A stretch of DNA of 64,000 nucleotides, from the NCBI RefSeq assembly GCF_013342145.1, contig NZ_JABUQZ010000001.1, positions 558,001 to 622,000 of the forward strand, read 5' to 3'. Positions 1 to 64,000 of the stretch are shown here, piece by piece. Position 1 is the stretch's first letter. Each line of letters opens with the position of its first letter. Under the pieces are notes generated by a model. That model saw only the letters and a list, made by a program, of their open reading frames with translations, ran no database searches and was not told the origin of the DNA. This stretch comes from Haloterrigena gelatinilytica (lineage in GTDB: Archaea > Halobacteriota > Halobacteria > Halobacteriales > Natrialbaceae). The translations under genes and the position numbers were made by a program.

Positions 1-56
1 TAGATCTCTTCTGGCGGATTCGGTCCGGTCTCGAGGTCTTCCCAGAGGTTGACCAT
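1..56 (-). CDS. ppa: Inorganic pyrophosphatase, N-terminal fragment (runs off the window)
   Basis: Only the first 18 complete codons are present, reading leftwards from an ATG at 56 and cut by the window edge. The peptide MVNLWEDLETGPNPPEEIY matches what I recall of the N-terminus of haloarchaeal class A (soluble, hexameric) inorganic pyrophosphatase, which hydrolyses PPi to two phosphates and pulls biosynthetic reactions forward in the cytosol. No catalytic residue lies in this fragment, so the call rests on the N-terminal match alone. An A/T-rich stretch at about 82-95 may hold its promoter. Confidence 0.8.
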   Translation of the reverse strand, partial: MVNLWEDLETGPNPPEEI

Positions 57-230
57 GTACCGGAGACTCCATCGGTGGATCAAAAAGTACTTTCGTAATC
101 GAGTGTCACATTGTAGACGACGGTTGCCAGATACACGACATGAGATCCGGACAAGACCCACCAGTGTCCGGCGGTCGCAGAGCCGATCGGCTAGCCGCCG
201 GTCGCGCATACGAGGGATTAGTTGACAAGT

Positions 231-239
231 CTTAAATAG
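231..239 (+). promoter_or_regulatory. TATA box of the PadR-type regulator
   Basis: CTTAAATAG lies 22-30 nt before the ATG at 261, the spacing expected for a leaderless haloarchaeal transcript. Confidence 0.6.
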
Positions 240-260
240 TCTGGTGACATTTGCACAAGT

Positions 261-620
261 ATGTCAGAGGCACAATCAATCACCGGCGAACAGAGTATTG
301 CACGCGAACTCACCGCGTTCCAGACCAACATCCTCACGATCCTGGCCAAAGAGCCGATGTACGGCCTGGCGATCAAGCGCGAACTCGAGGACTACTACGG
401 AACGGAAGTAAACCACGGGCGTCTCTACCCGAACCTCGACGAACTCGTCGACCTCGGGCTGGTCGAGAAGAGCGAACTCGACAAGCGAACCAACCAGTAC
501 TCGCTGACCGACGACGGCTACGACGCCGTCCTCGACGGCGTCCAGTGGTCGCTCTCGAAGATCGTCACCGACGACGAGCGCGCCGACGAGATCCGCGACA
601 TCGTCGAGAACAGCTACTAA
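261..620 (+). CDS. PadR-family winged-helix transcriptional regulator
   Basis: The 119-residue protein is almost entirely one PadR winged-helix domain. The region around residues 15-40 (FQTNILTILAKEPMYGLAIKR) is the typical first helices with the MYG turn, followed by the recognition segment with the NHGRLYPNLDELVDLGLVEK signature (residues 52-69) and a wing ending in YSLTDDGYDAV. There is no effector domain, so it should act as a small dimeric DNA-binding switch. PadR proteins are usually repressors that often control their own gene or neighbours. The target cannot be read here; ppa is divergent and the next gene is convergent. The start is supported by the TATA box at 231-239. Confidence 0.85.
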   Translation: MSEAQSITGEQSIARELTAFQTNILTILAKEPMYGLAIKRELEDYYGTEVNHGRLYPNLDELVDLGLVEKSELDKRTNQYSLTDDGYDAVLDGVQWSLSKIVTDDERADEIRDIVENSY

Positions 621-659
621 CGCACGCGGCTGCGATTCCACCAGAACCACTCGTTGCGG

Positions 660-1298
660 TTATCGGCCCCGGCGGTCGGGGACCGAACGATCGGCCGTCT
701 CGGAGATCAGCTCGATCGATTCCGCGATCGCGTCCCGCTGTTCGGCGGACGGCCACGCATTTCTCACGAAGTACTCGGTACGGAACTCCCGGAGCTCCGC
801 GTCCGTGAGCTCCGCGATCGGCTTCGCGTAGTGGTTGCTCGCGAAATCGGCGAGCGTCGCGGCGTTGTCGCCGTGGACGTCGCCGTGGTTCTCGCGGACG
901 CGCTCGACGAGCTCCCGGTTGCGCGCCGCGACGTCGTTCCAGTCGTCCGGATCGCCCGTCCCTTCGAGGGGGATCTCGACCGCGCGCGAGAGGTCGGCGA
1001 TCCGGTCGGTCCGGATGACGCCCCGTTCACTGTCGTGCCACTCCGCGGGATGGAGGACGAGGGTGTCGCCGCCGTCGTCGTCGCGAACCCGGGCGGTGAA
1101 ATCGTACTCGGAGAGAAGCGTCGCGCGCCGCTCCCTGCGCGCTTCGGCCTCGTTCTCGTCGGGCGTCTCGCGCGCGATCCGCGTGAGCCGTTCGGCCTCG
1201 TCGACGACGTCTGCAGGAAGTTCCGTGGTCTCGAGGTCGCCGGCTCCGTCGTCGGAGTCGGCGCCGGTTTCGGCGAGCGATTCGTTCGAGTCGGTCAT
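660..1298 (-). CDS. RnhA-operon protein (haloarchaeal conserved protein)
   Basis: A 212-residue acidic protein that follows rnhA on the same strand 67 nt downstream. Haloarchaeal annotations name this family only by that position ('rnhA operon protein'); no catalytic motif is recognisable. Residues 1-30 are a disordered Asp/Glu/Ser-rich leader. The middle (about 60-95) contains YDFTARVRDDDGGDTLVLHP, which looks like a beta-rich strand pair. The C-terminal half is helical (NHYAKPIAELTDAELREFRTEYFVRNAWPS). A role linked to RNase HI is inferred from linkage only. Confidence 0.7.
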   Translation of the reverse strand: MTDSNESLAETGADSDDGAGDLETTELPADVVDEAERLTRIARETPDENEAEARRERRATLLSEYDFTARVRDDDGGDTLVLHPAEWHDSERGVIRTDRIADLSRAVEIPLEGTGDPDDWNDVAARNRELVERVRENHGDVHGDNAATLADFASNHYAKPIAELTDAELREFRTEYFVRNAWPSAEQRDAIAESIELISETADRSVPDRRGR

Positions 1299-1365
1299 AC
1301 CGAACCGTACGGCCTCGAGGACTTTTTCCCTTGCCGGTCCGCGCCGGCCGGACGGGAGGTCCGGC

Positions 1366-1959
1366 TCAGGCCGCGTCCAGCGCCTCGTTCACGAGCCCGT
1401 CCGCGCGGTCGTTGACCTCGCGCGGGACGTACTCGAGGGTCCATTCGTCGAACGCGCCGAGCAGTTCGTGGACGGTGACGCGCTTCTCGCGGAGCTCGGG
1501 GTTGTTGGTGTCGTACTCGCCGCGGACCTGCTTGACGATCAGTTCGGAGTCGCCGCGGACGTGGACCTCGTCGTAGCCGTAGTCGCGAGCGGCCTCGAGG
1601 CCGGCGATCAGCGCCTCGTACTCGGCCTGATTGTTGGTCGCCGTTCCGATCGTCTCGCCGTCCTCGGCGACGATCCCGTCGCCGGTGACGATCACCCAGC
1701 CGATCGCGGCCGGGCCGGGGTTCCCGCGCGAGCCGCCGTCGAAGTAGACGTGCGCGCGCCCGCCGCCCTCGCGCAACAGCGCCTCGAGGTCCCGCGGGTT
1801 CGATCCCTGGATGACGACCTTCTCGTCGTAGGCGACGGCCGTCGCGGAGCCGCGGCTCGCCCGCCAACGCTCGTGATCCGTGTTTCCGGACTCGACCGAC
1901 ACCCCTGCTTCCTCGAGTCGTGCTCGAGCCGTCTCGACGTCGCACTCGATGACCGGCAT
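1366..1959 (-). CDS. rnhA: Ribonuclease HI (type 1 RNase H)
   Basis: A 197-residue protein. Residues 1-65 form a small N-terminal extension found in haloarchaeal RNases HI. The RNase H fold starts near residue 70 with AHVYFDGGSRGNPGPAAIGW (first catalytic Asp), then NNQAEYEALIAGL (catalytic Glu), VRGDSELIVKQV (second Asp) and NDRADGLVNEAL (last Asp), so the DEDD set is complete. It cleaves the RNA strand of RNA-DNA hybrids, removing primers and R-loops. The ATG at 1959 was chosen over longer in-frame extensions because a TTTATC box (RNA sense) at about 1984-1990 sits 26-30 nt upstream, giving a leaderless mRNA. It is divergent from tfb. Confidence 0.93.
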   Translation of the reverse strand: MPVIECDVETARARLEEAGVSVESGNTDHERWRASRGSATAVAYDEKVVIQGSNPRDLEALLREGGGRAHVYFDGGSRGNPGPAAIGWVIVTGDGIVAEDGETIGTATNNQAEYEALIAGLEAARDYGYDEVHVRGDSELIVKQVRGEYDTNNPELREKRVTVHELLGAFDEWTLEYVPREVNDRADGLVNEALDAA

Positions 1960-2086
1960 TCGTTGCCGATATCCGCCGGAATCGGATAAAGTCTTTCCGG
2001 TATCAAATCGTAAACCCCGCTTCTGAAGCGCTGTAGTTCCCGATATCGTCCGATATTCCTCAGTGGCGGAAAACACCGACCAAGGA

Positions 2087-2094
2087 TTTATATG
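2087..2094 (+). promoter_or_regulatory. TATA box of tfb
   Basis: TTTATATG ends 28 nt before the ATG at 2122 and is preceded by a purine-rich stretch (CAAGGA) suited to a BRE, implying a leaderless tfb mRNA. Confidence 0.65.
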
Positions 2095-2121
2095 CGATGG
2101 TGATACTACTATAAAAGTGCG

Positions 2122-3084
2122 ATGACACGGTCCACCCGCCAGCGGGAGCGAACGCGTGAGACGGACGAGACCGAGGATCAGGAAGGGGTACGCGCTTGCC
2201 CCGAGTGTGAATCGGACAATCTCGTAAAGGACTCCGACCGGGGTGAGCTCATCTGTGAAGACTGTGGGCTCGTCGTGGAGGAGGAAAAAATTGACCCCGG
2301 CCCGGAGTGGCGGGCGTTCAATCATCAGGAGCGACAGGAGAAGTCCCGCGTCGGCGCGCCGACGACCCAGACGATGCACGACAAGGGACTGACGACGACC
2401 ATCGACTGGAAGGACAAAGACGCCTACGGTCGCTCCATCTCCTCGAAGAAGCGCAGTCAGATGCACCGACTGCGCAAGTGGCAGGAACGCATCCGTACCA
2501 AAGACGCCGGGGAGCGGAATCTGCAGTTCGCGCTCAGCGAGATCGACCGGATGGCCTCCGCGCTCGGGGTCCCTCGGTCCGTCCGCGAGGTCGCCTCAGT
2601 CATCTATCGCCGCGCGCTGAAGGAAGACCTCATCCGTGGCCGCTCGATCGAAGGCGTGGCCACCTCCGCGCTGTACGCCGCCTGTCGGAAGGAAGGCATC
2701 CCGCGCTCCCTCGAGGAAATCTCGGAAGTCTCTCGCGTCGAACGCAAAGAGATCGGTCGCACGTATCGGTACATCTCGCAGGAACTCGGTCTCGAGATGC
2801 GCCCCGTCGACCCGAAAAAGTACGTCCCCCGCTTCTGTTCCGAACTCGAACTCTCCGAGGAAGTCCAGACCAAGGCCAACGAGATCATCGAGAAGACCGC
2901 CGAGGAAGGGCTCCTCTCGGGCAAGTCGCCCACCGGCTACGCGGCCGCCGCGATCTACGCCGCCTCGCTGCTCTGTAACGAGAAGAAGACCCAGCGAGAG
3001 GTCGCCGACGTCGCGCAGGTCACGGAAGTGACCATCCGGAACCGGTACCAAGAACAGATCGAAGCGATGGGAATCCACGGCTAA
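2122..3084 (+). CDS. tfb: Transcription initiation factor IIB (TFB)
   Basis: A 320-residue archaeal TFIIB. An N-terminal zinc ribbon (CPECESDNL...CEDCGLVV, about residues 25-50) follows a charged Arg/Glu-rich tail. Next comes the B-finger/linker with the conserved [19 protein letters not shown] segment, then two cyclin-like repeats (about 120-215 and 225-315), each ending in the pattern A...YAA(C/S). The second repeat carries the DNA-binding helix-turn-helix that reads the BRE ([18 protein letters not shown]). It bridges TBP-DNA and RNA polymerase. Haloarchaea encode several TFB paralogs and this one cannot be assigned to a particular regulon. A T-tract at about 3103-3109 just after the stop is a likely terminator. 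Confidence 0.97.
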
Positions 3085-3156
3085 CTCGTCCACGACTGCT
3101 CCGTCTTTTTATCGACGCTACCCGTCACCAGCGACTGCACAACGCTCCGAAGGCGA

Positions 3157-3735
3157 TTACTCGTCGCTGGAGTTGCTCTCGCCGTCGGATTCGTTTCCGC
3201 TGCCGTCTTCGCTTTCGTTTCCGCTCTCCCCGCCGTCGCCCTCGGTGACCGTGATCGAGATCTCGTCGGTCATGTCGTAGGCGTTGTGCTGGGCGTCACC
3301 GGCCTGGGCACAGAGCTCGTGCTCCCCCGGCTCGAGTTCGAGTTCGGTCTCGAGTTCGCCCTCCGAGAGGTGGTAAAAGCCGTCTTCCTGGGGAATCACG
3401 TACTCCGGTTCGACGCAGCCCTCGTCGACGATCACGTGGAGGTGTCCGGCCCCGTTCTCGGCCGTCGTATCCTCGCCGACCGGCTGCAGTTCGAAGTTCT
3501 CGACCTCCATTTCGATTCCGACGGGGCTCGAGACCTCGGCGCCGTCTTCCGGTTGGACGAACGCGAGCTCGCCCTCCGGATCCGAGTAGTTGACGTTCTC
3601 GACGGGTTCGTCGTCGGTCTCGTTCTCTTCGGGTCCTTCGTCTTCGTTTGAGTCGCCGCCGCAGCCGGCGACGGCGGTGATTCCGGCCACAGCGCTTGCG
3701 GTGAGGTACTGGCGTCGCGTCGGTGTTCGTGTCAT
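3157..3735 (-). CDS. Twin-arginine lipoprotein with a DUF4399-like domain
   Basis: A 192-residue secreted lipoprotein. MTRTPTRRQYLTASAVAGITAVAGC carries a Tat-type RR motif and a lipobox ending in Cys near residue 25, followed by an acidic Asn/Glu linker. The folded part (about residues 50-160) has the order of DUF4399-type domains: FVQPEDGAEVSSPVGIEMEVENFELQP, then GHLHVIVD and HNAYDMTDEISITV. DUF4399 proteins are small beta-sandwich periplasmic/surface proteins of unknown function. The C-terminus is a 30-residue Glu/Ser/Asn/Gly tail. The ATG at 3735 is chosen because it places the Tat motif at the N-terminus. Confidence 0.75.
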   Translation of the reverse strand: MTRTPTRRQYLTASAVAGITAVAGCGGDSNEDEGPEENETDDEPVENVNYSDPEGELAFVQPEDGAEVSSPVGIEMEVENFELQPVGEDTTAENGAGHLHVIVDEGCVEPEYVIPQEDGFYHLSEGELETELELEPGEHELCAQAGDAQHNAYDMTDEISITVTEGDGGESGNESEDGSGNESDGESNSSDE

Positions 3736-4037
3736 GGGAAATCGGTAACTCGGCGGTGGGTGATCGAATCCGGTCGATCGGCGCGTTCCTGGCGCCCGCT
3801 CGACGACGGACCGCGGCCGGGCCGGCGAGCGCGCCGTCGACTCACGGAGACGGCAATCTGTACCCAATCTGGCGGCTTCACGGCGAAAAACCCACGCCCT
3901 GCGTTCGCTACGGAGCCAGCCCGTCCCGGCGCTCGAGGGGAACACGCCCCGTCCCGAGCCGAGCGCAACCGGTATCCCGCGGGGAAGTCCGTGCGCGGTG
4001 CGATCTCGATTCGGGACGGAGACGCGCCTCGACGGCG
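3736..4037. other. Intergenic stretch, no gene seen
   Basis: About 300 nt of GC-rich sequence between two same-strand lipoprotein genes. All reading frames through it are Arg/Pro-rich shadow frames. It should hold the promoter of the lipoprotein starting at 3735, but I see no clear TATA box. Confidence 0.4.
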
Positions 4038-4334
4038 TTATTCGCCGCCGCCGTTCGTTTCGTTTTCTTCGGAGTCGTTGCCGTCGCTCTCGTTGCCGTC
4101 AGTCTCGTTCGTTTCGTTGTCCTCGGTCTCGTTGGTCGCGAAACCGTTCTCCTCCTCGCTCTCGTTTTCTTCCGGCGTCTCCGATTCGTTGTCTTCCGGC
4201 GCCGCCGGTTCTTCCTCCGGTCCCTCCTGGTCTTCGCCGTTGCCGCCGCCACCATCGCCACAGCCGGCCAGCGCCGCGAGACCGACTGCGCCGCTCAGTG
4301 CGATCACTCGTCTGCGAGTAGGTTGGGTCGTCAT
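4038..4334 (-). CDS. Short acidic lipoprotein of unknown function
   Basis: A 98-residue protein: MTTQPTRRRVIALSGAVGLAALAGC is a Tat-type signal with a lipobox, and everything after the Cys is low-complexity Glu/Asn/Asp/Gly/Ser with repeated NETE/NESE motifs. No folded domain is visible. It may be a spacer-like surface lipoprotein, or the decayed remnant of a lipoprotein that lost its domain. The neighbour at 3157-3735 has the same signal-plus-acidic-linker design. The start is set by the Tat motif; the longer in-frame reading adds 12 residues without any signal feature. Confidence 0.6.
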   Translation of the reverse strand: MTTQPTRRRVIALSGAVGLAALAGCGDGGGGNGEDQEGPEEEPAAPEDNESETPEENESEEENGFATNETEDNETNETDGNESDGNDSEENETNGGGE

Positions 4335-4617
4335 TGTGGCCTCGCTAGATTGCCGGCGAGTGAGAGTCAAGAGAATGTGGAGCCTAGCCGCGAGGCGCTG
4401 ATACCAACGCGTGTTTACGCGGCCGGGATCGAGGCGCGACCGACGAGCCGGTATCGACCGACCGAGACGACGGGGACGCGCGACCGAGGCGACCGGCTCG
4501 GGCGAAATCCGGCGCCCGACTCGGCGACATCGAATCGGAAAACGAACCGTTACTGACCCGGCGGTCGCTCCCGTGTCCGAGTCGCGACGGCGCGACGACC
4601 GCGACCGGTCGGTTCGC

Positions 4618-5268
4618 TCACTCCTCCTTGCCGACGCTGATGACCTGCAACAGCGAGTAGACGGGGACGCCCTCGAGTTCCTCGACGCCCTGCTTGTCCG
4701 CGAGGACCACGCAGGCCAGCGGCTCGCCGCCCTCCGCGCGGATGGCCTCGATGGTCTCGCGCATCGTCGTGCCGCTGGTGATCGTGTCGTCGACGATGTA
4801 GCACTCGCGGTCGCGGATGCCCGCGAAGTTCCGGCTGAACGTACCGCCTAACTCATCGATGTCGCCCTCCTCCCACTGGTGTTTCGCGGGAGTGTACGTT
4901 CCCAGGTCGGTCTCGAGTTCCCGGGCGACCAGCGTCGCGATGGGGCCGCCGGCCTTCTCGATGCCGATCGTCAGGTCGACGTCCTCGCCGTGTTTGGCGA
5001 GCATGTCGGCCATCGCCTCCGCGATCGCGCCCATGCGTTTGCTGTCCCGGCCGATGGCCGACCAATCGACGTGGATGTCTTGGGGGCCGCTGGGGCTCGC
5101 GGCGCCGTTCTGCGGTCGGTCGCTGGGCTGTGTCGTCGCGTCGCTGCGCTCGACGAGCCAGCTCGCCGTCTCCCGGGAGACGTTCAGTTCGTCCGCGATC
5201 TCTCCCTTCGAGAGGCCCCGGGCTGCGAGCTCGGCCGCGCTCTCGATGAGGTCGTCGACGTTTTTCAT
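4618..5268 (-). CDS. gfcR: GfcR, HTH-phosphoribosyltransferase-type transcriptional activator
   Basis: A 216-residue protein with an N-terminal helix-turn-helix (residues 1-45, GLSKGEIADELNVSRETASWLV) joined to an orotate-phosphoribosyltransferase-like domain with the PRPP loop CYIVDDTITSGTTMRE. It was formerly annotated as PyrE2. In Haloferax the orthologue is known as GfcR, which activates genes of glucose/fructose and galactose degradation after sensing a sugar-acid phosphate. The gene overlaps the stop of gdh by 4 nt (ATGA), so it is translationally coupled to a gene of that very pathway. That supports GfcR over a pyrimidine-salvage enzyme. Confidence 0.88.
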   Translation of the reverse strand: MKNVDDLIESAAELAARGLSKGEIADELNVSRETASWLVERSDATTQPSDRPQNGAASPSGPQDIHVDWSAIGRDSKRMGAIAEAMADMLAKHGEDVDLTIGIEKAGGPIATLVARELETDLGTYTPAKHQWEEGDIDELGGTFSRNFAGIRDRECYIVDDTITSGTTMRETIEAIRAEGGEPLACVVLADKQGVEELEGVPVYSLLQVISVGKEE

Positions 5269-6362
5269 ATATTACTGAATTCGACGGCCGTTTTTATAGT
5301 CGTGTCGTCGTCGGCAGTCGCGTCGTCGGTCGGGTCCGAAAACGCCCGTTCGTACTCCTCGAGGCCGTAGACGCCGCTCACGACGTCTTCGATGACCCAC
5401 GACGGCAGGCCGGCCAGCGTATCGATGGCCGACGCGAAGTGGTCGCGGTTCGAGTTGACGCTGCCGACGACGGCCTTGTTGTGCAGGACCATCTCGCGGT
5501 GGAGGCGGCCGCCGTCGACCTCGAAGCTCCAGTCGCCGGGGACGCCCAGCAGGGCGGCGACGCCGTTGGGCGCGAGCGCCTCGATCGACTCGAACGCGTG
5601 TTTCGCGTAGCCGGTGGCCTCGTAGACGACGTCCATCGGCTCGTAGACCTCGGGAATCTCCGGGACCGACGTCTCGCGGGAGTCGATGTAAGTCACGTCG
5701 AGTTCGTCGAGGATGGCGATCGACGGGTGGGGTCGGTCGCGCCGGCCCAGACAGTAGACCCGGTCGTATCCCATCGTCGTCCGGAACATCGCCGCCGTCA
5801 ACAGGCCTAACGAACCGTTACCGAGGACGAGCACGGACTCGGGCTGCCAGTCGAACGCCGACCGCGCCGCGGCGGCGTGTTCGATGGCCTTCTCGGTGAT
5901 GCTGATCGGCTCGACGAGGAAGCCGACCGGCGCGAGGTCGGCGGAGATGGGTACGAGGCAGTCGGCGGGGCTCGTGAAGTATTCGGCCATGAAGCCGTGG
6001 GCGCCGACGATTCCGCGCTCGACGTACGCGCCCTCGGGCGCCATGTCGGGCTCGCCGCGCTCGAAGTAGACGTTCGTCTCGACATCCGGCGGCGGTCGTC
6101 GCACCGTCGGGACGACGTACTGGCCCTCCTCGAGGTCGGTGCCGTTGGGATCTTCGACGACGCCGACGGCCTCGTGACCGAGGACGAGGCGGTCGTCGCC
6201 GTCGGGGACGCCGCCGTGACCGCCGGCGATGACCTCGTCGTCGGTGCCGTCGACGCCGACGCGGAGCGTCCGAACGAGCGCTTCGCCGGGGGCTGGTTCG
6301 GGAACGGGTAAGTCGATCAACGACGGCGTCCCCGCCCCGGGCTCGACTGCGATAGCCTTCAT
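5265..6362 (-). CDS. gdh: Glucose 1-dehydrogenase
   Basis: A 365-residue zinc-dependent medium-chain dehydrogenase that oxidises D-glucose with NAD(P)+ to gluconolactone, the first step of the haloarchaeal semi-phosphorylative Entner-Doudoroff pathway. The GroES-like part (residues 1-150) has GVDGTDDEVIAGGHG and LGHEAVGVVE, with metal-site His and Glu. The Rossmann part has VLVLGNGSLGLLTAAMF, and the C-terminal half has the GSVNSNRDHF segment characteristic of archaeal GlcDH. It is followed by gfcR with an ATGA overlap. An AATAAATAC box (6391-6398 on the complement) 29-36 nt upstream fixes the start. Confidence 0.93.
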   Translation of the reverse strand: MKAIAVEPGAGTPSLIDLPVPEPAPGEALVRTLRVGVDGTDDEVIAGGHGGVPDGDDRLVLGHEAVGVVEDPNGTDLEEGQYVVPTVRRPPPDVETNVYFERGEPDMAPEGAYVERGIVGAHGFMAEYFTSPADCLVPISADLAPVGFLVEPISITEKAIEHAAAARSAFDWQPESVLVLGNGSLGLLTAAMFRTTMGYDRVYCLGRRDRPHPSIAILDELDVTYIDSRETSVPEIPEVYEPMDVVYEATGYAKHAFESIEALAPNGVAALLGVPGDWSFEVDGGRLHREMVLHNKAVVGSVNSNRDHFASAIDTLAGLPSWVIEDVVSGVYGLEEYERAFSDPTDDATADDDTTIKTAVEFSNI

Positions 6363-6390
6363 GTGAACTGCCTACGCACCGCAGAACTAA

Positions 6391-6398
6391 GTATTTAT
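6391..6398 (-). promoter_or_regulatory. TATA box of the gdh-gfcR operon
   Basis: On the complement, AATAAATAC lies about 30 nt before the gdh ATG. The divergent HAD gene at 6488 has its own ATTATC box near 6458-6463, so the 125-nt divergent region holds both promoters. It is the natural place to look for a GfcR operator, which I could not define by eye. Confidence 0.6.
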
Positions 6399-6487
6399 TC
6401 CTATTCGAGTAAAAACACAGCGCTCCCGCTCGCGCGTCGTCGCCGGCACTGAAAACGATTATCCGGCTGCTCCTGTCAGTAGCTCTC

Positions 6488-7759
6488 ATGGAACGATACG
6501 ATCTCGTCTATCGGCTCTACGACGAGTACGACACGGACCGGCTGCGGGAGTACCAGGCGTTCGTCGACGTCTTCCCGGCGATCGACTCCCGCGTCGCACT
6601 CGAGCACTGGCAGAGCGCCAACGAGGAACTCGAGCGGCGGAAAGACGAGATCCGCGGCGACTTCGCGGCCGGCGAGACGTTCGCGGAGGTCGCCGCCCGC
6701 GCCGACCGCGATCAGGCCTTCACCGCGCTGGACCTCGAGGCGAAGTACGGTCGCGCGGTCAACGTCCTCGTGTTGGACGTCGACGAGACGTTGCGCTCTG
6801 CGGGGGGAACGGACAACGAGATCCCCCGCGACACGCTCCACGTCCTGACGGAGTTCCACGAGGCGGGCGTTCCGATCGTCATCTGTACCGGCCAGACCTT
6901 AGAGAACGTCAAGGGCTTTGCCATCCAGGGGCTGGGCAGCGAGATCGTCCACTCGGGGAACCTCTCGATCGTCTACGAGGCCGGGACGGGCGTGTTCACG
7001 CCGGGCCACGGCGCCGACACGAAGCAACTGCTCTACGAGGAGTTAGACGCCGAGATCCGGGACGTCTTCGACGACGTTCGCGCGCGGGTGCTTCCCGAGG
7101 CCCCCGAGGACCTCCGGCGGGGCTGTCACCTGCAGGGCAACGAGTTCAACGTCACGATGAAGCCCAACTACGAGACCGGCTCCGCGAAGGCCCGGGAGAC
7201 CATCGACGCGGCGCTGGTCTACCTGATCGACCTGCTGGCCGACGCCGTCGGCACCGCCCTCGAGGCGTCGCGCGACGACGGAGAGATCGAGCTCGCGGGC
7301 GAGACGGTCACCGACTGGACGCGGGCCTTCTACGCCGATCAGGACCCCGAGATCAGGAGCGTCCTCGAGAGCGAGGGCGGCTATCCCGACCTCGATGGCG
7401 ACGCCGTCCCCGAGCCGCTGACTGACGTCCTCGACCGGATCGACGTCGCCTACTACGAGGCCGACGCGGCCGAGATCGGCAGCCTCGAGTTGAACAAGGT
7501 CGTCGGCGTCGAACGCGCGCTGGACGTGTTGGGCGTCGACGATCCGTTCTCGCTCGTGATGGGCGACTCGAAGAGCGACCTGCGCGTGATGAAGTGGGCC
7601 GACGAACACGACGCGGGGATCGCCGCCGCACCCGAACACGCCTCCCAGGACACCTTAGAGCACGTCCTCGAGACCGACGAACTCGTCTTCGATCGCGGGA
7701 AGAGCGTGGACGTCCTGCGGACGGTGTACGCGATGAACAGACTGGCGCGACTCGACTGA
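6488..7759 (+). CDS. HAD-superfamily hydrolase (probable phosphatase)
   Basis: A 423-residue protein with an N-terminal helical region of about 90 residues (MERYDLVYRLYDEYDTDRLREYQAF...) of unknown role. A full HAD phosphatase core follows: motif I VLVLDVDETL (Asp nucleophile and acid/base Asp, around residue 97), motif II VICTGQT, a distal Lys in LELNKVVGVERAL and motif IV LVMGDSKSDLRVM. The cap between motifs II and IV (about 150-340) resembles C2-type caps of sugar-phosphate phosphatases. The substrate is unknown. Placement next to gdh/gfcR suggests a sugar or sugar-acid phosphate, but that is inference. An ATTATC box at 6458-6463 supports the start. Confidence 0.78.
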   Translation: MERYDLVYRLYDEYDTDRLREYQAFVDVFPAIDSRVALEHWQSANEELERRKDEIRGDFAAGETFAEVAARADRDQAFTALDLEAKYGRAVNVLVLDVDETLRSAGGTDNEIPRDTLHVLTEFHEAGVPIVICTGQTLENVKGFAIQGLGSEIVHSGNLSIVYEAGTGVFTPGHGADTKQLLYEELDAEIRDVFDDVRARVLPEAPEDLRRGCHLQGNEFNVTMKPNYETGSAKARETIDAALVYLIDLLADAVGTALEASRDDGEIELAGETVTDWTRAFYADQDPEIRSVLESEGGYPDLDGDAVPEPLTDVLDRIDVAYYEADAAEIGSLELNKVVGVERALDVLGVDDPFSLVMGDSKSDLRVMKWADEHDAGIAAAPEHASQDTLEHVLETDELVFDRGKSVDVLRTVYAMNRLARLD

Positions 7760-8095
7760 GCGAGCCCGCCCTCGAGTCGCCCGCGATCCGATCCGCTCGG
7801 CTCGAACTGACTATCATGGAACGCTGACCGTTATCGGCAGTGAGAGGCTGTCTTAAACGGCTGGAAGACAAAAGCCTGCTCATCAACCAGACGGGAGCGC
7901 TATCGAGTGGTAGCACGATCCGAGCGGGTGTGGCGCCGACGAGCACGCCGGCATCGCCGAGTGCCGACAGGCGCTCTCGCCACCCCTGACGTGGATCGGC
8001 GAGACAATTATGAGACGATTCGGGTCCCCACGCACGTACGACAGCGGCATCGTTCATCGACCGGACTCGAGCTCTACCAACGAGGTGATCGACCG
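7760..8095 (+). other. Intergenic/leader region before the HTH_10 gene
   Basis: There is no convincing gene in these 336 nt. A TATA-like CTTAAA at about 7851-7856 could start a long leader. GTGGCG (7930-7935) can pair with CGCCAC (7978-7983), with GGG/CCC extending the stem and a small CGGCA/TGCCG hairpin inside. A good Shine-Dalgarno sequence (GAGGTGAT, about 8082-8089) precedes the next ATG, so the downstream mRNA is probably not leaderless. Confidence 0.4.
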
Positions 8096-8773
8096 ATGAC
8101 GACGATCGCAGAGCTCACGCTTTCGACCGACGAGTTCGCGCTCGCCGAGACGTTACAGCGACTGCCGGAGATGGAGGTCCGCGTCGAAAGCGTCGTCGCC
8201 GAGGGCCCGGTACGGACGATGCCTCTCGTCTGGTTCTCGAACGTCGATCCCGACGCGATCGACGAGGCCCTCGCGGCAGATCCCACCGTCGCCGACTACC
8301 AGCAACTCCTCGAGAACACCGACGACGACGAGTGGTTCTACCGCCTCCAGTACGGCGAGGACGTCGGCTCCGTCTGTTGTGCGGTCTACTCCAACGGCGG
8401 TACGCTACTCGACGCGCAGGTCAGCGAGGGCCAGTGGACGCTCCGACTGCTCTTCCCCGAGCGCGAGGAGCTCTCCGACGCCGTCTCGGCCATCGAGGAA
8501 CAGGGGGCTCGCGTCGACGTCCGCCGGATGGTCGAAGCCGGCCAGGACGAGGACCTCGAGACGACCGCGGCGCTGACCGAGCCCCAGCAGGAGGCGATCG
8601 CCGAAGCCTACCGCCAGGGCTACTACGACGTCCCGCGGGAGATTTCGCTCGAGGAACTGGCCAACGAACTCGATATCTCTCACCAGGCGTTGTCCGAGCG
8701 GCTCCGTCGGGCCAACCGCGTGCTCGCCAGCGAGCAACTCGACGAGCCGACCGGCGAACTCGCGACCGAGTAG
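8096..8773 (+). CDS. HTH_10 (bacterio-opsin-activator type) transcriptional regulator
   Basis: A 225-residue protein with an N-terminal alpha/beta sensor-like domain (residues 1-155, starting MTTIAELTLSTDEFALAETL) and a C-terminal HTH_10 domain (about 160-215) with the signature LTEPQQEAIAEAYRQGYYDVPR...LANELDISHQALSERLRRA. HTH_10 proteins are haloarchaeal regulators related to the C-terminus of Bat. The ATG at 8096 follows GAGGTGATCGACCG, a Shine-Dalgarno at good distance, and matches the N-terminus of its paralog at 33559-34221; longer in-frame readings carry no conserved residues. It precedes the aldolase gene and might regulate it, which is inference. Confidence 0.82.
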   Translation: MTTIAELTLSTDEFALAETLQRLPEMEVRVESVVAEGPVRTMPLVWFSNVDPDAIDEALAADPTVADYQQLLENTDDDEWFYRLQYGEDVGSVCCAVYSNGGTLLDAQVSEGQWTLRLLFPEREELSDAVSAIEEQGARVDVRRMVEAGQDEDLETTAALTEPQQEAIAEAYRQGYYDVPREISLEELANELDISHQALSERLRRANRVLASEQLDEPTGELATE

Positions 8774-8879
8774 CGGTCCGGCCGAATCGGCGTGCAAGTC
8801 GCACCGAAGGGCGTCGGAACGCGGGATCGGTGTGGCTCGCCGGACGCGTTCCGTCGATCTACCGTGCCGTAAGGCTGTC

Positions 8880-8885
8880 TTTTAT
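8880..8885 (+). promoter_or_regulatory. TATA box of the KDG/KDPG aldolase gene
   Basis: TTTTAT sits 26 nt before the ATG at 8911, arguing for that start over the in-frame ATG at 8884, which overlaps the box itself. Confidence 0.6.
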
Positions 8886-8910
8886 GGCCGTTCACGGCGG
8901 ACGAACGGCC

Positions 8911-9822
8911 ATGTCACACCACGAACCCGGAGCCGACGACCCGCTGGATCTCCACGGCGTCGTCCCGCCGACGGTCACCGCGTTCCACGAGGACGAATCG
9001 GTCGACTACGAGACGACGGCCGAACACGCCCGCTTCGTCGTCGACCGGGGCGTCCACGGCGTCTTCCCGCTGGGAACCAACGGCGAGTTCCCGCTGCTGA
9101 CCGGCGAGGAACGACGGGGCGTCGTCGAGGCCGTCGTCGACGAAGTCGGCGGCGAGGTGCCCGTCATCGCCGGCGTCGGCGCGCCGAGTACCTACGAGAC
9201 CATCGCTCACGCCGAACACGCCGAATCCGTCGGCGCCGACGGCATCGTCGTCGTCACGCCCTACTACTATCCGGTCGACCACGAGGCCGCGCTCACCCAC
9301 TACCGGCGCGTCGCCGAGGCCGTCTCCCTGCCGGTCTACGTCTACCACATCCCCAGCAAGACCGGCAACGAACTCGCCCTCGAGACGCTCGACGAACTCG
9401 CCGAGATCGACAACCTCGCGGGCGTCAAGGATTCGAGCAAGAACGTCCCCTGGCTCGCCCAGGCGATCGACGCCCACCCCGACCTGACTTTCCTCGCGGG
9501 GTCGGACTCGCTGCTGTTTACTGGGCTGGAGATCGGCTGTTCCGGTCTCGTCAGCGCCGTCGCGAACGTCTTCCCGGAACTCGTCGTCGACGTCTACGAG
9601 GCCTACGACGACGGCGACGAGGAGCGCGCCCGCGAACTGCAGAGCCGGGTGTTCGACGTCCGCGACGCGTTCAAACACGGCGGCGGGTACATGTCCGGCG
9701 TCAAGACGGCGCTCCGGGCCCGCGAGTTCGACGCCGGCCCGCTCCGGAGTCCCCTCCGGCTGAAAGACGAGAACTCGGCCGCCGAAATGCGCGAAACGCT
9801 CGCTGACCTCGACGTGCTGTAA
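8911..9822 (+). CDS. kdgA: Dihydrodipicolinate synthase/KDG-aldolase family; probable KDPG aldolase
   Basis: A 303-residue (beta/alpha)8 class I aldolase. The pyruvate-binding motif is GTNGEFPLLT (about residues 53-62), the catalytic Tyr lies in PVYVYHIPSKTGNE and the Schiff-base Lys in NLAGVKDSSK (around residue 174). The family includes DapA, N-acetylneuraminate lyase and archaeal KDG/KDPG aldolases. The string LHGVVPPTVTAFHEDES and the GEFPLLT pocket fit what I recall of haloarchaeal KdgA better than DapA. With gdh and gfcR 2.5 kb away, cleavage of 2-keto-3-deoxy-(6-phospho)gluconate is the likely reaction. DapA activity cannot be excluded from sequence. Confidence 0.75.
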   Translation: MSHHEPGADDPLDLHGVVPPTVTAFHEDESVDYETTAEHARFVVDRGVHGVFPLGTNGEFPLLTGEERRGVVEAVVDEVGGEVPVIAGVGAPSTYETIAHAEHAESVGADGIVVVTPYYYPVDHEAALTHYRRVAEAVSLPVYVYHIPSKTGNELALETLDELAEIDNLAGVKDSSKNVPWLAQAIDAHPDLTFLAGSDSLLFTGLEIGCSGLVSAVANVFPELVVDVYEAYDDGDEERARELQSRVFDVRDAFKHGGGYMSGVKTALRAREFDAGPLRSPLRLKDENSAAEMRETLADLDVL

Positions 9823-9891
9823 CGCCGGGACGGTCTGACCCGAACGGACGGGGAGTGCTCGAGCGAGCTCGCCGCCAAATGATCGAGTTCG

Positions 9892-11034
9892 CTATCGGTC
9901 GGAGAAGGACTCCGCCCGCGCACGAACGTCGCCGGTGAGGACCAGCGCGCGGCCCTCCTCGCTGATCGAGTACTCCTCGAGCGTATCCCAGTTCTCGCCG
10001 TAGTCGCGGTTAGCCTCGACGTGCTCGAGGAGCGCGTCGCTGTCCGCGTCGCCTTCGGTTTCGTACAGGAAGACCTGGTGGAGTTCGATGGTGTCGCCGT
10101 CGAGGCTCCGGGAGCGCGTCTTGCCGACGAGTCCGGACTCCCAGTCCTCGATCTGCTCCTCGTAGGTCTGTTCGATCTCCTCGCGGTCCTCGTCGTCGAG
10201 GTTGTCGCGTTCCTCTTCGTCGTAATCCCGCTCGAGTTTGGCCTCGACGGTCTCGGGCCGGTGGATCTCGCCGAACGCGTAGTCGCCCTCGTCGTACTCC
10301 GCGAGGAGTTCCGCGCCGTGGTCGTCGTCCGTCCAGAGATTCGTTTCGTTCTCGCGGGCGGCGATCGCTTCCTCGACGACGGCGACCGCGTCCACGGGGT
10401 AGCTTCCCTCGGCCTGAATCAGGAGGTCCTCGCTGACGCCGAACGCGTAGCCCTCGACCTCGTAGAGCTCGAATCCGGGTTCGGAGCCGGCGCTCTCGAA
10501 GGCCTGCTCGTCGCTCTCGTCGTCGTAGTTGTCCCCGTACTGATCGTCGGCCCACTTCTCGAGGTTGTCTTTGACGGTCCCCGTCTCGAACTCGCCGACG
10601 ACCATCTGGACGTCGACGGTTGCGGTTCGGCGCCGGTAAGAGTTGCTCAGCTCGTAGTACCACTCGGCCTCCTGCTCGAGGGCCCAGTCGCTGTCCAGCG
10701 CGGCGACGCCGGCTCGTCCCCGGAGGTCGGATGCTCTGCCGAGCGGAACGTCCGTGCCGAGGTCGTCCACGTTATCGTAGATCCCTTCGGGAACCACGTG
10801 CCGGAACGCCATGTACTCCCGTTCCGACTCCTCGAGTTCGTTGTCGTCCCCGACCTCGTCCCCGTCGAGGATCGCGTCGAACGACGGCTCGAAGAGGTAG
10901 CTGTTTAGTTCCACGTCGTCGCCGCCGAGAAACGGAAGACTGCTCGTACAGCCGGCGAGACCGGCGAGACCGACCGTCGCGGCGGTTGCACTGCTAGTAC
11001 GGATGAAGTTCCGTCGGGAAAGCTCGTCAGACAT
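9892..11034 (-). CDS. Secreted lipoprotein, copy A of a tandem duplication
   Basis: A 380-residue protein with a Tat-type lipoprotein signal (MSDELSRRNFIRTSSATAATVGLAGLAGC, Cys near residue 29). The mature part has no domain I recognise. It contains NLEKWADDQYGDN, SAGSEPGFELYEVEGYAFGVSEDLLIQ and LLEHVEANRDYGENWDTLEEYSISEEGRALVLTG. The region around 270-310 is very acidic and probably helical. It is clearly homologous to the next gene on the same strand (11608-12693), and the similarity continues into the promoter. It is likely anchored outside the membrane; function unknown. Confidence 0.8.
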   Translation of the reverse strand: MSDELSRRNFIRTSSATAATVGLAGLAGCTSSLPFLGGDDVELNSYLFEPSFDAILDGDEVGDDNELEESEREYMAFRHVVPEGIYDNVDDLGTDVPLGRASDLRGRAGVAALDSDWALEQEAEWYYELSNSYRRRTATVDVQMVVGEFETGTVKDNLEKWADDQYGDNYDDESDEQAFESAGSEPGFELYEVEGYAFGVSEDLLIQAEGSYPVDAVAVVEEAIAARENETNLWTDDDHGAELLAEYDEGDYAFGEIHRPETVEAKLERDYDEEERDNLDDEDREEIEQTYEEQIEDWESGLVGKTRSRSLDGDTIELHQVFLYETEGDADSDALLEHVEANRDYGENWDTLEEYSISEEGRALVLTGDVRARAESFSDR

Positions 11035-11075
11035 TATCCACCCAGTGACAGTAACGCCAGATAATATCTTCGGTT
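11018..11075 (-). repeat. Duplicated promoter and signal-peptide block, copy A
   Basis: From the first codons of copy A to just past its TATA-like GATATTAT (11061-11068), this block is nearly identical to 12677-12734, with about three differences in 58 nt. The box lies 27 nt before the ATG at 11034, so the transcript should be leaderless. Confidence 0.75.
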
Positions 11076-11607
11076 TTCTTGTATTTACATTCGAATGACT
11101 TCTGATAACTTCATTGGAGAACCGGCCGTAATCAGCCGCAGACGGCGGCAACGGTCCCTGTGACTCGAGTGTACCCCTGAACACGGTAGCGGAGAAACCG
11201 AACAGTCGCCGTTTCGTGGGTTTCGTTGCCACGCTCCCGGTGTAATCGAGTAGCAGAGTCACCCGTTCGCACGGCGGCTACGAGTCGTTTCGAGACGATG
11301 TGGACACTGGCCGGCCCGGTCGGCACACGGCGGTTGGCGCGGGTGCCGCTGAGGACGCCCTCCCCGCTTCGGTTTTCGTCACCGCTAGCGACGGCGAACG
11401 ATATATCGAAAAGGGATAACGTGAAGCCATCCGTCGAGAGGTTGATACGACGAGCGGATCGCTATCCGGATTCACGATGCCACCGGCATCGGCGGTGGGA
11501 TCGGACGCGTCGACCGCGATTCCGACGCGGTCAGTGGTCTCGAGCGCGACCGAACGTGACCGAACGCGACGCCTGACTGGCGGCGATCGACGACGTGCCA
11601 GCCGCGG
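11076..11607. other. Intergenic stretch between the two lipoprotein genes
   Basis: I see no credible gene in these 530 nt. The open frames, such as 11278-11475 on the minus strand, lack start signals and domains. A palindromic CGATATATCG near 11401-11409 is the only A/T-rich spot and might be a promoter remnant. The region may be what is left of the sequence around the duplicated copy. Confidence 0.4.
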
Positions 11608-12693
11608 TTACAGGATCGACTGCGTCTGAACCGTGCCGGTGAGGACCAGCGCGCGGCCCTCCTCGCTGATCGAGTACTCCTCGAGGGTATCCCAGCTCTC
11701 GTCGTAGTCGCGGTTGGCCTCGACGTGCTCGAGGAGCGCGTCGCTGTCCGCGTCGCTTTCGCTCTCGTACAGGAAGACCTGGGTGATATCGCTGGTGTCG
11801 CCGTCGAACGTCCACGAACTCCCGTTTCCGACGAGCCCGTACTCCCAGTCGTCGATGTCGTCTTCGATCGCTTCGCGCTCCTCCTCGTCGGCCTGGTCGG
11901 GATCGTCGTATCGGTCTTCCAGTTCGGTCTCGACCGTTTCCGGCCGTTGGAGCCCGCCGATTCCGAAGTCGCCCCAGTCGAACTCCGCCAGCAGTTCCTC
12001 GCCGTCGTCGTCTTCGGTCCAGCGACCCGTTTCGTTCTCGCGGGCGTCGATCGCCGCTTCGACGACGGCGACCGCGTCCACGGGGTGGTTCGCCTCGACC
12101 TGAATCAGGTGTTCCTCGCTGACGCCGAACGCGTAGCCCTCGACCTCGTAGAGTTCGAAGCCGGGTTGGGAGCCGGCGCTCTCGAGCACCTCCTCGTCCT
12201 CGGTGTTCTCGTACTGATCGTCGGCCCACTTCTCGAGGTTGTCCACGACGGTTCCGGTATCGAACTCGCCGGCGACGATCTCGGCGGAGACGTCCGCGGT
12301 TCCGGACCCCGACGTGCTCAGTTCGTACTCCCACTCGACGCTCTGCCGGAGGGCCCAGTCGGTGTCCACCGCTGCCGCGCCGCTTCGCCCGCGGACACTC
12401 GATCCGATGGAGATGAACACGTGCGTCTCGAGTTCGTCTTCGTTCTCGTAGACCGCCTCCGGATCGATGGAAACGAACGATCGGTCTTTCGTTACGAGAT
12501 CTTCGACCTCGGCGTCGTCGTTGTCGAGAACGTCGTCGAATGACGGAGTGAAAACCCAGTCGGAGAGGTCCGCACCATCGCTCCCGAGAAACGGAAGACT
12601 GCTCGTACAGCCGGCGAGGCCGGCGAGACCGACCGTCGCGGCGGTTGCACTGCTACTGCGAATGAAGGTTCGCCGGGAAAGTTCGTCAGACAT
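11608..12693 (-). CDS. Secreted lipoprotein, copy B of a tandem duplication
   Basis: A 361-residue paralog of the 9892-11034 protein. It has the same Tat/lipobox signal (MSDELSRRTFIRSSSATAATVGLAGLAGC) and shares TGTVVDNLEKWADDQYEN, AGSQPGFELYEVEGYAFGVSE, HPVDAVAVVEAAIDARENET and the C-terminal block around LLEHVEANRDYDESW. It differs mainly in the N-terminal third of the mature part and in a shorter acidic helix. Function unknown. The two copies could be differently expressed, but their promoters are nearly the same, so dosage or antigen-like divergence is as likely. Confidence 0.8.
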   Translation of the reverse strand: MSDELSRRTFIRSSSATAATVGLAGLAGCTSSLPFLGSDGADLSDWVFTPSFDDVLDNDDAEVEDLVTKDRSFVSIDPEAVYENEDELETHVFISIGSSVRGRSGAAAVDTDWALRQSVEWEYELSTSGSGTADVSAEIVAGEFDTGTVVDNLEKWADDQYENTEDEEVLESAGSQPGFELYEVEGYAFGVSEEHLIQVEANHPVDAVAVVEAAIDARENETGRWTEDDDGEELLAEFDWGDFGIGGLQRPETVETELEDRYDDPDQADEEEREAIEDDIDDWEYGLVGNGSSWTFDGDTSDITQVFLYESESDADSDALLEHVEANRDYDESWDTLEEYSISEEGRALVLTGTVQTQSIL

Positions 12694-12734
12694 TATCCAG
12701 CCAGTGACAGTAACGTCAGATAATATCTTCGGTT
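12677..12734 (-). repeat. Duplicated promoter and signal-peptide block, copy B
   Basis: Partner of 11018-11075. The GATATTAT box lies at 12720-12727, again 27 nt before its ATG at 12693. The divergent acyl-CoA dehydrogenase gene starts 150 nt away. Confidence 0.75.
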
Positions 12735-12843
12735 AGAATGTATATGTTGCGACATACTTTCCGACGCACCGTGCCGGGAATTTTCGGCGGCGGTCTCTCG
12801 GGCGATGTGAGCGCCTTTGTGCCCTGCCGTCGTAGGGCGGCGT

Positions 12844-14025
<1,182 letters not shown>

Positions 14026-14109
14026 GCCAATCCGAGACCGGGACGGAGGACGGACTGCACTACGGGCGAGACGTGGCCTTCTTTCACCTTCGGCGACGAT
14101 TGCGGACGA

Positions 14110-15105
14110 ATGCCCACTCGCAAGCGAGCGGAAGCGGCGCTCGAACGCGCCGCGGACGGGGAACGAACGCGCGAACTCCTCGAAGAACTGGAGGAATCGG
14201 CCGACGCGGTCGACGACGACGAACTACACCAACGGCTCACGCTGGCCGTCTACAGGTTCCTCGAGGACGAGCCGGCGCTGTTCGTCGACGATCCGGCGGC
14301 GTTCTTCCGCGAACTGCGCACGTCGGACGGGTTCGCGGAGGGAACGCTGATCACGTTCAGCGCGGTCGCCGAGGAGCCACCCGAGGCCTTCGCGGGTCAC
14401 GTCGACGACCTGCTCGCCTTGCTGACCAGCGGAAACGACCTCAAACGAGGGCTGTCCATTCGCTGTCTCTACCACCTCGCCGTCCGGGCGCCGTACGCGA
14501 TCGGCGGCGCGACCCACGCGTTCCGGGCCTGCCTCGACGATCCGAACGCGCGGATTCGGGGAACGGCGTGTCTCGCGCTCGGGACCCTCGAGTCGAACGA
14601 CGCTCGAGACGCGCTCGAGGACCGACTCCGCGACGAGTCCGAATACGTCCGCGAGGCGGCCGCGTGGGCGACGGCGCGACTCGAGGAGGATGCCCCCGCC
14701 TCGGAGCCGACCGGCTCGTGGGAGCGAACCCATTTCGAATCGCTCGACCCCCTCCAGTTCGAGTCCCTCGTCGCCGACCTCTGGGACGCGATGGGGTATC
14801 GAACGGAGGAGACCGGAGCGGGGCCGGACGGCGGGATCGACGTCGTCGCCGCGACCGACACGGAACGGATCGCCATCCAGGTTAAGCGATATCTCGAGAC
14901 GTCGGCGACGGGACCCGAAACGCAGCAGGTCGCCGGACAGACCGCACGCGACGAGTTCGACCGCGCGGTTCTCGTCACGAGTTCCGGATTCACGACTCCC
15001 GCCGAGCGGTTCGCCGACGACGCGACCGGCGTCGAACTCATCGACGGGCGCAGCCTCTGCGATCTCCTCGACGTGAACGGCCTCGAGTCGGAATCGTATC
15101 GGTAG
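14110..15105 (+). CDS. HEAT-repeat protein with a C-terminal Mrr-type restriction endonuclease domain
   Basis: A 331-residue two-part protein. Residues 1-200 are alpha-helical with HEAT-like repeats (for example DPNARIRGTACLALGTLESNDARDALEDRLRDESEYVREAAAWATARLE). Residues 210-325 form an Mrr_cat-type PD-(D/E)xK nuclease: LDPLQFESLVADLWDAMGY, then the metal-binding Asp in GGID (about D244) and the QxK of AIQVKRY (about Q257, K259), ending in AVLVTSSGFTTPAERFAD. Mrr-like enzymes cut modified or foreign DNA. No methyltransferase or partner gene is adjacent, so it would be a stand-alone type IV-like or repair nuclease. The HEAT array probably binds DNA or a partner. Confidence 0.82.
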   Translation: MPTRKRAEAALERAADGERTRELLEELEESADAVDDDELHQRLTLAVYRFLEDEPALFVDDPAAFFRELRTSDGFAEGTLITFSAVAEEPPEAFAGHVDDLLALLTSGNDLKRGLSIRCLYHLAVRAPYAIGGATHAFRACLDDPNARIRGTACLALGTLESNDARDALEDRLRDESEYVREAAAWATARLEEDAPASEPTGSWERTHFESLDPLQFESLVADLWDAMGYRTEETGAGPDGGIDVVAATDTERIAIQVKRYLETSATGPETQQVAGQTARDEFDRAVLVTSSGFTTPAERFADDATGVELIDGRSLCDLLDVNGLESESYR

Positions 15106-15161
15106 CTTCGCCGTGGATCGACGGCGAACAGTATATTCCCTTCCCGGTCGTATCAGCACGC

Positions 15162-15701
15162 GTGACAGCCTACGACGCCGTCGTCTACGATCTCGATGGA
15201 ACGCTCGCCGATCTCGACGTCGACTGGGACGCCGTCGCCGCCGACGTCCTCGAGGTCTACGAAGCCGCGGATATCGAGCCGCCGAGCCGAGAGCTGTGGG
15301 AGCTGCTCGACGCCGCGAGCGACGTCGGCCTCGGCCCCGAGGTCGAGTCGACGATCGCCGCTCACGAGCGCACGGGCGCCGAGACGGCTCCGCGACTGGC
15401 CCACGCGGACGAACTCCTCGAGCGGGCGGTCCCCGTCGGGGTCTGTTCGCTGAACTGCGAGGCGGCCTGCCGGATCGCCCTCGAGGAACACGATCTCGCC
15501 GAGGCGGTCGACGCGGTGGTCGGCCGGGACACGGTCGCGACCCGGAAGCCGAATCCGGAACCGCTGCTCGAGGCGGTCGGCGAACTCGGCGCCGAGCCCG
15601 GTCAGGCGCTGTTCGTGGGCGATTCGGACCGGGATCGGCTGACCGCCGAGCGGGCGGGCGTCGCCTTCGAGTTCGTCGGCGACGGCCCCTCGGGCGTCTG
15701 A
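15162..15701 (+). CDS. HAD-superfamily hydrolase, phosphoglycolate-phosphatase-like
   Basis: A 179-residue protein with a GTG start at 15162. Motif I is VVYDLDGTLADLD (nucleophile Asp at about residue 9), motif II VGVCSLNCEAAC, motif III Lys in VATRKPNPEPL and motif IV ALFVGDSDRDRLTAERAGV. The cap between motifs I and II is short and helical. The family dephosphorylates small sugar or organic phosphates; the exact substrate is unknown. It is separated by 56 nt from the preceding nuclease gene, and a TATATT stretch at about 15131-15137 is 25-31 nt before the GTG, favouring independent leaderless expression. Confidence 0.8.
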   Translation: MTAYDAVVYDLDGTLADLDVDWDAVAADVLEVYEAADIEPPSRELWELLDAASDVGLGPEVESTIAAHERTGAETAPRLAHADELLERAVPVGVCSLNCEAACRIALEEHDLAEAVDAVVGRDTVATRKPNPEPLLEAVGELGAEPGQALFVGDSDRDRLTAERAGVAFEFVGDGPSGV

Positions 15702-15711
15702 GTGGTCAGGC

Positions 15712-15945
15712 CTAGGCCTGGTTGCGCTTCGCGTACGCGAAAACGATGAGAGCGGTACAGAACCAGATCGGCGCGCCGACGCGGACCGCGAACTCCGCGC
15801 GGGCGCCCCAAGACGACAGGTCGGCGTTTACGGAGAGAAAGGCGACGATCGGCGCGCCGATGACGATCGTGACGACGAAGGTGACCTGCATCACCCAGCC
15901 GTAGTCGACTCCCTCCGGATTCGTCGTTTCGACGCGTTCTGGCAC
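15712..15945 (-). CDS. Small two-helix membrane protein (haloarchaeal conserved)
   Basis: A 77-residue protein convergent with the HAD gene. It has two transmembrane helices (about residues 19-42, VMQVTFVVTIVIGAPIVAFL, and 52-72, AVRVGAPIWFCTALIVFAYA) and a positively charged C-terminus (KRNQA), placing the N- and C-termini on the same side. It resembles short haloarchaeal DUF families (DUF5822-like, from memory, not certain). No function can be assigned. Confidence 0.65.
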   Translation of the reverse strand: MPERVETTNPEGVDYGWVMQVTFVVTIVIGAPIVAFLSVNADLSSWGARAEFAVRVGAPIWFCTALIVFAYAKRNQA

Positions 15946-16082
15946 GGCAGACAGTGGCGGCCCGTCCCTCTTAATAACCGCGTATTCGGCTCCGCCACGG
16001 TCGCTGACCGCTGACAGCGACGCGACCCGCCGGAGCGCGTCGGAAACGGAGCCATTTAATCGTCGGCGACGAACCTGTGCGT

Positions 16083-16895
16083 ATGCCTACCGTACGGGAC
16101 GTCAGAGAGCGGGCGAGCGAGGAACCGATCACGATGCTGACGGCCTACGACGCGCCGACGGCCGAGATCGTCGACGACGCGGGCGTCGATATCATTCTCG
16201 TCGGCGACAGCGTCGGGAACGTGGTGCTTGGCCACGAGACGACGGTTCCCGTCACCGTCGACGGGATCGCCCACCACGTCGGCGCGGTCTCGCGGGCCAC
16301 CGACGACGCGCTGGTCGTCGCAGACATGCCTTTCCTCTCCTTCGGCGTCGACGAGAGCGAGAGCATCGAGAACGCCGGCCGGATGCTCAAGGAGGAGGGC
16401 GCGCAGGCGGTCAAACTCGAGAGCGGCCCCCACACCGTCGACCTCACCGAGAAGATGGTCCAGCTCGGGATTCCGGTGATGGCCCACCTCGGCCTGACGC
16501 CCCAGCACGTCAACCAGTACGGCGGCTACCCCCGCCAGGGGACCGATCAGGCGGCCGCCGAGCGGATGCTCGAACTCGCGATCGAACACGAGGAAGCCGG
16601 CGCGTTCTCGCTGGTCTTAGAGCACGTGCCGTCGAACGTCGCGGCCGAGATCACCGAGGCGCTCGATATTCCGACCATCGGCATCGGCGCCGGTCCGGAC
16701 TGCGACGGGCAGGTGCTCGTGTTCGACGACGCGGTCGGCATCAGCGAGTGGACGCCCTCCTTCTCCGAGCAATTTGGTAACGTCCGCGCGGAGATGGAGT
16801 CGGCCGTCGACGACTACGTCGACGCCGTCGAATCCGGCGCGTTTCCGACCGAAGAACACAGCCACGAGGAGAGCGACCTCGAGGACCTCTACTGA
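16083..16895 (+). CDS. panB: 3-methyl-2-oxobutanoate hydroxymethyltransferase (PanB)
   Basis: A 270-residue TIM-barrel enzyme that transfers a hydroxymethyl group from methylene-tetrahydropterin to ketoisovalerate, giving ketopantoate for coenzyme A synthesis. Characteristic motifs are MLTAYDAPTAEIVDDAGVD, LVGDSVGNVVLGHETT (Mg-binding Asp), VVADMPFLSF (second metal Asp), VKLESG, MAHLGLTPQ and IGIGAGPDCDGQVLVFDD, with the catalytic Glu in VLEHVPS. An ATTTAAT box at 16054-16060 is 23-29 nt before the ATG at 16083, so the GTG two codons earlier is less likely. The C-terminal 20 residues are an acidic halophilic tail. Confidence 0.95.
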   Translation: MPTVRDVRERASEEPITMLTAYDAPTAEIVDDAGVDIILVGDSVGNVVLGHETTVPVTVDGIAHHVGAVSRATDDALVVADMPFLSFGVDESESIENAGRMLKEEGAQAVKLESGPHTVDLTEKMVQLGIPVMAHLGLTPQHVNQYGGYPRQGTDQAAAERMLELAIEHEEAGAFSLVLEHVPSNVAAEITEALDIPTIGIGAGPDCDGQVLVFDDAVGISEWTPSFSEQFGNVRAEMESAVDDYVDAVESGAFPTEEHSHEESDLEDLY

Positions 16896-17011
16896 ACAGA
16901 TCGGTCGCGACTCGGTATCGACCGAGAACTCGAGTCGTCGCGTCGTCGATTCTCCGACTCATCGAGTCGTCGCTCCGATTCCGGTCGATCTCGAGCGAGA
17001 GCCGGGCCGCC

Positions 17012-17803
17012 TTACGCCGCGTCGCCCCGCTCGAAGACGATATCCAGAAATTCGCCGAGTGCGGCGTTGAACGCGGTCGGTCGCTCGACCATCGCCAGGT
17101 GGGCCGCGTCCTCGAGTTCCGCGATCCAGGCGTCGTCGATCTCCTCGGCGAGGTACTCGTGGTACCACGGCGGCGTCAGCTGGTCGTGTTCGCCACAGAG
17201 CGCCAGCGAGGGGACGTCGATCGCGCCGAGGTCGTCGCGCACGTCGAACCCGTGGCAGGTCAGGAAGTCTCGGTGGGTGACGGCCTGTCCGGTCTCGCGG
17301 AGCTGTTGCTTCGACTCCTCCTCGAGCTCCGGCTCCGGGTCGTGAAAGAGCCGATCCGGGCCGTGAAGGAACTCGACCGCGCGCTCGAAGTCGTTGGCCA
17401 GCCAGTCGAGTAAGTCCTCCAAGACGCCGAGCCGGGCGCCGGTGCCGACGAGTACCGCCGCGTCGAGATCGGTGTCGCGTTCGATCAGGAGCTGCAGGGC
17501 GACCGCGCCGCCCAGCGAGTTGCCCACCAGCACGCGGCTGTCGGTCGCCTCGAGGACGGCCAGCACGTCGTCGACGTACGCCGAGAGCGCCGCGTAGCCC
17601 GCGCGGGCGTCGATGTCGTCGGAGTCGCCGTGGCCGCTCAGATCGAGCGCGACGACCGGGTTGCGATCGGCGAGGCGGTGCTGGGCGGACCAGACGTCGC
17701 GCGAACCGCCGCTCCCGTGGACGAAGCAGATCGGCGGCCCGTCCCCGCCGCGGTCGGCGACCTCGTAGGCCGTCTCTCGGCCGTGGTGTGATACCGTCTC
17801 CAT
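17012..17803 (-). CDS. Alpha/beta hydrolase
   Basis: A 263-residue alpha/beta-hydrolase fold. The oxyanion-hole motif is FVHGSGGSRDVW, the nucleophile elbow GNSLGGA gives the catalytic Ser (around residue 95), the acid is the Asp in LCGEHDQLTPPW and the His is in EDAAHLAMVERP. The cap between the elbow and the acid (about 125-190) is helical. It could be an esterase, lipase-like or C-C hydrolase; the substrate is not evident. Its start faces the promoter of the DUF7127-cdc48 operon. Confidence 0.85.
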   Translation of the reverse strand: METVSHHGRETAYEVADRGGDGPPICFVHGSGGSRDVWSAQHRLADRNPVVALDLSGHGDSDDIDARAGYAALSAYVDDVLAVLEATDSRVLVGNSLGGAVALQLLIERDTDLDAAVLVGTGARLGVLEDLLDWLANDFERAVEFLHGPDRLFHDPEPELEEESKQQLRETGQAVTHRDFLTCHGFDVRDDLGAIDVPSLALCGEHDQLTPPWYHEYLAEEIDDAWIAELEDAAHLAMVERPTAFNAALGEFLDIVFERGDAA

Positions 17804-17983
17804 ACGTAGTCGAACGACAGGAACAGGGATAAAGACTCGATCCGGGTCGGGCGTCCGGTCGGCCCGGACCGTTCGAACCCGCGACCGCGTAACGGCCGTC
17901 CGGATCCGACCGCTCCGCTGTGAACTACGAACAACTGTCTTCGAACCGAACCCGACGCCGTCCCGGGGTTTGTCGGCGAAACT

Positions 17984-17994
17984 CTTATATACTA
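17984..17994 (+). promoter_or_regulatory. Promoter of the DUF7127-cdc48 operon
   Basis: CTTATATACTA is one of the best TATA boxes in the window. The start point should lie near 18015, leaving a leader of only about 8 nt before the ATG at 18023. Confidence 0.7.
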
Positions 17995-18022
17995 GAAGCG
18001 CTTACATTGGGTTAGTTACAGC

Positions 18023-18271
18023 ATGACTCTCGAGCAATTCACCAGAGACGAGGGGCAGGTAGCCCGTCGATACGAGTACGGCGACGAGACCGTGGTAGCC
18101 GTCGACTTCGGGGCCGAACACGCGTCGGCTTCGGTCGACACCGTCGACGACACGGTCATCGTCGTCGTCGACGACGATCAGTACGAGTTCGAACTCCCCG
18201 AGGGTGCAGACGACGCGCACACGTTTATCAAAAACGGGGTCCTGACTGTCGAAGTGGAGGGCGATCTATGA
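18023..18271 (+). CDS. Small Hsp20/CS-fold-like protein (DUF7127-type) coupled to Cdc48
   Basis: An 82-residue acidic protein whose pattern ([59 protein letters not shown]) resembles the core of small heat-shock/alpha-crystallin domains, especially the final [10 protein letters not shown] recall haloarchaeal DUF7127 for this family. Its last codons overlap the cdc48 start (ATGA at 18268), so the two are translated together. The obvious inference is a substrate adaptor or co-chaperone for the unfoldase, but no biochemical work on it is known to me. Confidence 0.75.
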
Positions 18272-20532
18272 AACTCACCGTTAAACCACTGAAACAGAAG
18301 GACGCCGGCCGCGGACTCGCCGCGATCGATCGCGTCTCGATGCGCGAGCTCGACCTCGAGAACGGCGACTACATCGTAATCGAGGGCGCGGGCGACAGTC
18401 AGGCCGTCGCGCGCGTCTGGCCCGGCTACCCGGAGGACGAGGGACGGGGGATCATTCGAATCGACGGCCGCCTGCGACAGGAGGCCGACGTCGGGATCGA
18501 CGACAACGTCAGCGTCGAGCCCGCCGACGTCAACCCCGCCAAGTCGGTCACGGTCGCGCTGCCCCAGAACCTCCGCATTCGCGGAGACATCGGGCCGCTC
18601 GTCCGCGACAAGCTGTCCGGACAGGCCGTCACCGAGGGCCAGACGGTGCCGTTCTCGCTCTCGTTCGGTCCGATGGCCAGCTCCGGCCAGTCGGTGCCGC
18701 TGAAGATCGCGAGCACCTCGCCGTCGGGCACGGTCGTCATCACGGACTCGACGAACATCGAGATCTCCGAGACGCCCGCCGAGCAGGTGAGCTCGGGTAG
18801 CGGCGCCTCCGCCGAGGGGGTCCCGAACGTCACCTACGAGGACATCGGCGGCTTAGACGACGAGCTCGACCAGGTCCGCGAGATGATCGAGCTGCCGATG
18901 CGCCACCCCGAGCTGTTCCAGCAACTCGGCATCGAGCCGCCGAAGGGCGTCCTGCTGCACGGTCCGCCGGGCACCGGGAAGACCCTGATGGCCAAGGCCG
19001 TCGCCAACGAGATCGACGCCCACTTCGAGACGATCTCCGGCCCGGAGATCATGTCGAAGTACTACGGTGAGAGCGAGGAGCAGCTTCGCGAGGTCTTCGA
19101 AGAGGCCGAGGAGAACGCCCCCGCGATCATCTTCATCGACGAACTCGACTCGATCGCCGCCAAGCGCGAAGACGCCGGCGGCGACGTCGAACGGCGCGTG
19201 GTCGCCCAACTGCTCAGCCTGATGGACGGGCTCGAGGAGCGCGGTCGCGTCACCGTCATCGCCGCGACGAACCGCGTCGACGACATCGACCCCGCGCTCC
19301 GTCGCGGCGGTCGCTTCGACCGCGAGATCGAGATCGGCGTCCCGGACAAGGACGGCCGCAAGGAGATCCTGCAGGTCCACACCCGCGGGATGCCGCTCCA
19401 GGAGGGCATCGACCTCGATCAGTACGCCGAGAACACCCACGGCTTCGTCGGCGCCGACCTCGAGAGCCTCGCCCGCGAGGGCGCGATGAACGCCCTGCGA
19501 CGCATCCGTCCCGACCTCGACCTCGAGGAAGACGAGATCGACGCCGAGGTCTTAGAGACCCTCGAGGTCACCGAGGGCGACTTCAAGGAGGCCCTCAAGG
19601 GCATCCAGCCCTCGGCGATGCGCGAGGTGTTCGTCGAGGTCCCCGACGTCACGTGGAACGACGTCGGCGGGCTCGAGGACACCAAGGAGCGCCTCCGCGA
19701 GAACGTCCAGTGGCCGCTGGACTACCCCGAGGTGTTCGACCAGCTGGACATGCAGGCCGCCAAGGGCGTCCTCATGTACGGGCCGCCGGGCACCGGGAAG
19801 ACGCTGCTCGCGAAGGCCGTCGCCAACGAGGCCCAATCGAACTTCATCTCGATCAAGGGGCCCGAACTGCTGAACAAGTACGTCGGGGAGTCCGAGAAGG
19901 GCGTCCGCGAGGTCTTCGAGAAGGCCCGCGCGAACGCCCCGACCGTGATCTTCTTCGACGAGATCGACTCGATCGCGGGCCAGCGCGGTCGCCAGCAGAG
20001 CGACTCCGGCGTCGGCGAACGCGTCGTCAGCCAGCTGCTGACCGAACTCGACGGCCTCGAGGAACTCGAGGACGTCATCGTGATCGCCACGACCAACCGC
20101 CCCGACCTGATCGACTCGGCGCTGCTCCGTCCCGGACGCCTGGACCGCCACGTCCACGTGCCCGTTCCCGACGAGGGCGGCCGCCGCAAGATCTTCGAGG
20201 TCCACACCCGCGACAAGCCCCTGGCCGAATCGGTCGACCTCGACTGGCTCGCCGCCGAAACCGAGGGCTACGTCGGCGCTGACATCGAAGCGGTCTGCCG
20301 CGAGGCCTCGATGGCCGCCAGCCGCGAGTTCATCAACTCGGTCGACCCCGAGGAGATCGACGACACCATCGGCAACGTCCGCATCGGCAAGGAACACTTC
20401 GAGCACGCCCTCGAGGAGGTCAACCCGAGCGTGACTCCCGAGACGCGCGAGCAGTACGAGGAGATCGAAGAGCAGTTCGACACCGCCGAACCGGCCCAGG
20501 AAGAGGACCAGCTCGGTCGCACCTTCCAGTAA
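18268..20532 (+). CDS. cdc48: Cdc48/VCP-type AAA+ ATPase
   Basis: A 754-residue tandem AAA+ unfoldase. Residues 1-180 are the Cdc48 N-domain (double-psi barrel, [24 protein letters not shown]). D1 has Walker [14 protein letters not shown] (from about residue 232) and Walker [13 protein letters not shown]2 has [13 protein letters not shown] (from about 505) and [12 protein letters not shown]. Both have arginine-finger and sensor segments ([27 protein letters not shown]). It extracts and unfolds proteins for the archaeal proteasome. The C-terminus (GRTFQ) may be a proteasome-contacting tail. It is translationally coupled to the small Hsp20-like gene. A T-rich tract at 20561-20573 ends the unit. 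Confidence 0.96.
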
Positions 20533-20560
20533 GGACGACTCGTAGCGGTCTCCCGTCGCG

Positions 20561-20573
20561 GTTTTCCGTTTTT
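20561..20573 (+). terminator. T-rich terminator after cdc48
   Basis: GTTTTCCGTTTTT lies 29-41 nt after the cdc48 stop. Oligo-T tracts are the usual archaeal intrinsic termination signal, and no stem is needed. Confidence 0.5.
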
Positions 20574-20732
20574 AAGCCATAACCCGCCCGTTCGATAGCG
20601 GAGCGTCCGAAAACCCGCGAGAGAGCGCTGACTGTGGGAGGGTTCGAGACGCTTGCACAGCTAAAAAGTCAAGTTAACTACGAGATAGGGGTGTAACCGT
20701 TCTCGTTTGAGATAGTTGTACGGCCTAAAACA

Positions 20733-20740
20733 TTTTATTT
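20733..20740 (+). promoter_or_regulatory. TATA box of the beta-propeller surface protein gene
   Basis: TTTTATTT in an A/T-rich stretch predicts a start near 20765 and a leader of about 20 nt before the ATG at 20785. An ATG at 20754 is in another frame and opens only a shadow frame. Confidence 0.5.
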
Positions 20741-20784
20741 GCTACATACAGTTATGACTGGTATTCGTGCTGGCTCGTGTAACT

Positions 20785-22443
20785 ATGTGGAAACGTCGAT
20801 CCGTGCTGGCGACTGGTGCAGCGCTGTCGATCGGAACCGGACTCGCTTCGGTAGGGGCCGGAGCCGCCGAGGCCGACGTGGACGAGCTTCCGGATCCGGA
20901 TCGCGATCCGGGACCGAACGAGGACTGGCCGTCACACCGAGGCGACCCCGGTCACGCCAGGTACGTCGCGGACGGTCACGAGTTCGACGGGGGAGCACTC
21001 GAGGCCGCGTGGTCCGTCGATGGTGCGGGCGCGGATTCCGTCGCCGTCGCCGACGAGACGGTCTACGCGTCGACCGACGGCGGCGTCGTCGCCCTCGACG
21101 CGGCGGACGGCACCGTCGTCTGGGAGAACGCGGACGTGGACGCGAGCGATCCGTCGGTCGCCGGCGAGACCGTCTTCTTCACGGGTAACGAAATCGTGGC
21201 GCTCGACCGGTCGGACGGAAGCGTCCGCTGGGAGAGCGAGTTCGATCCCGAGGCGGAGATCGTCTGGCAGACGGTCGCCTACGGCGGCGTGTACGTCGTC
21301 GTCGGCGGCACGCTGTACGCACTCGAAGCCGACGACGGCTCGGTTCGGTGGAAGAAAGAGTCGATCACCGCTGCGCCATACGGGAACGAGGAGGACGAGT
21401 ACGAGTTCGTTGCAGCGACCGCCGCGGCAAACGGCGTGATATACAGTGTCACGGGTGCCGGTCCGATCGCTCTCGAACCCGAGACAGGTACCGAAGTCTG
21501 GCAGGAGGGAACCTACGTTAGCTCCAGTGACTATACCAATGCCATCTACGCAACGTCGGCAGCAGTCGGTTACGACATCAGTGGCTCTCCGGAGGTGCCG
21601 TTGCACGATGCGCAAACGGGCGAGTCCGTAGACATCGGGTACGGACAAATAGCGTTCGGCGAGGAGATCCACGTCGGCGGTGGCGACAACGGGTACGGCG
21701 GCAGTTCGATCCGGGGCGACGAGTACAGTTGGGGTCTCGACGTTATGTACACTTACGGGCAAGCCGTCATCAGCGGCGAAACCGTGTTCGTGTATTTCAC
21801 CCGGGACGGGGGTCCCCCAGATCCCGAGTGGCGGGACTACGACGAGGAACTCGTCGCCCTGAATAAGTACGACGGGTCCGAGAAGTGGGCGCTCTCGACG
21901 GACGATGCACCGGTCGGATCGATCCGTGCGGTCAGCGGCGAGACGATCTACGTCGACCACGACGGCGAACTCGTGGCGCTTCGCGAAGAAACCGATACGG
22001 ACGACCAGTCCGACGAGAGCGACGAGAACGACGACACGGACGGCGGAAATGACGAGGGAGACGGATCCGACGAGGGAGACGATCAGCAGGACGGCGAAGA
22101 CGACGGCGACGCGGGAGAAGACGACAGCGACGACGAAGACGAGTGCCCCTGTCCGGACGACGATCCGGCTGACGACGACGGATCCAGTGGCGACGGAGAG
22201 TCCGTCGATGACGGCGATGTCGGGAACGGAACCACCGGAGATGGGGACGTTGGAAACGAGACGAACGCTGGAAACGAGACGAACGCTGGAAACGAGACGG
22301 ACACCGAGAACGACACTGACGCCGACAACGTGCCCGGCTTCACGACCGGTGGCGGACTTCTCGGCGGGGCGCTCGGCCTCGAGTGGCTGCGCCGGAAGGC
22401 CGGCGTCGACGAATCGACCGGCGTGAACGAACCGTCTGAGTAA
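20785..22443 (+). CDS. Secreted PQQ-like beta-propeller protein with PGF-CTERM-like anchor
   Basis: A 552-residue extracellular protein. The N-terminus has a Tat-like signal (MWKRRSVLATGAALS). Residues 35-400 form PQQ/pyrrolo-quinoline-type propeller blades, recognisable by recurring VYASTDGGVVALDAADGTVVW-type units (GNEIVALDRSDGSVRWES, GTLYALEADDGSVRWKK, ELVALNKYDGSEKWALS). A 120-residue Asp/Glu/Gly/Asn stalk follows, containing CPCP and NETNAG repeats. The end, NVPGFTTGGGLLGGALGLEWLRRKAG, looks like a PGF-CTERM signal cut by archaeosortase, with a rather weak hydrophobic segment. PQQ-binding residues are not evident; such propellers often only bind partners or sugars. Confidence 0.82.
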   Translation: MWKRRSVLATGAALSIGTGLASVGAGAAEADVDELPDPDRDPGPNEDWPSHRGDPGHARYVADGHEFDGGALEAAWSVDGAGADSVAVADETVYASTDGGVVALDAADGTVVWENADVDASDPSVAGETVFFTGNEIVALDRSDGSVRWESEFDPEAEIVWQTVAYGGVYVVVGGTLYALEADDGSVRWKKESITAAPYGNEEDEYEFVAATAAANGVIYSVTGAGPIALEPETGTEVWQEGTYVSSSDYTNAIYATSAAVGYDISGSPEVPLHDAQTGESVDIGYGQIAFGEEIHVGGGDNGYGGSSIRGDEYSWGLDVMYTYGQAVISGETVFVYFTRDGGPPDPEWRDYDEELVALNKYDGSEKWALSTDDAPVGSIRAVSGETIYVDHDGELVALREETDTDDQSDESDENDDTDGGNDEGDGSDEGDDQQDGEDDGDAGEDDSDDEDECPCPDDDPADDDGSSGDGESVDDGDVGNGTTGDGDVGNETNAGNETNAGNETDTENDTDADNVPGFTTGGGLLGGALGLEWLRRKAGVDESTGVNEPSE

Positions 22444-22640
22444 GGGACCTCGGATCGGGCAAACCAGGACGAGATCACCGAACGACGTATCGGAACCCTC
22501 GCCTCATCGAGTACGTTTTCACCGTGTCCGACGACCCAGATTCCCTGTACTGGGCGGTTATTGGACTTCGAGCGAAGACGAACCAATTCGGCCGCTGACT
22601 CGAGTCGAGCCGACCGCGACGGCCTCGATCTCGCACCTAG

Positions 22641-23924
22641 TCAGTCGTCGGCAGCGGTCGTCGATTCCGTCGACGCCGACTCGCTGCCCGGCTCCGGTCG
22701 GACCAGCAGTTTTAGCGCGATCACGGCGCCGAGGAGCGCAATCGCCGCGAGCGTCGCGAACAGCGCCGCCGTCGTCGCGTGGTCCAGCAGGAAGCCCCCG
22801 AGGGCGATGCTGAGCGAGCCGAGGCCGAACATCCCGAGGTAGGTGTAGCCGTAGGAGAGCCCGCGGGCGTCCGGCGGCGTGTAGACCGCGACGGCCTCCT
22901 GGTAGAACGGTTCGATCGCGAACAGCGCGAAGCCCAGGACGGTACAGTACAGCAGGATCGACTCGATCCCCATCGCGGACACCGGGACGAACGCGACGGC
23001 GATGATCGCGAGGCCGACGAAGACCACCACCAGCCCGCGGGCGACGGGGACGCGGCTAGTTAGTTTTCCGGCGACGTACTGGCCCGCCATCCCCGCGACG
23101 AGCAGCGCGACGTAGACGTAGTCGCCCAGCGAGAACTCCTCGAGCGCGGCCGGCGGCTCGATTCCCTCCATCGCCGGGAGCCCGTTCAGGAGCTCCGGCA
23201 GGTAGGTGAGGACGCCCCGGTAGTAGAGGCCGACGACCGTGACGACGGCGAAGACCAGCAGGAAGGAGCCGGTGAACAGCGATCGGGTGTTCGAAACGAA
23301 CTCGTCCGCGGAGAGCGCGTCGTTCGACCCGTCGGCGGCCGACCCGTCGTCGTCCGCGACGGCCGCGGTCGGATCGAACCGGGCCCGGAGCCCGTACAGC
23401 GTGCCGAGCGCGCCGGGCACCGCCAGCATGACGGCGACGATCCGCCAATCGAGGGCGAGCAACAGCGTCGCGGTCGCGAACGGGCCGAGCGCGATGCCGA
23501 CGTTGCCGGCGATGCCGTGCCAGGCGAAGACCGTCCCGCGCTCCTCGACGCCGGTGCTGATGAGCGCGAGGCCGGCGGGGTGGTAGACGCTCGCGGTGAT
23601 CCCCCAGAGAACCAGGCTGGCCGCGATGGCGTAGATCGAGGTCGCCAGCGCCAGCGTGGCGAACGAGAGGCTCATGCCGACGAGACAGGCCAGCACGAGC
23701 CGCTTCGGTCCGTACCGATCGGCGAGCAGTCCGGCCGGTAACGCGCCGACGCCGAACAGCGCGTAGCCGGCGGCGACGACCACGCCGGCGGCCGCGATGG
23801 AAATCTCGAACGTCTCGAGCCAGACGACCAGAAAGATCGGAATGGCCAGTTCGAACCAGTGGACGGTCGCGTGGGCGAGCATCGCGAAGGCCGCGATCGA
23901 TCGGTCGTTGTCGTTCAGCGTCAT
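22641..23924 (-). CDS. Major facilitator superfamily transporter
   Basis: A 427-residue protein with about twelve hydrophobic segments split by a cytoplasmic loop rich in Asp/Ser (residues 180-205), as in MFS permeases. The loop between segments 2 and 3 has the MFS motif-A-like LLADRYGPKRLVLA. His and Glu residues within the first segment (HATVHWFELAIPIF) are unusual for a membrane helix and may line the pore. The substrate is unknown. It stands alone between convergent/codirectional genes. Confidence 0.85.
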   Translation of the reverse strand: MTLNDNDRSIAAFAMLAHATVHWFELAIPIFLVVWLETFEISIAAAGVVVAAGYALFGVGALPAGLLADRYGPKRLVLACLVGMSLSFATLALATSIYAIAASLVLWGITASVYHPAGLALISTGVEERGTVFAWHGIAGNVGIALGPFATATLLLALDWRIVAVMLAVPGALGTLYGLRARFDPTAAVADDDGSAADGSNDALSADEFVSNTRSLFTGSFLLVFAVVTVVGLYYRGVLTYLPELLNGLPAMEGIEPPAALEEFSLGDYVYVALLVAGMAGQYVAGKLTSRVPVARGLVVVFVGLAIIAVAFVPVSAMGIESILLYCTVLGFALFAIEPFYQEAVAVYTPPDARGLSYGYTYLGMFGLGSLSIALGGFLLDHATTAALFATLAAIALLGAVIALKLLVRPEPGSESASTESTTAADD

Positions 23925-24064
23925 TTCGTCGATCAGTCGATACTGGCCGGTGCGCGTCCGGCTACTTCAGGACTCGGAAACGGGACGCGGATGTGTTAGG
24001 ATATCGATAGAATCTCGGACTTCAGCAATCGCTTGGCCGATGAGACCGAGACGGAGACCGCGGT

Positions 24065-24544
24065 CTAGGGCGCGAGTTCGGTCGACGACTCTTCGAGATC
24101 CGCGAGGATTTCCTCGGCGTGGCCCTCGGGAGTCACGTCCTCGTAGACCGCCTCGACGCGGCCGTCGGGGCCGACGACGTAGGTGTTGCGGAAGACGCCG
24201 TCGAACGTGTTGCCGAACAGCTGCTTCTCGCCGTAGGAGTCGTACAGCGTCGCGACTTCGCCCATCTCGTCCGAGAGGAGGTCGAACGCGAGGTCGTAGT
24301 CGTCGGCGAACGACTCGAGGTCCGCGACGGGGTCGTCGCTGATCCCGACGACGGTGACGCCGCGGTCGTCGAAGTCGGGTTCCGCGTCGTTGAACGCGCA
24401 GGCTTCGGTGGTGCAGCCCTCGGTGTTCGCCCGCGGATAGAAGTAGACGACGAGCCGTTCGCCCTCGAAATCGGAGCGCCGGACGGTCTCGCCGTGCTGG
24501 TTGGGCAGTTCGAACTCGGGTGCTTCGTCGCCGACGTCGAGCAT
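24065..24544 (-). CDS. bcp: Peroxiredoxin, Bcp/PrxQ type
   Basis: A 159-residue thiol peroxidase that reduces hydroperoxides with a thioredoxin-like donor. The peroxidatic Cys is in PRANTEGCTTEACAF (around residue 44) with a second Cys five residues later, the PrxQ-type resolving arrangement. VVYFYPR and VGISDDPVADLESFADDYDL are typical. The protein is cytosolic, without a signal peptide. It is close behind the acetyltransferase gene on the same strand (106 nt). Confidence 0.93.
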   Translation of the reverse strand: MLDVGDEAPEFELPNQHGETVRRSDFEGERLVVYFYPRANTEGCTTEACAFNDAEPDFDDRGVTVVGISDDPVADLESFADDYDLAFDLLSDEMGEVATLYDSYGEKQLFGNTFDGVFRNTYVVGPDGRVEAVYEDVTPEGHAEEILADLEESSTELAP

Positions 24545-24650
24545 GGGGGTGGGTTAGCGACGGCAGATGTATGCGTTGTGGTTTCAGTCGAGTCCGATTT
24601 CGGACACGGTATCGGCAGTAGAGCCTCTCTCAGTTCGGATACGCGCGGGA

Positions 24651-25214
24651 TCAGTTCTCGCTCAGGTCTTTCACCACGGTCGCGGGATTGCCCCGTACGA
24701 CGACCCCGTCGGGAACGTCCTCGGTCACGACCGCGCCGGAGGCGACGACGCTCTCGTCTCCGACGGTCACGCCGGGATTGATAACGGCTCGTCCGCCGAT
24801 CCAGACGTCGTCGCCGACCGCGACCGGTTTCGCGTACTCCGGCCCCTCGATTCGCTCGCTCGCGTCGAGCGGGTGGGTCGCCGTGTAGATGTGGACGCCC
24901 GGCGCGATCATGCAGTTCCGACCGATCTCCACTCGGCCCGCGTCCAGAACGACGCAGTCGAAGTTCGCGTAAAAGTTCTCGCCGACGCGGATATTGTACC
25001 CGTAGTCGCAGCGAAACGGCGGCTCTATCTGACACTCGTCGCCGACCGATTCGAAGAGTTCTCCGATCAGCTCCCGCCGTTCGGTCCTGTCGTCCGGCGC
25101 CGTGGCATTGTATCGTCTCGTGAGGTCTCGCGCACGGTTCCGATCGGCAACGAGTTCGGGATCGGTCGGGTCGTACAGTTCTCCGTCAAGCATCCGTTCC
25201 TTTTCGCTGCTCAC
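24651..25214 (-). CDS. Sugar O-acetyltransferase, maltose/galactoside acetyltransferase type
   Basis: A 187-residue left-handed beta-helix enzyme of the Mac/LacA/NodL group. The N-terminal Mac domain has [29 protein letters not shown]. The hexapeptide repeats follow ([37 protein letters not shown]), with the catalytic His in [10 protein letters not shown] and the C-terminal GNPATVV. It transfers acetyl from acetyl-CoA to a sugar hydroxyl; the acceptor is unknown. Confidence 0.9.
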
Positions 25215-25348
25215 GACTGATACTGACTACCGAACTCGATAGGCGTTTCCGCTGTCGCTCCGCAGCGTTCCGTTCGCAGTTCGAACGACCGTGCCGGGCG
25301 AGTGACCAGACTGCGGCCGTACCTGATACCGCTCGAGCGGAAAACCGA

Positions 25349-26383
25349 TCACTCGAGCGGTTCGGCGGCGTCCTGCTCGAGCAGCGGGTCGGCGTTCTGT
25401 TCGGGGAGGGTGACGATATCGTCGGTCGAGAGTGAGTACTCGCGGTCGTCGACGCCGAGAATCGGGCCGACGTCGCGGGTGATTCGGACGGTGACGCGAT
25501 CGATGTCGGTGTCGGCGTCGGTACCCGTTGCACCAGCGTCGGAATCGTCCGGCGCGACACCCGCGGGCTCGGCCGGCGGCGCGTCCGAAGGAGCATCGTC
25601 AGGCACGGGCGGCGACTCCCCGACCGCCTCGTCGTCGAGATCCGGTCCGTCCCCGCCTATGACGTCCGCGGGGGTCACGCCGCTCGAGTCGCCGGATCCA
25701 GATCCGGGTTCGGGAGCGGGCCGGGGATCCGCGGCCGAGCCGTCGTCGGCGTCCGCAGGCGGCTCCTGGGGCGGAACCGGCGGCGCGTCGTCATCGCCCG
25801 CGTCGGCGGGTGCCACGTCGCGGTCGCCCGCGGTCCCAGGATCGGCCATCGGATCGGCGGCCGTCGGGTCCGTTCCGGGCGCGGGACTCGAGTCCCCTCG
25901 CGTCGGATCGGCGGCGTCCCGCGGGTCGGCCGGTCCGGTTCCGGCCCCCTCGCTCCCCGTCGGGGCTTCGGTATCGCCCGCGGCGGCTTCGGTGTCGACG
26001 CCCTCGAGGACGTCGAGCACGCGGGACTTGTTCGAGCTGATGCGGTCGACGAGATCGTCGAAGAGGTCGGCCTCTTCGGCCGTGAGGCCGTCGTCGTCGG
26101 CCGGCATCCCGGCCGCGGCGAGGCTGGCCTGCTTGACGAGTTTGCCCATTCGGCGCTCGTAGATGGCCTCGACGACGTCCTTGGCGGTCTCGATTTCGTC
26201 GGTCAACCGACCGACCTCGGGCGAGGAGAAGGGGTCGTCGCTCTCCTCGGCGACGCGGTCGCGTTCGTCCTCTAAGTCGGCGATGTACTCGCCGACCTCC
26301 TGGTAGAACGAGGGGCGCAGATTCTGGAGGCTATCCTTCTGGCGCTCCTTGCTCTGGACCGAACGTAACTCGTCGAGATTCAT
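25349..26383 (-). CDS. GINS complex subunit, archaeal Gins51 type, with long acidic linker
   Basis: A 344-residue subunit of the replicative helicase complex (MCM-GINS-Cdc45/GAN). The A-domain occupies residues 1-120 (MNLDELRSVQSKERQKDSLQNLRPSFYQEVGEYIADLEDERD... IYERRMGKLVKQASLAA) and the small B-domain the last 55 residues (DRVTVRITRDVGPILGVDDREYSLSTDDIVTLPEQNADPLL). Between them lies a Pro/Asp/Gly-rich linker of about 160 residues, far longer than in non-halophilic Gins51. The start overlaps the priS stop (ATGA, 26380-26383), so primase and GINS are made together. Confidence 0.85.
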   Translation of the reverse strand: MNLDELRSVQSKERQKDSLQNLRPSFYQEVGEYIADLEDERDRVAEESDDPFSSPEVGRLTDEIETAKDVVEAIYERRMGKLVKQASLAAAGMPADDDGLTAEEADLFDDLVDRISSNKSRVLDVLEGVDTEAAAGDTEAPTGSEGAGTGPADPRDAADPTRGDSSPAPGTDPTAADPMADPGTAGDRDVAPADAGDDDAPPVPPQEPPADADDGSAADPRPAPEPGSGSGDSSGVTPADVIGGDGPDLDDEAVGESPPVPDDAPSDAPPAEPAGVAPDDSDAGATGTDADTDIDRVTVRITRDVGPILGVDDREYSLSTDDIVTLPEQNADPLLEQDAAEPLE

Positions 26384-27555
26384 TCTTTCTCCTTCTCCGC
26401 GCGGCCGCGTGCCATCAGAAACACGGCGACGTACTCGGGTAATGACTGGTCACCGTCCGTGACCGTAAAGCTATCTCCTCCGAGTTCGACCTCGCCGGGA
26501 TCGGTCACGTCGACGGTGATCTCGTGGCCCCGGAACGTGTCGGGGACGGCGTCGACCAGCGGATCGAACGCGTCGAGTTCGTCGCGCTCGAGGCGCACCG
26601 TCTGCAGGCCGCTGCCGCCGTGGAGACTCCCCGGGAGGCGAATCAGCCGGTTCGTGTCGGTCGTGACGGGTTCGTCGATCGGCGCGTTGTCGTCGGCGAC
26701 CGTGCGCTCGGCGAACCGCTCGGCCAGCTGCGAGACCGCCGTGTGGACGGTGACGTTGCCGGCCGCCAGCTGCTCGCGATTGTTTCGCGCGGCGTTGAGC
26801 GTCGCTTCGGCCTTCCCTTCGCCGATTCCGTCGAACTCCTGTAAGCGCTCGAGGGCGTCGTCGTCGTCCATCTCGAGGAGGCCGTCGACGAACGTCATCA
26901 GGTGGGCGTGCGTGCGTTTGCCCCAGCCGCCCTCGATTTCCAGCGTGCGGCGCTCGGTCGGCGTCTTCCGGCCCAGCCCAGCGACGGTCTCGGTCTCGAT
27001 CAGGTGCTCGTACTCGAGGCCGATCCCGCGGACGTAGTCGACGATTTCCCGGCGGTGTTCCCGATCCAGGCGCAGAACGGTCTCGTCGCGCACGTGGACG
27101 TGGTAGCCGCGACCGCCGGAGAAGACGATCTCGAGGTCCTCGAAACCGAAATCGTCCTCGAGAAAGTCGAGCAGCCGAAACAGGGCGCCCTTACACTTCG
27201 CGAGCATCTCCGCGTAGGAGTCCTCGCCGAGGGTGACACTCGGCAGGTGGTCGGCGTCTAAGTCGAAGACGAGGTCCGCGGACTGCCAGTCCTTGGCGTT
27301 CATCGAACTCGCGCCGGGGTCCCGAAAGCGCCCCGCCGAGAAGTAGACGTGTCGCGGGCGCTTGCGGACGAGAAACTCCGAGAGGTCGCCTAACTCGAGC
27401 AGCGAACGGTGGCGAACCATCGTGGTATCGGGGCCCTCCGTCCACGGGATGAAGCCCCACTCGCGCTCGTTGGCCGCGGGCGGCGGCGTGATCTCCGTGC
27501 GTCGGTAGTGGTCGCGAAATCGCCCCCGCAGATACGCCCTCGTTCGCTCCTCCAT
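26380..27555 (-). CDS. priS: DNA primase small (catalytic) subunit
   Basis: A 391-residue archaeo-eukaryotic primase subunit that makes RNA primers with PriL. N-terminal YLRGRFRDHYRR and REWGFIPW precede the catalytic DLVFDLDADHLP (metal-binding Asp pair) and FSGGRGYHVHVRD (nucleotide-binding SGGRG..HV). The last catalytic Asp is probably in VTTDTNRLIRLPGSLHGGSGL. The ATG at 27555 was chosen because family N-termini begin MEERTRAYL; a longer in-frame reading from 27648 has no conserved residues. It is first in a two-gene operon with gins51. priL is not in this window. Confidence 0.95.
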   Translation of the reverse strand: MEERTRAYLRGRFRDHYRRTEITPPPAANEREWGFIPWTEGPDTTMVRHRSLLELGDLSEFLVRKRPRHVYFSAGRFRDPGASSMNAKDWQSADLVFDLDADHLPSVTLGEDSYAEMLAKCKGALFRLLDFLEDDFGFEDLEIVFSGGRGYHVHVRDETVLRLDREHRREIVDYVRGIGLEYEHLIETETVAGLGRKTPTERRTLEIEGGWGKRTHAHLMTFVDGLLEMDDDDALERLQEFDGIGEGKAEATLNAARNNREQLAAGNVTVHTAVSQLAERFAERTVADDNAPIDEPVTTDTNRLIRLPGSLHGGSGLQTVRLERDELDAFDPLVDAVPDTFRGHEITVDVTDPGEVELGGDSFTVTDGDQSLPEYVAVFLMARGRAEKEKE

Positions 27556-27820
27556 ACGACTCGAGTAGTCGTGGGTGGGAGCGTATAATCCTGCCGAAAG
27601 TTCGACTCCGCGGGAGGGCGTCTCGAGACCGGACGGGATGGGACTCAACTGACGATTGAGATCGCAGTGCGTTCTCAGCGGTAGGAAATCGAGCGTTACT
27701 GGACGTTCCTCGAGGAGACGTTCGAAGTTGCCGCTAGCGGTTCTTCGGCGTGTGTTCGTTGCGACCGTCGTCCGGGGAGACGACGGGACGATATCAGAGC
27801 GGAGTATCGATCGGCCGCGG

Positions 27821-28297
27821 TCAGCGCCGCATCAGTTCCGAGATTTTGTCGGCGATGCCGACGTCGGAACCGAGTTTCAGGTAGTAGGCGTCCCCGCCGT
27901 CCTCGTAGTAGTCGTCGATGCGTCGTTTGATCTCGAATCCGAGGTGTTCGTAGAACTGGAGGGCGTTCTCGTTGCTCGTTCGAGCGTGACACGTGATGGT
28001 ATCGTGGTCCTCCGCGACGCGCGCGATCAGTTGCTTGCCGATCCCCTGCCCCCGCAGGTCCGGCGAAACCGCCAGAAAGAGGATGTACCCGTCGCGACGA
28101 ACGGCCGCGAAGCCGACCAGTTCGTCCTCCTGGACGTAGCAGTGAACCTTGGACCGACGATACGCGTCGGTAAAGAAGTCGTATCGCTGTTTGAGCACGC
28201 CTTCCTGACGGTTGATCTCCTCCTTCAGTTGCCAGGCTTCGTCGACGAAGTCGTCGCTCCCCGGCGCGACGACTCGACTGTCGATGTTGACGCTCAC
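27821..28297 (-). CDS. GNAT-family N-acetyltransferase
   Basis: A 158-residue GNAT domain with the acetyl-CoA loop VSPDLRGQGIGKQLIARV (R/Q-x-x-G-x-G/A), the preceding beta strand GYILFLAVS and the C-terminal SNENALQFYEHLGFEIKRR typical of RimI-like enzymes. The acceptor (protein N-terminus, polyamine or antibiotic) cannot be told. Upstream A/T-rich sequence at 28316-28330 may hold its promoter. Confidence 0.85.
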   Translation of the reverse strand: MSVNIDSRVVAPGSDDFVDEAWQLKEEINRQEGVLKQRYDFFTDAYRRSKVHCYVQEDELVGFAAVRRDGYILFLAVSPDLRGQGIGKQLIARVAEDHDTITCHARTSNENALQFYEHLGFEIKRRIDDYYEDGGDAYYLKLGSDVGIADKISELMRR

Positions 28298-28543
28298 TAC
28301 GTAGGTCTATCACCGTCGCCAATATAATTCCACCGGCAGTCACCGATACGTAACGTCAGACGTCCGTACTATCCGTCGACGATTCGCGTTTCCGATCTCG
28401 CCCGCCTCCGTAGATCGAGTCCGGGCCGAATGGAGTCGCGATTTCTGATAGAACGCGGTCGGCGTCGCAGCGTCCGCCATCCACTCGGCTCGCGATCGAA
28501 ACCGACGCACATACCACTCCGCCCGCCCAACCCTCGAGAAGCG

Positions 28544-29068
28544 ATGACCAGAGCGCAGGGCGGACGGTTCGAACTCCGGGATCACACGGCCGACGTCGCG
28601 GTCGCGGCCAGCGGCGACGCACTCGAGTCGGTCTTCGCGGCGGTCGCCGACGGGCTGGCGGCCGCCTCCTGCGACGAGATTCCCGAAGAATCGGGCGAGC
28701 GATTCCCGCTCTCCGTGGCCGCGGAGAGTCGCGAGGCCCTGCTGTTCGACTACCTGGACGAACTGATCTACCTCCGAGACGTCCGCGCGGAACTCCCCGT
28801 CGATCACCGCGTCGAGACGATCGCGGGGCCGGGACGCGACGGTGAAGGCGCCGAGAGCGGCGGCGACGATAACGGTGCGTCGGGCGACGAATCCCGAGCC
28901 GACGGCTGGACGCTCGAGGCCAGTGCCCGCGGCGTCCCGCTGGCCGCGGTCGACGCCCGGGAGATCAAAGCCGTCACCTACTCCGAGATGCGCCTCGAGC
29001 GCCGCGGGGACGAAACTGGGGACGGGGGCGATGAGGGCTGGGAGGCCTACGTCGTCTTCGACGTCTGA
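28544..29068 (+). CDS. Archease, activator of RtcB RNA ligase
   Basis: A 174-residue protein. The core begins GRFELRDHTADVAVAASG with the metal-binding Asp of HTADV, followed by LESVFAAVADGLAA, ALLFDYLDELIYLRD, ASARGVPLAAVDAREIKAVTYSEM and the terminal YVVFDV with the last Asp. A 25-residue acidic insert (about 110-135) is a halophilic loop. Archease speeds RtcB guanylylation and allows multiple turnover in tRNA splicing/RNA repair. rtcB itself lies 1.1 kb downstream on the same strand, which strengthens both calls. Confidence 0.92.
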   Translation: MTRAQGGRFELRDHTADVAVAASGDALESVFAAVADGLAAASCDEIPEESGERFPLSVAAESREALLFDYLDELIYLRDVRAELPVDHRVETIAGPGRDGEGAESGGDDNGASGDESRADGWTLEASARGVPLAAVDAREIKAVTYSEMRLERRGDETGDGGDEGWEAYVVFDV

Positions 29069-29157
29069 TCGCTCGACGATCGGCCCCGGACGACCACGGA
29101 CGGGAGTCGAGGGGGAACCGACCCGGCGACGAGTCTGCCGGGAGACGCATTTTGATC

Positions 29158-30015
29158 GTGGCAATCGTCGGTTCAGGGAAGGACGTTTCCCTGCGTCGAC
29201 TCCCGACCGCGCTGTTGGTCAGTCGGGCGGCGCTCGGGGGTTACCTGGTCGTTCGACCCGTACAGCGAGACGTCGCGGCGTTCCGAGCCGTCATGCGGGA
29301 GTACACCGCGTACGTGCCCTGGCTGCTGCGGATCTCGATCGGCATCCCGCTGATCGGGGCCGGCTTCGGCGGCTACCTCATCAGTCCCGCGCTCGGCCTC
29401 GAGGCGCGACTCCTACAGGTCGCGCTCGGCTTCCTGTTGCTGTTCGGGCTGGCGACGCGGCTCGCCGCCGTGCTCGCGCTCGCCGTCTACCTCGTCGGCC
29501 TCGCGATCGACTCGATCCTGCTGTTGCAACTCGAGTTCGTGCCCGGAACGCTGGCGATCGCGCTGCTCGGCGGCGGGCGACCGAGCGGGGATCACGTCCT
29601 CCAGCGGGTCGCCGGCACGTCGGGGACGGTCTACGGTCGATTCGACCCGATCTACGACTACGCGCGCGAGTTTCAGACGCGGATCGATCCGTACCGCAGG
29701 TTCCTGCCGACGATCGTTCGCGTCGGCCCCGAACTGTGGGTCCTCGGCGCGGGCCTGTCCGAAGTCGGTCTCGGACTCGCGCTGATAATCGGGTTCTTTA
29801 CGCGGGCGAGCGCGGCGACGGCGATCGGCGTCTTCTCGCTCACGCTCTTCGCGCTGCCCGACGATCCGGTGCTCGCGCACGTCAGCCTCTTCGGACTGGC
29901 GTCGGCGTTGCTCATCACCGGGAGCGGCCCCTATGCCGTCGACGGGTGGCTCGAGGGGTACGGGGCCGACGAGGAGGCCGACGCGCCGAATGCGGACGTA
30001 CCGGATGCGGCGTGA
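29158..30015 (+). CDS. DoxX-like membrane protein
   Basis: About 285 residues. The hydrophobic core has seven to eight predicted helices (for example LLRISIGIPLIGAGFGGYLI, LLQVALGFLLLFGLATRLAAVLALAVYLVGLAI, LGLALIIGFFTRASAATAIGVF) in the pattern of DoxX/SURF4-type proteins, with two DoxX-like halves. Archaeal relatives include a subunit of a terminal quinol oxidase, but no oxidase genes are nearby. The start is unsure: TTG 29152, GTG 29158 or ATG 29293, and no Shine-Dalgarno decides. It lies between archease and rtcB. Confidence 0.7.
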   Translation: MAIVGSGKDVSLRRLPTALLVSRAALGGYLVVRPVQRDVAAFRAVMREYTAYVPWLLRISIGIPLIGAGFGGYLISPALGLEARLLQVALGFLLLFGLATRLAAVLALAVYLVGLAIDSILLLQLEFVPGTLAIALLGGGRPSGDHVLQRVAGTSGTVYGRFDPIYDYAREFQTRIDPYRRFLPTIVRVGPELWVLGAGLSEVGLGLALIIGFFTRASAATAIGVFSLTLFALPDDPVLAHVSLFGLASALLITGSGPYAVDGWLEGYGADEEADAPNADVPDAA

Positions 30016-30131
30016 CCGTGCGGTCGCACGACGATTTCCGGCGCGGACGATCCGGCGACGACGGTGGGAACGGCTAGCGATGCCGACCGGAGAGACGAAC
30101 ACCTTTCATCGATGGGGACCGATACTCGAGT

Positions 30132-31592
30132 ATGACCACGTTCGACGCCGACGGCATCACGCTCGAGAAAGTGCGTGAGTACGTCTGGGAGATCCCGCAG
30201 GAGGGCGACATGCGCGCGCCGGCGCGGGTGCTCGCCAGCGAGGCGCTGCTCGAGGAGATCAAGGAGGACAAGACGCTCGAACAGATCACGAACACGACCC
30301 ACCTGCCCGGCATCACCAACTACGCGATCTGTATGCCCGACGGTCACCAGGGCTACGGCTTCCCGGTCGGCGGGGTAGGTGCACTCGACGCCGAAAACGG
30401 CTGTATTTCGCCGGGCGCGGTCGGCTACGACATCAACTGCGGCGTCCGGATGATGCGGACGAACCTGACCTACGACGAGCTGCAGGGCCGCGAGGAGGAA
30501 CTCGTCGACTCGCTGTTTACCAATATTCCGTCGGGGCTGGGCGGCGGCGGCGTCGTCGAGGCCGGCGTCGACACCGTCGAGGAGATCCTCGAACGGGGCG
30601 TCGACTGGGCCTTAGAGCACGGCCACGCCGTCGAGGAGGACCTGTTGCACTGCGAGGACGAGGGGATGCGCGAGGGCGCCGACGCCGACAAGGTCAGCCA
30701 GAAAGCGAAGGACCGCGGGAAGAACCAGATCGGCTCGCTGGGCTCGGGCAACCACTTCCTCGAGGTCCAGCGCGTCACGGACGTCTTCGACGGCGACGTT
30801 GGCGAGGCCTACGGGCTCGAGGAGGACCAGATCGTCGTCCTGATTCACTGTGGCTCCCGCGGGCTGGGCCACCAGACGTGTAACGACTACCTGCGCAAGA
30901 TCGAGAAGCAACACCAGGGGCTGTTGAACCAGTTGCCCGACAAGGAACTCGCGGCCGCGCCCGCGGGCTCGCAACTCGCCGAGGACTACTACGCGGCGAT
31001 GAACGCGGCGATCAACTTCGCGTGGGTCAACCGCCAGCTGATCATGCACCGCACGCGGCAGGTCTTCGAGCGCGTCTTCGGGCGCTCGTGGGAAGAGATG
31101 GACATGCACCTGCTGTACGACGTGGCGCACAACATCGCGAAGAAGGAAATCCATACTGTGGGCGGCGAGGAGCGGGAACTCTACGTCCACCGCAAGGGCG
31201 CCACGCGGGCGTTCCCCGCCGGCCACCCCGAAGTGCCGAAAGCGTACCGCGACGTCGGCCAGCCGGTCATCATCCCCGGCAGCATGGGCGCCGGCAGCTA
31301 CGTCCTTCGCGGCGGCGAGAACTCGATGGACCTCACCTTCGGTTCGACCGCCCACGGCGCGGGCCGGCTGATGAGCCGCACCCAGGCCAAAAGCGAGTAC
31401 TGGGGCGGCGACGTCCAGCAGGAACTCGAGGAACAGGATCAGATCTACGTCAAGGCTCAGTCGGGCGCGACGGTCGCCGAGGAGGCCCCGGGCGTCTACA
31501 AGGACGTCGACGAGGTCGTCCGCGTCTCCGACGAACTCGGCATCGGCGACAAGGTCGCGCGGACGTTCCCCGTGTGTAACATCAAGGGGTGA
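30132..31592 (+). CDS. rtcB: RtcB, tRNA-splicing ligase (3'-phosphate/5'-OH RNA ligase)
   Basis: A 486-residue GTP- and Mn-dependent ligase joining tRNA exon halves. Signature motifs are MPDGHQGYGFPVGGV, AVGYDINCGVRMM (metal-binding Asp and Cys), LGSGNHFLEVQ, VVLIHCGSRGLGHQ (metal His), DVAHNIAKKE and SMDLTFGSTAHGAGR, whose His is the residue guanylylated in the reaction. Full length. The first residues (MTTFDADGITLEKVREYVWEIP) match archaeal RtcB. It is preceded at 1.1 kb by its cofactor archease. Confidence 0.96.
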   Translation: MTTFDADGITLEKVREYVWEIPQEGDMRAPARVLASEALLEEIKEDKTLEQITNTTHLPGITNYAICMPDGHQGYGFPVGGVGALDAENGCISPGAVGYDINCGVRMMRTNLTYDELQGREEELVDSLFTNIPSGLGGGGVVEAGVDTVEEILERGVDWALEHGHAVEEDLLHCEDEGMREGADADKVSQKAKDRGKNQIGSLGSGNHFLEVQRVTDVFDGDVGEAYGLEEDQIVVLIHCGSRGLGHQTCNDYLRKIEKQHQGLLNQLPDKELAAAPAGSQLAEDYYAAMNAAINFAWVNRQLIMHRTRQVFERVFGRSWEEMDMHLLYDVAHNIAKKEIHTVGGEERELYVHRKGATRAFPAGHPEVPKAYRDVGQPVIIPGSMGAGSYVLRGGENSMDLTFGSTAHGAGRLMSRTQAKSEYWGGDVQQELEEQDQIYVKAQSGATVAEEAPGVYKDVDEVVRVSDELGIGDKVARTFPVCNIKG

Positions 31593-31867
31593 CAGCGTTC
31601 ACGGTTCGCCTTACCCTCGAGATGGACAGGAGAACCGCGGTCGAATAAATCCCTGTCCTCTCATAATAATCAGAACCTTCGACGAATACACGGCTCATCG
31701 GCCAGAATATCGGGTTCAGCGAACAGACTTCACACAGTACAGCGCAGAAACCCACGACTGGAGCCGTCGGAAGAAGCCATCACTTGGGAACCCGACCATG
31801 CATCTAGACGCAGTATTTCTCTACTGGAATTAAATAGTTTAAATAATATTATTCTCGTATTTGATTT
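31593..31867. other. rtcB-tnpB intergenic region with a stem-loop
   Basis: GAGATGGACAGG (31619-31630) pairs with CCTGTCCTCTC (31652-31662): eleven base pairs with one bulged T and a 21-nt loop. It may be a 3' structure of the rtcB mRNA or part of the left end of the TnpB element. The last 50 nt are A/T-rich (AATAGTTTAAATAATATTAT), unlike the genome average, and probably belong to the element. Confidence 0.45.
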
Positions 31868-33119
31868 GTGGCGGTCGTAAGGAACATCCAGATCAAACTT
31901 GACGTCGCAGAGGACGACCACTCCGTCCTCGATGAGGCGTTCGAACAATTCCGCTACGCTGCGCAGCACGTAGCAGACTACGGCTGGTCTGACGATCCAA
32001 CCCAGATAATCGACAGTAAGAGCAAACTCAACGACACGACGTACGCCGGCGTGCGCGCGGAAACGGACCTCACCGCAAACCACGTCCAAGCTGCTCGCAG
32101 TCTCGCCGCGAACGCACTCGGCAATTGTAAAGATCGTATCCTCGAAGACGGTAAGAAAGCGAGCAAACCAAACTTCCGCGGTAGCGTCGTCGTCTACGAC
32201 GCTCGTACGATAACGTACAACGACGACCACTGTACGTTGTCCACTGTGGATGGGCGCATCATCGCGGACTATGTTCTTCCAGACGAATCGTGTGGACGCC
32301 ATTTGCGAAATACTGGGAGAACGATGACTGGAAACGAGGGGAGGCTACGCTTCACAAGCGCGATGGGACGTACTACTTGCACGTCTCGATGAAAAAGGAA
32401 CGCGACGAAGAGGCGTCTGCGACCGAGTACGGAACGGTGCTCGGCGTAGACCTGAACGTTGACGGCTACCTCGCCGTCACCTCAACAGGGGCGTTCCTCG
32501 GCAACGCTGACTATCTCAATCACAAGCGTGCGAGTACGAACGGCGTCGCGGGAGCTTGCAGCAGACAGGTACTCGGAGCGCCCACTTGACACTGCTGTCG
32601 ATCGGGAATCGCTTCTCGAATTGGAGCGGAGACTACCTGCATCGTGTCGCTCTTGGACTGGTTCTCGAAGCGCGGCGACACGATTGTGACGCGATAGCGT
32701 TCGAGAACCTAAAACACATCCGTAAGCGCATTTCGAACGGGAGCAAATTCCAGCAATGGGCGTTTAAGGAGCTCCAAGACCTCGTCGAGTACAAGGCCGG
32801 AGAATATGGCATTCCTGTGGACACTGTGAAGCCGCAGTACACGTCACAGCGGTGCAGTCACTCGGAATGCGGGTTCACACACGAAGATAACCGTACCGGT
32901 GACGAGTTCGAGTGTCTGAAGTGTGGTAAAGAACTGCACGCGGATTATAACGCGGCGCGGAACATAGCGTGGCGGCTTGTCCAGCACTGGCTCAAGTCTG
33001 GTGCTGGACGGGCGAATTGTCAGGTCGCCCTGAAGTCAGGGATGTTGAATGCGAACGGCGAGTATTCGTCTACCACGTCTTGTGGTCAGAGCGGGAGTCC
33101 ACTGACAAGCCCACTTTAG
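31868..33119 (+). pseudogene. TnpB (IS605-OrfB/IS1341-type) with two frameshifts
   Basis: Three frames together give an almost full TnpB. Residues from GTG 31868 to YVLPDE are in one frame. A one-base loss near 32287-32296 moves the reading to TPFAKYWENDDW..., and another one-base loss near 32530 (after HKR) moves it to EYERRRGSLQQTGTRSAHLTL... until 33119. The RuvC residues survive: Asp in GVDLNVDGYLAV, Glu in IAFENLKHIRK and Asp in HADYNAARNIAW. So does the zinc finger CSHSECGFTHEDN...CLKCG. TnpB is an RNA-guided nuclease of transposons. As read, no intact protein can be made. No TnpA is adjacent. Confidence 0.88.
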
Positions 33120-33126
33120 CGGTGGG
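33023..33126 (+). ncRNA. Right end of the TnpB element, omega-RNA-like with hairpins
   Basis: The 3' end of tnpB and its flank contain CCCTGA/TCAGGG (33028-33041) and the terminal hairpin CCCAC-TTTAGCG-GTGGG (33110-33126), which overlaps the tnpB stop. IS605-type elements make a guide RNA (omega-RNA) from this position, and the subterminal hairpin marks the right end. If this holds, the guide segment would start just after about 33127 (TACCTGACTTCG...). Inferred from position and structure only. Confidence 0.5.
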
Positions 33127-33238
33127 TACCTGACTTCGATAACGGTGTGAAGGGGTTCCCTGTCAGAGAAGGACCACCGAATGGAAGCGGTACTCGCGAA
33201 CAAGACGCCTCTAGGCCGTCCGTTGGGTCGATACCGCG

Positions 33239-33454
33239 TTACTTCAGTCGATACGGGTTGTCGTCGTCTCCGTCGCCCTCTTCGTCGTCGTTCTCGTAGG
33301 GCTTCCGAGCCGTGATCGTCACCGTCGCTTCGGGGTCGTCCTCGTCGGCCCACGGGCTGTCGTAGGCCGAGATCTCGAGGTCGGTCACGTCCCATCCCTC
33401 CTCCTCGATGAGTTCGACCAGCCGACGCTGGTCCTCGAGCATGTCCTCGTCCAT
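33239..33454 (-). CDS. Small acidic haloarchaeal protein, unknown function
   Basis: A 71-residue protein: residues 1-50 (LEDQRRLVELIEEEGWDVTDLEISAYDSPWADEDDPEATVTITARKPY) look like a helix followed by three beta strands, and the tail is a run of Asp/Glu/Gly. Codon and amino-acid usage match the host, so it is probably a real gene rather than part of the neighbouring element. No family is recognised. Confidence 0.6.
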   Translation of the reverse strand: MDEDMLEDQRRLVELIEEEGWDVTDLEISAYDSPWADEDDPEATVTITARKPYENDDEEGDGDDDNPYRLK

Positions 33455-33558
33455 ACGTCCCCGTTTGTCAGTGGGCCGGGTAGTTCTTCCGCCGAGGTGT
33501 CACCATCGAGGTCGATCGAGCGGTATCGGCCGCGAGGTCCCGACCTGTAGACCGCAAC

Positions 33559-34221
33559 CTACTCGTCCCCGCTGCCGACCTCGATAGCTTCCTCGACCAG
33601 CGTCAGATGGGCCCGTCGGAGCCGCTCCGAGAGCGCCTGGTGGGAGACGTCGAGTTCGTCCGACAGCGCGTCCATGTCCACCGCGCGCGGAATCTCGTAG
33701 TAGCCGTGCTCGAGGGCGGCGACCAGCGTCTCGTACTGGGCGTCGGTCAGTCCGTACCGACCCCGACGGTCGTCCTCCAGCCGGTGGATCTTCCGAACCT
33801 CGATCGTCAGCCCCTGCTCGGTCGCGAAGTCGTAGGTGCGCGAGAGCGACTCGCGTTCGGGAACGAGCACTCGGAACCGCCACTGCCGACCCTCGACGCT
33901 GGCGTCCATGACCGTCGCCCGCTCCTCGGTCAGCAGGTGAAGGATGACGGTGACGTCGTCGACCCAGTGCATCCGATAGAGTCGCTCGTCGTCGAGGTCC
34001 GTCAACCGTTCCGCCGCCTCGACGGTCGGGTCGTCCGCGAGCGCGTCCTCGAGTCCGTCGAAGGCGGCCTCGTCGTCGGCGAACCAGACGTAGGGCATCA
34101 CGTGGTCGGGATCGTAGGCGACGACGCGCTCGATTTCGACGTCGAGGTCGTCCGTGGCCTCGAGCGTCTCCCGGAGCGCGAACTCCCGGGCCGGAACAGT
34201 CAACTCTGCGATAGTACTCAT
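33559..34221 (-). CDS. HTH_10 (bacterio-opsin-activator type) transcriptional regulator
   Basis: A 220-residue paralog of the protein at 8096-8773, with the same start (MSTIAELTVPAREFALRETLE), a sensor-like middle (VMPYVWFADDEAAFDGLEDAL... RQWRFRVLVPERESLSRTYDF) and a C-terminal HTH_10 domain (LTDAQYETLVAALEHGYYEIPR...LSDELDVSHQALSERLRRAHL). The ATG at 34221 aligns with that paralog, which is why it is preferred over upstream readings. It is divergent from moaA with 147 nt between starts. The target is unknown. Confidence 0.82.
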   Translation of the reverse strand: MSTIAELTVPAREFALRETLEATDDLDVEIERVVAYDPDHVMPYVWFADDEAAFDGLEDALADDPTVEAAERLTDLDDERLYRMHWVDDVTVILHLLTEERATVMDASVEGRQWRFRVLVPERESLSRTYDFATEQGLTIEVRKIHRLEDDRRGRYGLTDAQYETLVAALEHGYYEIPRAVDMDALSDELDVSHQALSERLRRAHLTLVEEAIEVGSGDE

Positions 34222-34337
34222 GGTCGTCTCCACCACGGCCACCGGCATGAGTGACCGACCCGAACGAGATCGTTCGGCCCCTCATCGCCCGATAACGAAA
34301 CCGAAAACGGTTACGGAGGTGTGGAAATACCCGGCGT

Positions 34338-34347
34338 GCTTAAGCGG
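34338..34347 (+). promoter_or_regulatory. TATA box of moaA
   Basis: GCTTAAGCGG lies 22-31 nt before the ATG at 34369 and inside the longer GTG-initiated frame, so it argues for the internal ATG. Confidence 0.6.
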
Positions 34348-34368
34348 ATCCGCCTGCAACTCGATAGC

Positions 34369-35361
34369 ATGCTCACCGACGACTTCGGGCGGGAGGTAAC
34401 TGGGGTTCGGGTCTCCCTCACCGATCGGTGTAACTTCGATTGCGTCTACTGTCACAACGAGGGGCTGGGTGACACCCGCGGGCCGATGGATCCCCAGGAC
34501 GACGAGATGTCGACCGACGACGTCGTCGCATTTCTGGAGGTCGCCGCCGAGTTCGACGTCGACGCGGTCAAGTTCACCGGCGGCGAGCCGATGCTCCGCC
34601 AGGACCTAGAAGAGATCATCGAACGCACCCCCGATCAGATGGAGGTCTCGCTGACGACCAACGGCACGTTCCTTCCGGGCCGCGCCGAGAGCCTCGTCGA
34701 CGCCGGACTCGAGCGGGTCAACGTCTCCCAGGACGCGCTGGATCCGCAGGACTTCGCCGAGATCACGAAAAGCGGCGCCTACGAGAAGGTCCTCGAGGGG
34801 GTCGAGGCCGCGCTGGACGCGGGACTCGATCCGGTGAAACTCAACATGGTTGTCTTCGAACACACCGCGGGCTACGTGCCCGAGATGGTCGACCACGTCG
34901 CGGAAAACGACGGGCTCCAACTGCAGTTGATCGAATACATGCCCGAACTGACGGGCAAGCCCGAGTGGAACGTCGACATTCAGCGGGTCCACGACTGGCT
35001 GGCCGAGCAGGCCGACGAGATCGAACACCGGGAGATGCACGACCGCAAGCGCTACTGGGTCGGGGGAACCGCGGACGACGACGGCGGGATGGTCGAGATC
35101 GTCGACCCCGTCGAGAACCCCACCTTCTGCGCGAACTGCCACCGCGTGCGGGTCACCCACGAGGGCTACCTGAAGGGCTGTTTGAACCGCAACGACGACC
35201 TCAAGTCGATGGGCGAGATGTCCAAACCCGAGATCCGCGAGGCGTTCCGCGAGGTCGTCGCAAATCGGGTGCCCTACTACGGCGAGTACATGATCCAGAA
35301 CGGCGACGGCGAGTGGGAACTCAACGACGAGTATCTCGAGGTCGAGCCGCCGGCGGACTGA
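34369..35361 (+). CDS. moaA: GTP 3',8-cyclase MoaA (molybdenum cofactor synthesis)
   Basis: A 330-residue radical SAM enzyme for the first step of molybdopterin synthesis. The N-terminal 4Fe-4S cluster is CNFDCVYC (C21, C25, C28), then [13 protein letters not shown] (SAM-binding GGE) and [11 protein letters not shown]. The C-terminal cluster that holds GTP is [18 protein letters not shown]. The usual C-terminal double glycine of MoaA is absent; the protein ends EVEPPAD, as in some archaeal homologs. The start follows from the TATA box at 34338-34347. A molybdopterin-domain protein is encoded far to the right (62668-63213). Confidence 0.9.
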
Positions 35362-35397
35362 TCGCTACTCAAGCCGATCGACTGCGACCGGAATCGC

Positions 35398-37383
35398 TCA
35401 GTCCGAACCCACGTCGGCCGCGTGGTCGCCGGCGTAGATGTCTTCGACGAGGTGCGCGTAGCGCTCGGCGATCTTCGAGCGGCGCTTCTTCATCGTCGGC
35501 GTCACGAGGTCGTTCTCCTCGGTGAAGCCCTCGGGGACCAGTCGGAACTCCTTGATCGTCTCGTAGGACTCGAAGCCCTCGTTGACGTCGTCGACGGCCG
35601 CCTGGACTCGCTCGAGCACCCACTCGTTCTCGACGAGGGCCTCGATCTCCTCGGGAAGGGAAACGCCCTCGCTCGCGGCGCGACTCCGGAGTTCGTCGAC
35701 GGTGGGAACCAGCAGGGCGCCGACGAACTTCTCGCCGTCGCCGACCACCATCGCCTGCTCGACGACGTCGATCGAGGCGAAGGCGTCCTCGAGCGGGCCC
35801 GGCGCGACGTTCTTTCCCGTCGAGAGCACGAGCAGTTGTTTCGTGCGCTCGCGGAACTCGAGGTAGCCGTCGGGCCGTTCGTGGACGATGTCGCCGGTTC
35901 GGAGCCATCCCGCCTCGGTGAACGCGCGGTCCGTCGCGCCGGGCTTCTCCCAGTAGCCCTCGGTGACGTTCGGGCCTTTGACGAGGAGTTCTCCAACCGT
36001 CCCCTCGTCGTCGAAGTCCTCGTCCCTGACGACCGAGGTGTCGAGTTTCGTCTCGACGTCCGACAGCGAGGGACCGACGGTTCCGACGCGCGGATCGCTC
36101 GGCGGGTTCGTCGCGATGACCGGCGACGTCTCGGTCATCCCGTAGCCCTCCAAGATGGGCAGTCCCATCGCGTGGAAGAGACGACAGAGGTCCGGAGAGA
36201 GGCTCCCGCCGCCGCTGACGAGGAACTCGACGTTGCCGCCCAGCTTCTCGCGGATCGTCGCGAAGACGAGTTCGTCGGCCTGCTGGAGTTCGGTCTCGAG
36301 TTCCTCGTCGGGGTCGTCGGCCGCGTTGTACCGGCGCGCGACGTCGAACGCCCACTCGAGGGCTTCCTTCGTGTCCTCGTCTCGGGCCGCGTTCTCGCGG
36401 ATCCCGTCGTAGAGCTTCTCGTAGACCCGCGGGACGGCCGTCGTGCTGGTGGCGCCGACCGCGCCGAGATCCTCGGCGAAGGTCTCGGGGCTCTCGCCGT
36501 AGGCGATGCAGGCCCCGGCCGCGAACAGCATGAAGTGGCCCGCCGTCCGCTCGAAGACGTGGGCCAGCGGCAGAACGGAGAGCGCCCGCGACTCGGGCGT
36601 GATCGAGGGGTCGTCTTCGTCCTTGTCGTCGCGCGGGCCGTACCGCCGGTAGAGCTGGGTGACGTTCGATCGGAGGTTCCGGTGGGTCAGTTTCACGCCC
36701 TTCGGTTTGCCCGTCGTGCCGCTGGTGTAGATCAGACTCGCCAGGTCGTCGACGTCCCGGGTCGCGAGCCACGACTCGTACTTACTGCGGTCGAACCCCT
36801 CGTCGCCGCGCCGGTAGAGATCGCCGAGCGTGATCACGTCCTCGCGGTCCGCGTACGCGTCGTTCTCGAGGGCGTCGAAGACGACGTAGAACTCGAGGTC
36901 GAGTTCGTCCTCGACCGCGAGGACGCGCTCGAGGAGGGTCTCGTTCTCGACGACGACGCCCGAAGCGTCGGGATCGTCGAGGAGGTACCGGATCTGGTTC
37001 GGCGAGGAACTCTTGTAGACGGTGGTCACGACGCCGCCGGCGGCGAGGATCCCGAAGTCGGAGAGGGCCCACTCCATGCGCGTGTCCGCGAAGATTCCAA
37101 CGCGTTCGCCGTCGGCGATCCCGAGGTCGCGGAAGCCGGCCGCGATCCGGCGGACGAGGCCGGCCATGTCGTCGTACGTGATCGACGCGTACTCGCCCTC
37201 CGGCGCGGGCTCGAGGGGCGCGGCGTCACTGTCTCCGGCGAGCGACCGATCGTAGATCCCGCCCTTGTACTGCTGCGCGGCAGTGTCGCCGTTTCGCTCG
37301 GCGCTCCGTTCGAACATCTCGGCCAGCGTCTCGAGTTCCAGTACGGGATGGTCGAACGCGGCCTCGGCCTCGGACAAACTCAT
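35398..37383 (-). CDS. Long-chain fatty-acid-CoA ligase (AMP-forming)
   Basis: A 661-residue ANL-superfamily enzyme of the long-chain (FadD15/ACSL) type. Key motifs are SLIYTSGTTGKPKGVKLTHRN (P-loop), EGYGMTETSPV, GWLRTGDIVHERPDGYLEFRERTKQLLVLSTGKNVAPG (adenylate-binding Asp and hinge) and a C-terminal Lys region (TPTMKKRRSKIAERYAHLVEDIY). It activates fatty acids for beta-oxidation, which haloarchaea use to degrade exogenous lipids. The acyl-CoA dehydrogenase at 12844-14025 belongs to the same pathway. The acidic insert DDKDEDDPSITPES is a halophilic loop. Confidence 0.92.
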   Translation of the reverse strand: MSLSEAEAAFDHPVLELETLAEMFERSAERNGDTAAQQYKGGIYDRSLAGDSDAAPLEPAPEGEYASITYDDMAGLVRRIAAGFRDLGIADGERVGIFADTRMEWALSDFGILAAGGVVTTVYKSSSPNQIRYLLDDPDASGVVVENETLLERVLAVEDELDLEFYVVFDALENDAYADREDVITLGDLYRRGDEGFDRSKYESWLATRDVDDLASLIYTSGTTGKPKGVKLTHRNLRSNVTQLYRRYGPRDDKDEDDPSITPESRALSVLPLAHVFERTAGHFMLFAAGACIAYGESPETFAEDLGAVGATSTTAVPRVYEKLYDGIRENAARDEDTKEALEWAFDVARRYNAADDPDEELETELQQADELVFATIREKLGGNVEFLVSGGGSLSPDLCRLFHAMGLPILEGYGMTETSPVIATNPPSDPRVGTVGPSLSDVETKLDTSVVRDEDFDDEGTVGELLVKGPNVTEGYWEKPGATDRAFTEAGWLRTGDIVHERPDGYLEFRERTKQLLVLSTGKNVAPGPLEDAFASIDVVEQAMVVGDGEKFVGALLVPTVDELRSRAASEGVSLPEEIEALVENEWVLERVQAAVDDVNEGFESYETIKEFRLVPEGFTEENDLVTPTMKKRRSKIAERYAHLVEDIYAGDHAADVGSD

Positions 37384-37509
37384 GAACGGTTGCTAGTTTC
37401 TGTCCAGACACTATAAATGATGAGAAAATAACTCGAGGGCGTGATCGCCGGCCCGCGGGGCGACGAAGACGGGGTGGGACTCGATACCGGGGCCGGGGCC
37501 TTTCGTTGC

Positions 37510-37517
37510 GCTTAAGT
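37510..37517 (+). promoter_or_regulatory. Promoter upstream of tRNA-Ser and the ribosomal cluster
   Basis: GCTTAAGT in TTGCGCTTAAGTACC predicts a start near 37540, about 60 nt before the tRNA-Ser gene. It may also drive rps13 and the following genes, because I see no clear TATA box between the tRNA and rps13. Confidence 0.45.
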
Positions 37518-37598
37518 ACCCGTCGCCGGTAGGTTCGGGTGCGATACGTGTAGGGGAGCCGGTCCCCGAGTCCGGAAGGGCGACGATAGAGACACGGT

Positions 37599-37681
37599 GT
37601 TGTGGTAGCCAAGCGGCCCAAGGCGCATGGTTGCTAACCATGTGGCGTCAAGCCTCCGGGGTTCGAATCCCCGCCACAACG
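37599..37681 (+). tRNA. tRNA-Ser (GCT anticodon, reads AGC/AGU)
   Basis: Acceptor stem GTTGTGG (37599-37605) pairs perfectly with CCACAAC (37674-37680), with discriminator G at 37681. The anticodon arm CATGG-TTGCTAA-CCATG gives GCT (37633-37635). A long variable arm (about TGGCGTCAAGCC) and the T-arm GGGGTTCGAATCCCC are present, typical of class II tRNA-Ser. No CCA is encoded and no intron is seen. It precedes rps13. Confidence 0.95.
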
Positions 37682-37717
37682 TCGGATACGCTGGCGACTC
37701 CTCGTCAGTAGCATTCC

Positions 37718-37735
37718 CTGGCGTTCTTTCGCCAG
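37718..37735 (+). other. Hairpin between tRNA-Ser and rps13
   Basis: CTGGCG-TTCTTT-CGCCAG is a perfect 6-bp stem with a 6-nt loop, 37 nt after the tRNA and 42 nt before rps13. It could be a processing site, a leader structure for the S13 operon or a weak terminator. Confidence 0.45.
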
Positions 37736-37776
37736 TCGTTTGAACCGCGCGCACACCAGACACAGATACACGACAC

Positions 37777-38298
37777 ATGAGTGAGGAAGCACCTCAAGAA
37801 CAAGAGGACGACGAAGACCTCCAGTACTTCGTCCGCATCGGGCAGACGGACCTCGATGGGACGAAGACTGTCGAGCGTTCGCTGTCGGAGCTGAACGGTG
37901 TCGGTCGACGGACCGCCCGACTCATCGCCGACGAAGCGGACGTCGATCGAACGGCCACGTTCGGTCGACTCGATGACGACGTCATCGACGAGGTCGTCGA
38001 AACCGTAGAGAACTACGCCGAGGAAGTGCCGGACTGGCTCAACAACCGCCAGTCGGACTTCTACACCGGCGAAACGACCCACGAGATCGGGAACGATCTC
38101 CAGCTGACCCGTCAGCACGACATCAACCGGATGAAGATGATCGACTCCTACAAGGGCGTCCGCCACAAGCGCGGACAGAAGGTTCGCGGTCAGCGAACCA
38201 AGTCCACCGGCCGAACGGAGGGCACCATCGGAGTCAACGTCGAAGAGATCCGCGAAGAACAGGCCGAAGAGGCCGCCGACGAGGACGAGGGTGAATAA
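37777..38298 (+). CDS. rps13: Ribosomal protein uS13
   Basis: A 173-residue small-subunit head protein. It has an acidic N-terminal extension (EEAPQEQEDDEDLQ), then YFVRIGQTDLDGTKTVERSLSELNGVGRRTARLI (S13 H2TH), DWLNNRQSDFYTGETTHEIGNDLQLTRQHDINRMKMIDSYKGVRHKRGQKVRGQRTKSTGR and an acidic tail. It contacts P-site tRNA and the intersubunit bridge. It is first in the cluster; its TAA overlaps the rps4 ATG by one base (TAATG). Confidence 0.98.
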   Translation: MSEEAPQEQEDDEDLQYFVRIGQTDLDGTKTVERSLSELNGVGRRTARLIADEADVDRTATFGRLDDDVIDEVVETVENYAEEVPDWLNNRQSDFYTGETTHEIGNDLQLTRQHDINRMKMIDSYKGVRHKRGQKVRGQRTKSTGRTEGTIGVNVEEIREEQAEEAADEDEGE

Positions 38299-38819
38299 TG
38301 CCACTCGGCACTGACACCAAACAATACGAGACGCCGAACCACCCATACCAGGGCGAACGCATCGCCTCCGAGCACTCGCTGGTCGACCGCTACGGGCTCT
38401 CGAACAAAGAAGAGCTCTGGCGCGCCCAGTCCGAGCTTCGCTCCTACCGGCGCGAGGCCCGCGAACTCCTCGGTCAGGCCCAGGACGACGAGACCGTCCA
38501 GCGCCGCTCCGACGAGTTCCTCGGTCGACTCAAGCGCGTCGGCATTCTCGACGAGAGCGACGAACTCGGCGACATCCTGTCGCTCGAGATCGAGGATATC
38601 CTCGAGCGTCGCCTCCAGACGGTCGTCTACCGGAACGGGCTGGCCAACACGACCCAGCAGGCCCGACAGTACATCACCCACGGGCACATCGTGATCGGCG
38701 ACCAGCGCCACCGGGTTCCGTCGTACGTCGTCGACGTCGACGAGGAGGACCTCGTCGCGTTCGACGAGAACAGTCCCCTCGCGGACGAACTCCACCCCGA
38801 ACGAGCGGAGGGTCAGTAA
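38298..38819 (+). CDS. rps4: Ribosomal protein uS4
   Basis: A 173-residue primary 16S rRNA-binding protein. It begins MPLGTDTKQYETPNHPYQGERI, as archaeal uS4, and the S4 RNA-binding domain lies at about residues 100-160 (RLQTVVYRNGLANTTQQARQYITHGHIVIGDQRHRVPSYVV). Its start overlaps the rps13 stop by one base, so it is translationally coupled. It nucleates 30S body assembly. Confidence 0.98.
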   Translation: MPLGTDTKQYETPNHPYQGERIASEHSLVDRYGLSNKEELWRAQSELRSYRREARELLGQAQDDETVQRRSDEFLGRLKRVGILDESDELGDILSLEIEDILERRLQTVVYRNGLANTTQQARQYITHGHIVIGDQRHRVPSYVVDVDEEDLVAFDENSPLADELHPERAEGQ

Positions 38820-38822
38820 ACC

Positions 38823-39212
38823 ATGAGCCAGGACGACGAAAAGTGGGGCATCGCCCACGTGCACGCATCGTTCAACAACACCGTCATGACCGTGACCGAC
38901 CTCACGGGCGCGGAGACGATCGCCAAGTCCTCCGGCGGGACGGCGGTCAAGCAGAACCGCGACGAGGCGTCGCCGTACGCGGCCATGCAGATGGCCGAGT
39001 CCGTCGCCGAGGAGGTCAAGGCAGCCGGCATCACGGGTCTGCACGTTCGCGTGCGCGGCCCCGGCGGCAACCTCCAGAAGTCCCCCGGACCGGGCGCGCA
39101 GGCGACGATTCGCGCGCTCGCCCGCTCCGGTATCGAGATCGGTCGCATCGAAGACGTCACGCCGATCCCGCACGACGGATCGCGCGCACCGAAGGGTAAG
39201 GGCGGCTACTAG
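38823..39212 (+). CDS. rps11: Ribosomal protein uS11
   Basis: A 129-residue protein of the 30S platform. Typical strings are [63 protein letters not shown] and [21 protein letters not shown]. It lies 3 nt after rps4 in the conserved rps13-rps4-rps11-rpoD order. Confidence 0.98.
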
Positions 39213-39216
39213 ATCC

Positions 39217-39966
39217 ATGACTGAAGAGTACGACGTCGAGTTCGTCGAACGCGGGGAACGCGAGGCGCGGTTCCTCGTTCGGGGCGTGACCCCCGGGTTC
39301 GCCAACGGTATCCGGCGAGCGATGCTCGCCGACGTGCCGACGATGGCGATCGACACCGTCCGGTTCGTCGAGAACTCGTCGGTCATGTTCGACGAGCAGC
39401 TCGCGCTCCGGCTCGGGCTCGTTCCGCTGACGACGCCGCCGGAAGGCGAGTTCGGCGAGGACGAGACCGTCACGCTCTCGATCGACGTCGAAGGGCCGGC
39501 CACGGCCTACTCGGGCGATCTCGTCTCGAACGACGAGCTCGTCCAACCGGCCGACGAGAACGTCCCGATCATCGACCTCAAAGACGACCAGCGCCTCGAG
39601 GCCGAGGCCGACGCCGTCGTCGATTACGGGAAAGACCACGCCAAACATCAGGGCGGCGTGGCCGTCGGCTACCGACACCTCCAGCAGGTGGAGGTCGTCG
39701 GTGACCTTCCCGAGTTCGAGGAAGAAGAGTCCCGAATCGTTCGGGGCGTCATCGAGGACGACGGCGAACTCGTTCCCACGAGCGAGTTCGACCACGACCT
39801 CTCGAACCGGTATCCGGGGAAGGAGGTCGAGGTCGAGGACGTGCCCAACGCCTTCGTCTTCCACGTGGAGACGGACGGCTCCTTCAGCGTCGAAGAACTG
39901 GTCACGCGAGCCGCCGACTCGATCGAGTCCCGAGCGACCGAACTCGAAGACGCAGTACAGCTATAG
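39217..39966 (+). CDS. rpoD: DNA-directed RNA polymerase subunit Rpo3/D
   Basis: A 249-residue counterpart of bacterial alpha/eukaryotic Rpb3 (not sigma-70). It carries the dimerisation domain ([54 protein letters not shown]) and the later [30 protein letters not shown]. With subunits L, N and K it forms the assembly platform. The cysteines that bind Fe-S in some archaeal D subunits are absent here, as in other haloarchaea. It lies 4 nt after rps11 and before tRNA-Leu. Confidence 0.97.
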
Positions 39967-40099
39967 CAACAGATGTTCCGCCCCAATTCCCGACACCGAG
40001 AGCCCGCGTTCGCCGGCGCCGTTAGCAACGAGACCGGCGCGGGCTCGTCCGATGGAATCGAAAGGGGTTTGAAGGGGCGGCGGATACACAGAAGTGCGA

Positions 40100-40184
40100 G
40101 CAGGGATAGCCAAGTCAGGCCAACGGCGCAGCGTTCAGGGCGCTGTCTCGTAGGAGTCCGCAGGTTCAAATCCTGCTCCCTGCA
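40100..40184 (+). tRNA. tRNA-Leu (CAG anticodon, reads CUG)
   Basis: Acceptor GCAGGGA (40100-40106) pairs with TCCCTGC (40177-40183), discriminator A. The anticodon arm CAGCG-TTCAGGG-CGCTG gives CAG (40136-40138). A class II variable arm and the T-arm GCAGGTTCAAATCCTGC are present. No intron or encoded CCA. It sits between rpoD and rpl18e, the usual archaeal position for a tRNA-Leu in this cluster. Confidence 0.95.
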
Positions 40185-40339
40185 TCCACTTCTCACTCGT
40201 CGAACGTCTACGACCGAACAGCCGACCGTCCGTACCGGACGCCGAGCTGTGCGCGTTCGGGCCGTTCGACACGACAGCGATTCCACGACCGACGAGACGG
40301 TTCCTCGTCCCGTCGGTTCCGTATCTTTGGAGGAAACCA

Positions 40340-40693
40340 ATGAGTAGCAAAACTAATCCGAGGCTCAACGATCTCATCGCCGAGCTGAAGTCGACGTCCC
40401 GCGAGACGGACGCCGACGTCTGGCGAGATGTCGCGGATCGACTCGAGAAGCCCCGGCGCACCCACGCAGAGGTGAACCTGGGCCGCATCGAGCGATACGC
40501 ACGCGAAGAAGAGACCGTCGTCGTTCCCGGCAAAGTGCTGGGCTCCGGCGCACTACAGAAATCGGTTACCGTCGCGGCCGTCGACTTCAGTTCCTCGGCC
40601 GAGACGAAGATCGAACAGGTCGGCGAATCAGTACCGCTCGAGCAGGCGCTCGAAGCAAACCCCGATGGATCTAACGTCCGGGTGATTCGATGA
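40340..40693 (+). CDS. rpl18e: Ribosomal protein eL18
   Basis: A 117-residue large-subunit protein unique to archaea and eukaryotes: [53 protein letters not shown] and [28 protein letters not shown] are characteristic. A clear Shine-Dalgarno (TTGGAGGAAACCA, core 40329-40334) precedes the ATG, in keeping with an internal cistron. Its end overlaps rpl13 by 4 nt. Confidence 0.97.
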
Positions 40694-41133
40694 GTATCGC
40701 GGAATTCGACGCAGACGTCGTCGTCGACGCCCGAGACTGCATCCTCGGTCGCGTCGCCAGCGAAGTCGCACAGCGCGCACTCGACGGCGAGAGCATCGCC
40801 GTCGTCAACGCCGAGGACGCGATCATCACCGGCGACAAGGAGGACGTCTTCGGCACCTACCGCAAGCGACTGCAGCTGCAGTCCGACAGCGGTCCCTACT
40901 ACCCGAAGCGGCCGGACACGATCTTCAAGCGCTCCGTTCGCGGCATGCTGCCGTACAAGAAGCCCCGCGGCCGCGAGGCGCTCGACAGCATCCGTGTCTA
41001 CGTCGGCAACCCCTACGAGGGCGACCAGGAAGCGGAAGTGCTCGAGGGGACGTCGCTGGACCGGCTTTCGAACATCCGCTTCGTCCAGCTGGGCGAAGTC
41101 TCCGAACAGTTAGGTGCTAACGTCACATGGTAA
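40690..41133 (+). CDS. rpl13: Ribosomal protein uL13
   Basis: A 147-residue protein: [42 protein letters not shown] and the [28 protein letters not shown] block are typical of archaeal uL13. It overlaps rpl18e (ATGA-type, 4 nt) and its last codons overlap rps9 by 7 nt, so the three are coupled. Confidence 0.97.
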
Positions 41134-41525
41134 CGAACACGAGTGGAAAGAAAAAGACCGCCGTCGCCCGCGCGACCGTTCGCGAGGGCGAGGGTCGCGT
41201 CCGAATCAACTCCAAGCCAGTCGAACTGGTCGAACCGGAGATGTCCCGGCTCAAGATGCTCGAGCCGTTCCGCATCGCCGGCGATGACCTGCGCAGCGAG
41301 ATGGACATCGACATCCGCGTCGAAGGCGGCGGCATTAGCGGACAGGCAGACGCCGTCCGCACCGCCATCGCACGCGGCATCGTCCAGCACACCAACGACG
41401 CCGAACTCCGCGACGCCTACATGGAGTTCGATCGGTCGCTGCTGGTCAACGACGTTCGCCAGTCCGAACCGAAGAAATGGGGCGGCCCGGGCGCTCGGGC
41501 GCGCTACCAGAAGTCCTACCGCTAA
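41127..41525 (+). CDS. rps9: Ribosomal protein uS9
   Basis: A 132-residue protein: [48 protein letters not shown] and [20 protein letters not shown]. It ends in the conserved basic [17 protein letters not shown] tail that touches the P-site tRNA anticodon loop with its final Arg. Starts 7 nt before the end of rpl13. Confidence 0.97.
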
Positions 41526-41537
41526 GGTGATTCAAGC

Positions 41538-41732
41538 ATGATGGTACCGGTCCGGTGTTTCACCTGTGGCAACGTCGTCGCCGAACACTGGGAGGAGTTC
41601 GACGAACGAGCGAACGAGGGCGACGAGGATCCCGAGAAGGTCCTCGACGAACTCGGCGTCGAGCGCTACTGCTGTCGGCGCATGCTCGTCAGTCACCGCG
41701 ACCTCGTCGACGTCGTCTCCCCGTACCAGTAA
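41538..41732 (+). CDS. rpoN: DNA-directed RNA polymerase subunit Rpo10/N
   Basis: A 64-residue zinc-binding subunit (counterpart of Rpb10): [15 protein letters not shown] gives the first CxxC and [20 protein letters not shown] the characteristic CC. Not sigma-54 despite the gene name. Two adjacent ATG codons (41538, 41541) are possible starts. It forms part of the D-L-N-K assembly platform. Confidence 0.96.
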
Positions 41733-41734
41733 CA

Positions 41735-41920
41735 ATGCAACAACAACAGCACAACCGCTACGAGAAAGCACGCATCCTCGGCGCTCGAGCGCTGCAGATC
41801 TCCTACGGCGCGCCGGTGCTGGTCGACACCGACCAGTCGGAGCCGATCCTCATCGCCGCCGAAGAGTACGACGCCGAGGCGCTTCCGTTCACCGTCAAAC
41901 GGGGGTACGACCGAAAATGA
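41735..41920 (+). CDS. rpoK: DNA-directed RNA polymerase subunit Rpo6/K
   Basis: A 61-residue subunit (counterpart of Rpb6/omega): [55 protein letters not shown] is the complete conserved core without the acidic eukaryotic extension. It starts 2 nt after rpoN and ends in an ATGA overlap with eno. Confidence 0.96.
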
Positions 41921-43122
41921 CGCTCATCACTGACGTTCGCCTGCGTCGGATCCTCGACTCGCGGGGCAATCCGACCGTCGAGGCCGACGTGGTGACCGAA
42001 AGCGGCGGGTTCGGCCGCGCCGCGGCGCCGAGCGGTGCCAGCACCGGCGAGTACGAGGCCGTCGAGCGACCGCCGAGCGAGGCGATCGCCGCGGCCCGCG
42101 AGGACGCCGTCCCGCGACTCGTCGGTGAAGCCTACGCGGGGAACCAGCGCGAGGTCGACGCCGCACTGCACGCCGCCGACGGGACCGACGACTTCTCGGA
42201 GATCGGCGCCAACAGCGCGGTCGCCATCTCGATGGCCGCCGCGAAGGCCGGTGCCGACGTGCTCGGCGCGCCGCTGTTCCAGCACTTAGGCGGCGCGTTC
42301 CGCGGCCAGAACTTCCCGATCCCGCTCGGTAACGTCGTCGGCGGCGGCGAACACGCCGCCGACGCGACCGACATTCAGGAGTTCCTCGTTGCGCCCGTCG
42401 GCGCACCCAGCGTCGAGGACGCCGTCTTCGCCAACGCCACCGTTCACAGCACCGTCGCCGACCTGCTCGAGGAACGCGACGTTCCCTGCGGCAAGGGCGA
42501 CGAAGGGGCGTGGGCGCCGTCGATCGACGACAGCGAGGCCTTCGAGATCGTCGACGAAGCGGTCTCGATCGTCCAGGACGAGGTCGGCTTCAACATCGGC
42601 TTCGGACTGGACGTCGCCGGCGCGGAGCTGTACGACGGCGACGCCGGTACCTACGAGTACAGCGACCGGAGCCGCGACACCGACGAGCAGATCGAGTACA
42701 TCGCGGAGCTCGTCCGCGAGTACGATCTGGTCTACGTCGAGGACCCCCTCGACGAGGACGACTACGACGCCTTCGCCGACCTCACCGACGAGGTCGGCGA
42801 CCAGACGCTGATCTGCGGCGACGACCTGTTCGTCACGAACACGGATCGACTCGTCGAGGGCATCGACCGCGGTGCGGCCAACAGCATCCTGATCAAGCCG
42901 AACCAGATCGGGACGCTGACCGACGCCTTCGACGCGATCGAACTCGCGGCCCAGAACGGCTACGATCCGGTCATCTCCCACCGCTCGGGCGAGACCGAGG
43001 ACACGACGATCGCACACCTCGCCGTCGCGACCGACGCACCCTTCATCAAGACGGGCGCCGTCGGCGGCGAGCGAACCGCCAAACTCAACGAGCTCATCAG
43101 AATCGCAGACGACGCGACATGA
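41917..43122 (+). CDS. eno: Enolase
   Basis: A 401-residue glycolytic enzyme converting 2-phosphoglycerate to phosphoenolpyruvate. Motifs: [29 protein letters not shown] (mobile loop), the metal ligands in [23 protein letters not shown] and [10 protein letters not shown], the catalytic Lys in [16 protein letters not shown] and [13 protein letters not shown]. As in other archaea it sits inside the ribosomal cluster between rpoK and rps2, with ATGA overlaps on both sides. Confidence 0.97.
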
Positions 43123-43925
43123 CAGACAACGACGCAACCCAAGAAGGGCTCGACGCCGCCGAGGAGGAAATCGACGAGGAGCCGGCCGAGGGGCCGGGTC
43201 CCGCCGCCGAGGAGGACGTCGAGCCTGTAGACGAACAATCCGCCGACGCCGAGGCCGCGGAGGCCGACGCCGACGCCGAACCAGCTACCGAGGAGGAAGA
43301 AGACGCCGGACCCTCCCTCGACGACGACGTTATGAGCGACGAGGAGGCCGACCTCCTCATCCCCGTCGAGGACTACCTGGGCGCCGGTGTCCACATCGGG
43401 ACCCAGCAGAAGACCTCGGACATGGAGCGGTTCATCCACCGCGTCCGGACCGACGGTCTCTACGTGCTCGACGTCTCGAAGACCGACGGCCGCATCCGCA
43501 CGGCCGCGGACTTCCTCGCCAACTACGACCCCGAGCAGATCCTGGTCACCTCGAGTCGCCAGTACGGTCGGTTCCCGGCGGAGAAGTTCGCCGAGGCCGT
43601 GGGCGCTCGCGCCCGCACCGGTCGCTTCATCCCGGGCACGCTGACCAACCCCAAGTACGACGGCTACATCGAGCCGGACGTGCTGGTCGTCACCGACCCG
43701 ATCGGCGACGCCCAGGCCGTCAAGGAGGCCATCACGGTCGGCATCCCGGTCATCGCGATGTGTGACTCGAACAACCAGGTCAGCAACGTCGACCTGGTCG
43801 TTCCGACGAACAACAAGGGTCGCAAGGCCCTCTCGGTCGTCTACTGGCTGCTCGCCAACGAAGTCCTCGATCGACGCGGCGCCGAGCCGTCCTACTCGCT
43901 CGACGACTTCGAAAGCGGCGTCTAA
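43119..43925 (+). CDS. rps2: Ribosomal protein uS2
   Basis: A 268-residue protein. The first 75 residues are an acidic, probably disordered extension ([36 protein letters not shown]...). The uS2 core follows: [81 protein letters not shown] and [24 protein letters not shown]. It follows eno with an ATGA overlap and ends the operon. Confidence 0.96.
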
Positions 43926-44059
43926 TCCGTTCGAACCGATACTGATCGTTTTCGCTCTCGCTTTACCGTCTCGCCGAGCGGCCGCGCCGTCCGCGTCGCG
44001 GGCTCGAGTCACACCTGCTGAGCAAAGGAGTTACATGAGCACCCGCACAACGGGCGACT

Positions 44060-44182
44060 ATGATCGATTCGCTGTTTCACTTCGAGGAGGACGTCATCCC
44101 GCTGCCGGTCGTGCTGGCCGCGGCGGCACTGATCGCGATTTTCGCCGTCGGCATCCCGTACCGCGCCTTCGTCGGCTTCTGA
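44060..44182 (+). CDS. 40-residue single-pass membrane microprotein
   Basis: ATG at 44060 opens MIDSLFHFEEDVIPLPVV, continuing through a hydrophobic helix (VVLAAAALIAIFAVGI) to YRAFVGF and a TGA at 44180-44182. It has one transmembrane helix with an acidic N-terminus and an Arg just after the helix. A TTACAT stretch at 44030-44035, 25-30 nt upstream, would suit leaderless expression. No family is recognised. The alternative frame from ATG 44035 is Arg-rich and looks like a shadow. Confidence 0.5.
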   Translation: MIDSLFHFEEDVIPLPVVLAAAALIAIFAVGIPYRAFVGF

Positions 44183-44240
44183 CTCGGTCGAGACGGTTCG
44201 ACCGAGGCGAGCAGCGGCGTGAGTCGTCGCCGACCGTTCG

Positions 44241-45191
44241 TTACGCCTCGCTTTCGAGACAGCGCTGGTAAACGGCGCGCAGTCGGTCCCCCATCTCGTC
44301 GACGGTGTACTCGGTGACGTGCGCTCGCCCGTCCGATCGGCGATCGCCCGCGAGCACGTCGGCCAGTCGCGACTGGAGTGCGTCGTCGTCGGCGACGACG
44401 TGGGAGTCGGAGACGGGTTCGAGCACCTCGCGGGCGAAGCCGACGTCGCGCGAGACGACCGGAACGTTACAGGCCGCGGCCTCCTTGATCGTCATCGGTC
44501 CGCTCTCGTAGCGCGAGGTGATCAGGACGGCGTCGGCGGCGTTCAGGTAGTAGGGCACCTCCTCGTAGGGCTGGTTGGCGACGGTTCGCAACCGTACGTC
44601 GTCGGGGAGTCCGTCCACGACCCGTGCGGCCAGCGGATAGTTCTTCTCCTCGCGCGAGGGGGCGTAGGGGAAGAGGACGATCCGCTCGTCGGTCTCCCAG
44701 CCGACGCGCTCGCGCGCTTCGTCCCGCGGAACGGGTCGGAACCGCTCGGTGTCGACCGGGAACGGGACGTTGTGACAGGGTCGATCGACGCGATCGGCCA
44801 TCGCGTTCGAGGGAACGACGACGCGATCGGCGCGCGCGGTGAACCACCTGATGACGTCGGCGTACGGGTTGTCGCGATACTCGCCGCCCCAGAGCGTACA
44901 GACGACCGGGAGGTCGGTCCCCGGCAGCGCCGACGCCGCGACGGCGAACGGGAACGTGAGTCCGTAGTTGGCGTGGACGAGGTCGTAGTCCTCGCGCGCC
45001 GCTCGGAGTACCTGCGGGAGGTAGCGGGCGTAATCGAGCGGCGTCCGCCGCTGGACGTCGTCCTCGCGGGCCCGGTGTTCGCTGGGGACCGGCAGCGTCG
45101 TCACCTCGACGCCGGCGCGCTCGAGGGCCGTCATCTGGCTTTGATAGAAGCTGCGCCAGTCGGTCGTGGTGAGACTCAGGACGCGGATCAT
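44241..45191 (-). CDS. Glycosyltransferase, GT4 type
   Basis: A 316-residue GT-B enzyme. The N-terminal Rossmann half has VLSLTTTDWRSFYQSQMTALERAGVEV and DLVHANYGLTFPFA. The C-terminal half has the donor-binding pattern ITSRYESGPMTIKEAAACNVPVVSRDVG with the GT4 E-x7-E motif. The retained Glu pair suggests activity. It should build a surface or protein-linked glycan; donor and acceptor are unknown. It follows the DUF354 gene on the same strand by 7 nt, so the two form an operon. Confidence 0.85.
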   Translation of the reverse strand: MIRVLSLTTTDWRSFYQSQMTALERAGVEVTTLPVPSEHRAREDDVQRRTPLDYARYLPQVLRAAREDYDLVHANYGLTFPFAVAASALPGTDLPVVCTLWGGEYRDNPYADVIRWFTARADRVVVPSNAMADRVDRPCHNVPFPVDTERFRPVPRDEARERVGWETDERIVLFPYAPSREEKNYPLAARVVDGLPDDVRLRTVANQPYEEVPYYLNAADAVLITSRYESGPMTIKEAAACNVPVVSRDVGFAREVLEPVSDSHVVADDDALQSRLADVLAGDRRSDGRAHVTEYTVDEMGDRLRAVYQRCLESEA

Positions 45192-45198
45192 GGTGGCG

Positions 45199-46323
45199 TT
45201 ACTGAGGGACCGGCTCGCCGCGTTCGTCCGCGTCGGACTCCGACTCGCGCTCCGCCTGCGCGGGCGCCCCCGGCGTCGGTTCGTCGACGTCCGCGAGGAG
45301 CCGGCTGAGCACGTACGCGGTGACGTCGATCTTCTCCTCGAGCATCGCCTCGCGTCGGTCCGCCCAGGTTTCGTCGGCGGTCGGGTCGTTGACGATCCGC
45401 TCGAGGGTCTCGATCGCGTCGGCCTCGCTGCTCGTGTGGAACGACCGGACGAGGCCGTACGCCTCGAGTTCGTCGAACTTGCCCATGTCGTCCGCGCCCG
45501 CGAACGGGCTGATCCGAACGGTCGGCGTGCCGAGGAGGCCGGCCTCGAGGGTGGTCGTCGCGACCTCGCCGACGACGACGTCGGCGAACGCGAGCAGGTG
45601 GTGAAACGCCGCCGGCGGCACGGGAAGCGGTTCGGTGTCCTCCGGCAGCGGGCCGTCGCCCTCGTCGGAGACGAACACTCGTCCGTCGTCGGCGAGGACG
45701 TCGACGATCCGGCGACGCGCCGAGGGAGAGATCCCCTCCTTCCCGACGTCGTGGTTGCCGTTCCACGCGCCGAACCGGATGACGGCGTACCGCTCGTCGG
45801 GATCGACGTCGTTGCGTCGCAGGACCGACGGGTCCGGCTCGAACCGATCCGGATGGAGGTACGCGAGTTCGTGGTAGCCGGGATAGGTGACGTGACCGTC
45901 GCCGTAGCCCTCGCGGAAGTTGTCCGGGGTGTAGAGCACGTCCGCGAACGGGAGGGTGAGTCGGTTGCCGCCGTTGATCGCCGTCTCGGTGTCGATGTAG
46001 ACGTGGCTCTCCGCGCCGACCAGTTTGGCGACGTGCGTCGCGGCGATCCCGTGGCTCGAGACGATGTAGTCCGGATCGATCGCCCGCGCCCGGCGGAGGA
46101 GCCGGTACTCGTAGCGCAACTGCGTCAGTCCCAGTCCGAGCCAGCCGTCGGGTTCCCCACAGAGCAGTTCGTGATCGATGTCGTAGGCGTCGAGGAGTTT
46201 CCCCGTAACCCCCTTCTCGCGGCCGAACACGTGGACGTCGTGACCCGCGGTCTCGAGGTCGCGGACGACGTGCTTGAAGAGGTGAACGTTCGCCGCGTGC
46301 TGGATAGTGATAATAATATCCAT
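45199..46323 (-). CDS. DUF354-family glycosyltransferase-like protein
   Basis: A 374-residue GT-B-fold protein of the DUF354 family (archaeal/bacterial polysaccharide loci). N-terminal MDIIITIQHAANVHLFKHVVRDLETAGHDVHVFGRE, then DYIVSSHGIAATHVAKLVGAESHVYIDTE, a C-terminal GEVATTTLEAGLLGTPTVRISPFAG nucleotide-sugar-site-like loop, and an acidic tail. Probably acts with the co-transcribed GT4 protein. Its upstream region has an A/T-rich promoter stretch (about 46355-46370) and then the palindromic repeats described separately. Confidence 0.82.
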   Translation of the reverse strand: MDIIITIQHAANVHLFKHVVRDLETAGHDVHVFGREKGVTGKLLDAYDIDHELLCGEPDGWLGLGLTQLRYEYRLLRRARAIDPDYIVSSHGIAATHVAKLVGAESHVYIDTETAINGGNRLTLPFADVLYTPDNFREGYGDGHVTYPGYHELAYLHPDRFEPDPSVLRRNDVDPDERYAVIRFGAWNGNHDVGKEGISPSARRRIVDVLADDGRVFVSDEGDGPLPEDTEPLPVPPAAFHHLLAFADVVVGEVATTTLEAGLLGTPTVRISPFAGADDMGKFDELEAYGLVRSFHTSSEADAIETLERIVNDPTADETWADRREAMLEEKIDVTAYVLSRLLADVDEPTPGAPAQAERESESDADERGEPVPQ

Positions 46324-46376
46324 CTGTCTCGTGATCGAGGCGACTCATGTCGGTCATATTATTATAGTATTCATAG

Positions 46377-46440
46377 CCGAGTGATATTATCCCTCCCGGA
46401 TTTCACCGGTGAAACGGTCGCTCGCGAGCGAAATGACGGG
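46377..46440. repeat. Palindromic direct repeat, copy 1
   Basis: Contains two perfect 14-nt palindromes: TTTCACCGGTGAAA (46401-46414) and TCGCTCGCGAGCGA (46418-46431). It aligns with 46529-46592 at an exact offset of 152 nt; the blocks around the palindromes (CCGGrTTTCrCCGryGAAACGG and on to AAAyGACGG) are the most similar. Confidence 0.7.
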
Positions 46441-46528
46441 GAGAAATAGTTTCGCGGATAATAAGTGTCTCGAGGCGCCGTCGCGACCGAGGCGATTCCC
46501 ACCGGCCGAATTCTCACCCACGCCTTAG

Positions 46529-46592
46529 CGGAGTGACATTCGCGCGTCCGGGTTTCGCCGACGAAACGGTCGCTCGCGAGCGAAACGACGGC
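46529..46592. repeat. Palindromic direct repeat, copy 2
   Basis: Here the first palindrome is degraded (TTTCGCCGACGAAA, 46553-46566) but TCGCTCGCGAGCGA (46570-46583) is kept intact. The rest of the 387-nt gap 46324-46710 shows no gene. It separates the starts and ends of two minus-strand transcription units, so the repeats could be operators for DUF354/GT4 or transcription-end elements of the ThiR-like gene. Confidence 0.65.
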
Positions 46593-46710
46593 GTCGAAAC
46601 AGTTGCACGCATACCAAGCTTGCCGAGACGCCGTCGAGGGTATCGGCCGGAATTCGATCGGAGTCTCGCGGGCGACTCCCGACCCACCCGCGGCGTCGGT
46701 TACTGTGCCG

Positions 46711-47634
46711 TCAGGCCGACGCCTCCGCAAGTAGGTCGCTGACCAGGTCGGCCGCGTCGACGGCCGTTTCGCCGAAGACGTAGGTGATCGGCTCGATCCC
46801 GAACGCCCCGCGGTGGTAGGCCACCCGCGGAACGCTCCCGCGCTCGGCGAACCGGTCGCGGAGGTGTTCGCCCCGATCCTCGTAGTCGGCGTCGAACTCG
46901 AGGGGGTCGAACCCGAGCGCGCGGGCGGCCTCGAGGAGCGCGTCGTCGGTCGCGACGTTGACCGCGCCGCGAACCGCGGGGTCGACCGAGCGGGCGGCGA
47001 GGATCGCAGTCGCGACGTGTTTCGAGGCGCCGAACTCCGGGTTGGCGGGGATTTCGATTCGGCGACCGATCTCGTAGATCCGGCCGGGGACGGCGGCCAC
47101 GTCGGTCTCGTCGTGCGCGTCGGGGAGGGCCATCCCGACGTTGGTCCCCACGTTCGGGACGGCCGCGGCCATCTCCGGGATCGAGGCGAGGGTTCTGGCG
47201 GCCGTCCTGACGTTCGCGAGGACGTCGCGTTCGGCGCGGACGTCGGGATCGAGGCCGCGGACGCAGAGATCACAGCCGAGCCCCCGTAGCGCGGGCATCT
47301 CTTCCTCGTGGAGTTCACAGATCGGGCCGCGATCCTCTAAGTCACGGATCAGCGCCAGGAGTTCGGCCAGCGCGTCGTAGCCGTCCATCTCGCCGCCGGC
47401 GAGGCCGTCGGCGATGCGGTCGACGGTGGCGACGGTCTCGGGGTGGTCGCGAAAGCGGTCGTCGCCGCCGCTTTCGCCGCTGACGTACTTGCTGACGGCG
47501 GCCTGCGTGACGCCGAGTTTCGTTGCGATCTCCTGTTGGGTCATGCCGCGTTCGGCGAGGCGAGTCGCCAGCATCGCCCGCACGGTGGGGAGAAAGCGGT
47601 CGACGACGAGTTCGCTCGGCAGGACGAGAGACAT
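46711..47634 (-). CDS. ThiR-like regulator: HTH plus ThiN (thiamine-phosphate synthase-type) domain
   Basis: A 307-residue protein. Residues 15-55 form an XRE/lambda-type HTH (LAERGMTQQEIATKLGVTQAAVSKYVSGE). Residues 60-120 contain GPICELHEEEMPALRGLGCDLCVRG with a Cys pair. Residues 130-305 are a ThiN domain (VPNVGTNVGMALPDAHDETDVAAVPGRI, ASKHVATAILAARSVDPAVRGAVNV, GIEPITYVFGETAVDAADL). Such HTH-ThiN proteins lack thiamine-phosphate synthase activity and serve as thiamine-phosphate-sensing repressors (ThiR) in archaea. CTTAAATC (47661-47668 on the + strand) lies about 28-34 nt upstream and fixes the start. No thiamine genes are adjacent. Confidence 0.85.
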   Translation of the reverse strand: MSLVLPSELVVDRFLPTVRAMLATRLAERGMTQQEIATKLGVTQAAVSKYVSGESGGDDRFRDHPETVATVDRIADGLAGGEMDGYDALAELLALIRDLEDRGPICELHEEEMPALRGLGCDLCVRGLDPDVRAERDVLANVRTAARTLASIPEMAAAVPNVGTNVGMALPDAHDETDVAAVPGRIYEIGRRIEIPANPEFGASKHVATAILAARSVDPAVRGAVNVATDDALLEAARALGFDPLEFDADYEDRGEHLRDRFAERGSVPRVAYHRGAFGIEPITYVFGETAVDAADLVSDLLAEASA

Positions 47635-47706
47635 ATACGACCGCGTTGCGGCGACACCCGCTTAAATCCGACTCCTCCGGGACCCCGGGGCCGCGAGAAG
47701 AGTAGC

Positions 47707-47712
47707 TATTAA
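47707..47712 (+). promoter_or_regulatory. TATA box of the mvk-ipk operon
   Basis: TATTAA ends 24 nt before the mvk ATG at 47737, consistent with a leaderless message. Confidence 0.6.
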
Positions 47713-47736
47713 CCGTCGTCGGACGAACGGCGGGAT

Positions 47737-48723
47737 ATGGCAGTCTCGAGCGCTCCCGGGAAGGTGTACTTGTTCGGGGAGCACGCGGTGGTTTACGGCG
47801 AGCCCGCGGTCCCGTGTGCGATCGAGTTACGGGCGCGGGTCGACGTCGAGCAACGGGCGGACAGCAAACTCCGGGTTCACGCCGAGGACCTGAGCCTGGA
47901 CGGCTTCACGGTCGAGTACGCCGGCGAGCCCGAGGGGCGGCCCGACGTCGACGTCTCGGAGTCGCTGCTCAACGCCGCGATGGGCTACGTCGACAGCGCG
48001 ATCGAGCAGGTCCGGTCGGTTACCGGCGAGGACGACGTCGGCTTCGACGTCACCATCGAGAGCGACATCCCGCTGGGCGCGGGGCTGGGCTCCTCGGCGG
48101 CGGTCGCCGTCGCCGCCATCGACGCCGGCACCCGCGAACTCGGCACGACCCTCGAGATCGACGATCTGGCCGAACGCGCCTACCGAACGGAACACGAGGT
48201 CCAGGGCGGACAGGCCTCCCGCGCCGACACGTTCTGCTCGGCCACGGGCGGTGCCGTCCGCGTCGAGGGCGACGACTGCCGCTCGCTCGAGGCGCCGGAG
48301 CTCCCGATCGTGATCGGCTTCGACGGCGGTGCGGGCGACACGGGCGAACTCGTCGCGGGCGTCCGCGGCCTCCGCGAGGAGTACGACTTCGCGGCCGACA
48401 CGGTCGAAGCCATCGGCGATATCGTCCGGCGCGGCGAGGACGCCCTCGCCGCGGGCGATATCGAGGAACTCGGTCGGCTGATGGACTTCAACCACGGACT
48501 CCTCTCGGCGCTCGGCGTCTCCTCCCGAACGCTCGACTCGATGGTCTGGGCGGCCCGCGACGCCGGTGCCATGGGCGCGAAGCTGACGGGGGCCGGCGGC
48601 GGCGGCTGCATCGTCTCGCTGGACGACACCAACGAGACCGAGACGGCGCTGTCGTACACGCCCGGCTGCGAGGACGCCTTCCGCGCCGAACTCGCCGAAA
48701 CGGGGGTGGCCCGACTCGAATGA
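47737..48723 (+). CDS. mvk: Mevalonate kinase
   Basis: A 328-residue GHMP kinase phosphorylating mevalonate for archaeal lipid (isoprenoid) synthesis. [25 protein letters not shown] is the N-terminal substrate motif, [18 protein letters not shown] the ATP-binding GHMP loop, and [17 protein letters not shown] the C-terminal glycine-rich motif. Catalytic Asp probably lies in [17 protein letters not shown]. It overlaps ipk by 4 nt (ATGA at 48720). Confidence 0.96.
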
Positions 48724-49466
48724 TCGTCCTGAAACTCGGCGGCAGCGTCATCACCGACAAGGACCGTCCCGAGACGCTCGACGGCGAGGCCCTCGAGCGG
48801 GCCGCCGACGCGGTCGCCGCGGCGCTCGAGGGCGGCGTCGAGGACCTCGTGATCGTCCACGGCGGCGGCAGCTTCGGCCACCACAACGCCAGCGAGCACG
48901 GCGTCACGACCGCCGAGGGAACCCGCGACGCCGGCGCCGCCCTCGACATCCACGGGGCGATGACGACCCTGAACCGGTTCGTCCTGAGCCGACTGCTCGA
49001 GCGCGGCGTCGAGGCGGTGCCGGTCCACCCGTTCTCGGCGGGCCACCGAGACGTCGAGGGCGACCTCGAGTTGCCGACCGGGCAGGTCGCGACGCTGCTC
49101 GCGGAGGGGTTCGTCCCCGTGCTCCACGGCGATCTGGTCGCCCACGCGGGTGCGGGCGCGACCGTCGTCAGCGGCGACGAACTCGTGACGGCGCTGGCCC
49201 GCGACCTCGAGGCCGACCGGATCGGCCTCTGCTCGACGGTGCCGGGCGTGTTGGACGACGACGATGCGGTGATCGACCGCATCGCGGCCTACGAGGACGT
49301 CGCCGGCGTGCTGGGCGAGAGCGCGGCGACCGACGTCACCGGCGGCATGGCCGCGAAGGTACAGGCGTTGCTGACCCTCGAGGCCGAGGCCTCGATCTTC
49401 GGCCTCGAGGACCTCGAGGCGTTCCTCGCCGGCGACGAGCCGGGGACGACGATCGACTCGTCGTAG
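48720..49466 (+). CDS. Isopentenyl phosphate kinase
   Basis: A 248-residue amino-acid-kinase-fold enzyme that turns isopentenyl phosphate into isopentenyl diphosphate in the archaeal alternative mevalonate pathway. N-terminal [20 protein letters not shown] (phosphate-binding Lys), then [14 protein letters not shown] (the His that distinguishes IPK), [53 protein letters not shown] and [10 protein letters not shown]. Translationally coupled to mvk. An oligo-T tract (TTTTTTCTCCC) near 49498-49508 follows the stop. Confidence 0.95.
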
Positions 49467-49529
49467 TCGGCGACCGACAGCGCACACGACTGGCTCCGTT
49501 TTTTCTCCCTCTTCGTGTCGTCTTCCGGT

Positions 49530-50284
49530 ATGGGTTCGTTCGACCAGACGACCGCACTGATCACCGGCGGCGGATCGGGAATCGGACGGGAGACGGCCCT
49601 CGAGTTCGCGCGGCGCGGAGCGCGCGTCGTCGTCGCGGATCTGGACGTCGACGGCGGCGAGGAGACGGTCGCGACGATCGAGGGCGACGGCGGCGACGCG
49701 ATCTTCGTCGAGACGGACGTGACCGATCCGGAATCGGCGCAAGCGATGGTCGATACCGCCGTCGAGGAGTACGGACGCCTCGACTGCGCGTTCAACAACG
49801 CTGGAATCGGCGGCGAGCGGGCCACCGTCGACGAGTATCCCGCCGAGCGCTGGCACGACGTCGTCGACGTCAACCTGAACGGCGTGTTCAACTGCATGAA
49901 AGCCGAGATCGCCCGGATGCAGGCACAGGACGCGGGCGGCGCGATCGTGAACAACGCTTCGGTTCTCGGGAAGGTCGGGTTCGAAACTTCCTCGGCGTAC
50001 GCCGCTGCCAAACACGGCGTTCTCGGACTCACGAAAAGCGCCGCCCTCGAGAACGGCGAAACCGGCGTTCGGATCAACAGCGTCTGCCCCGGCTTCATCG
50101 AGACGCCGCTCCTCGAGGCGGACGTGGCCGTGGAGGAGCGCGACCAGATCGCGGGATGCACGCGATGAATCGACTCGGGACGCCCGAAGAGGTCGCGAAC
50201 GCCGCGGCGTGGCTGTGTAGCGACGAGGCGTCGTTCGTCACCGGGGAGGCGTTCGGCGTCGACGGCGGTTATCTCAGTCGATAG
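49530..50284 (+). pseudogene. Short-chain dehydrogenase/reductase with a frameshift near its 3' end
   Basis: A classical SDR reading [19 protein letters not shown] (NAD(P) motif), [10 protein letters not shown], then the Ser-Tyr-Lys catalytic set ([23 protein letters not shown]) and [14 protein letters not shown]. In the first frame it stops at 50168 after [11 protein letters not shown]. One base missing around 50154-50156 would restore [42 protein letters not shown] to a stop at 50284, exactly the normal SDR C-terminus. So it is a fresh frameshift, or a one-base sequence error. Substrate unknown. Confidence 0.85.
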
Positions 50285-50348
50285 GGCCGAGACCGCCGCG
50301 TTCGCCGTTTTTGAGGGAGCGCTCGAGCGGGATGCCCAACCCACTGCG

Positions 50349-50355
50349 TTTTTAA
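50349..50355 (+). promoter_or_regulatory. Putative TATA box of the structured RNA upstream of RNase J
   Basis: TTTTTAA at 50349-50355 predicts a start near 50376-50381, only a few nt before the first base-paired segment of the RNA (50386). Confidence 0.5.
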
Positions 50356-50377
50356 CACCCCGGCGTGTAGTGGCCAC

Positions 50378-50466
50378 TAGCGAAACCCGCGGGCAAGTGC
50401 GCTCGGGGTCGACGGTGTGACACCTCGACCGATCGGAGGCGATTGCCTCCCCGTGCGCATAGCGGG
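50378..50466 (+). ncRNA. Structured RNA with a three-way junction (ncRNA or RNase J leader)
   Basis: Read from the sequence: P1 pairs CCCGC (50386-50390) with GCGGG (50462-50466). P2 pairs TGCGCTCGG (50398-50406) with CCGTGCGCA (50451-50459), nine pairs with one T-T mismatch. Directly inside P2 come hairpin 1, GGTCGA-C-GGTG[TGA]CACC-TCGACC (50407-50430), and hairpin 2, GGAGGC[GATT]GCCTCC (50435-50450), separated only by GATC. Hairpin 1 abuts the 5' strand of P2 and hairpin 2 abuts the 3' strand. A TATA box lies before it and RNase J starts 95 nt after it. No RNA family is recognised. There is no clear separate TATA box before rnj, so it may be its leader. Confidence 0.65.
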
Positions 50467-50560
50467 ATGGCCGACGCGCTGTAAGACGCCGGGGCCGCAC
50501 AACCGGGAGTCCGCGGACCGTTTCGATGAGAGTCGATCGCGGCTTTCAGTACAACGAACT

Positions 50561-51913
50561 ATGGAAATCGAAATCGCAACAATCGGCGGCTACGAGGAAG
50601 TCGGACGGCAGATGACTGCCGTTCGCGCCGGAGACGACGTCGTCATCTTCGACATGGGTCTGAACCTCTCGCAGGTCCTGATCCACGACAACGTCGAAAC
50701 CGAGCGGATGCACAGCTTAGACCTGATCGACATGGGAGCGATCCCCGACGACCGAGTGATGTCGGATCTCGAGGGCGACGTGAAAGCGATCGTCCCGACT
50801 CACGGTCACTTAGACCACATCGGCGCCATCTCGAAGCTGGCCCACCGATACAACGCGCCGGTCGTCGCCACGCCCTTCACGATCGAACTGGTCAAACAGC
50901 AGATCGAGGGCGAGCAGAAGTTCGGCGTCGAGAACGACCTCGTGAAGATGGACGCCGGCGAGACGATGTCGATCGGCGACTCCGGCAAGGTCGAACTCGA
51001 GTTCGTCAACGTCACCCACTCGATCATCGACGCGATCAACCCCGTCCTCCACACGCCCGAAGGCGCGGTCGTCTACGGGCTCGACAAACGGATGGACCAC
51101 ACGCCCGTCATCGGCGACCCGATCGACATGGAGCGATTCCGCGAGATCGGCCGCGAAGGCAACGGCGTGCTGTGTTACATCGAGGACTGTACCAACGCCA
51201 ACAAGAAGGGCCGCACGCCCTCGGAGAAGGTCGCCCGGGAGCACCTCCGGGACGTCCTCTACAGCATCGAGGACTACGACGGCGGCATCGTCGCCACCAC
51301 CTTCTCGAGTCACATCTCGCGGGTGACGTCGCTGGTCGAGTTCGCCAAGGACATCGGCCGCCAGCCCGTCCTGCTCGGCCGTTCGATGGAGAAGTACTCC
51401 GGCACGGCGGAACGACTCGACTTCGTCGACTTCCCCGACGACCTCGGGATGTTCGGCCACCGCAAGTCCGTCGACCGCACCTTCAAGCGGATCATGAACG
51501 AGGGCAAGGAGAACTACCTGCCCATCGTCACCGGCCACCAGGGCGAGCCCCGCGCGATGCTCACCCGAATGGCTCGCGGCGAGACGCCCTACGAGCTGGA
51601 CGACGGCGACAAGGTCGTCTTCTCGGCCCGGGTCATTCCGGAGCCGACCAACGAGGGCCAGCGCTACCAGGCCGAGAAGCTGCTCGGTATGCAGGGCGCC
51701 CGCGTCTACGACGACATCCACGTCTCGGGCCACCTCAATCAGGAGGGCCACTACGAGATGCTCGACGCGCTCCAGCCCCAGCACATCATCCCCGCTCACC
51801 AGGACATGAGCGGCTACTCCAGCTACGTCAACCTCTGTGAGAGCGAGGGGTACCAGCTCGGCCGTGACCTCCACGTCACGCGCAACGGCAACCTCATCCA
51901 ACTCGTCGACTGA
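50561..51913 (+). CDS. rnj: Ribonuclease J (metallo-beta-lactamase/beta-CASP 5'-3' exoribonuclease)
   Basis: A 450-residue archaeal RNase J. The metal site is [12 protein letters not shown] (H81 and following) with NVTHSIIDA and [11 protein letters not shown]. Beta-CASP motifs are [20 protein letters not shown]-type ([13 protein letters not shown]), [18 protein letters not shown] and [28 protein letters not shown]. It degrades RNA from 5' monophosphate ends. The ATG at 50561 fits the family N-terminus ([18 protein letters not shown]); no Shine-Dalgarno or close TATA box is visible, so expression may depend on the structured segment upstream. It is followed after 1 nt by idsA. Confidence 0.94.
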
Positions 51914-51914
51914 T

Positions 51915-52964
51915 ATGACCAGTCCCGAGGCACGAGAGGAGGCGGTGCTCGAGGCCGTCCGCGAGCGCCGCGAGCGGGTCAACGAGGCCATCCCGGAGGA
52001 GCTACCGATCCAGCGTCCCGAACGGCTCTACGAGGCGTCGCGCTACCTACTCGACGCCGGCGGCAAGCGACTGCGTCCGACCGTCCTGCTGACGGCGGCC
52101 GAATCGCTGCTGGACGTCGAGCCCCTGGGCACCGACTACCGCGAGTTCCCGACGCTAAACGGGAACCGCATCGACATCATGGACGCGGCGGTCAGCGTCG
52201 AAGTCATCCAGTCGTTTACCCTCATCCACGACGACATCATGGACGACGACGACCTCCGCCGCGGCGTCCCCGCCGTCCACGAGGAGTACGATCTCGAGAC
52301 CGCCATTCTGGCGGGCGACACGCTCTACTCGAAGGCGTTCGAGATCATGCTCGAGACCGGCGCGAAACCCGACCGGTCGGTCGAAGCGCTCAACGTGCTC
52401 GCGACGACCTGTACCAAGATCTGCGAGGGCCAGTCCCTGGACGTCACCTTCGAGGAACGCGCGGACGTCTCGCCCGACGAGTACCTCGAGATGGTCGAGC
52501 AGAAGACCGCGGTGTTGTACGCCGCCTCGGCGTGTCTCCCCGCGATCTTGCTGGGGGCCGACGAGGAGACGGTCGACGCCCTCTACGGCTACGGGCTCGA
52601 CATCGGCCGGGCGTTCCAGATCCAGGACGACGTCCTCGACCTGACGGTCCCGAGCGAGAAGCTCGGTAAACAGCGGGGCAGCGACCTCGTCGAGAACAAA
52701 CAGACGCTGATCACGGTCCACGCCCGCGATCAGGGCGTCGACGTCGACAATCTCGTCGACACGAACGACGTCGAGGCCGTCACCGAAGCCGAGATCGACG
52801 ACGCCGTCGCCCAACTCGAGGCCTCGGGCTCGATCGAGTACGCCAACACCACGGCTCAGGACCTCGTCGCCCAGGGCAAGGAGCGACTCGAGGTCCTGCC
52901 GGACAACGAGGCCCGCGAGTTGCTTCGGGACATCGCGGACTACCTGATCGAACGCGGCTACTGA
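51915..52964 (+). CDS. idsA: Geranylgeranyl/farnesyl diphosphate synthase (polyprenyl synthetase)
   Basis: A 349-residue all-helical trans-prenyltransferase. Motifs: GGKRLRPTVLLTAAE, the first Asp-rich motif TLIHDDIMDDDDLRRG, KTAVLYAASACLPA and the second motif FQIQDDVLDL. Residues before the first Asp motif (chain-length site) are small to medium, fitting C15/C20 products, the side chains of archaeal membrane lipids. It completes the isoprenoid block begun by mvk and ipk. Starts 1 nt after the rnj stop. Confidence 0.94.
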   Translation: MTSPEAREEAVLEAVRERRERVNEAIPEELPIQRPERLYEASRYLLDAGGKRLRPTVLLTAAESLLDVEPLGTDYREFPTLNGNRIDIMDAAVSVEVIQSFTLIHDDIMDDDDLRRGVPAVHEEYDLETAILAGDTLYSKAFEIMLETGAKPDRSVEALNVLATTCTKICEGQSLDVTFEERADVSPDEYLEMVEQKTAVLYAASACLPAILLGADEETVDALYGYGLDIGRAFQIQDDVLDLTVPSEKLGKQRGSDLVENKQTLITVHARDQGVDVDNLVDTNDVEAVTEAEIDDAVAQLEASGSIEYANTTAQDLVAQGKERLEVLPDNEARELLRDIADYLIERGY

Positions 52965-53108
52965 GTCTTCGGTAGCGTCGTTCGGTCGCCGCTTTTCGGC
53001 GCTATTTTTCGGTCGTGTGAGTGGTTCGCTCGAGTAGTGGTGGGACTTCGGTTCGGACGCGGGACCGCAGGGGTCGAGAACGGATCGTTACGGCCCGATG
53101 CATCTATC

Positions 53109-53424
53109 TGCGGTGGCACGTGCTGTCGACCCGCCGAACGTGAGTGAGGTGGGTCGACGACAGTGCGTGAGGGACGAGCGAGCGACTACAGGAGTGAGCG
53201 AGTCGGCTGGGGAGGACGTGGAATCACTGGTGCCACGATACAGCATACGAAATCTGAACCGTGGTCTAAAGAACCATCAATGAAAATAGACTTCTGATAC
53301 CGTGGCAACGGGGAGTTGCCACCCCCTCCCCAGCCGATTCACTCCCGTTGGTCGCTCATCCCTCGCACGAATTTGCTGCCCGGCCTCGCTTTCGCTCGGC
53401 CGGTCGACAGCGCGCGCCACCGCA
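53109..53424. repeat. 316-bp foldback (MITE-like) element with about 100-bp inverted arms
   Basis: The left arm 53109-53215 and right arm 53325-53424 are imperfect inverted copies. The ends match best: TGCGGTGG/CCACCGCA, and GGTGGCACGTGCTGTCGACC against GGTCGACAGCGCGCGCCACC. The inner ends GTCGGCTGGGGAGG/CCTCCCCAGCCGA also match. Inside lies a perfect GTGGCAAC-GGGGA-GTTGCCAC hairpin (53302-53322). It fills most of the 592-nt gap between idsA and gltX. It has no transposase; no target duplication is obvious. The 61-codon frame at 53098-53283 lies within it and is not taken as a gene. Confidence 0.75.
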
Positions 53425-53556
53425 TGCCAGACGACTGGTCCGTCGTCGGAACGAATCGAGCGTCGACGTCGCCGCTTCGAGATTCGCGGGGAGCGAGCCG
53501 CAAACGACGCGTGGACATCGCGGACGTTTTGGTCCGGGCACGACTATCGCAGCGTA

Positions 53557-55281
53557 ATGAACGACGAGTTGCGCGAGCGCATCGAGCGCGAGGCCGAGAA
53601 GCACGCGCTGTTGAACGCCGTCAAACACGAGAGCGACGCCGACGTCGGCGCGATCATGGGGCCGCTGATGGGCGACAACCCCGACTTCCGCGAGCACGGC
53701 GACGAGATCCCGGGGATCGCCGGCGGCGTCATCGGCCGGGTCAACGACCTCTCGTACGAGGAGAAACGCGAGCGACTCGAGGACCTCGCCCCCGAGGAAC
53801 TCGCCGAAATCGAGGCCGAGGACGAGGCGGACGAACACGACCTCCCCGACCTACCCAACGCAGAGGAATACGACGAAATCCGGATGCGCGTCGCGCCCAA
53901 CCCCAACGGCCCGTGGCACGTCGGCCACGCCCGGATGCCCGCCGTCATCGGCACCTACAAGGAGCGCTACGACGGCTGGTTCTGCGTCCGCTTCGACGAC
54001 ACCGATCCCGAGACGAAACGCCCCGATCTCGAGGCCTACGACGCCATCCTCGAGGATCTCGACTACCTCGGCTTCGAGCCCGACGCGACCTACAAGGCGA
54101 GCGACCGCCTCGAGACCTACTACGAGCACGCCCGCGAACTGATCGAGCTCGGCGGGGCCTACACCTGCTCGTGTTCCGGCGAGGAGTTCTCGGAGCTGAA
54201 GAACAGCGGCGAACCCTGCCCCCACCGCGAGAAGGACGTCGAGACGGTCCGCGAGGAGTTCGAGGCCATGGTCGACGGCGAGTACGACAGCGGCGAGATG
54301 GTCCTGCGGATCAAGACCGACATCGAGCACAAGAATCCCGCGCTCCGCGACTGGGTCGGCTTCCGGATGATCGACACGCCCCATCCCCGCGAGGAGGCCA
54401 GCGAGTACCGCTGCTGGCCGATGCTGGACTTCCAGTCGGGGGTCGACGACCACCTCCTCGAGATCAGTCACATCATCCGCGGCATCGACCTGCAGGACTC
54501 CGCGAAGCGCCAGCAGTTCGTCTACGACTACTTCGGCTGGGACTACCCCGAGGTCGTCCACTGGGGCCACGTCCAGATCGACGCCTACGACGTGAAGATG
54601 AGCACGTCGACCATCGCCGAACTGATCGAGGAGGGCGAACTCGACGGCTGGGACGACCCGCGCGCGCCGACGCTCAAGAGCCTCCGCCGGCGCGGCATCC
54701 GCGGCGAGGCAATCGTCGAGGCGATGGCCGGGCTGGGCACGTCGACCAGCGACGTCGACCTCGCGATGAGTTCGATCTACGCGAACAACCGCGACCTGAT
54801 CGACGAGGAGACCGACCGCCGCTTCTTCGTCCGGGAGGGCAACCAGCTTCCGATCTCCGGCGATCCGCCCGCGGAAGCGAACCCGCCGCTCCATCCCAAC
54901 CACGAGGAGCGAGGCGTCCGCGAGATCCCCGTCAGCGACTCCGTGATGCTCGAGCCCGAGGACGTTCCCGAAGACGGCGAACGCATCTGGCTCAAGGGAC
55001 TCGGCTGTTTCCGGTACGCCGAGGGCGCGCTCGAGTACACGGCCGACGACATCGACGTGGTCCGGGAGGGCGAGGTCGACGTCGTCCACTGGGCCCCGGC
55101 GAGCGAGAGCGTCGCCGTCCGGATGCGCACGCCCGACGGCGACGTGCGCGGCCACGCGGAACCCGGCGTCGGCGACCTCGAGAGCGACGAGATGGTGCAG
55201 TTCGAACGGGTTGGTTTCGCGCGAATCGACCGACACGACGACGAGGAAGAGGAGACCGTCGTCTACTACGCGCATCCCTAA
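53557..55281 (+). CDS. gltX: Glutamyl-tRNA synthetase (archaeal type)
   Basis: A 574-residue class I synthetase. Residues 1-105 are the archaeal/eukaryotic N-terminal extension (LRERIEREAEKHALLNAVKHESDADVGAIMGPLMGDNPDFR). Catalytic motif 1 (HIGH) appears as RVAPNPNGPWHVGHAR and motif 2 (KMSKS) as DAYDVKMSTSTIAEL. The C-terminal half is a GlnRS-like beta-barrel anticodon domain. It is probably non-discriminating, making Glu-tRNA(Gln) for GatDE, as in other archaea. The ATG at 53557 fits the family N-terminus; upstream in-frame sequence runs into the foldback element. Confidence 0.96.
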   Translation: MNDELRERIEREAEKHALLNAVKHESDADVGAIMGPLMGDNPDFREHGDEIPGIAGGVIGRVNDLSYEEKRERLEDLAPEELAEIEAEDEADEHDLPDLPNAEEYDEIRMRVAPNPNGPWHVGHARMPAVIGTYKERYDGWFCVRFDDTDPETKRPDLEAYDAILEDLDYLGFEPDATYKASDRLETYYEHARELIELGGAYTCSCSGEEFSELKNSGEPCPHREKDVETVREEFEAMVDGEYDSGEMVLRIKTDIEHKNPALRDWVGFRMIDTPHPREEASEYRCWPMLDFQSGVDDHLLEISHIIRGIDLQDSAKRQQFVYDYFGWDYPEVVHWGHVQIDAYDVKMSTSTIAELIEEGELDGWDDPRAPTLKSLRRRGIRGEAIVEAMAGLGTSTSDVDLAMSSIYANNRDLIDEETDRRFFVREGNQLPISGDPPAEANPPLHPNHEERGVREIPVSDSVMLEPEDVPEDGERIWLKGLGCFRYAEGALEYTADDIDVVREGEVDVVHWAPASESVAVRMRTPDGDVRGHAEPGVGDLESDEMVQFERVGFARIDRHDDEEEETVVYYAHP

Positions 55282-55335
55282 TTCGGATCGCACCGATCGT
55301 CGATCGATAGTCGATCGGCCACTGCCGGCAGTACG

Positions 55336-55572
55336 TCACTCCGTTTTCGTTTCCGTTTCTGTCACCGACTCTGCGTTCGTCTCTCCGTCCGATTCGGTCG
55401 CCTCGGAAACTCGCTCGACCTCACTGCTTCCACACTCCGGACACGTCTCCCGCTCGCTGTGGAACCGGGTCTCGCAGTCGCGACAGCGGTAGGGAGCGCT
55501 GTCCTCGCGTGCGGCCACCGCCTCCTGTTTGAAGCGCTCGACTTTCTCGCCGAGCCGTTCGAACATGCTCAT
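55336..55572 (-). CDS. Small zinc-ribbon protein
   Basis: A 78-residue protein: a helical N-terminus (MFERLGEKVERFKQEAVAAREDS) followed by YRCRDCETRFHSERETCPECGSSEVERV, a rubredoxin-type zinc ribbon with two CxxC pairs, and an acidic Glu/Thr/Ser tail. A second ATG two codons in (MFERLG) is equally possible. Such proteins are common in haloarchaea. Zinc binding is near certain from the cysteines; the partner and role are unknown. Confidence 0.75.
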   Translation of the reverse strand: MSMFERLGEKVERFKQEAVAAREDSAPYRCRDCETRFHSERETCPECGSSEVERVSEATESDGETNAESVTETETKTE

Positions 55573-55688
55573 AGACGGACTACAGTTCGTGGCCAGATAA
55601 GTTGCTGTCACGGTACCCCGAATACGAACCTGCGGACCGGTGGTTCCGTTCCGGACAACGCGTGGACAGAAACGCGCGACCGCGGCGA

Positions 55689-56174
55689 TCAGAAGACGAA
55701 GACCGCGACGAGAAATCCGAGCAGGACCGTGACGGTCAACAGCACCTGAATCGCCGTCGACGCGAGCATCCCGCCGGTCGCGTACGCCGCCGAACGGACG
55801 CTGCCGCCGGCGTCGCCGCCCTGAACGAACTCGACGAGGAAGACCGTCCCGAACAGCCCGGCGAGCAGTCCCAACGGGCCGGTGACGATCATCAGAACGA
55901 TGGCGACGACGGTAGCGATCGTGGTGGTTGTCCACGAGGCCCCGCCCGCTCGAGCGGCGATCGAGCCGCCGAAGAACTCCGCGATCATCGTCATGACGGC
56001 GAGGAGCGCGAGGACGGCGACCGTGAGGGTCCCGGGATCGCTGAACCCGGAGTGCCACCAGTAGAGGGAGAGCCCGGACAGCGAGAGCAGCCCGCCGGGG
56101 ACCAGCGGCGCGACCGTTCCGACGACGCCGCCGACGAGCAGGGCGACCGCGAGGATCGTGACTGCATCGACCAT
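55689..56174 (-). CDS. DUF456-family membrane protein
   Basis: A 161-residue protein with four to five hydrophobic helices: MVDAVTILAVALLVGGVVGTVAPLVPGGLLSLSGLSLYWW, then LTVAVLALLAVMTMIAEFFGGSIAARAGGASW and VVAIVLMIVTGPLGLLAGLFGTVFLVEF. The order VPGG...EFFGG...G..GG matches DUF456, a family of glycine-zipper membrane proteins without known function. The ATG at 56174 is chosen because hydrophobic family N-termini begin there. Confidence 0.8.
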   Translation of the reverse strand: MVDAVTILAVALLVGGVVGTVAPLVPGGLLSLSGLSLYWWHSGFSDPGTLTVAVLALLAVMTMIAEFFGGSIAARAGGASWTTTTIATVVAIVLMIVTGPLGLLAGLFGTVFLVEFVQGGDAGGSVRSAAYATGGMLASTAIQVLLTVTVLLGFLVAVFVF

Positions 56175-56322
56175 ACGGGAACAGATGGTGGGCCGACCCA
56201 AAGGCGTACGGCCTTCGGTCGTGATCCGGTCGCTTCCGACGCGACAGCGAGCGCTCGGAGACGTCTCGCCGCCCTGGGTAGGTCACCAGTATCGTTACGG
56301 TTCGACGACCGAATCCGTCCGT

Positions 56323-57066
56323 ATGAGCGAGACGCGCGGAGCGATCGTCGTCGGCGGCTCCTCGGGCATCGGCGAGGCGCTGGCTCGAGCGCTCGCCGAC
56401 GAGGGGTACGAGATCGGGCTGGCGGCCCGCCGGACGGAACGCATGCGGGAGATCGGCGCCGAACTGCCGACCGAGTCCTCCGTCGCGACGATGGACGTCA
56501 CCGATACCGACGACGCCCGCGAGGGCTTTTTCGAACTCGCCGCGGCGATGCGGTCGGTCGACGTGGTCGTCATCAGCGCCGGCACCGCGGCGATGAACCC
56601 CGACCTCGAGTGGGAGGCCGAACGGGAGACGGTCGACGTCAACGTCCGCGGGTTCACGGCGATCGCGACCGCCGCGATGGCGTACTTCGAGTCGACGCCC
56701 GACCGTTCGAGGGCCGGCGACGGCCACCTCGTGGGCATCTCCTCGGTCGCCGCCCACTTCGGCGTCGGCGGCGTGCAGGCGTACAACGCCTCGAAGGCGT
56801 ACGTCTCGACGTACCTCGAGGGGCTGCGGGCGCGACAGGCCGATCGCGACGCGGACGTGACGATCACGACCGTCGAACCGGGCTTCGTCGACACCGAACT
56901 CTCGATGGGCGGCTTCTGGGAGTGTGCGCCCGAGACGGCCGCTGCGCAGATCGTCCGCGCGATCCATAAGCAGCGGAACCACGTCTACGTCCCCCGCCGC
57001 TGGCGGCTCGTGGCGTGGTTCTTGAAGGCGATCCCTGAGTCGGTGCTGCGGCGATTGCTCTCCTGA
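56323..57066 (+). CDS. Short-chain dehydrogenase/reductase
   Basis: A 247-residue SDR: GAIVVGGSSGIGEALARALADEG (TGxxxGxG-type cofactor loop), MDVTDTDDAREGF, VVVISAGTAAMNPDL in place of NNAG, and the catalytic Ser-Tyr-Lys in LVGISSVAAHFGVGGVQAYNASKAYVSTY. The hydrophobic C-terminal segment (WRLVAWFLKAIPESVLRRLL) resembles membrane-associated reductases acting on lipid substrates. The ATG at 56323 is chosen because the cofactor loop follows directly. Substrate unknown. Confidence 0.87.
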   Translation: MSETRGAIVVGGSSGIGEALARALADEGYEIGLAARRTERMREIGAELPTESSVATMDVTDTDDAREGFFELAAAMRSVDVVVISAGTAAMNPDLEWEAERETVDVNVRGFTAIATAAMAYFESTPDRSRAGDGHLVGISSVAAHFGVGGVQAYNASKAYVSTYLEGLRARQADRDADVTITTVEPGFVDTELSMGGFWECAPETAAAQIVRAIHKQRNHVYVPRRWRLVAWFLKAIPESVLRRLLS

Positions 57067-57149
57067 CCGTTCGCGGGGAGTCCCGACCGTCCGCGCGAAT
57101 CGTTCACCGCCACCGTAATCGGCTAAGGGACGCGGCGCGGAGACCGACC

Positions 57150-58214
57150 ATGAAGTTCACGCCAGGACCGACGGCGGTCCCGCCGGCGGTCAGGGAGGCG
57201 ATGGCCGAGGAACAGCCGAATCCGGACGTCGATCCCGCGTTCGCGGAGCGCTACGAGGCCCTCTGCGAGGCCCTCGCCGACGTCTACGACACCGACCACG
57301 ACGTCGTCGTCCCCGGCGGCGAGGGCATTCTGGGCCTCGAAGCGGCGATCGCCTCGCTGGTCGCGCCCGGCGATCGCGTGCTCTGCATTTCGAACGGGCT
57401 CTACGGCGACGGCTTCGCGGACTTCGTCGAGTCCTACGACGGCGAGGCCGAACTCGTCTCGGCGCCCTACGACGACCCGCTCGACCTCGAGGCCATCGAG
57501 CGGACGCTCGAGGACGCCGAAACCGACGGCGAGCCGTTCGCACTGGCGACGATGGTTCACTGCGAGACGCCGACCGGGACGCTCAACGATCTCGACCCCG
57601 TGCTGGACCTGCTCGAGGAGTACGACGTGCCGAGCGTCGTCGACGCCGTCTCGTCGCTCGGCGGGACGCCGGTTCCGACCGATCGGATCGACGTCTGTCT
57701 CGGGGCGTCCCAGAAGTGTTTCAGCGCGCCGCCGGGGCTGACCACCGCCGCGATCAGCGACCGAGCGTGGGAGCGCATGGAAGAACGCGACCCGTCCTCG
57801 CTGTACACGAACTTCCTCCCGTGGCAGGACGTCTCCGAGAACTTCCCGTACACGCACCTGAGCGCGAACGTAGCCGCCCTCGAGGAAGCGATCGATCGCC
57901 TGCTCGAGGAGGGGCTCGAGGACGTCTACCAGCGCCACGAGGCGGCCGCCGAGCGCTGTCGCGAGCGCGGCGCCGAACTGGGACTCGAGGTCTATCCCGA
58001 TGCCGAGCGGAGTTCGCCGACCGTGACGGCGTTTCGCCTCCCGGGCGAGGCGAAAGCGATCCGGCAGCGAGTCGCCGAGGAAGAGGACGTCGTACTGGCG
58101 ACCGGGCTGGGTGAGCTGGAGGACGACATCCTCCGGTTCGGCCACATGGGGTACAACGCCGAGGTCGAGAAGGTCGACCGGGCGATGAACGCACTCGAGG
58201 CCGTCTTGGAGTAG
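57150..58214 (+). CDS. Class V aminotransferase (alanine-glyoxylate/serine-pyruvate type)
   Basis: A 354-residue PLP enzyme of the small-subunit-hydrogenase/SPT-AGT group. MKFTPGPTAVPPAVREAM is the family N-terminus, VVPGGEGILGLEAAIASLVAPGDRVL the cofactor-phosphate region, VHCETPTGTLNDL and VVDAVSSLGGTPVPTDRIDVCLGASQKCFSAPPGL contain the PLP Asp and the Schiff-base Lys (SQK). The C-terminal small domain ends RFGHMGYNAEVEKVDRAMNALE. It likely interconverts serine/alanine/aspartate with glyoxylate or pyruvate. Confidence 0.9.
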   Translation: MKFTPGPTAVPPAVREAMAEEQPNPDVDPAFAERYEALCEALADVYDTDHDVVVPGGEGILGLEAAIASLVAPGDRVLCISNGLYGDGFADFVESYDGEAELVSAPYDDPLDLEAIERTLEDAETDGEPFALATMVHCETPTGTLNDLDPVLDLLEEYDVPSVVDAVSSLGGTPVPTDRIDVCLGASQKCFSAPPGLTTAAISDRAWERMEERDPSSLYTNFLPWQDVSENFPYTHLSANVAALEEAIDRLLEEGLEDVYQRHEAAAERCRERGAELGLEVYPDAERSSPTVTAFRLPGEAKAIRQRVAEEEDVVLATGLGELEDDILRFGHMGYNAEVEKVDRAMNALEAVLE

Positions 58215-58293
58215 AGAGTTAGTCGGTCGTACTCGGTCTCGATTCACTCACATATCGAGACGCCCCAAGAGGCCAGCCCATCAGACGGATTAT

Positions 58294-58566
58294 CTATTCT
58301 TCCTCGTCGATAGTCAGATTCGAAGTATCCGTCTTCTGGATCCCGATCCACGTGTTCCACCCGGCTTGTAATCCGTATCCTCGCGAGAAACTCTCGAGGT
58401 CGTCACCCAGCTTGGTCGGCTCGCGCCAATGAGAATAGTCGGATAGATCTTCCATTTGCTGGGCCCTCTCGATTTGCTCCACTACTGCTTCGAGTATCGC
58501 AGGGTCCGGATCGAACCGCTTCTCTAACTCAGTTCGTATTCCGTCAATATCGACTGAATTGCACAT
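58294..58566 (-). CDS. Hypothetical 90-residue protein, A/T-richer than its neighbours
   Basis: MCNSVDIDGIRTELEKRFDPDPAILEAVVEQIERAQQMEDLSDYSHWREPTK... with a C-terminal GYGLQAGWNTWIGIQKTDTSNLTIDEEE. It looks like two helices, then a short beta section; there is no signal peptide or membrane segment. It is not so strongly acidic as most proteins here, and its base composition and the flanks (58300-58600) are clearly more A/T-rich than the surroundings, hinting at recent acquisition. No family recognised. A divergent overlapping frame on the + strand is not convincing. Confidence 0.55.
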   Translation of the reverse strand: MCNSVDIDGIRTELEKRFDPDPAILEAVVEQIERAQQMEDLSDYSHWREPTKLGDDLESFSRGYGLQAGWNTWIGIQKTDTSNLTIDEEE

Positions 58567-58691
58567 ATTGTGTGAACTAACTCTAATCCTATATGTTTGT
58601 CTCTAGTAGCACGAATGGACCGGGAAGCGTGGAATCTCTGTGTGTGGCACTGCTATGTATCGCAACAGAGCAAACACAGAAGCGGAGACGT

Positions 58692-61049
58692 TCAGTTCTC
58701 GAGAAATCGCTCTCGGACCTCGAGCGCCGCCTCAGATCCGTAGCGGTCGACCAGCGGACAGAACGCCCCGCCGAGCGCGCGCATACACTGGCCATACGAG
58801 TGGTACTCGAGGCGGTCCGCGACGGCTTCCCACGGCCGACCCTGTAGGGCGCGCATGACGAGCAGGCGTTCCTCGCGGGCGGTGAGGTCGGCGTCGTCGG
58901 GATCCTCGACGAAGTACCGAACGACGAGGTCCCGAAACGGGCCGGGATCGGCGTCGAACAGGCCGGGGCCGTAGGCCGCGCCGGCGACGACGCGCCAGTC
59001 GTGGGCCGAAAGGCCGAGCTCCGGGGCCGCGTCGGCGTCGACCGAGCGAAGCACCGCGCGGGCGACGTCCGGCTCGAGATCCGAGAGGGCGTCCGTACAG
59101 AGCGCGGGGAACCGGCGGGCGAACCAGTCGGCGTGGCGGTCGTGCAGTTCCCGACCGGCGTCGCCCGTCGGGGCGAGCATGAGCGCCGAGTACTCGCCGC
59201 TGGCGTCGTTGCGAGTCGTCGAGACGTGGACGGTCCGGTAGCCGTTCTCGCGCCAGAACTCGAGCAGGCCGGGCGTGGCACCGAAGCCGGTACCGAGCCA
59301 GTCTATCCCGTCGCCGTCGTCGCCCGCCTCGAGGCCGCCGTCAGTGAACGCCTCGCGAACGCGCTCGAGCAGGTGCGAGCCCAGCCCTCGAGAGCGGGCC
59401 GCGTGGTGGGTCGCGATCCGGACGACGCGCAGGCCGGCCGACTCGCCGGCGGCCTCGTCGCGCAACTGGCTCGTGAGGACGTCCGGGAGCATGTTCCCCC
59501 GAATCCGGCCGCCCTCGTACATCATCGCGCGGGTCTCGGGCGGCAAGTTCCCCTCGCGGGCCAGCAGGGCGACGCTGACGACGTGGCCGTCGTGAACCAG
59601 CGCGCGGGCCTCGAGGTTGGGCGCGTCGAGCAGCCGCGCGAGATCGTTGGGCTCGGTGCGGTAGTGGGCGAGCACGAGCAGGCCGAACGCCTCCCGCAGG
59701 AGGCGGTCGTCCGCGAGGAGGTCGTCGGGCTCGAGGCTGCGGTACGCGACGGTCTCGGGCGTCGCGTCGGCGACCAGCGGGGAGACCGGTGGACGAGCGT
59801 CGAGGAGCAGCGCGCGGAAGGCCCAGACCTCGACGGGGTCGCCGGCGGCGTACCGAATGGGGTCGACGAGCGTGCGGTCGATCACCTCGTGATCGCTCTC
59901 GGCGAGGCGGTCCCGGAAGCGAACGGAGAACCCCCGCCCCGCGCCCTCGTAGCCGTGGATCGTCGTCGCGAACGCGACCCGATCGGCCGCGAGCAGCGAC
60001 TCGAGGACCGAGACCGGGAGCGCGGCGGCCTCGTCGACGACGACGATATCGGCGGGGCCGCGGTCGTCGCCGGTCGCCGATTCGATTCGCTCGACGGCCG
60101 TCGCCGGCTCGAGGAACCGAACGCGACCGCCGGAACTCGTCTCGATCGTCCGACCGTCGATCGTCGCGTCGGCCCCGAGCGTCCCCAGCAGTTCGCCGGC
60201 GCGGTCGAACAGTTCCGCCGCGTTTCGCGACCGAGGTGCGGTGACGAGCACGTCCAGTCCGTCGGCGGCGAACGCGCCCGCGGCCAGTCCCGCGGCACTG
60301 GACTTGCCCCGTCCGCGGTCGGCCTCGAGGACGACGGCGCGTCGCTGTTCGGTCTCCGCGTCCCCGCCGCTGTCTTCGCGCCCGTCGACGCCCTCGAGCA
60401 GCGACTCGAACGCCTCGACGGCGTCCCGCTGGTCGCCAGTAAGACACGCCTCGTAGGTGTCGGCGGGAAACCGAGCGTTCGGCGGGGCCTCGAACGAGGT
60501 CCCGTCCGAGCCGTCGACTCGCTTCGGCGCCGGTTCCGTCAGCCCGTCGTCGACGATCCGCTCGGTCTCGAGGTCGACGATTCCGATTCCCCGGTGGGCT
60601 CGTAACGTCTCGACGAGCCGAGTCCTGAATCGACCGGTGACGTCGTCCAGCGAGAACGGCGGGACGGCCAGCGACCGGTCGAACGCGCCGCGGCGATCGG
60701 GCCACTCCTCGAGCGGCGGCGTCAACAGGACGAGCAGGCCGCCGCCGTCGACCGCGCCGACGACTTTCCCGAGCGCGTTCGGCCGCAGCCCCTCGTGGGC
60801 GTCGAGCGCGATCGCGGTCCGCGTCGTTCCGAGGAGTTCGCTCGCGTTGGCCTGGGGCAGGTGTTCGCAGCGAAGCCGGTCTTCGGGGCCGACGAGCGTG
60901 GTTTCCGTGATCGGAACGGGAATCGCGTCGAGGATCGACTCGAGGGCGTCGTACCCCCGCTCGCGGTCGCCGGCCAGGACGAGGACGCGTCGCTCGTCGA
61001 CCGCCGTCGCCTCCTCGAACAGGACCGTCGCGCCCGTCTCGACGATCAT
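58692..61049 (-). CDS. tmcA: tRNA(Met) cytidine acetyltransferase TmcA
   Basis: A 785-residue RNA acetyltransferase of the TmcA/Kre33/NAT10 family making N4-acetylcytidine. The DUF1726 N-terminal domain (ERRVLVLAGDRERGYDALESILDAIP) is followed by the RecD-like helicase with Walker A (LEADRGRGKSSAAGLAAG) and Walker B (IVVVDEAAALPVSVLES). Then come the GNAT domain (VVRIATHHAARSRGLGSHLLERV and GFGATPGLLEFWRENGYRTVHVS) and a helical tRNA-binding tail. In archaea the enzyme can modify rRNA as well. The ATG at 61049 is the first plausible start; longer in-frame readings lack conserved residues. Confidence 0.93.
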   Translation of the reverse strand: MIVETGATVLFEEATAVDERRVLVLAGDRERGYDALESILDAIPVPITETTLVGPEDRLRCEHLPQANASELLGTTRTAIALDAHEGLRPNALGKVVGAVDGGGLLVLLTPPLEEWPDRRGAFDRSLAVPPFSLDDVTGRFRTRLVETLRAHRGIGIVDLETERIVDDGLTEPAPKRVDGSDGTSFEAPPNARFPADTYEACLTGDQRDAVEAFESLLEGVDGREDSGGDAETEQRRAVVLEADRGRGKSSAAGLAAGAFAADGLDVLVTAPRSRNAAELFDRAGELLGTLGADATIDGRTIETSSGGRVRFLEPATAVERIESATGDDRGPADIVVVDEAAALPVSVLESLLAADRVAFATTIHGYEGAGRGFSVRFRDRLAESDHEVIDRTLVDPIRYAAGDPVEVWAFRALLLDARPPVSPLVADATPETVAYRSLEPDDLLADDRLLREAFGLLVLAHYRTEPNDLARLLDAPNLEARALVHDGHVVSVALLAREGNLPPETRAMMYEGGRIRGNMLPDVLTSQLRDEAAGESAGLRVVRIATHHAARSRGLGSHLLERVREAFTDGGLEAGDDGDGIDWLGTGFGATPGLLEFWRENGYRTVHVSTTRNDASGEYSALMLAPTGDAGRELHDRHADWFARRFPALCTDALSDLEPDVARAVLRSVDADAAPELGLSAHDWRVVAGAAYGPGLFDADPGPFRDLVVRYFVEDPDDADLTAREERLLVMRALQGRPWEAVADRLEYHSYGQCMRALGGAFCPLVDRYGSEAALEVRERFLEN

Positions 61050-61338
61050 GGGGTCTCGTTGGAACGCAGCCCGTAATAGTATCCGGGATCCGTCGAGAAC
61101 GGCGTCCCCGGTCCGCCCAGTGGCTCGGTGGCGTGGCCGAGAACCGTCGTCGTTCCGTTGCAATCAGTGCAATCGTTGACGCCGAACTCGGTCGGACGCG
61201 ACCGAACTGTGGCTCCGACACCGGAACCGGCAGACGGCGCCTCGATTGAGCGTCCGGAAACAGTTCCAAAATTCGGACGATCTCGTCTCAATTTATATCA
61301 TCCGATTACCTTTAAGAAGTATCGTCAATGGGGCGACC
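61050..61338 (+). promoter_or_regulatory. Divergent region tmcA/lipoprotein with TATA box at 61311-61317
   Basis: TTTAAGA at 61311-61317 lies 22-28 nt before the lipoprotein ATG at 61339, which makes that transcript leaderless; a second TTTATATC lies at 61292-61299. The rest of the 289 nt shows no gene, and no clear TATA box is seen for tmcA. Confidence 0.5.
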
Positions 61339-62013
61339 ATGGAGCGAAGAAAACTCCTCCTCGGTAGCGGCGTCGGACTGGCAACCGTCCTCGCGGGCTG
61401 CAGCGGCGAGGATCTCATGAGCGATGACGAGAACGAGTCCGACGAGAACGGAAACGGGAACGAAACGCCGAACGGCTCCGACGAGAACGGTGAAGACGCC
61501 GAAGACGGCGAAAACGGCGAAAACGGAAAGGACGGCAAAAACGGTGAAAACGGCGAAAACGCCGAGGACGGCGACGAAAAAGGCGGTGACAAGAACGGGA
61601 AACGAGACGTTCCCGGCCTCGACGTCGACGCGTTCGAGTCCCTGCTGGAGCAGCAGGGTATCACGGTCGAGACGCTCCGCCGGAGCGGGCCGAATCTCAC
61701 CCTGAAGGTGTCGGTCTCGGACCTGAACGCGGACGACCTGTCGGCCTCGGCTGACAGCGCCGAACTGCGACAGCGGCTCTCGGACATCGTTAGCGCCGCG
61801 GGCGACGCGGTCACCGATCCGCAGGCGTTTATCGCCGCAATCGAGACCATCACCGTGTCCGTCCTGGACGAGACCGACGGAAAGAAGAAGAAAGGAAAGT
61901 CGGGCCTCACGGTGGAGGTTCGCGTCTCTTGGCTGATCGAGTTCGTCCGCAACCGGCGCTCGGAACGGGAACTCCTCGATCGGATCACCGAAACGGCTTC
62001 CGAAGGCGCGTAG
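61339..62013 (+). CDS. Lipoprotein with a Gly-X-Y repeat tract
   Basis: A 224-residue secreted lipoprotein. MERRKLLLGSGVGLATVLAGC is a short RR-containing signal with lipobox (Cys21). Residues 25-90 are an Asp/Glu/Asn/Gly linker in which about six consecutive triplets follow a collagen-like GEN/GKD/GKN pattern. The folded part begins at RDVPGLDVDAFESLLEQQGITVETLRRSGPNLTLKVSVSD and is followed by a helix-rich segment (LRQRLSDIVSAAGDAVTDPQAFIAAIETITVSVLDE) and VEVRVSWLIEFVRNRRSERELLDRITETA. No family is recognised. The ATG at 61328 is out of frame. Confidence 0.72.
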   Translation: MERRKLLLGSGVGLATVLAGCSGEDLMSDDENESDENGNGNETPNGSDENGEDAEDGENGENGKDGKNGENGENAEDGDEKGGDKNGKRDVPGLDVDAFESLLEQQGITVETLRRSGPNLTLKVSVSDLNADDLSASADSAELRQRLSDIVSAAGDAVTDPQAFIAAIETITVSVLDETDGKKKKGKSGLTVEVRVSWLIEFVRNRRSERELLDRITETASEGA

Positions 62014-62132
62014 CGTCGGTCGTCGACCGTTCGCGTTTCGAAAGTCAATTTTTCGCTAGGGAGAACGGTACGTCCACTACCGCACTCGACCGAGCGGCGA
62101 CTCGAGGAGCCGAACGCGCCCGCCGACGACGT

Positions 62133-62525
62133 TCATCGGGGCGCTCGATCGCAGACGCAGAAGCCGTTCCCCTCCGGGTCCTCCATCACGGTCCACTCCT
62201 CGGTCCGATCGGCGAATCGCTCGCGTTTCGTCTCGACTGCGCTCGCGCCGAGTTCCTCGAGGCGTTCGACCGTGGCCGCCCGATCTTCGGTCGCCAAATC
62301 GAGGTGAATCGGGATATCCTCGGTGGACCCCTTCGACAGTCGCTTGAACAGGAGCGGCGGCGATCGATCGTCGGGAGCCGCGAGGAGAACGTAATCCGGA
62401 TCGTCCGTCTCGTCGGGTGGTTCAGCGGGGAGTGGGACCCGGTCGCGCTCGAGCGCCCGTTCCCAGAACGTCGCGAGTCGATCCGGCGAATTACAAGCGA
62501 AAGTAATCTTTTCTATCGAGGTCAT
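62133..62525 (-). CDS. VOC-superfamily (glyoxalase/dioxygenase-like) protein
   Basis: A 130-residue single vicinal-oxygen-chelate domain: MTSIEKITFACNSPDRLATFWERAL, IPIHLDLATEDRAATVERLEELGA and WTVMEDPEGNGFCVCDR, the glyoxalase-like beta-alpha-beta-beta-beta modules. Metal ligands could be the His of IHLDL and the Glu of DPEGN. The group includes glyoxalases, antibiotic-binding proteins and many of unknown role; no substrate is indicated here. Confidence 0.83.
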   Translation of the reverse strand: MTSIEKITFACNSPDRLATFWERALERDRVPLPAEPPDETDDPDYVLLAAPDDRSPPLLFKRLSKGSTEDIPIHLDLATEDRAATVERLEELGASAVETKRERFADRTEEWTVMEDPEGNGFCVCDRAPR

Positions 62526-62667
62526 GCTTATAGTGCATAATACTGTTAGTAGATAATCACGTGAATGGAGGTCACGTCGGAGATAATTGTCGCTACCATC
62601 GGCCGCGGTCCGAACGGTCGTGGTGTCATCGCTCCGGCGATCGAGCGAGCGAGAAGGATGGGCCGTC

Positions 62668-63213
62668 CTATCCGAGCCGGGACAGCGCGGTCTCCTTCGC
62701 GGTGTCGGCGTCCGGAAACGGCGTTTCGCCGACGCGGATTTCCGAGACCCACTTCACGCTCTCCCAGCAGTCGCGGCCGGGACCGGTCGGGACGAGTCTC
62801 GCCGGCCCGCCGTGGGCGACCGGCAGTGGCTCTCCGTCGAGTTCGACCGCGAGCAGCGCGTCCGAGAGGGTCTCGAGCGGGAACGAACAGGCGTAGTCGC
62901 CGTCCATCGCGCCGACGAGGGCGTGCTCGGCCTCGGCCGACGGACCGGCGCGCTCGAGGAGTTCCCCGACGCGAATCCCGCGCCACGCGAGCCCGTCGGC
63001 GACCCACCCCTCGGCGCAGGCGAAGTCGGCGGTCACGGTTTCGAGGGGGAACGACTCGAGGGCCGCCGCGGTGAGGCGAAGCGATCGGTCGACGGCGCCG
63101 GTCACGCGGAGCGTCCAAGCTTCGGCGTCGACCGCGTCCGGGACCGGATGCGATCTGAGATCGGTCACGGGAGTCGGTACGCCGCCGATCGAGAAACCTG
63201 CTGGGGCGCACAT
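62668..63213 (-). CDS. Molybdopterin-dependent oxidoreductase domain protein (sulfite-oxidase fold)
   Basis: A 181-residue protein corresponding to a short version of the sulfite oxidase/YedY catalytic domain. WTLRVTGAVDRSLRLTAAALESFP leads to VTADFACAEGWVADGLAWRGIRVGELL, where the Cys of FACAEGW is the expected molybdenum ligand. YACSFPLETLSDALLAVELDGEPLPVAHGGPARLVPTGPGRDCWESVKWVSEIRV is the typical substrate/pterin-side block. It lacks the C-terminal dimer domain. The ATG at 63213 is chosen over a GTG four codons earlier. It is divergent from, and 46 nt away from, the DGC zinc protein gene. MoaA in this window would supply the cofactor pathway. Confidence 0.83.
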   Translation of the reverse strand: MCAPAGFSIGGVPTPVTDLRSHPVPDAVDAEAWTLRVTGAVDRSLRLTAAALESFPLETVTADFACAEGWVADGLAWRGIRVGELLERAGPSAEAEHALVGAMDGDYACSFPLETLSDALLAVELDGEPLPVAHGGPARLVPTGPGRDCWESVKWVSEIRVGETPFPDADTAKETALSRLG

Positions 63214-63259
63214 GTGCGGGACCACCTTCTCGAGCGCTCGGGGGAAACGAACGGCCGAG

Positions 63260-63646
63260 ATGAGCGACGAAACCGAGTACGACGAGCTCCCGCTGGTCTA
63301 CTCCTGTTCGGGCTGCTCGAGCGCCGCACAGCTGGCGAACGATCTGGCGATCTCCCTCGACCGGGACGGCGTCGCCGAGATGTCCTGTATCGCCGGCGTC
63401 GGCGGCGGCGTGGCGCCGCTGGTCGACACCGCGACCTCGGGCCGGCCGATCGTCGCGATCGACGGCTGCCCGCTCGAGTGTACGAAACGGTGTCTCGATC
63501 GCCACGACGTCGCGCCCGACCGCCACTACATGCTCGCGGAACACGGCGTGGCGAAGGAGTACCACACCGACTACGACGACGAGGCGGCCGAGCGGTTGCG
63601 CCGCAAGCTGGCCTCGGAGATCGAGACCCTCGAGGGAACGGCCTGA
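63260..63646 (+). CDS. DGC-domain putative zinc-binding protein
   Basis: A 128-residue protein: LPLVYSCSGCSSAAQLANDLAISLDRDGVAEMSCIAGVGGGVAPLV gives the first CxxC and a third Cys; IVAIDGCPLECTKRCLDRHDVAPDRHYML gives DGC and two more Cys, the arrangement that names the DGC family. Members are predicted to bind zinc or an Fe-S cluster and often sit near molybdopterin or nitrogen/sulfur-redox genes. The neighbour with a molybdopterin domain fits that pattern, but a joint function is inference. Confidence 0.82.
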   Translation: MSDETEYDELPLVYSCSGCSSAAQLANDLAISLDRDGVAEMSCIAGVGGGVAPLVDTATSGRPIVAIDGCPLECTKRCLDRHDVAPDRHYMLAEHGVAKEYHTDYDDEAAERLRRKLASEIETLEGTA

Positions 63647-63761
63647 GTCACCGCCCGTGGCGATCTAGTCAGGAACGAAACCATTTCCGATGTGCGGACG
63701 CGTCGCACGGCTCCGGTCGTTTGAACACGCTTTTAAGGGGGGCAACGCTACAGACGTAGTA
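63647..63761 (+). promoter_or_regulatory. Promoter region of the L7Ae leader
   Basis: GCTTTTAAGG places a TATA-like TTTTAA at 63731-63736, predicting a start around 63758-63763, just at the first base pairs of the leader structure. Confidence 0.55.
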
Positions 63762-63968
63762 CACCCTACGCGGGGTTGATGATGCTCCTAGCCTCACAGG
63801 ACTTCCGCCGAAGCTACTTCGGCCAGGGGTGGCCATACGGGCTGACGGAACTGTTTGCGGCGTCCGACACGACGGTCGTCGGACGCCCGCTCACGACGTC
63901 CGTCTGCCCGTATCGTGCCCCGAATGGCAGGGGAGCGCGAGCCCACGTGTAGGAGAGGTGAACAACCA
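63762..63968 (+). ncRNA. Long structured 5' leader upstream of ribosomal protein L7Ae
   Basis: Pairings read by eye: P1 CCTACGCG (63765-63772) with CGTGTAGG (63946-63953), extended by GGG (63773-63775) with CCC (63942-63944). P2 is GCTCC (63784-63788) with GGAGC (63932-63936). Hairpin A is GCCGAAG-CTA-CTTCGGC (63807-63823). A long rod pairs ATACGGGC-T-GACGGA (63835-63849) with TCCGTC-T-GCCCGTAT (63899-63913), topped by GCGG/CCGC and CGTCCGAC/GTCGGACG. Between P1 and P2, TTGATGAT faces GCGAG, a kink-turn-like loop. The 3' strand of P1 touches the Shine-Dalgarno GGAGAGGTGA (63952-63961). Regulation by L7Ae is inference. Confidence 0.65.
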
Positions 63969-64000
63969 ATGTCAGTCTACGTCAACACCGACATCCCAGC
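63969..64000 (+). CDS. rpl7ae: Ribosomal protein L7Ae, first codons (runs off the window)
   Basis: Only MSVYVNTDIPA is present. It matches the haloarchaeal L7Ae N-terminus (x-VYV-xx-D-x-PA), from memory. L7Ae is a ribosomal protein and also the kink-turn-binding core of box C/D and H/ACA particles. The ATG follows a strong Shine-Dalgarno with about 7 nt spacing and a leader of about 200 nt, unusual among the mostly leaderless genes here. Confidence 0.75.
   Translation, partial: MSVYVNTDIP

What the first reader, a model, noticed from the sequence alone, without database searches (positions are those of the whole stretch)
63762..63968. Long folded leader before L7Ae with a kink-turn-like loop next to the Shine-Dalgarno
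A TATA-like box (63731-63736) predicts a transcript start almost exactly at the first base of a closed structure of about 190 nt. Its closing helix P1 (63765-63775 with 63942-63953) ends on the first bases of the Shine-Dalgarno. Right above P1 an internal loop has TTGATGAT on one side and GCGAG on the other, able to form G-A/A-G pairs as in kink-turns, though not with perfect consensus (loop length and opposite strand deviate). L7Ae is the kink-turn-binding protein, and control of its own mRNA through such a motif has been reported in Sulfolobus. If L7Ae bound here it would tighten P1 and hide the ribosome site. The long GC-rich rod above (63835-63913) is extra and looks like none of the RNAs I know.
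Basis: partly seen in the sequence, partly recalled or inferred. Interest (0 to 1): 0.78.

Follow-up and report, generated by a model that had tools for sequence, protein, structure and literature searches.

The report
Haloarchaeal L7Ae mRNA kink-turn leader
The stretch before the ribosomal-protein gene L7Ae is a folded RNA switch, conserved in nearly all salt-loving archaea, built around a kink-turn of the kind that the L7Ae protein grips, so the protein most likely turns down its own production.

Summary
The 5' leader of l7ae (predicted start ~63760, ATG 63969) forms a closed structure (z = -5.8). A covariance model built from a sequence-only alignment finds it in 384 of 391 Halobacteria genomes (at least 376 at E <= 0.001) and in none of about 204 phylum genomes outside the class. 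P1 and P2 covary strongly: in a tree-aware count the top five of 3126 column pairs are proposed pairs. The loop between them has an invariant U-GA on one strand and GA (rarely AA) on the other, the kink-turn core. The deepest haloarchaeal families and other archaea carry a short local kink-turn hairpin at the same place. So this is an expanded version of the known l7ae autoregulatory kink-turn (Daume 2017; Huang 2019), with a domain of about 40-150 nt between the two kink-turn strands. The GC-rich rod (63835-63913) is a recent, dispensable insertion found in 2 of 6 genomes of the genus. An apical RGGA loop is invariant and unexplained; it is the most novel part. L7Ae binding and repression are inferred, not shown. 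P1 is predicted to be stable without protein and does not cover the whole Shine-Dalgarno, so the exact blocking step is open.

The parts
63731..63736 (+). TATA box (TTTTAA)
   Evidence: box-to-ACA distance 28-31 nt in 89 of 92 haloarchaeal leaders
63761..63763 (+). conserved ACA at the predicted transcript start
   Evidence: first three model columns: A 91, C 90, A 86 of 92; fixed distance to the TATA box
63765..63775 (+). P1 (C-helix of the kink-turn), 5' strand
   Evidence: 97.0% of cells paired, 9 of 11 pairs with a change on both sides in 93 sequences
63942..63953 (+). P1, 3' strand, with bulged A63945; its end lies next to the Shine-Dalgarno
63776..63783 (+). Kt-b strand UUGAUGAU: extra U76, U77 facing G41, bulge GAU (78-80), G81-A82, 3b = U83
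   Evidence: U-GA invariant in 92/92 leaders
63937..63941 (+). Kt-n strand GCGAG: 3n = C38, G39-A40, -1n = G41
   Evidence: A invariant 92/92, G in 86/92 with A in the other 6
63784..63793 (+). P2 (NC-helix), 5' strand GCUCCUAGCC
   Evidence: 9 of 10 P2 pairs with a change on both sides
63926..63936 (+). P2, 3' strand GGCAGGGGAGC
63798..63801 (+). AGGA of the apical loop (RGGA across the class), role unknown
   Evidence: G 92/92, G 90/92, A 91/92
63807..63823 (+). P3, variable hairpin GCCGAAG-CUA-CUUCGGC
   Evidence: compensatory changes within the family alignment; absent in many other families
63826..63921 (+). P4, variable hairpin (base GGGG 63826-63829 with CCCC 63918-63921), here enlarged by the rod
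   Evidence: compensatory changes in P4 within the family
63835..63913 (+). rod: 79-nt near-perfect hairpin inserted in the P4 loop; lineage-specific
   Evidence: present in 2 of 6 genomes of the genus, single copy in this genome; fold z -6.2
63956..63961 (+). Shine-Dalgarno core AGGUGA
   Evidence: sequence; 7 nt before the ATG
63969..64000 (+). start of l7ae (continues beyond the window; followed by rps28e, rpl24e and ndk by my reading of the ORFs)
   Evidence: TIGR03677 eL8_ribo, 172 bits against cut-off 134.6; ORFs; only PF01248 match in the genome

Best explanation
The leader is a cis-regulatory RNA that lets L7Ae repress translation of its own mRNA. Two strands that lie about 150 nt apart in this genome are brought together by P1 and P2 and form a kink-turn (bulge GAU, sheared G-A/A-G pairs, C-helix = P1, NC-helix = P2). 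Free L7Ae, in excess over rRNA and guide RNAs, binds this kink-turn; the kinked RNA-protein complex with a locked P1 directly before the Shine-Dalgarno blocks the 30S subunit. Shown here: the structure, its covariation, the invariant kink-turn core, its class-wide single-copy association with l7ae, and the homologous position and motif in outgroup leaders. Inferred: L7Ae binding, the direction of the effect, and steric block plus P1 locking as the mechanism. The domain between the two kink-turn strands (P2 top, RGGA loop, optional P3/P4) is a haloarchaeal addition to the short hairpin of other archaea.
For: P1/P2 covariation: 93.7% of cells paired, 18 of 21 pairs with changes on both sides, 0 of 500 shuffles as high, every slid register far lower; same result on the sequence-only alignment. 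On a tree of the downstream genes the five best of 3126 column pairs, and six of the best seven, are P1/P2 pairs. U-GA 92/92 and A 92/92 in the internal loop. Class search: 384/391 genomes, 83/86 genera; second hits only at E 0.05-1; none outside the class. Deep families and other archaeal classes carry short kink-turn hairpins with the same motif next to the SD. Published: L7Ae represses through l7ae 5' UTR kink-turns, the 50 bp before Haloferax l7ae conferred down-regulation in E. coli, and an upstream Kt-b strand was noted for Haloferax (PMC5539422); such kink-turns have a GAU bulge and 3b:3n outside the ion-folding rule (PMC6298567), as here (3b = U, 3n = C).
Against: No binding or expression data for a haloarchaeal L7Ae. 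Most leaders (78 of 92), including this one, have one nucleotide more than the standard 3-nt bulge, and most have an unmatched n-side base. P1 is predicted to form without protein (pairing probability about 1), unlike the published model in which the leader is unstructured until L7Ae binds. In this genome P1 ends before the SD core. The invariant RGGA loop is not explained by kink-turn binding.
Confidence: 0.78

Rival explanations
1. The leader is a composite regulator: besides L7Ae on the kink-turn, the RGGA apical domain binds a second ligand (protein, RNA or small molecule) or serves as a ribosome standby site, and regulation depends on both.
For: RGGA is as invariant as the kink-turn core (G 92/92, G 90/92, A 91/92) although it lies in a loop and the neighbouring P3/P4 come and go; leaders outside the class lack this domain.
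Against: No partner is known; RGGA may only be a tertiary contact that stabilises the fold. ANGGA is the CsrA motif in bacteria (own knowledge), but archaea are not known to have CsrA.
Confidence: 0.3
2. The structure is a fixed expression element, for example for mRNA stability or 30S recruitment, not controlled by L7Ae; the kink-turn-like loop is only structural.
For: The fold is predicted to be very stable on its own.
Against: Match of the invariant loop to the L7Ae binding motif, in front of l7ae only; published autoregulation in other archaea.
Confidence: 0.12
3. A box C/D guide RNA is embedded in the leader (C box UUGAUGA, D box CUGA at 63842-63845), as the weak Rfam sR51 match suggests.
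For: sR51 match at 16.2 bits.
Against: Far below its gathering score of 38; the CUGA lies in the rod, which nearly all relatives lack.
Confidence: 0.01
4. A leader peptide starting at AUGAUG in the Kt-b strand controls l7ae.
For: 83 of 92 leaders have an ATG there.
Against: Nine leaders have no ATG; the distance to the stop is scattered from 6 to 57 codons or there is none within the leader; conservation follows base pairing.
Confidence: 0.02

Closest known systems
Archaeal l7ae 5' UTR kink-turn autoregulation (Daume 2017, PMC5539422; Huang 2019, PMC6298567)
   Same: [quoted passage not shown] Daume already listed the Haloferax leader and an upstream Kt-b strand
   Different: Here the two strands are joined over a conserved domain (leader 82-208 nt, median 123) with P1 of 11 bp, P2 of 10 bp and an invariant RGGA loop; most leaders have one extra U; the fold is predicted to be stable without protein
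Ribosomal leaders of Eckert and Weinberg 2020 (PMC7247131), including a Halobacteria S15 leader
   Same: Covariation-supported ribosomal-protein leaders in Halobacteria
   Different: Their 20 new motifs include no L7Ae leader from Halobacteria; different gene and structure
Box C/D kink-turn (C box RUGAUGA / D box CUGA)
   Same: b strand (U)UGAUGA, L7Ae as the expected ligand
   Different: n strand is GCGA, UCGA, CUGA and others; no guide sequences; no D box at a conserved place
Kt-23 of Thelohania solenopsae (A at 2n; PMC3985660, abstract only)
   Same: Six of 92 haloarchaeal leaders have A at the 2n position
   Different: rRNA context

Membership tests
l7ae 5' UTR kink-turn regulatory element | Lies in the 5' UTR directly before l7ae | tested here: met
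   92 of 95 l7ae leaders match the model; predicted start 208 nt before the ATG in this genome
l7ae 5' UTR kink-turn regulatory element | Tandem sheared G-A and A-G pairs | tested here: met
   b strand GA 92/92; n strand GA 86/92, AA 6/92
l7ae 5' UTR kink-turn regulatory element | 3-nt bulge before the G-A pairs | tested here: inconclusive
   14/92 leaders have exactly 3 nt; this one has GAU plus one extra U
l7ae 5' UTR kink-turn regulatory element | Base-paired C and NC helices | tested here: met
   P1 and P2 covary
l7ae 5' UTR kink-turn regulatory element | SD next to the kink-turn structure | tested here: met
   P1 ends at 63953, SD core from 63956; in most other families P1 pairs the first two G of GGAGG
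l7ae 5' UTR kink-turn regulatory element | Unfolded without L7Ae, folds on binding | tested here: inconclusive
   3b = U, 3n = C predict no ion-induced kinking by the rule in PMC6298567, but P1/P2 are predicted stable
l7ae 5' UTR kink-turn regulatory element | Binds L7Ae and lowers translation | not testable with these tools
   needs experiment; only the 50-bp Haloferax upstream region was tested in print, with Sulfolobus L7Ae in E. coli
Box C/D sRNA | Conserved C and D boxes with guide between | tested here: not met
   D box only in the lineage-specific rod
Known Rfam family | Match above the gathering score | tested here: not met
   none for the window region or seven related loci

The most novel reading that the evidence does not exclude
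Haloarchaea turned the simple L7Ae kink-turn hairpin into a two-input leader: the kink-turn for L7Ae plus an apical RGGA domain that senses or recruits a second partner, a class-wide structured regulator in organisms thought to do largely without structured leaders.
Probability: 0.3. Interest if true: 0.75.

Novelty: new variant of a known kind. Interest (0 to 1): 0.55.

Why it matters
[quoted passage not shown] This is a class-wide, single-copy, covariation-supported leader on a core ribosomal gene, with named residues to mutate in a genetically tractable model (Haloferax volcanii). It shows how a short protein-binding hairpin was elaborated into a larger RNA, and it exposes an invariant loop of unknown role.

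Tried and rejected
Box C/D guide RNA (weak Rfam match; D box only in the rod). Leader peptide (no conserved frame). The rod as functional core (2 of 6 genomes of the genus, single copy). The rod as a repeated mobile element (only short weak matches elsewhere in the genus). Pairing of the AGGA loop with UCCU in P2: leaders that lack UCCU (for example L091, L096) keep RGGA. Further copies before other genes: second model matches have E 0.05-1 and look like chance. Known Rfam family: none. Splicing-endonuclease (bulge-helix-bulge) processing: the Haloferax study lists one mRNA substrate, HVO_1309, not l7ae.

Full report
Observation. The 214 nt before l7ae fold at -112.8 kcal/mol against -84.5 +/- 4.9 for shuffles. 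l7ae starts at 63969, runs out of the window and is a clear L7Ae (TIGR03677, 172 bits; the only PF01248 match in the genome). The ORFs that follow were read as rps28e, rpl24e and ndk (my reading).

Comparison. I fetched the region before l7ae from about 140 genomes of the class. They share one leader: ACA(C/G)CCUGYGCGGGG-UUGAUGAU-GCUCCUAGCC-N-CAGGA-(variable)-GGCAGGGGAGC-GC-GA-GCCCACGYRCAGG-AGGUGA. A sequence-only MAFFT alignment of 23 leaders (A2) was scored with my structure: 92.3% of cells paired and 14 of 21 pairs with double changes, against at most 57% and 8 for slid registers; no shuffle reached the paired or covariation values. A covariance model from it (R1) finds the window at 63761-63960 with 75.1 bits and 92 of 95 fetched leaders; the three misses are the deepest families f5 and f11. 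On the resulting 93-row alignment (one row is a chance second hit at E 0.96) P1 is 97.0% paired with 9 of 11 pairs changed on both sides, and P2 has 9 of 10 such pairs. That alignment was fitted to the model, so I also made a tree of the downstream genes of 44 loci and counted branches on which both columns change and stay paired: the best five of 3126 column pairs, and six of the best seven, are P1/P2 pairs.

Range. In whole genomes the model matches 384 of 391 Halobacteria (E <= 1; by my count of the table at least 376 at E <= 0.001), in 83 of 86 genera, nearly always once. Second matches reach only E 0.05-1 and look like chance. In a draw of 247 genomes of the phylum the 41 genomes that matched are all Halobacteria; none of the roughly 204 genomes outside the class matched. 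This genome itself scored only E 0.018 in the whole-genome search, which aligned just the 5' part up to the rod; the window search gives 4.9e-17.

Kink-turn. Between P1 and P2 the b strand reads (Y)(N)NRU-GA and the n strand GA. U, G and A of the b strand are invariant in 92 of 92, A of the n strand in 92 of 92, G in 86 (A in the other six). Fourteen leaders have exactly a 3-nt bulge (CGU, CAU, UGU, GGU); 78 have one more, as here (U plus GAU). Bases that are invariant but not Watson-Crick paired, between two covarying helices, are what a kink-turn predicts. Huang et al. describe the l7ae UTR kink-turns of other archaea as a GAU bulge followed by G-A/A-G and give the 3b:3n rule; here 3b = U and 3n = C, so ion-driven kinking is not predicted while L7Ae-driven kinking is. 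The deepest haloarchaeal families have textbook short hairpins, for example CGU-AAU-GA-CGCGC-loop-GCGCG-GA-ACG directly before the SD (L181, L182), and leaders of other classes read for example UUGAUGA-AGGGC-loop-GCCCU-GA-AGGAGG (L187) (partly by eye). The long haloarchaeal leader is thus best seen as that hairpin with an enlarged NC arm.

Variable parts. P3 and P4 are optional hairpins; within the family they show compensatory changes, in other families they are absent. The rod is an insertion in the loop of P4: L003 and L005 of the same genus have the short GGGGUGCCCAGUGCCCC form and L006 a close variant; the rod occurs in 2 of 6 genomes and once in this genome. It is not conserved and probably not needed. 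In contrast the RGGA in the apical loop is invariant and I have no explanation for it.

Promoter. The TATA box precedes the conserved ACA by 28-31 nt in 89 of 92 leaders, which puts the predicted start near 63760 and gives leaders of 82-208 nt.

Mechanism. Best supported is translational autoregulation by L7Ae. The structure, the kink-turn core and the gene association are shown; binding and repression are inferred from the motif and from published work on other archaea, which included the 50 bp before Haloferax l7ae in an E. coli reporter and noted an upstream Kt-b strand. How binding blocks initiation is open: P1 is predicted closed without protein and covers at most the first bases of the SD, so a kinked, protein-locked complex that hinders 30S docking is more likely than simple hiding of the SD.

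Prior art. The kind of regulation is known. A 2020 survey of ribosomal leaders reports a Halobacteria S15 leader but lists no haloarchaeal L7Ae leader among its new motifs; Rfam has no match. Supplements could not be read, so the haloarchaeal entries in Daume's Text S1 were not checked. I file it as a new variant of a known kind.

Noticed in passing
63798-63801 and alignment A3 columns 45-48: Invariant RGGA in the apical loop of the leader in nine families of Halobacteria (not in f5/f11); no partner found.
   Followed up: partly
63835-63913; L001, L002, L004 against L003, L005, L006: 79-nt near-perfect hairpin inserted in the P4 loop in two of six genomes of the genus, single copy in this genome.
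   Followed up: yes
L179-L182: The deepest haloarchaeal families keep a short canonical kink-turn hairpin before l7ae instead of the long leader.
   Followed up: partly
L046, L057, L061, L104, L107, L043: Family f2 leaders have AA instead of GA in the n strand, a non-standard kink-turn with A at 2n.
   Followed up: partly
L071, L072, L075, L108: Other genera carry their own large insertions in the same variable hairpins.
   Followed up: no
L108 and genomes G183, G277, G337, G360 (genus g73): Leader diverged or missed by the model in genomes of this genus; by eye L108 still has P1 and the kink-turn strands.
   Followed up: no
63263-63646: Small cysteine-rich protein (CSGCSSAAQLAND) directly upstream; no NCBIfam match; resembles DGC-type zinc-binding proteins from memory.
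   Followed up: no
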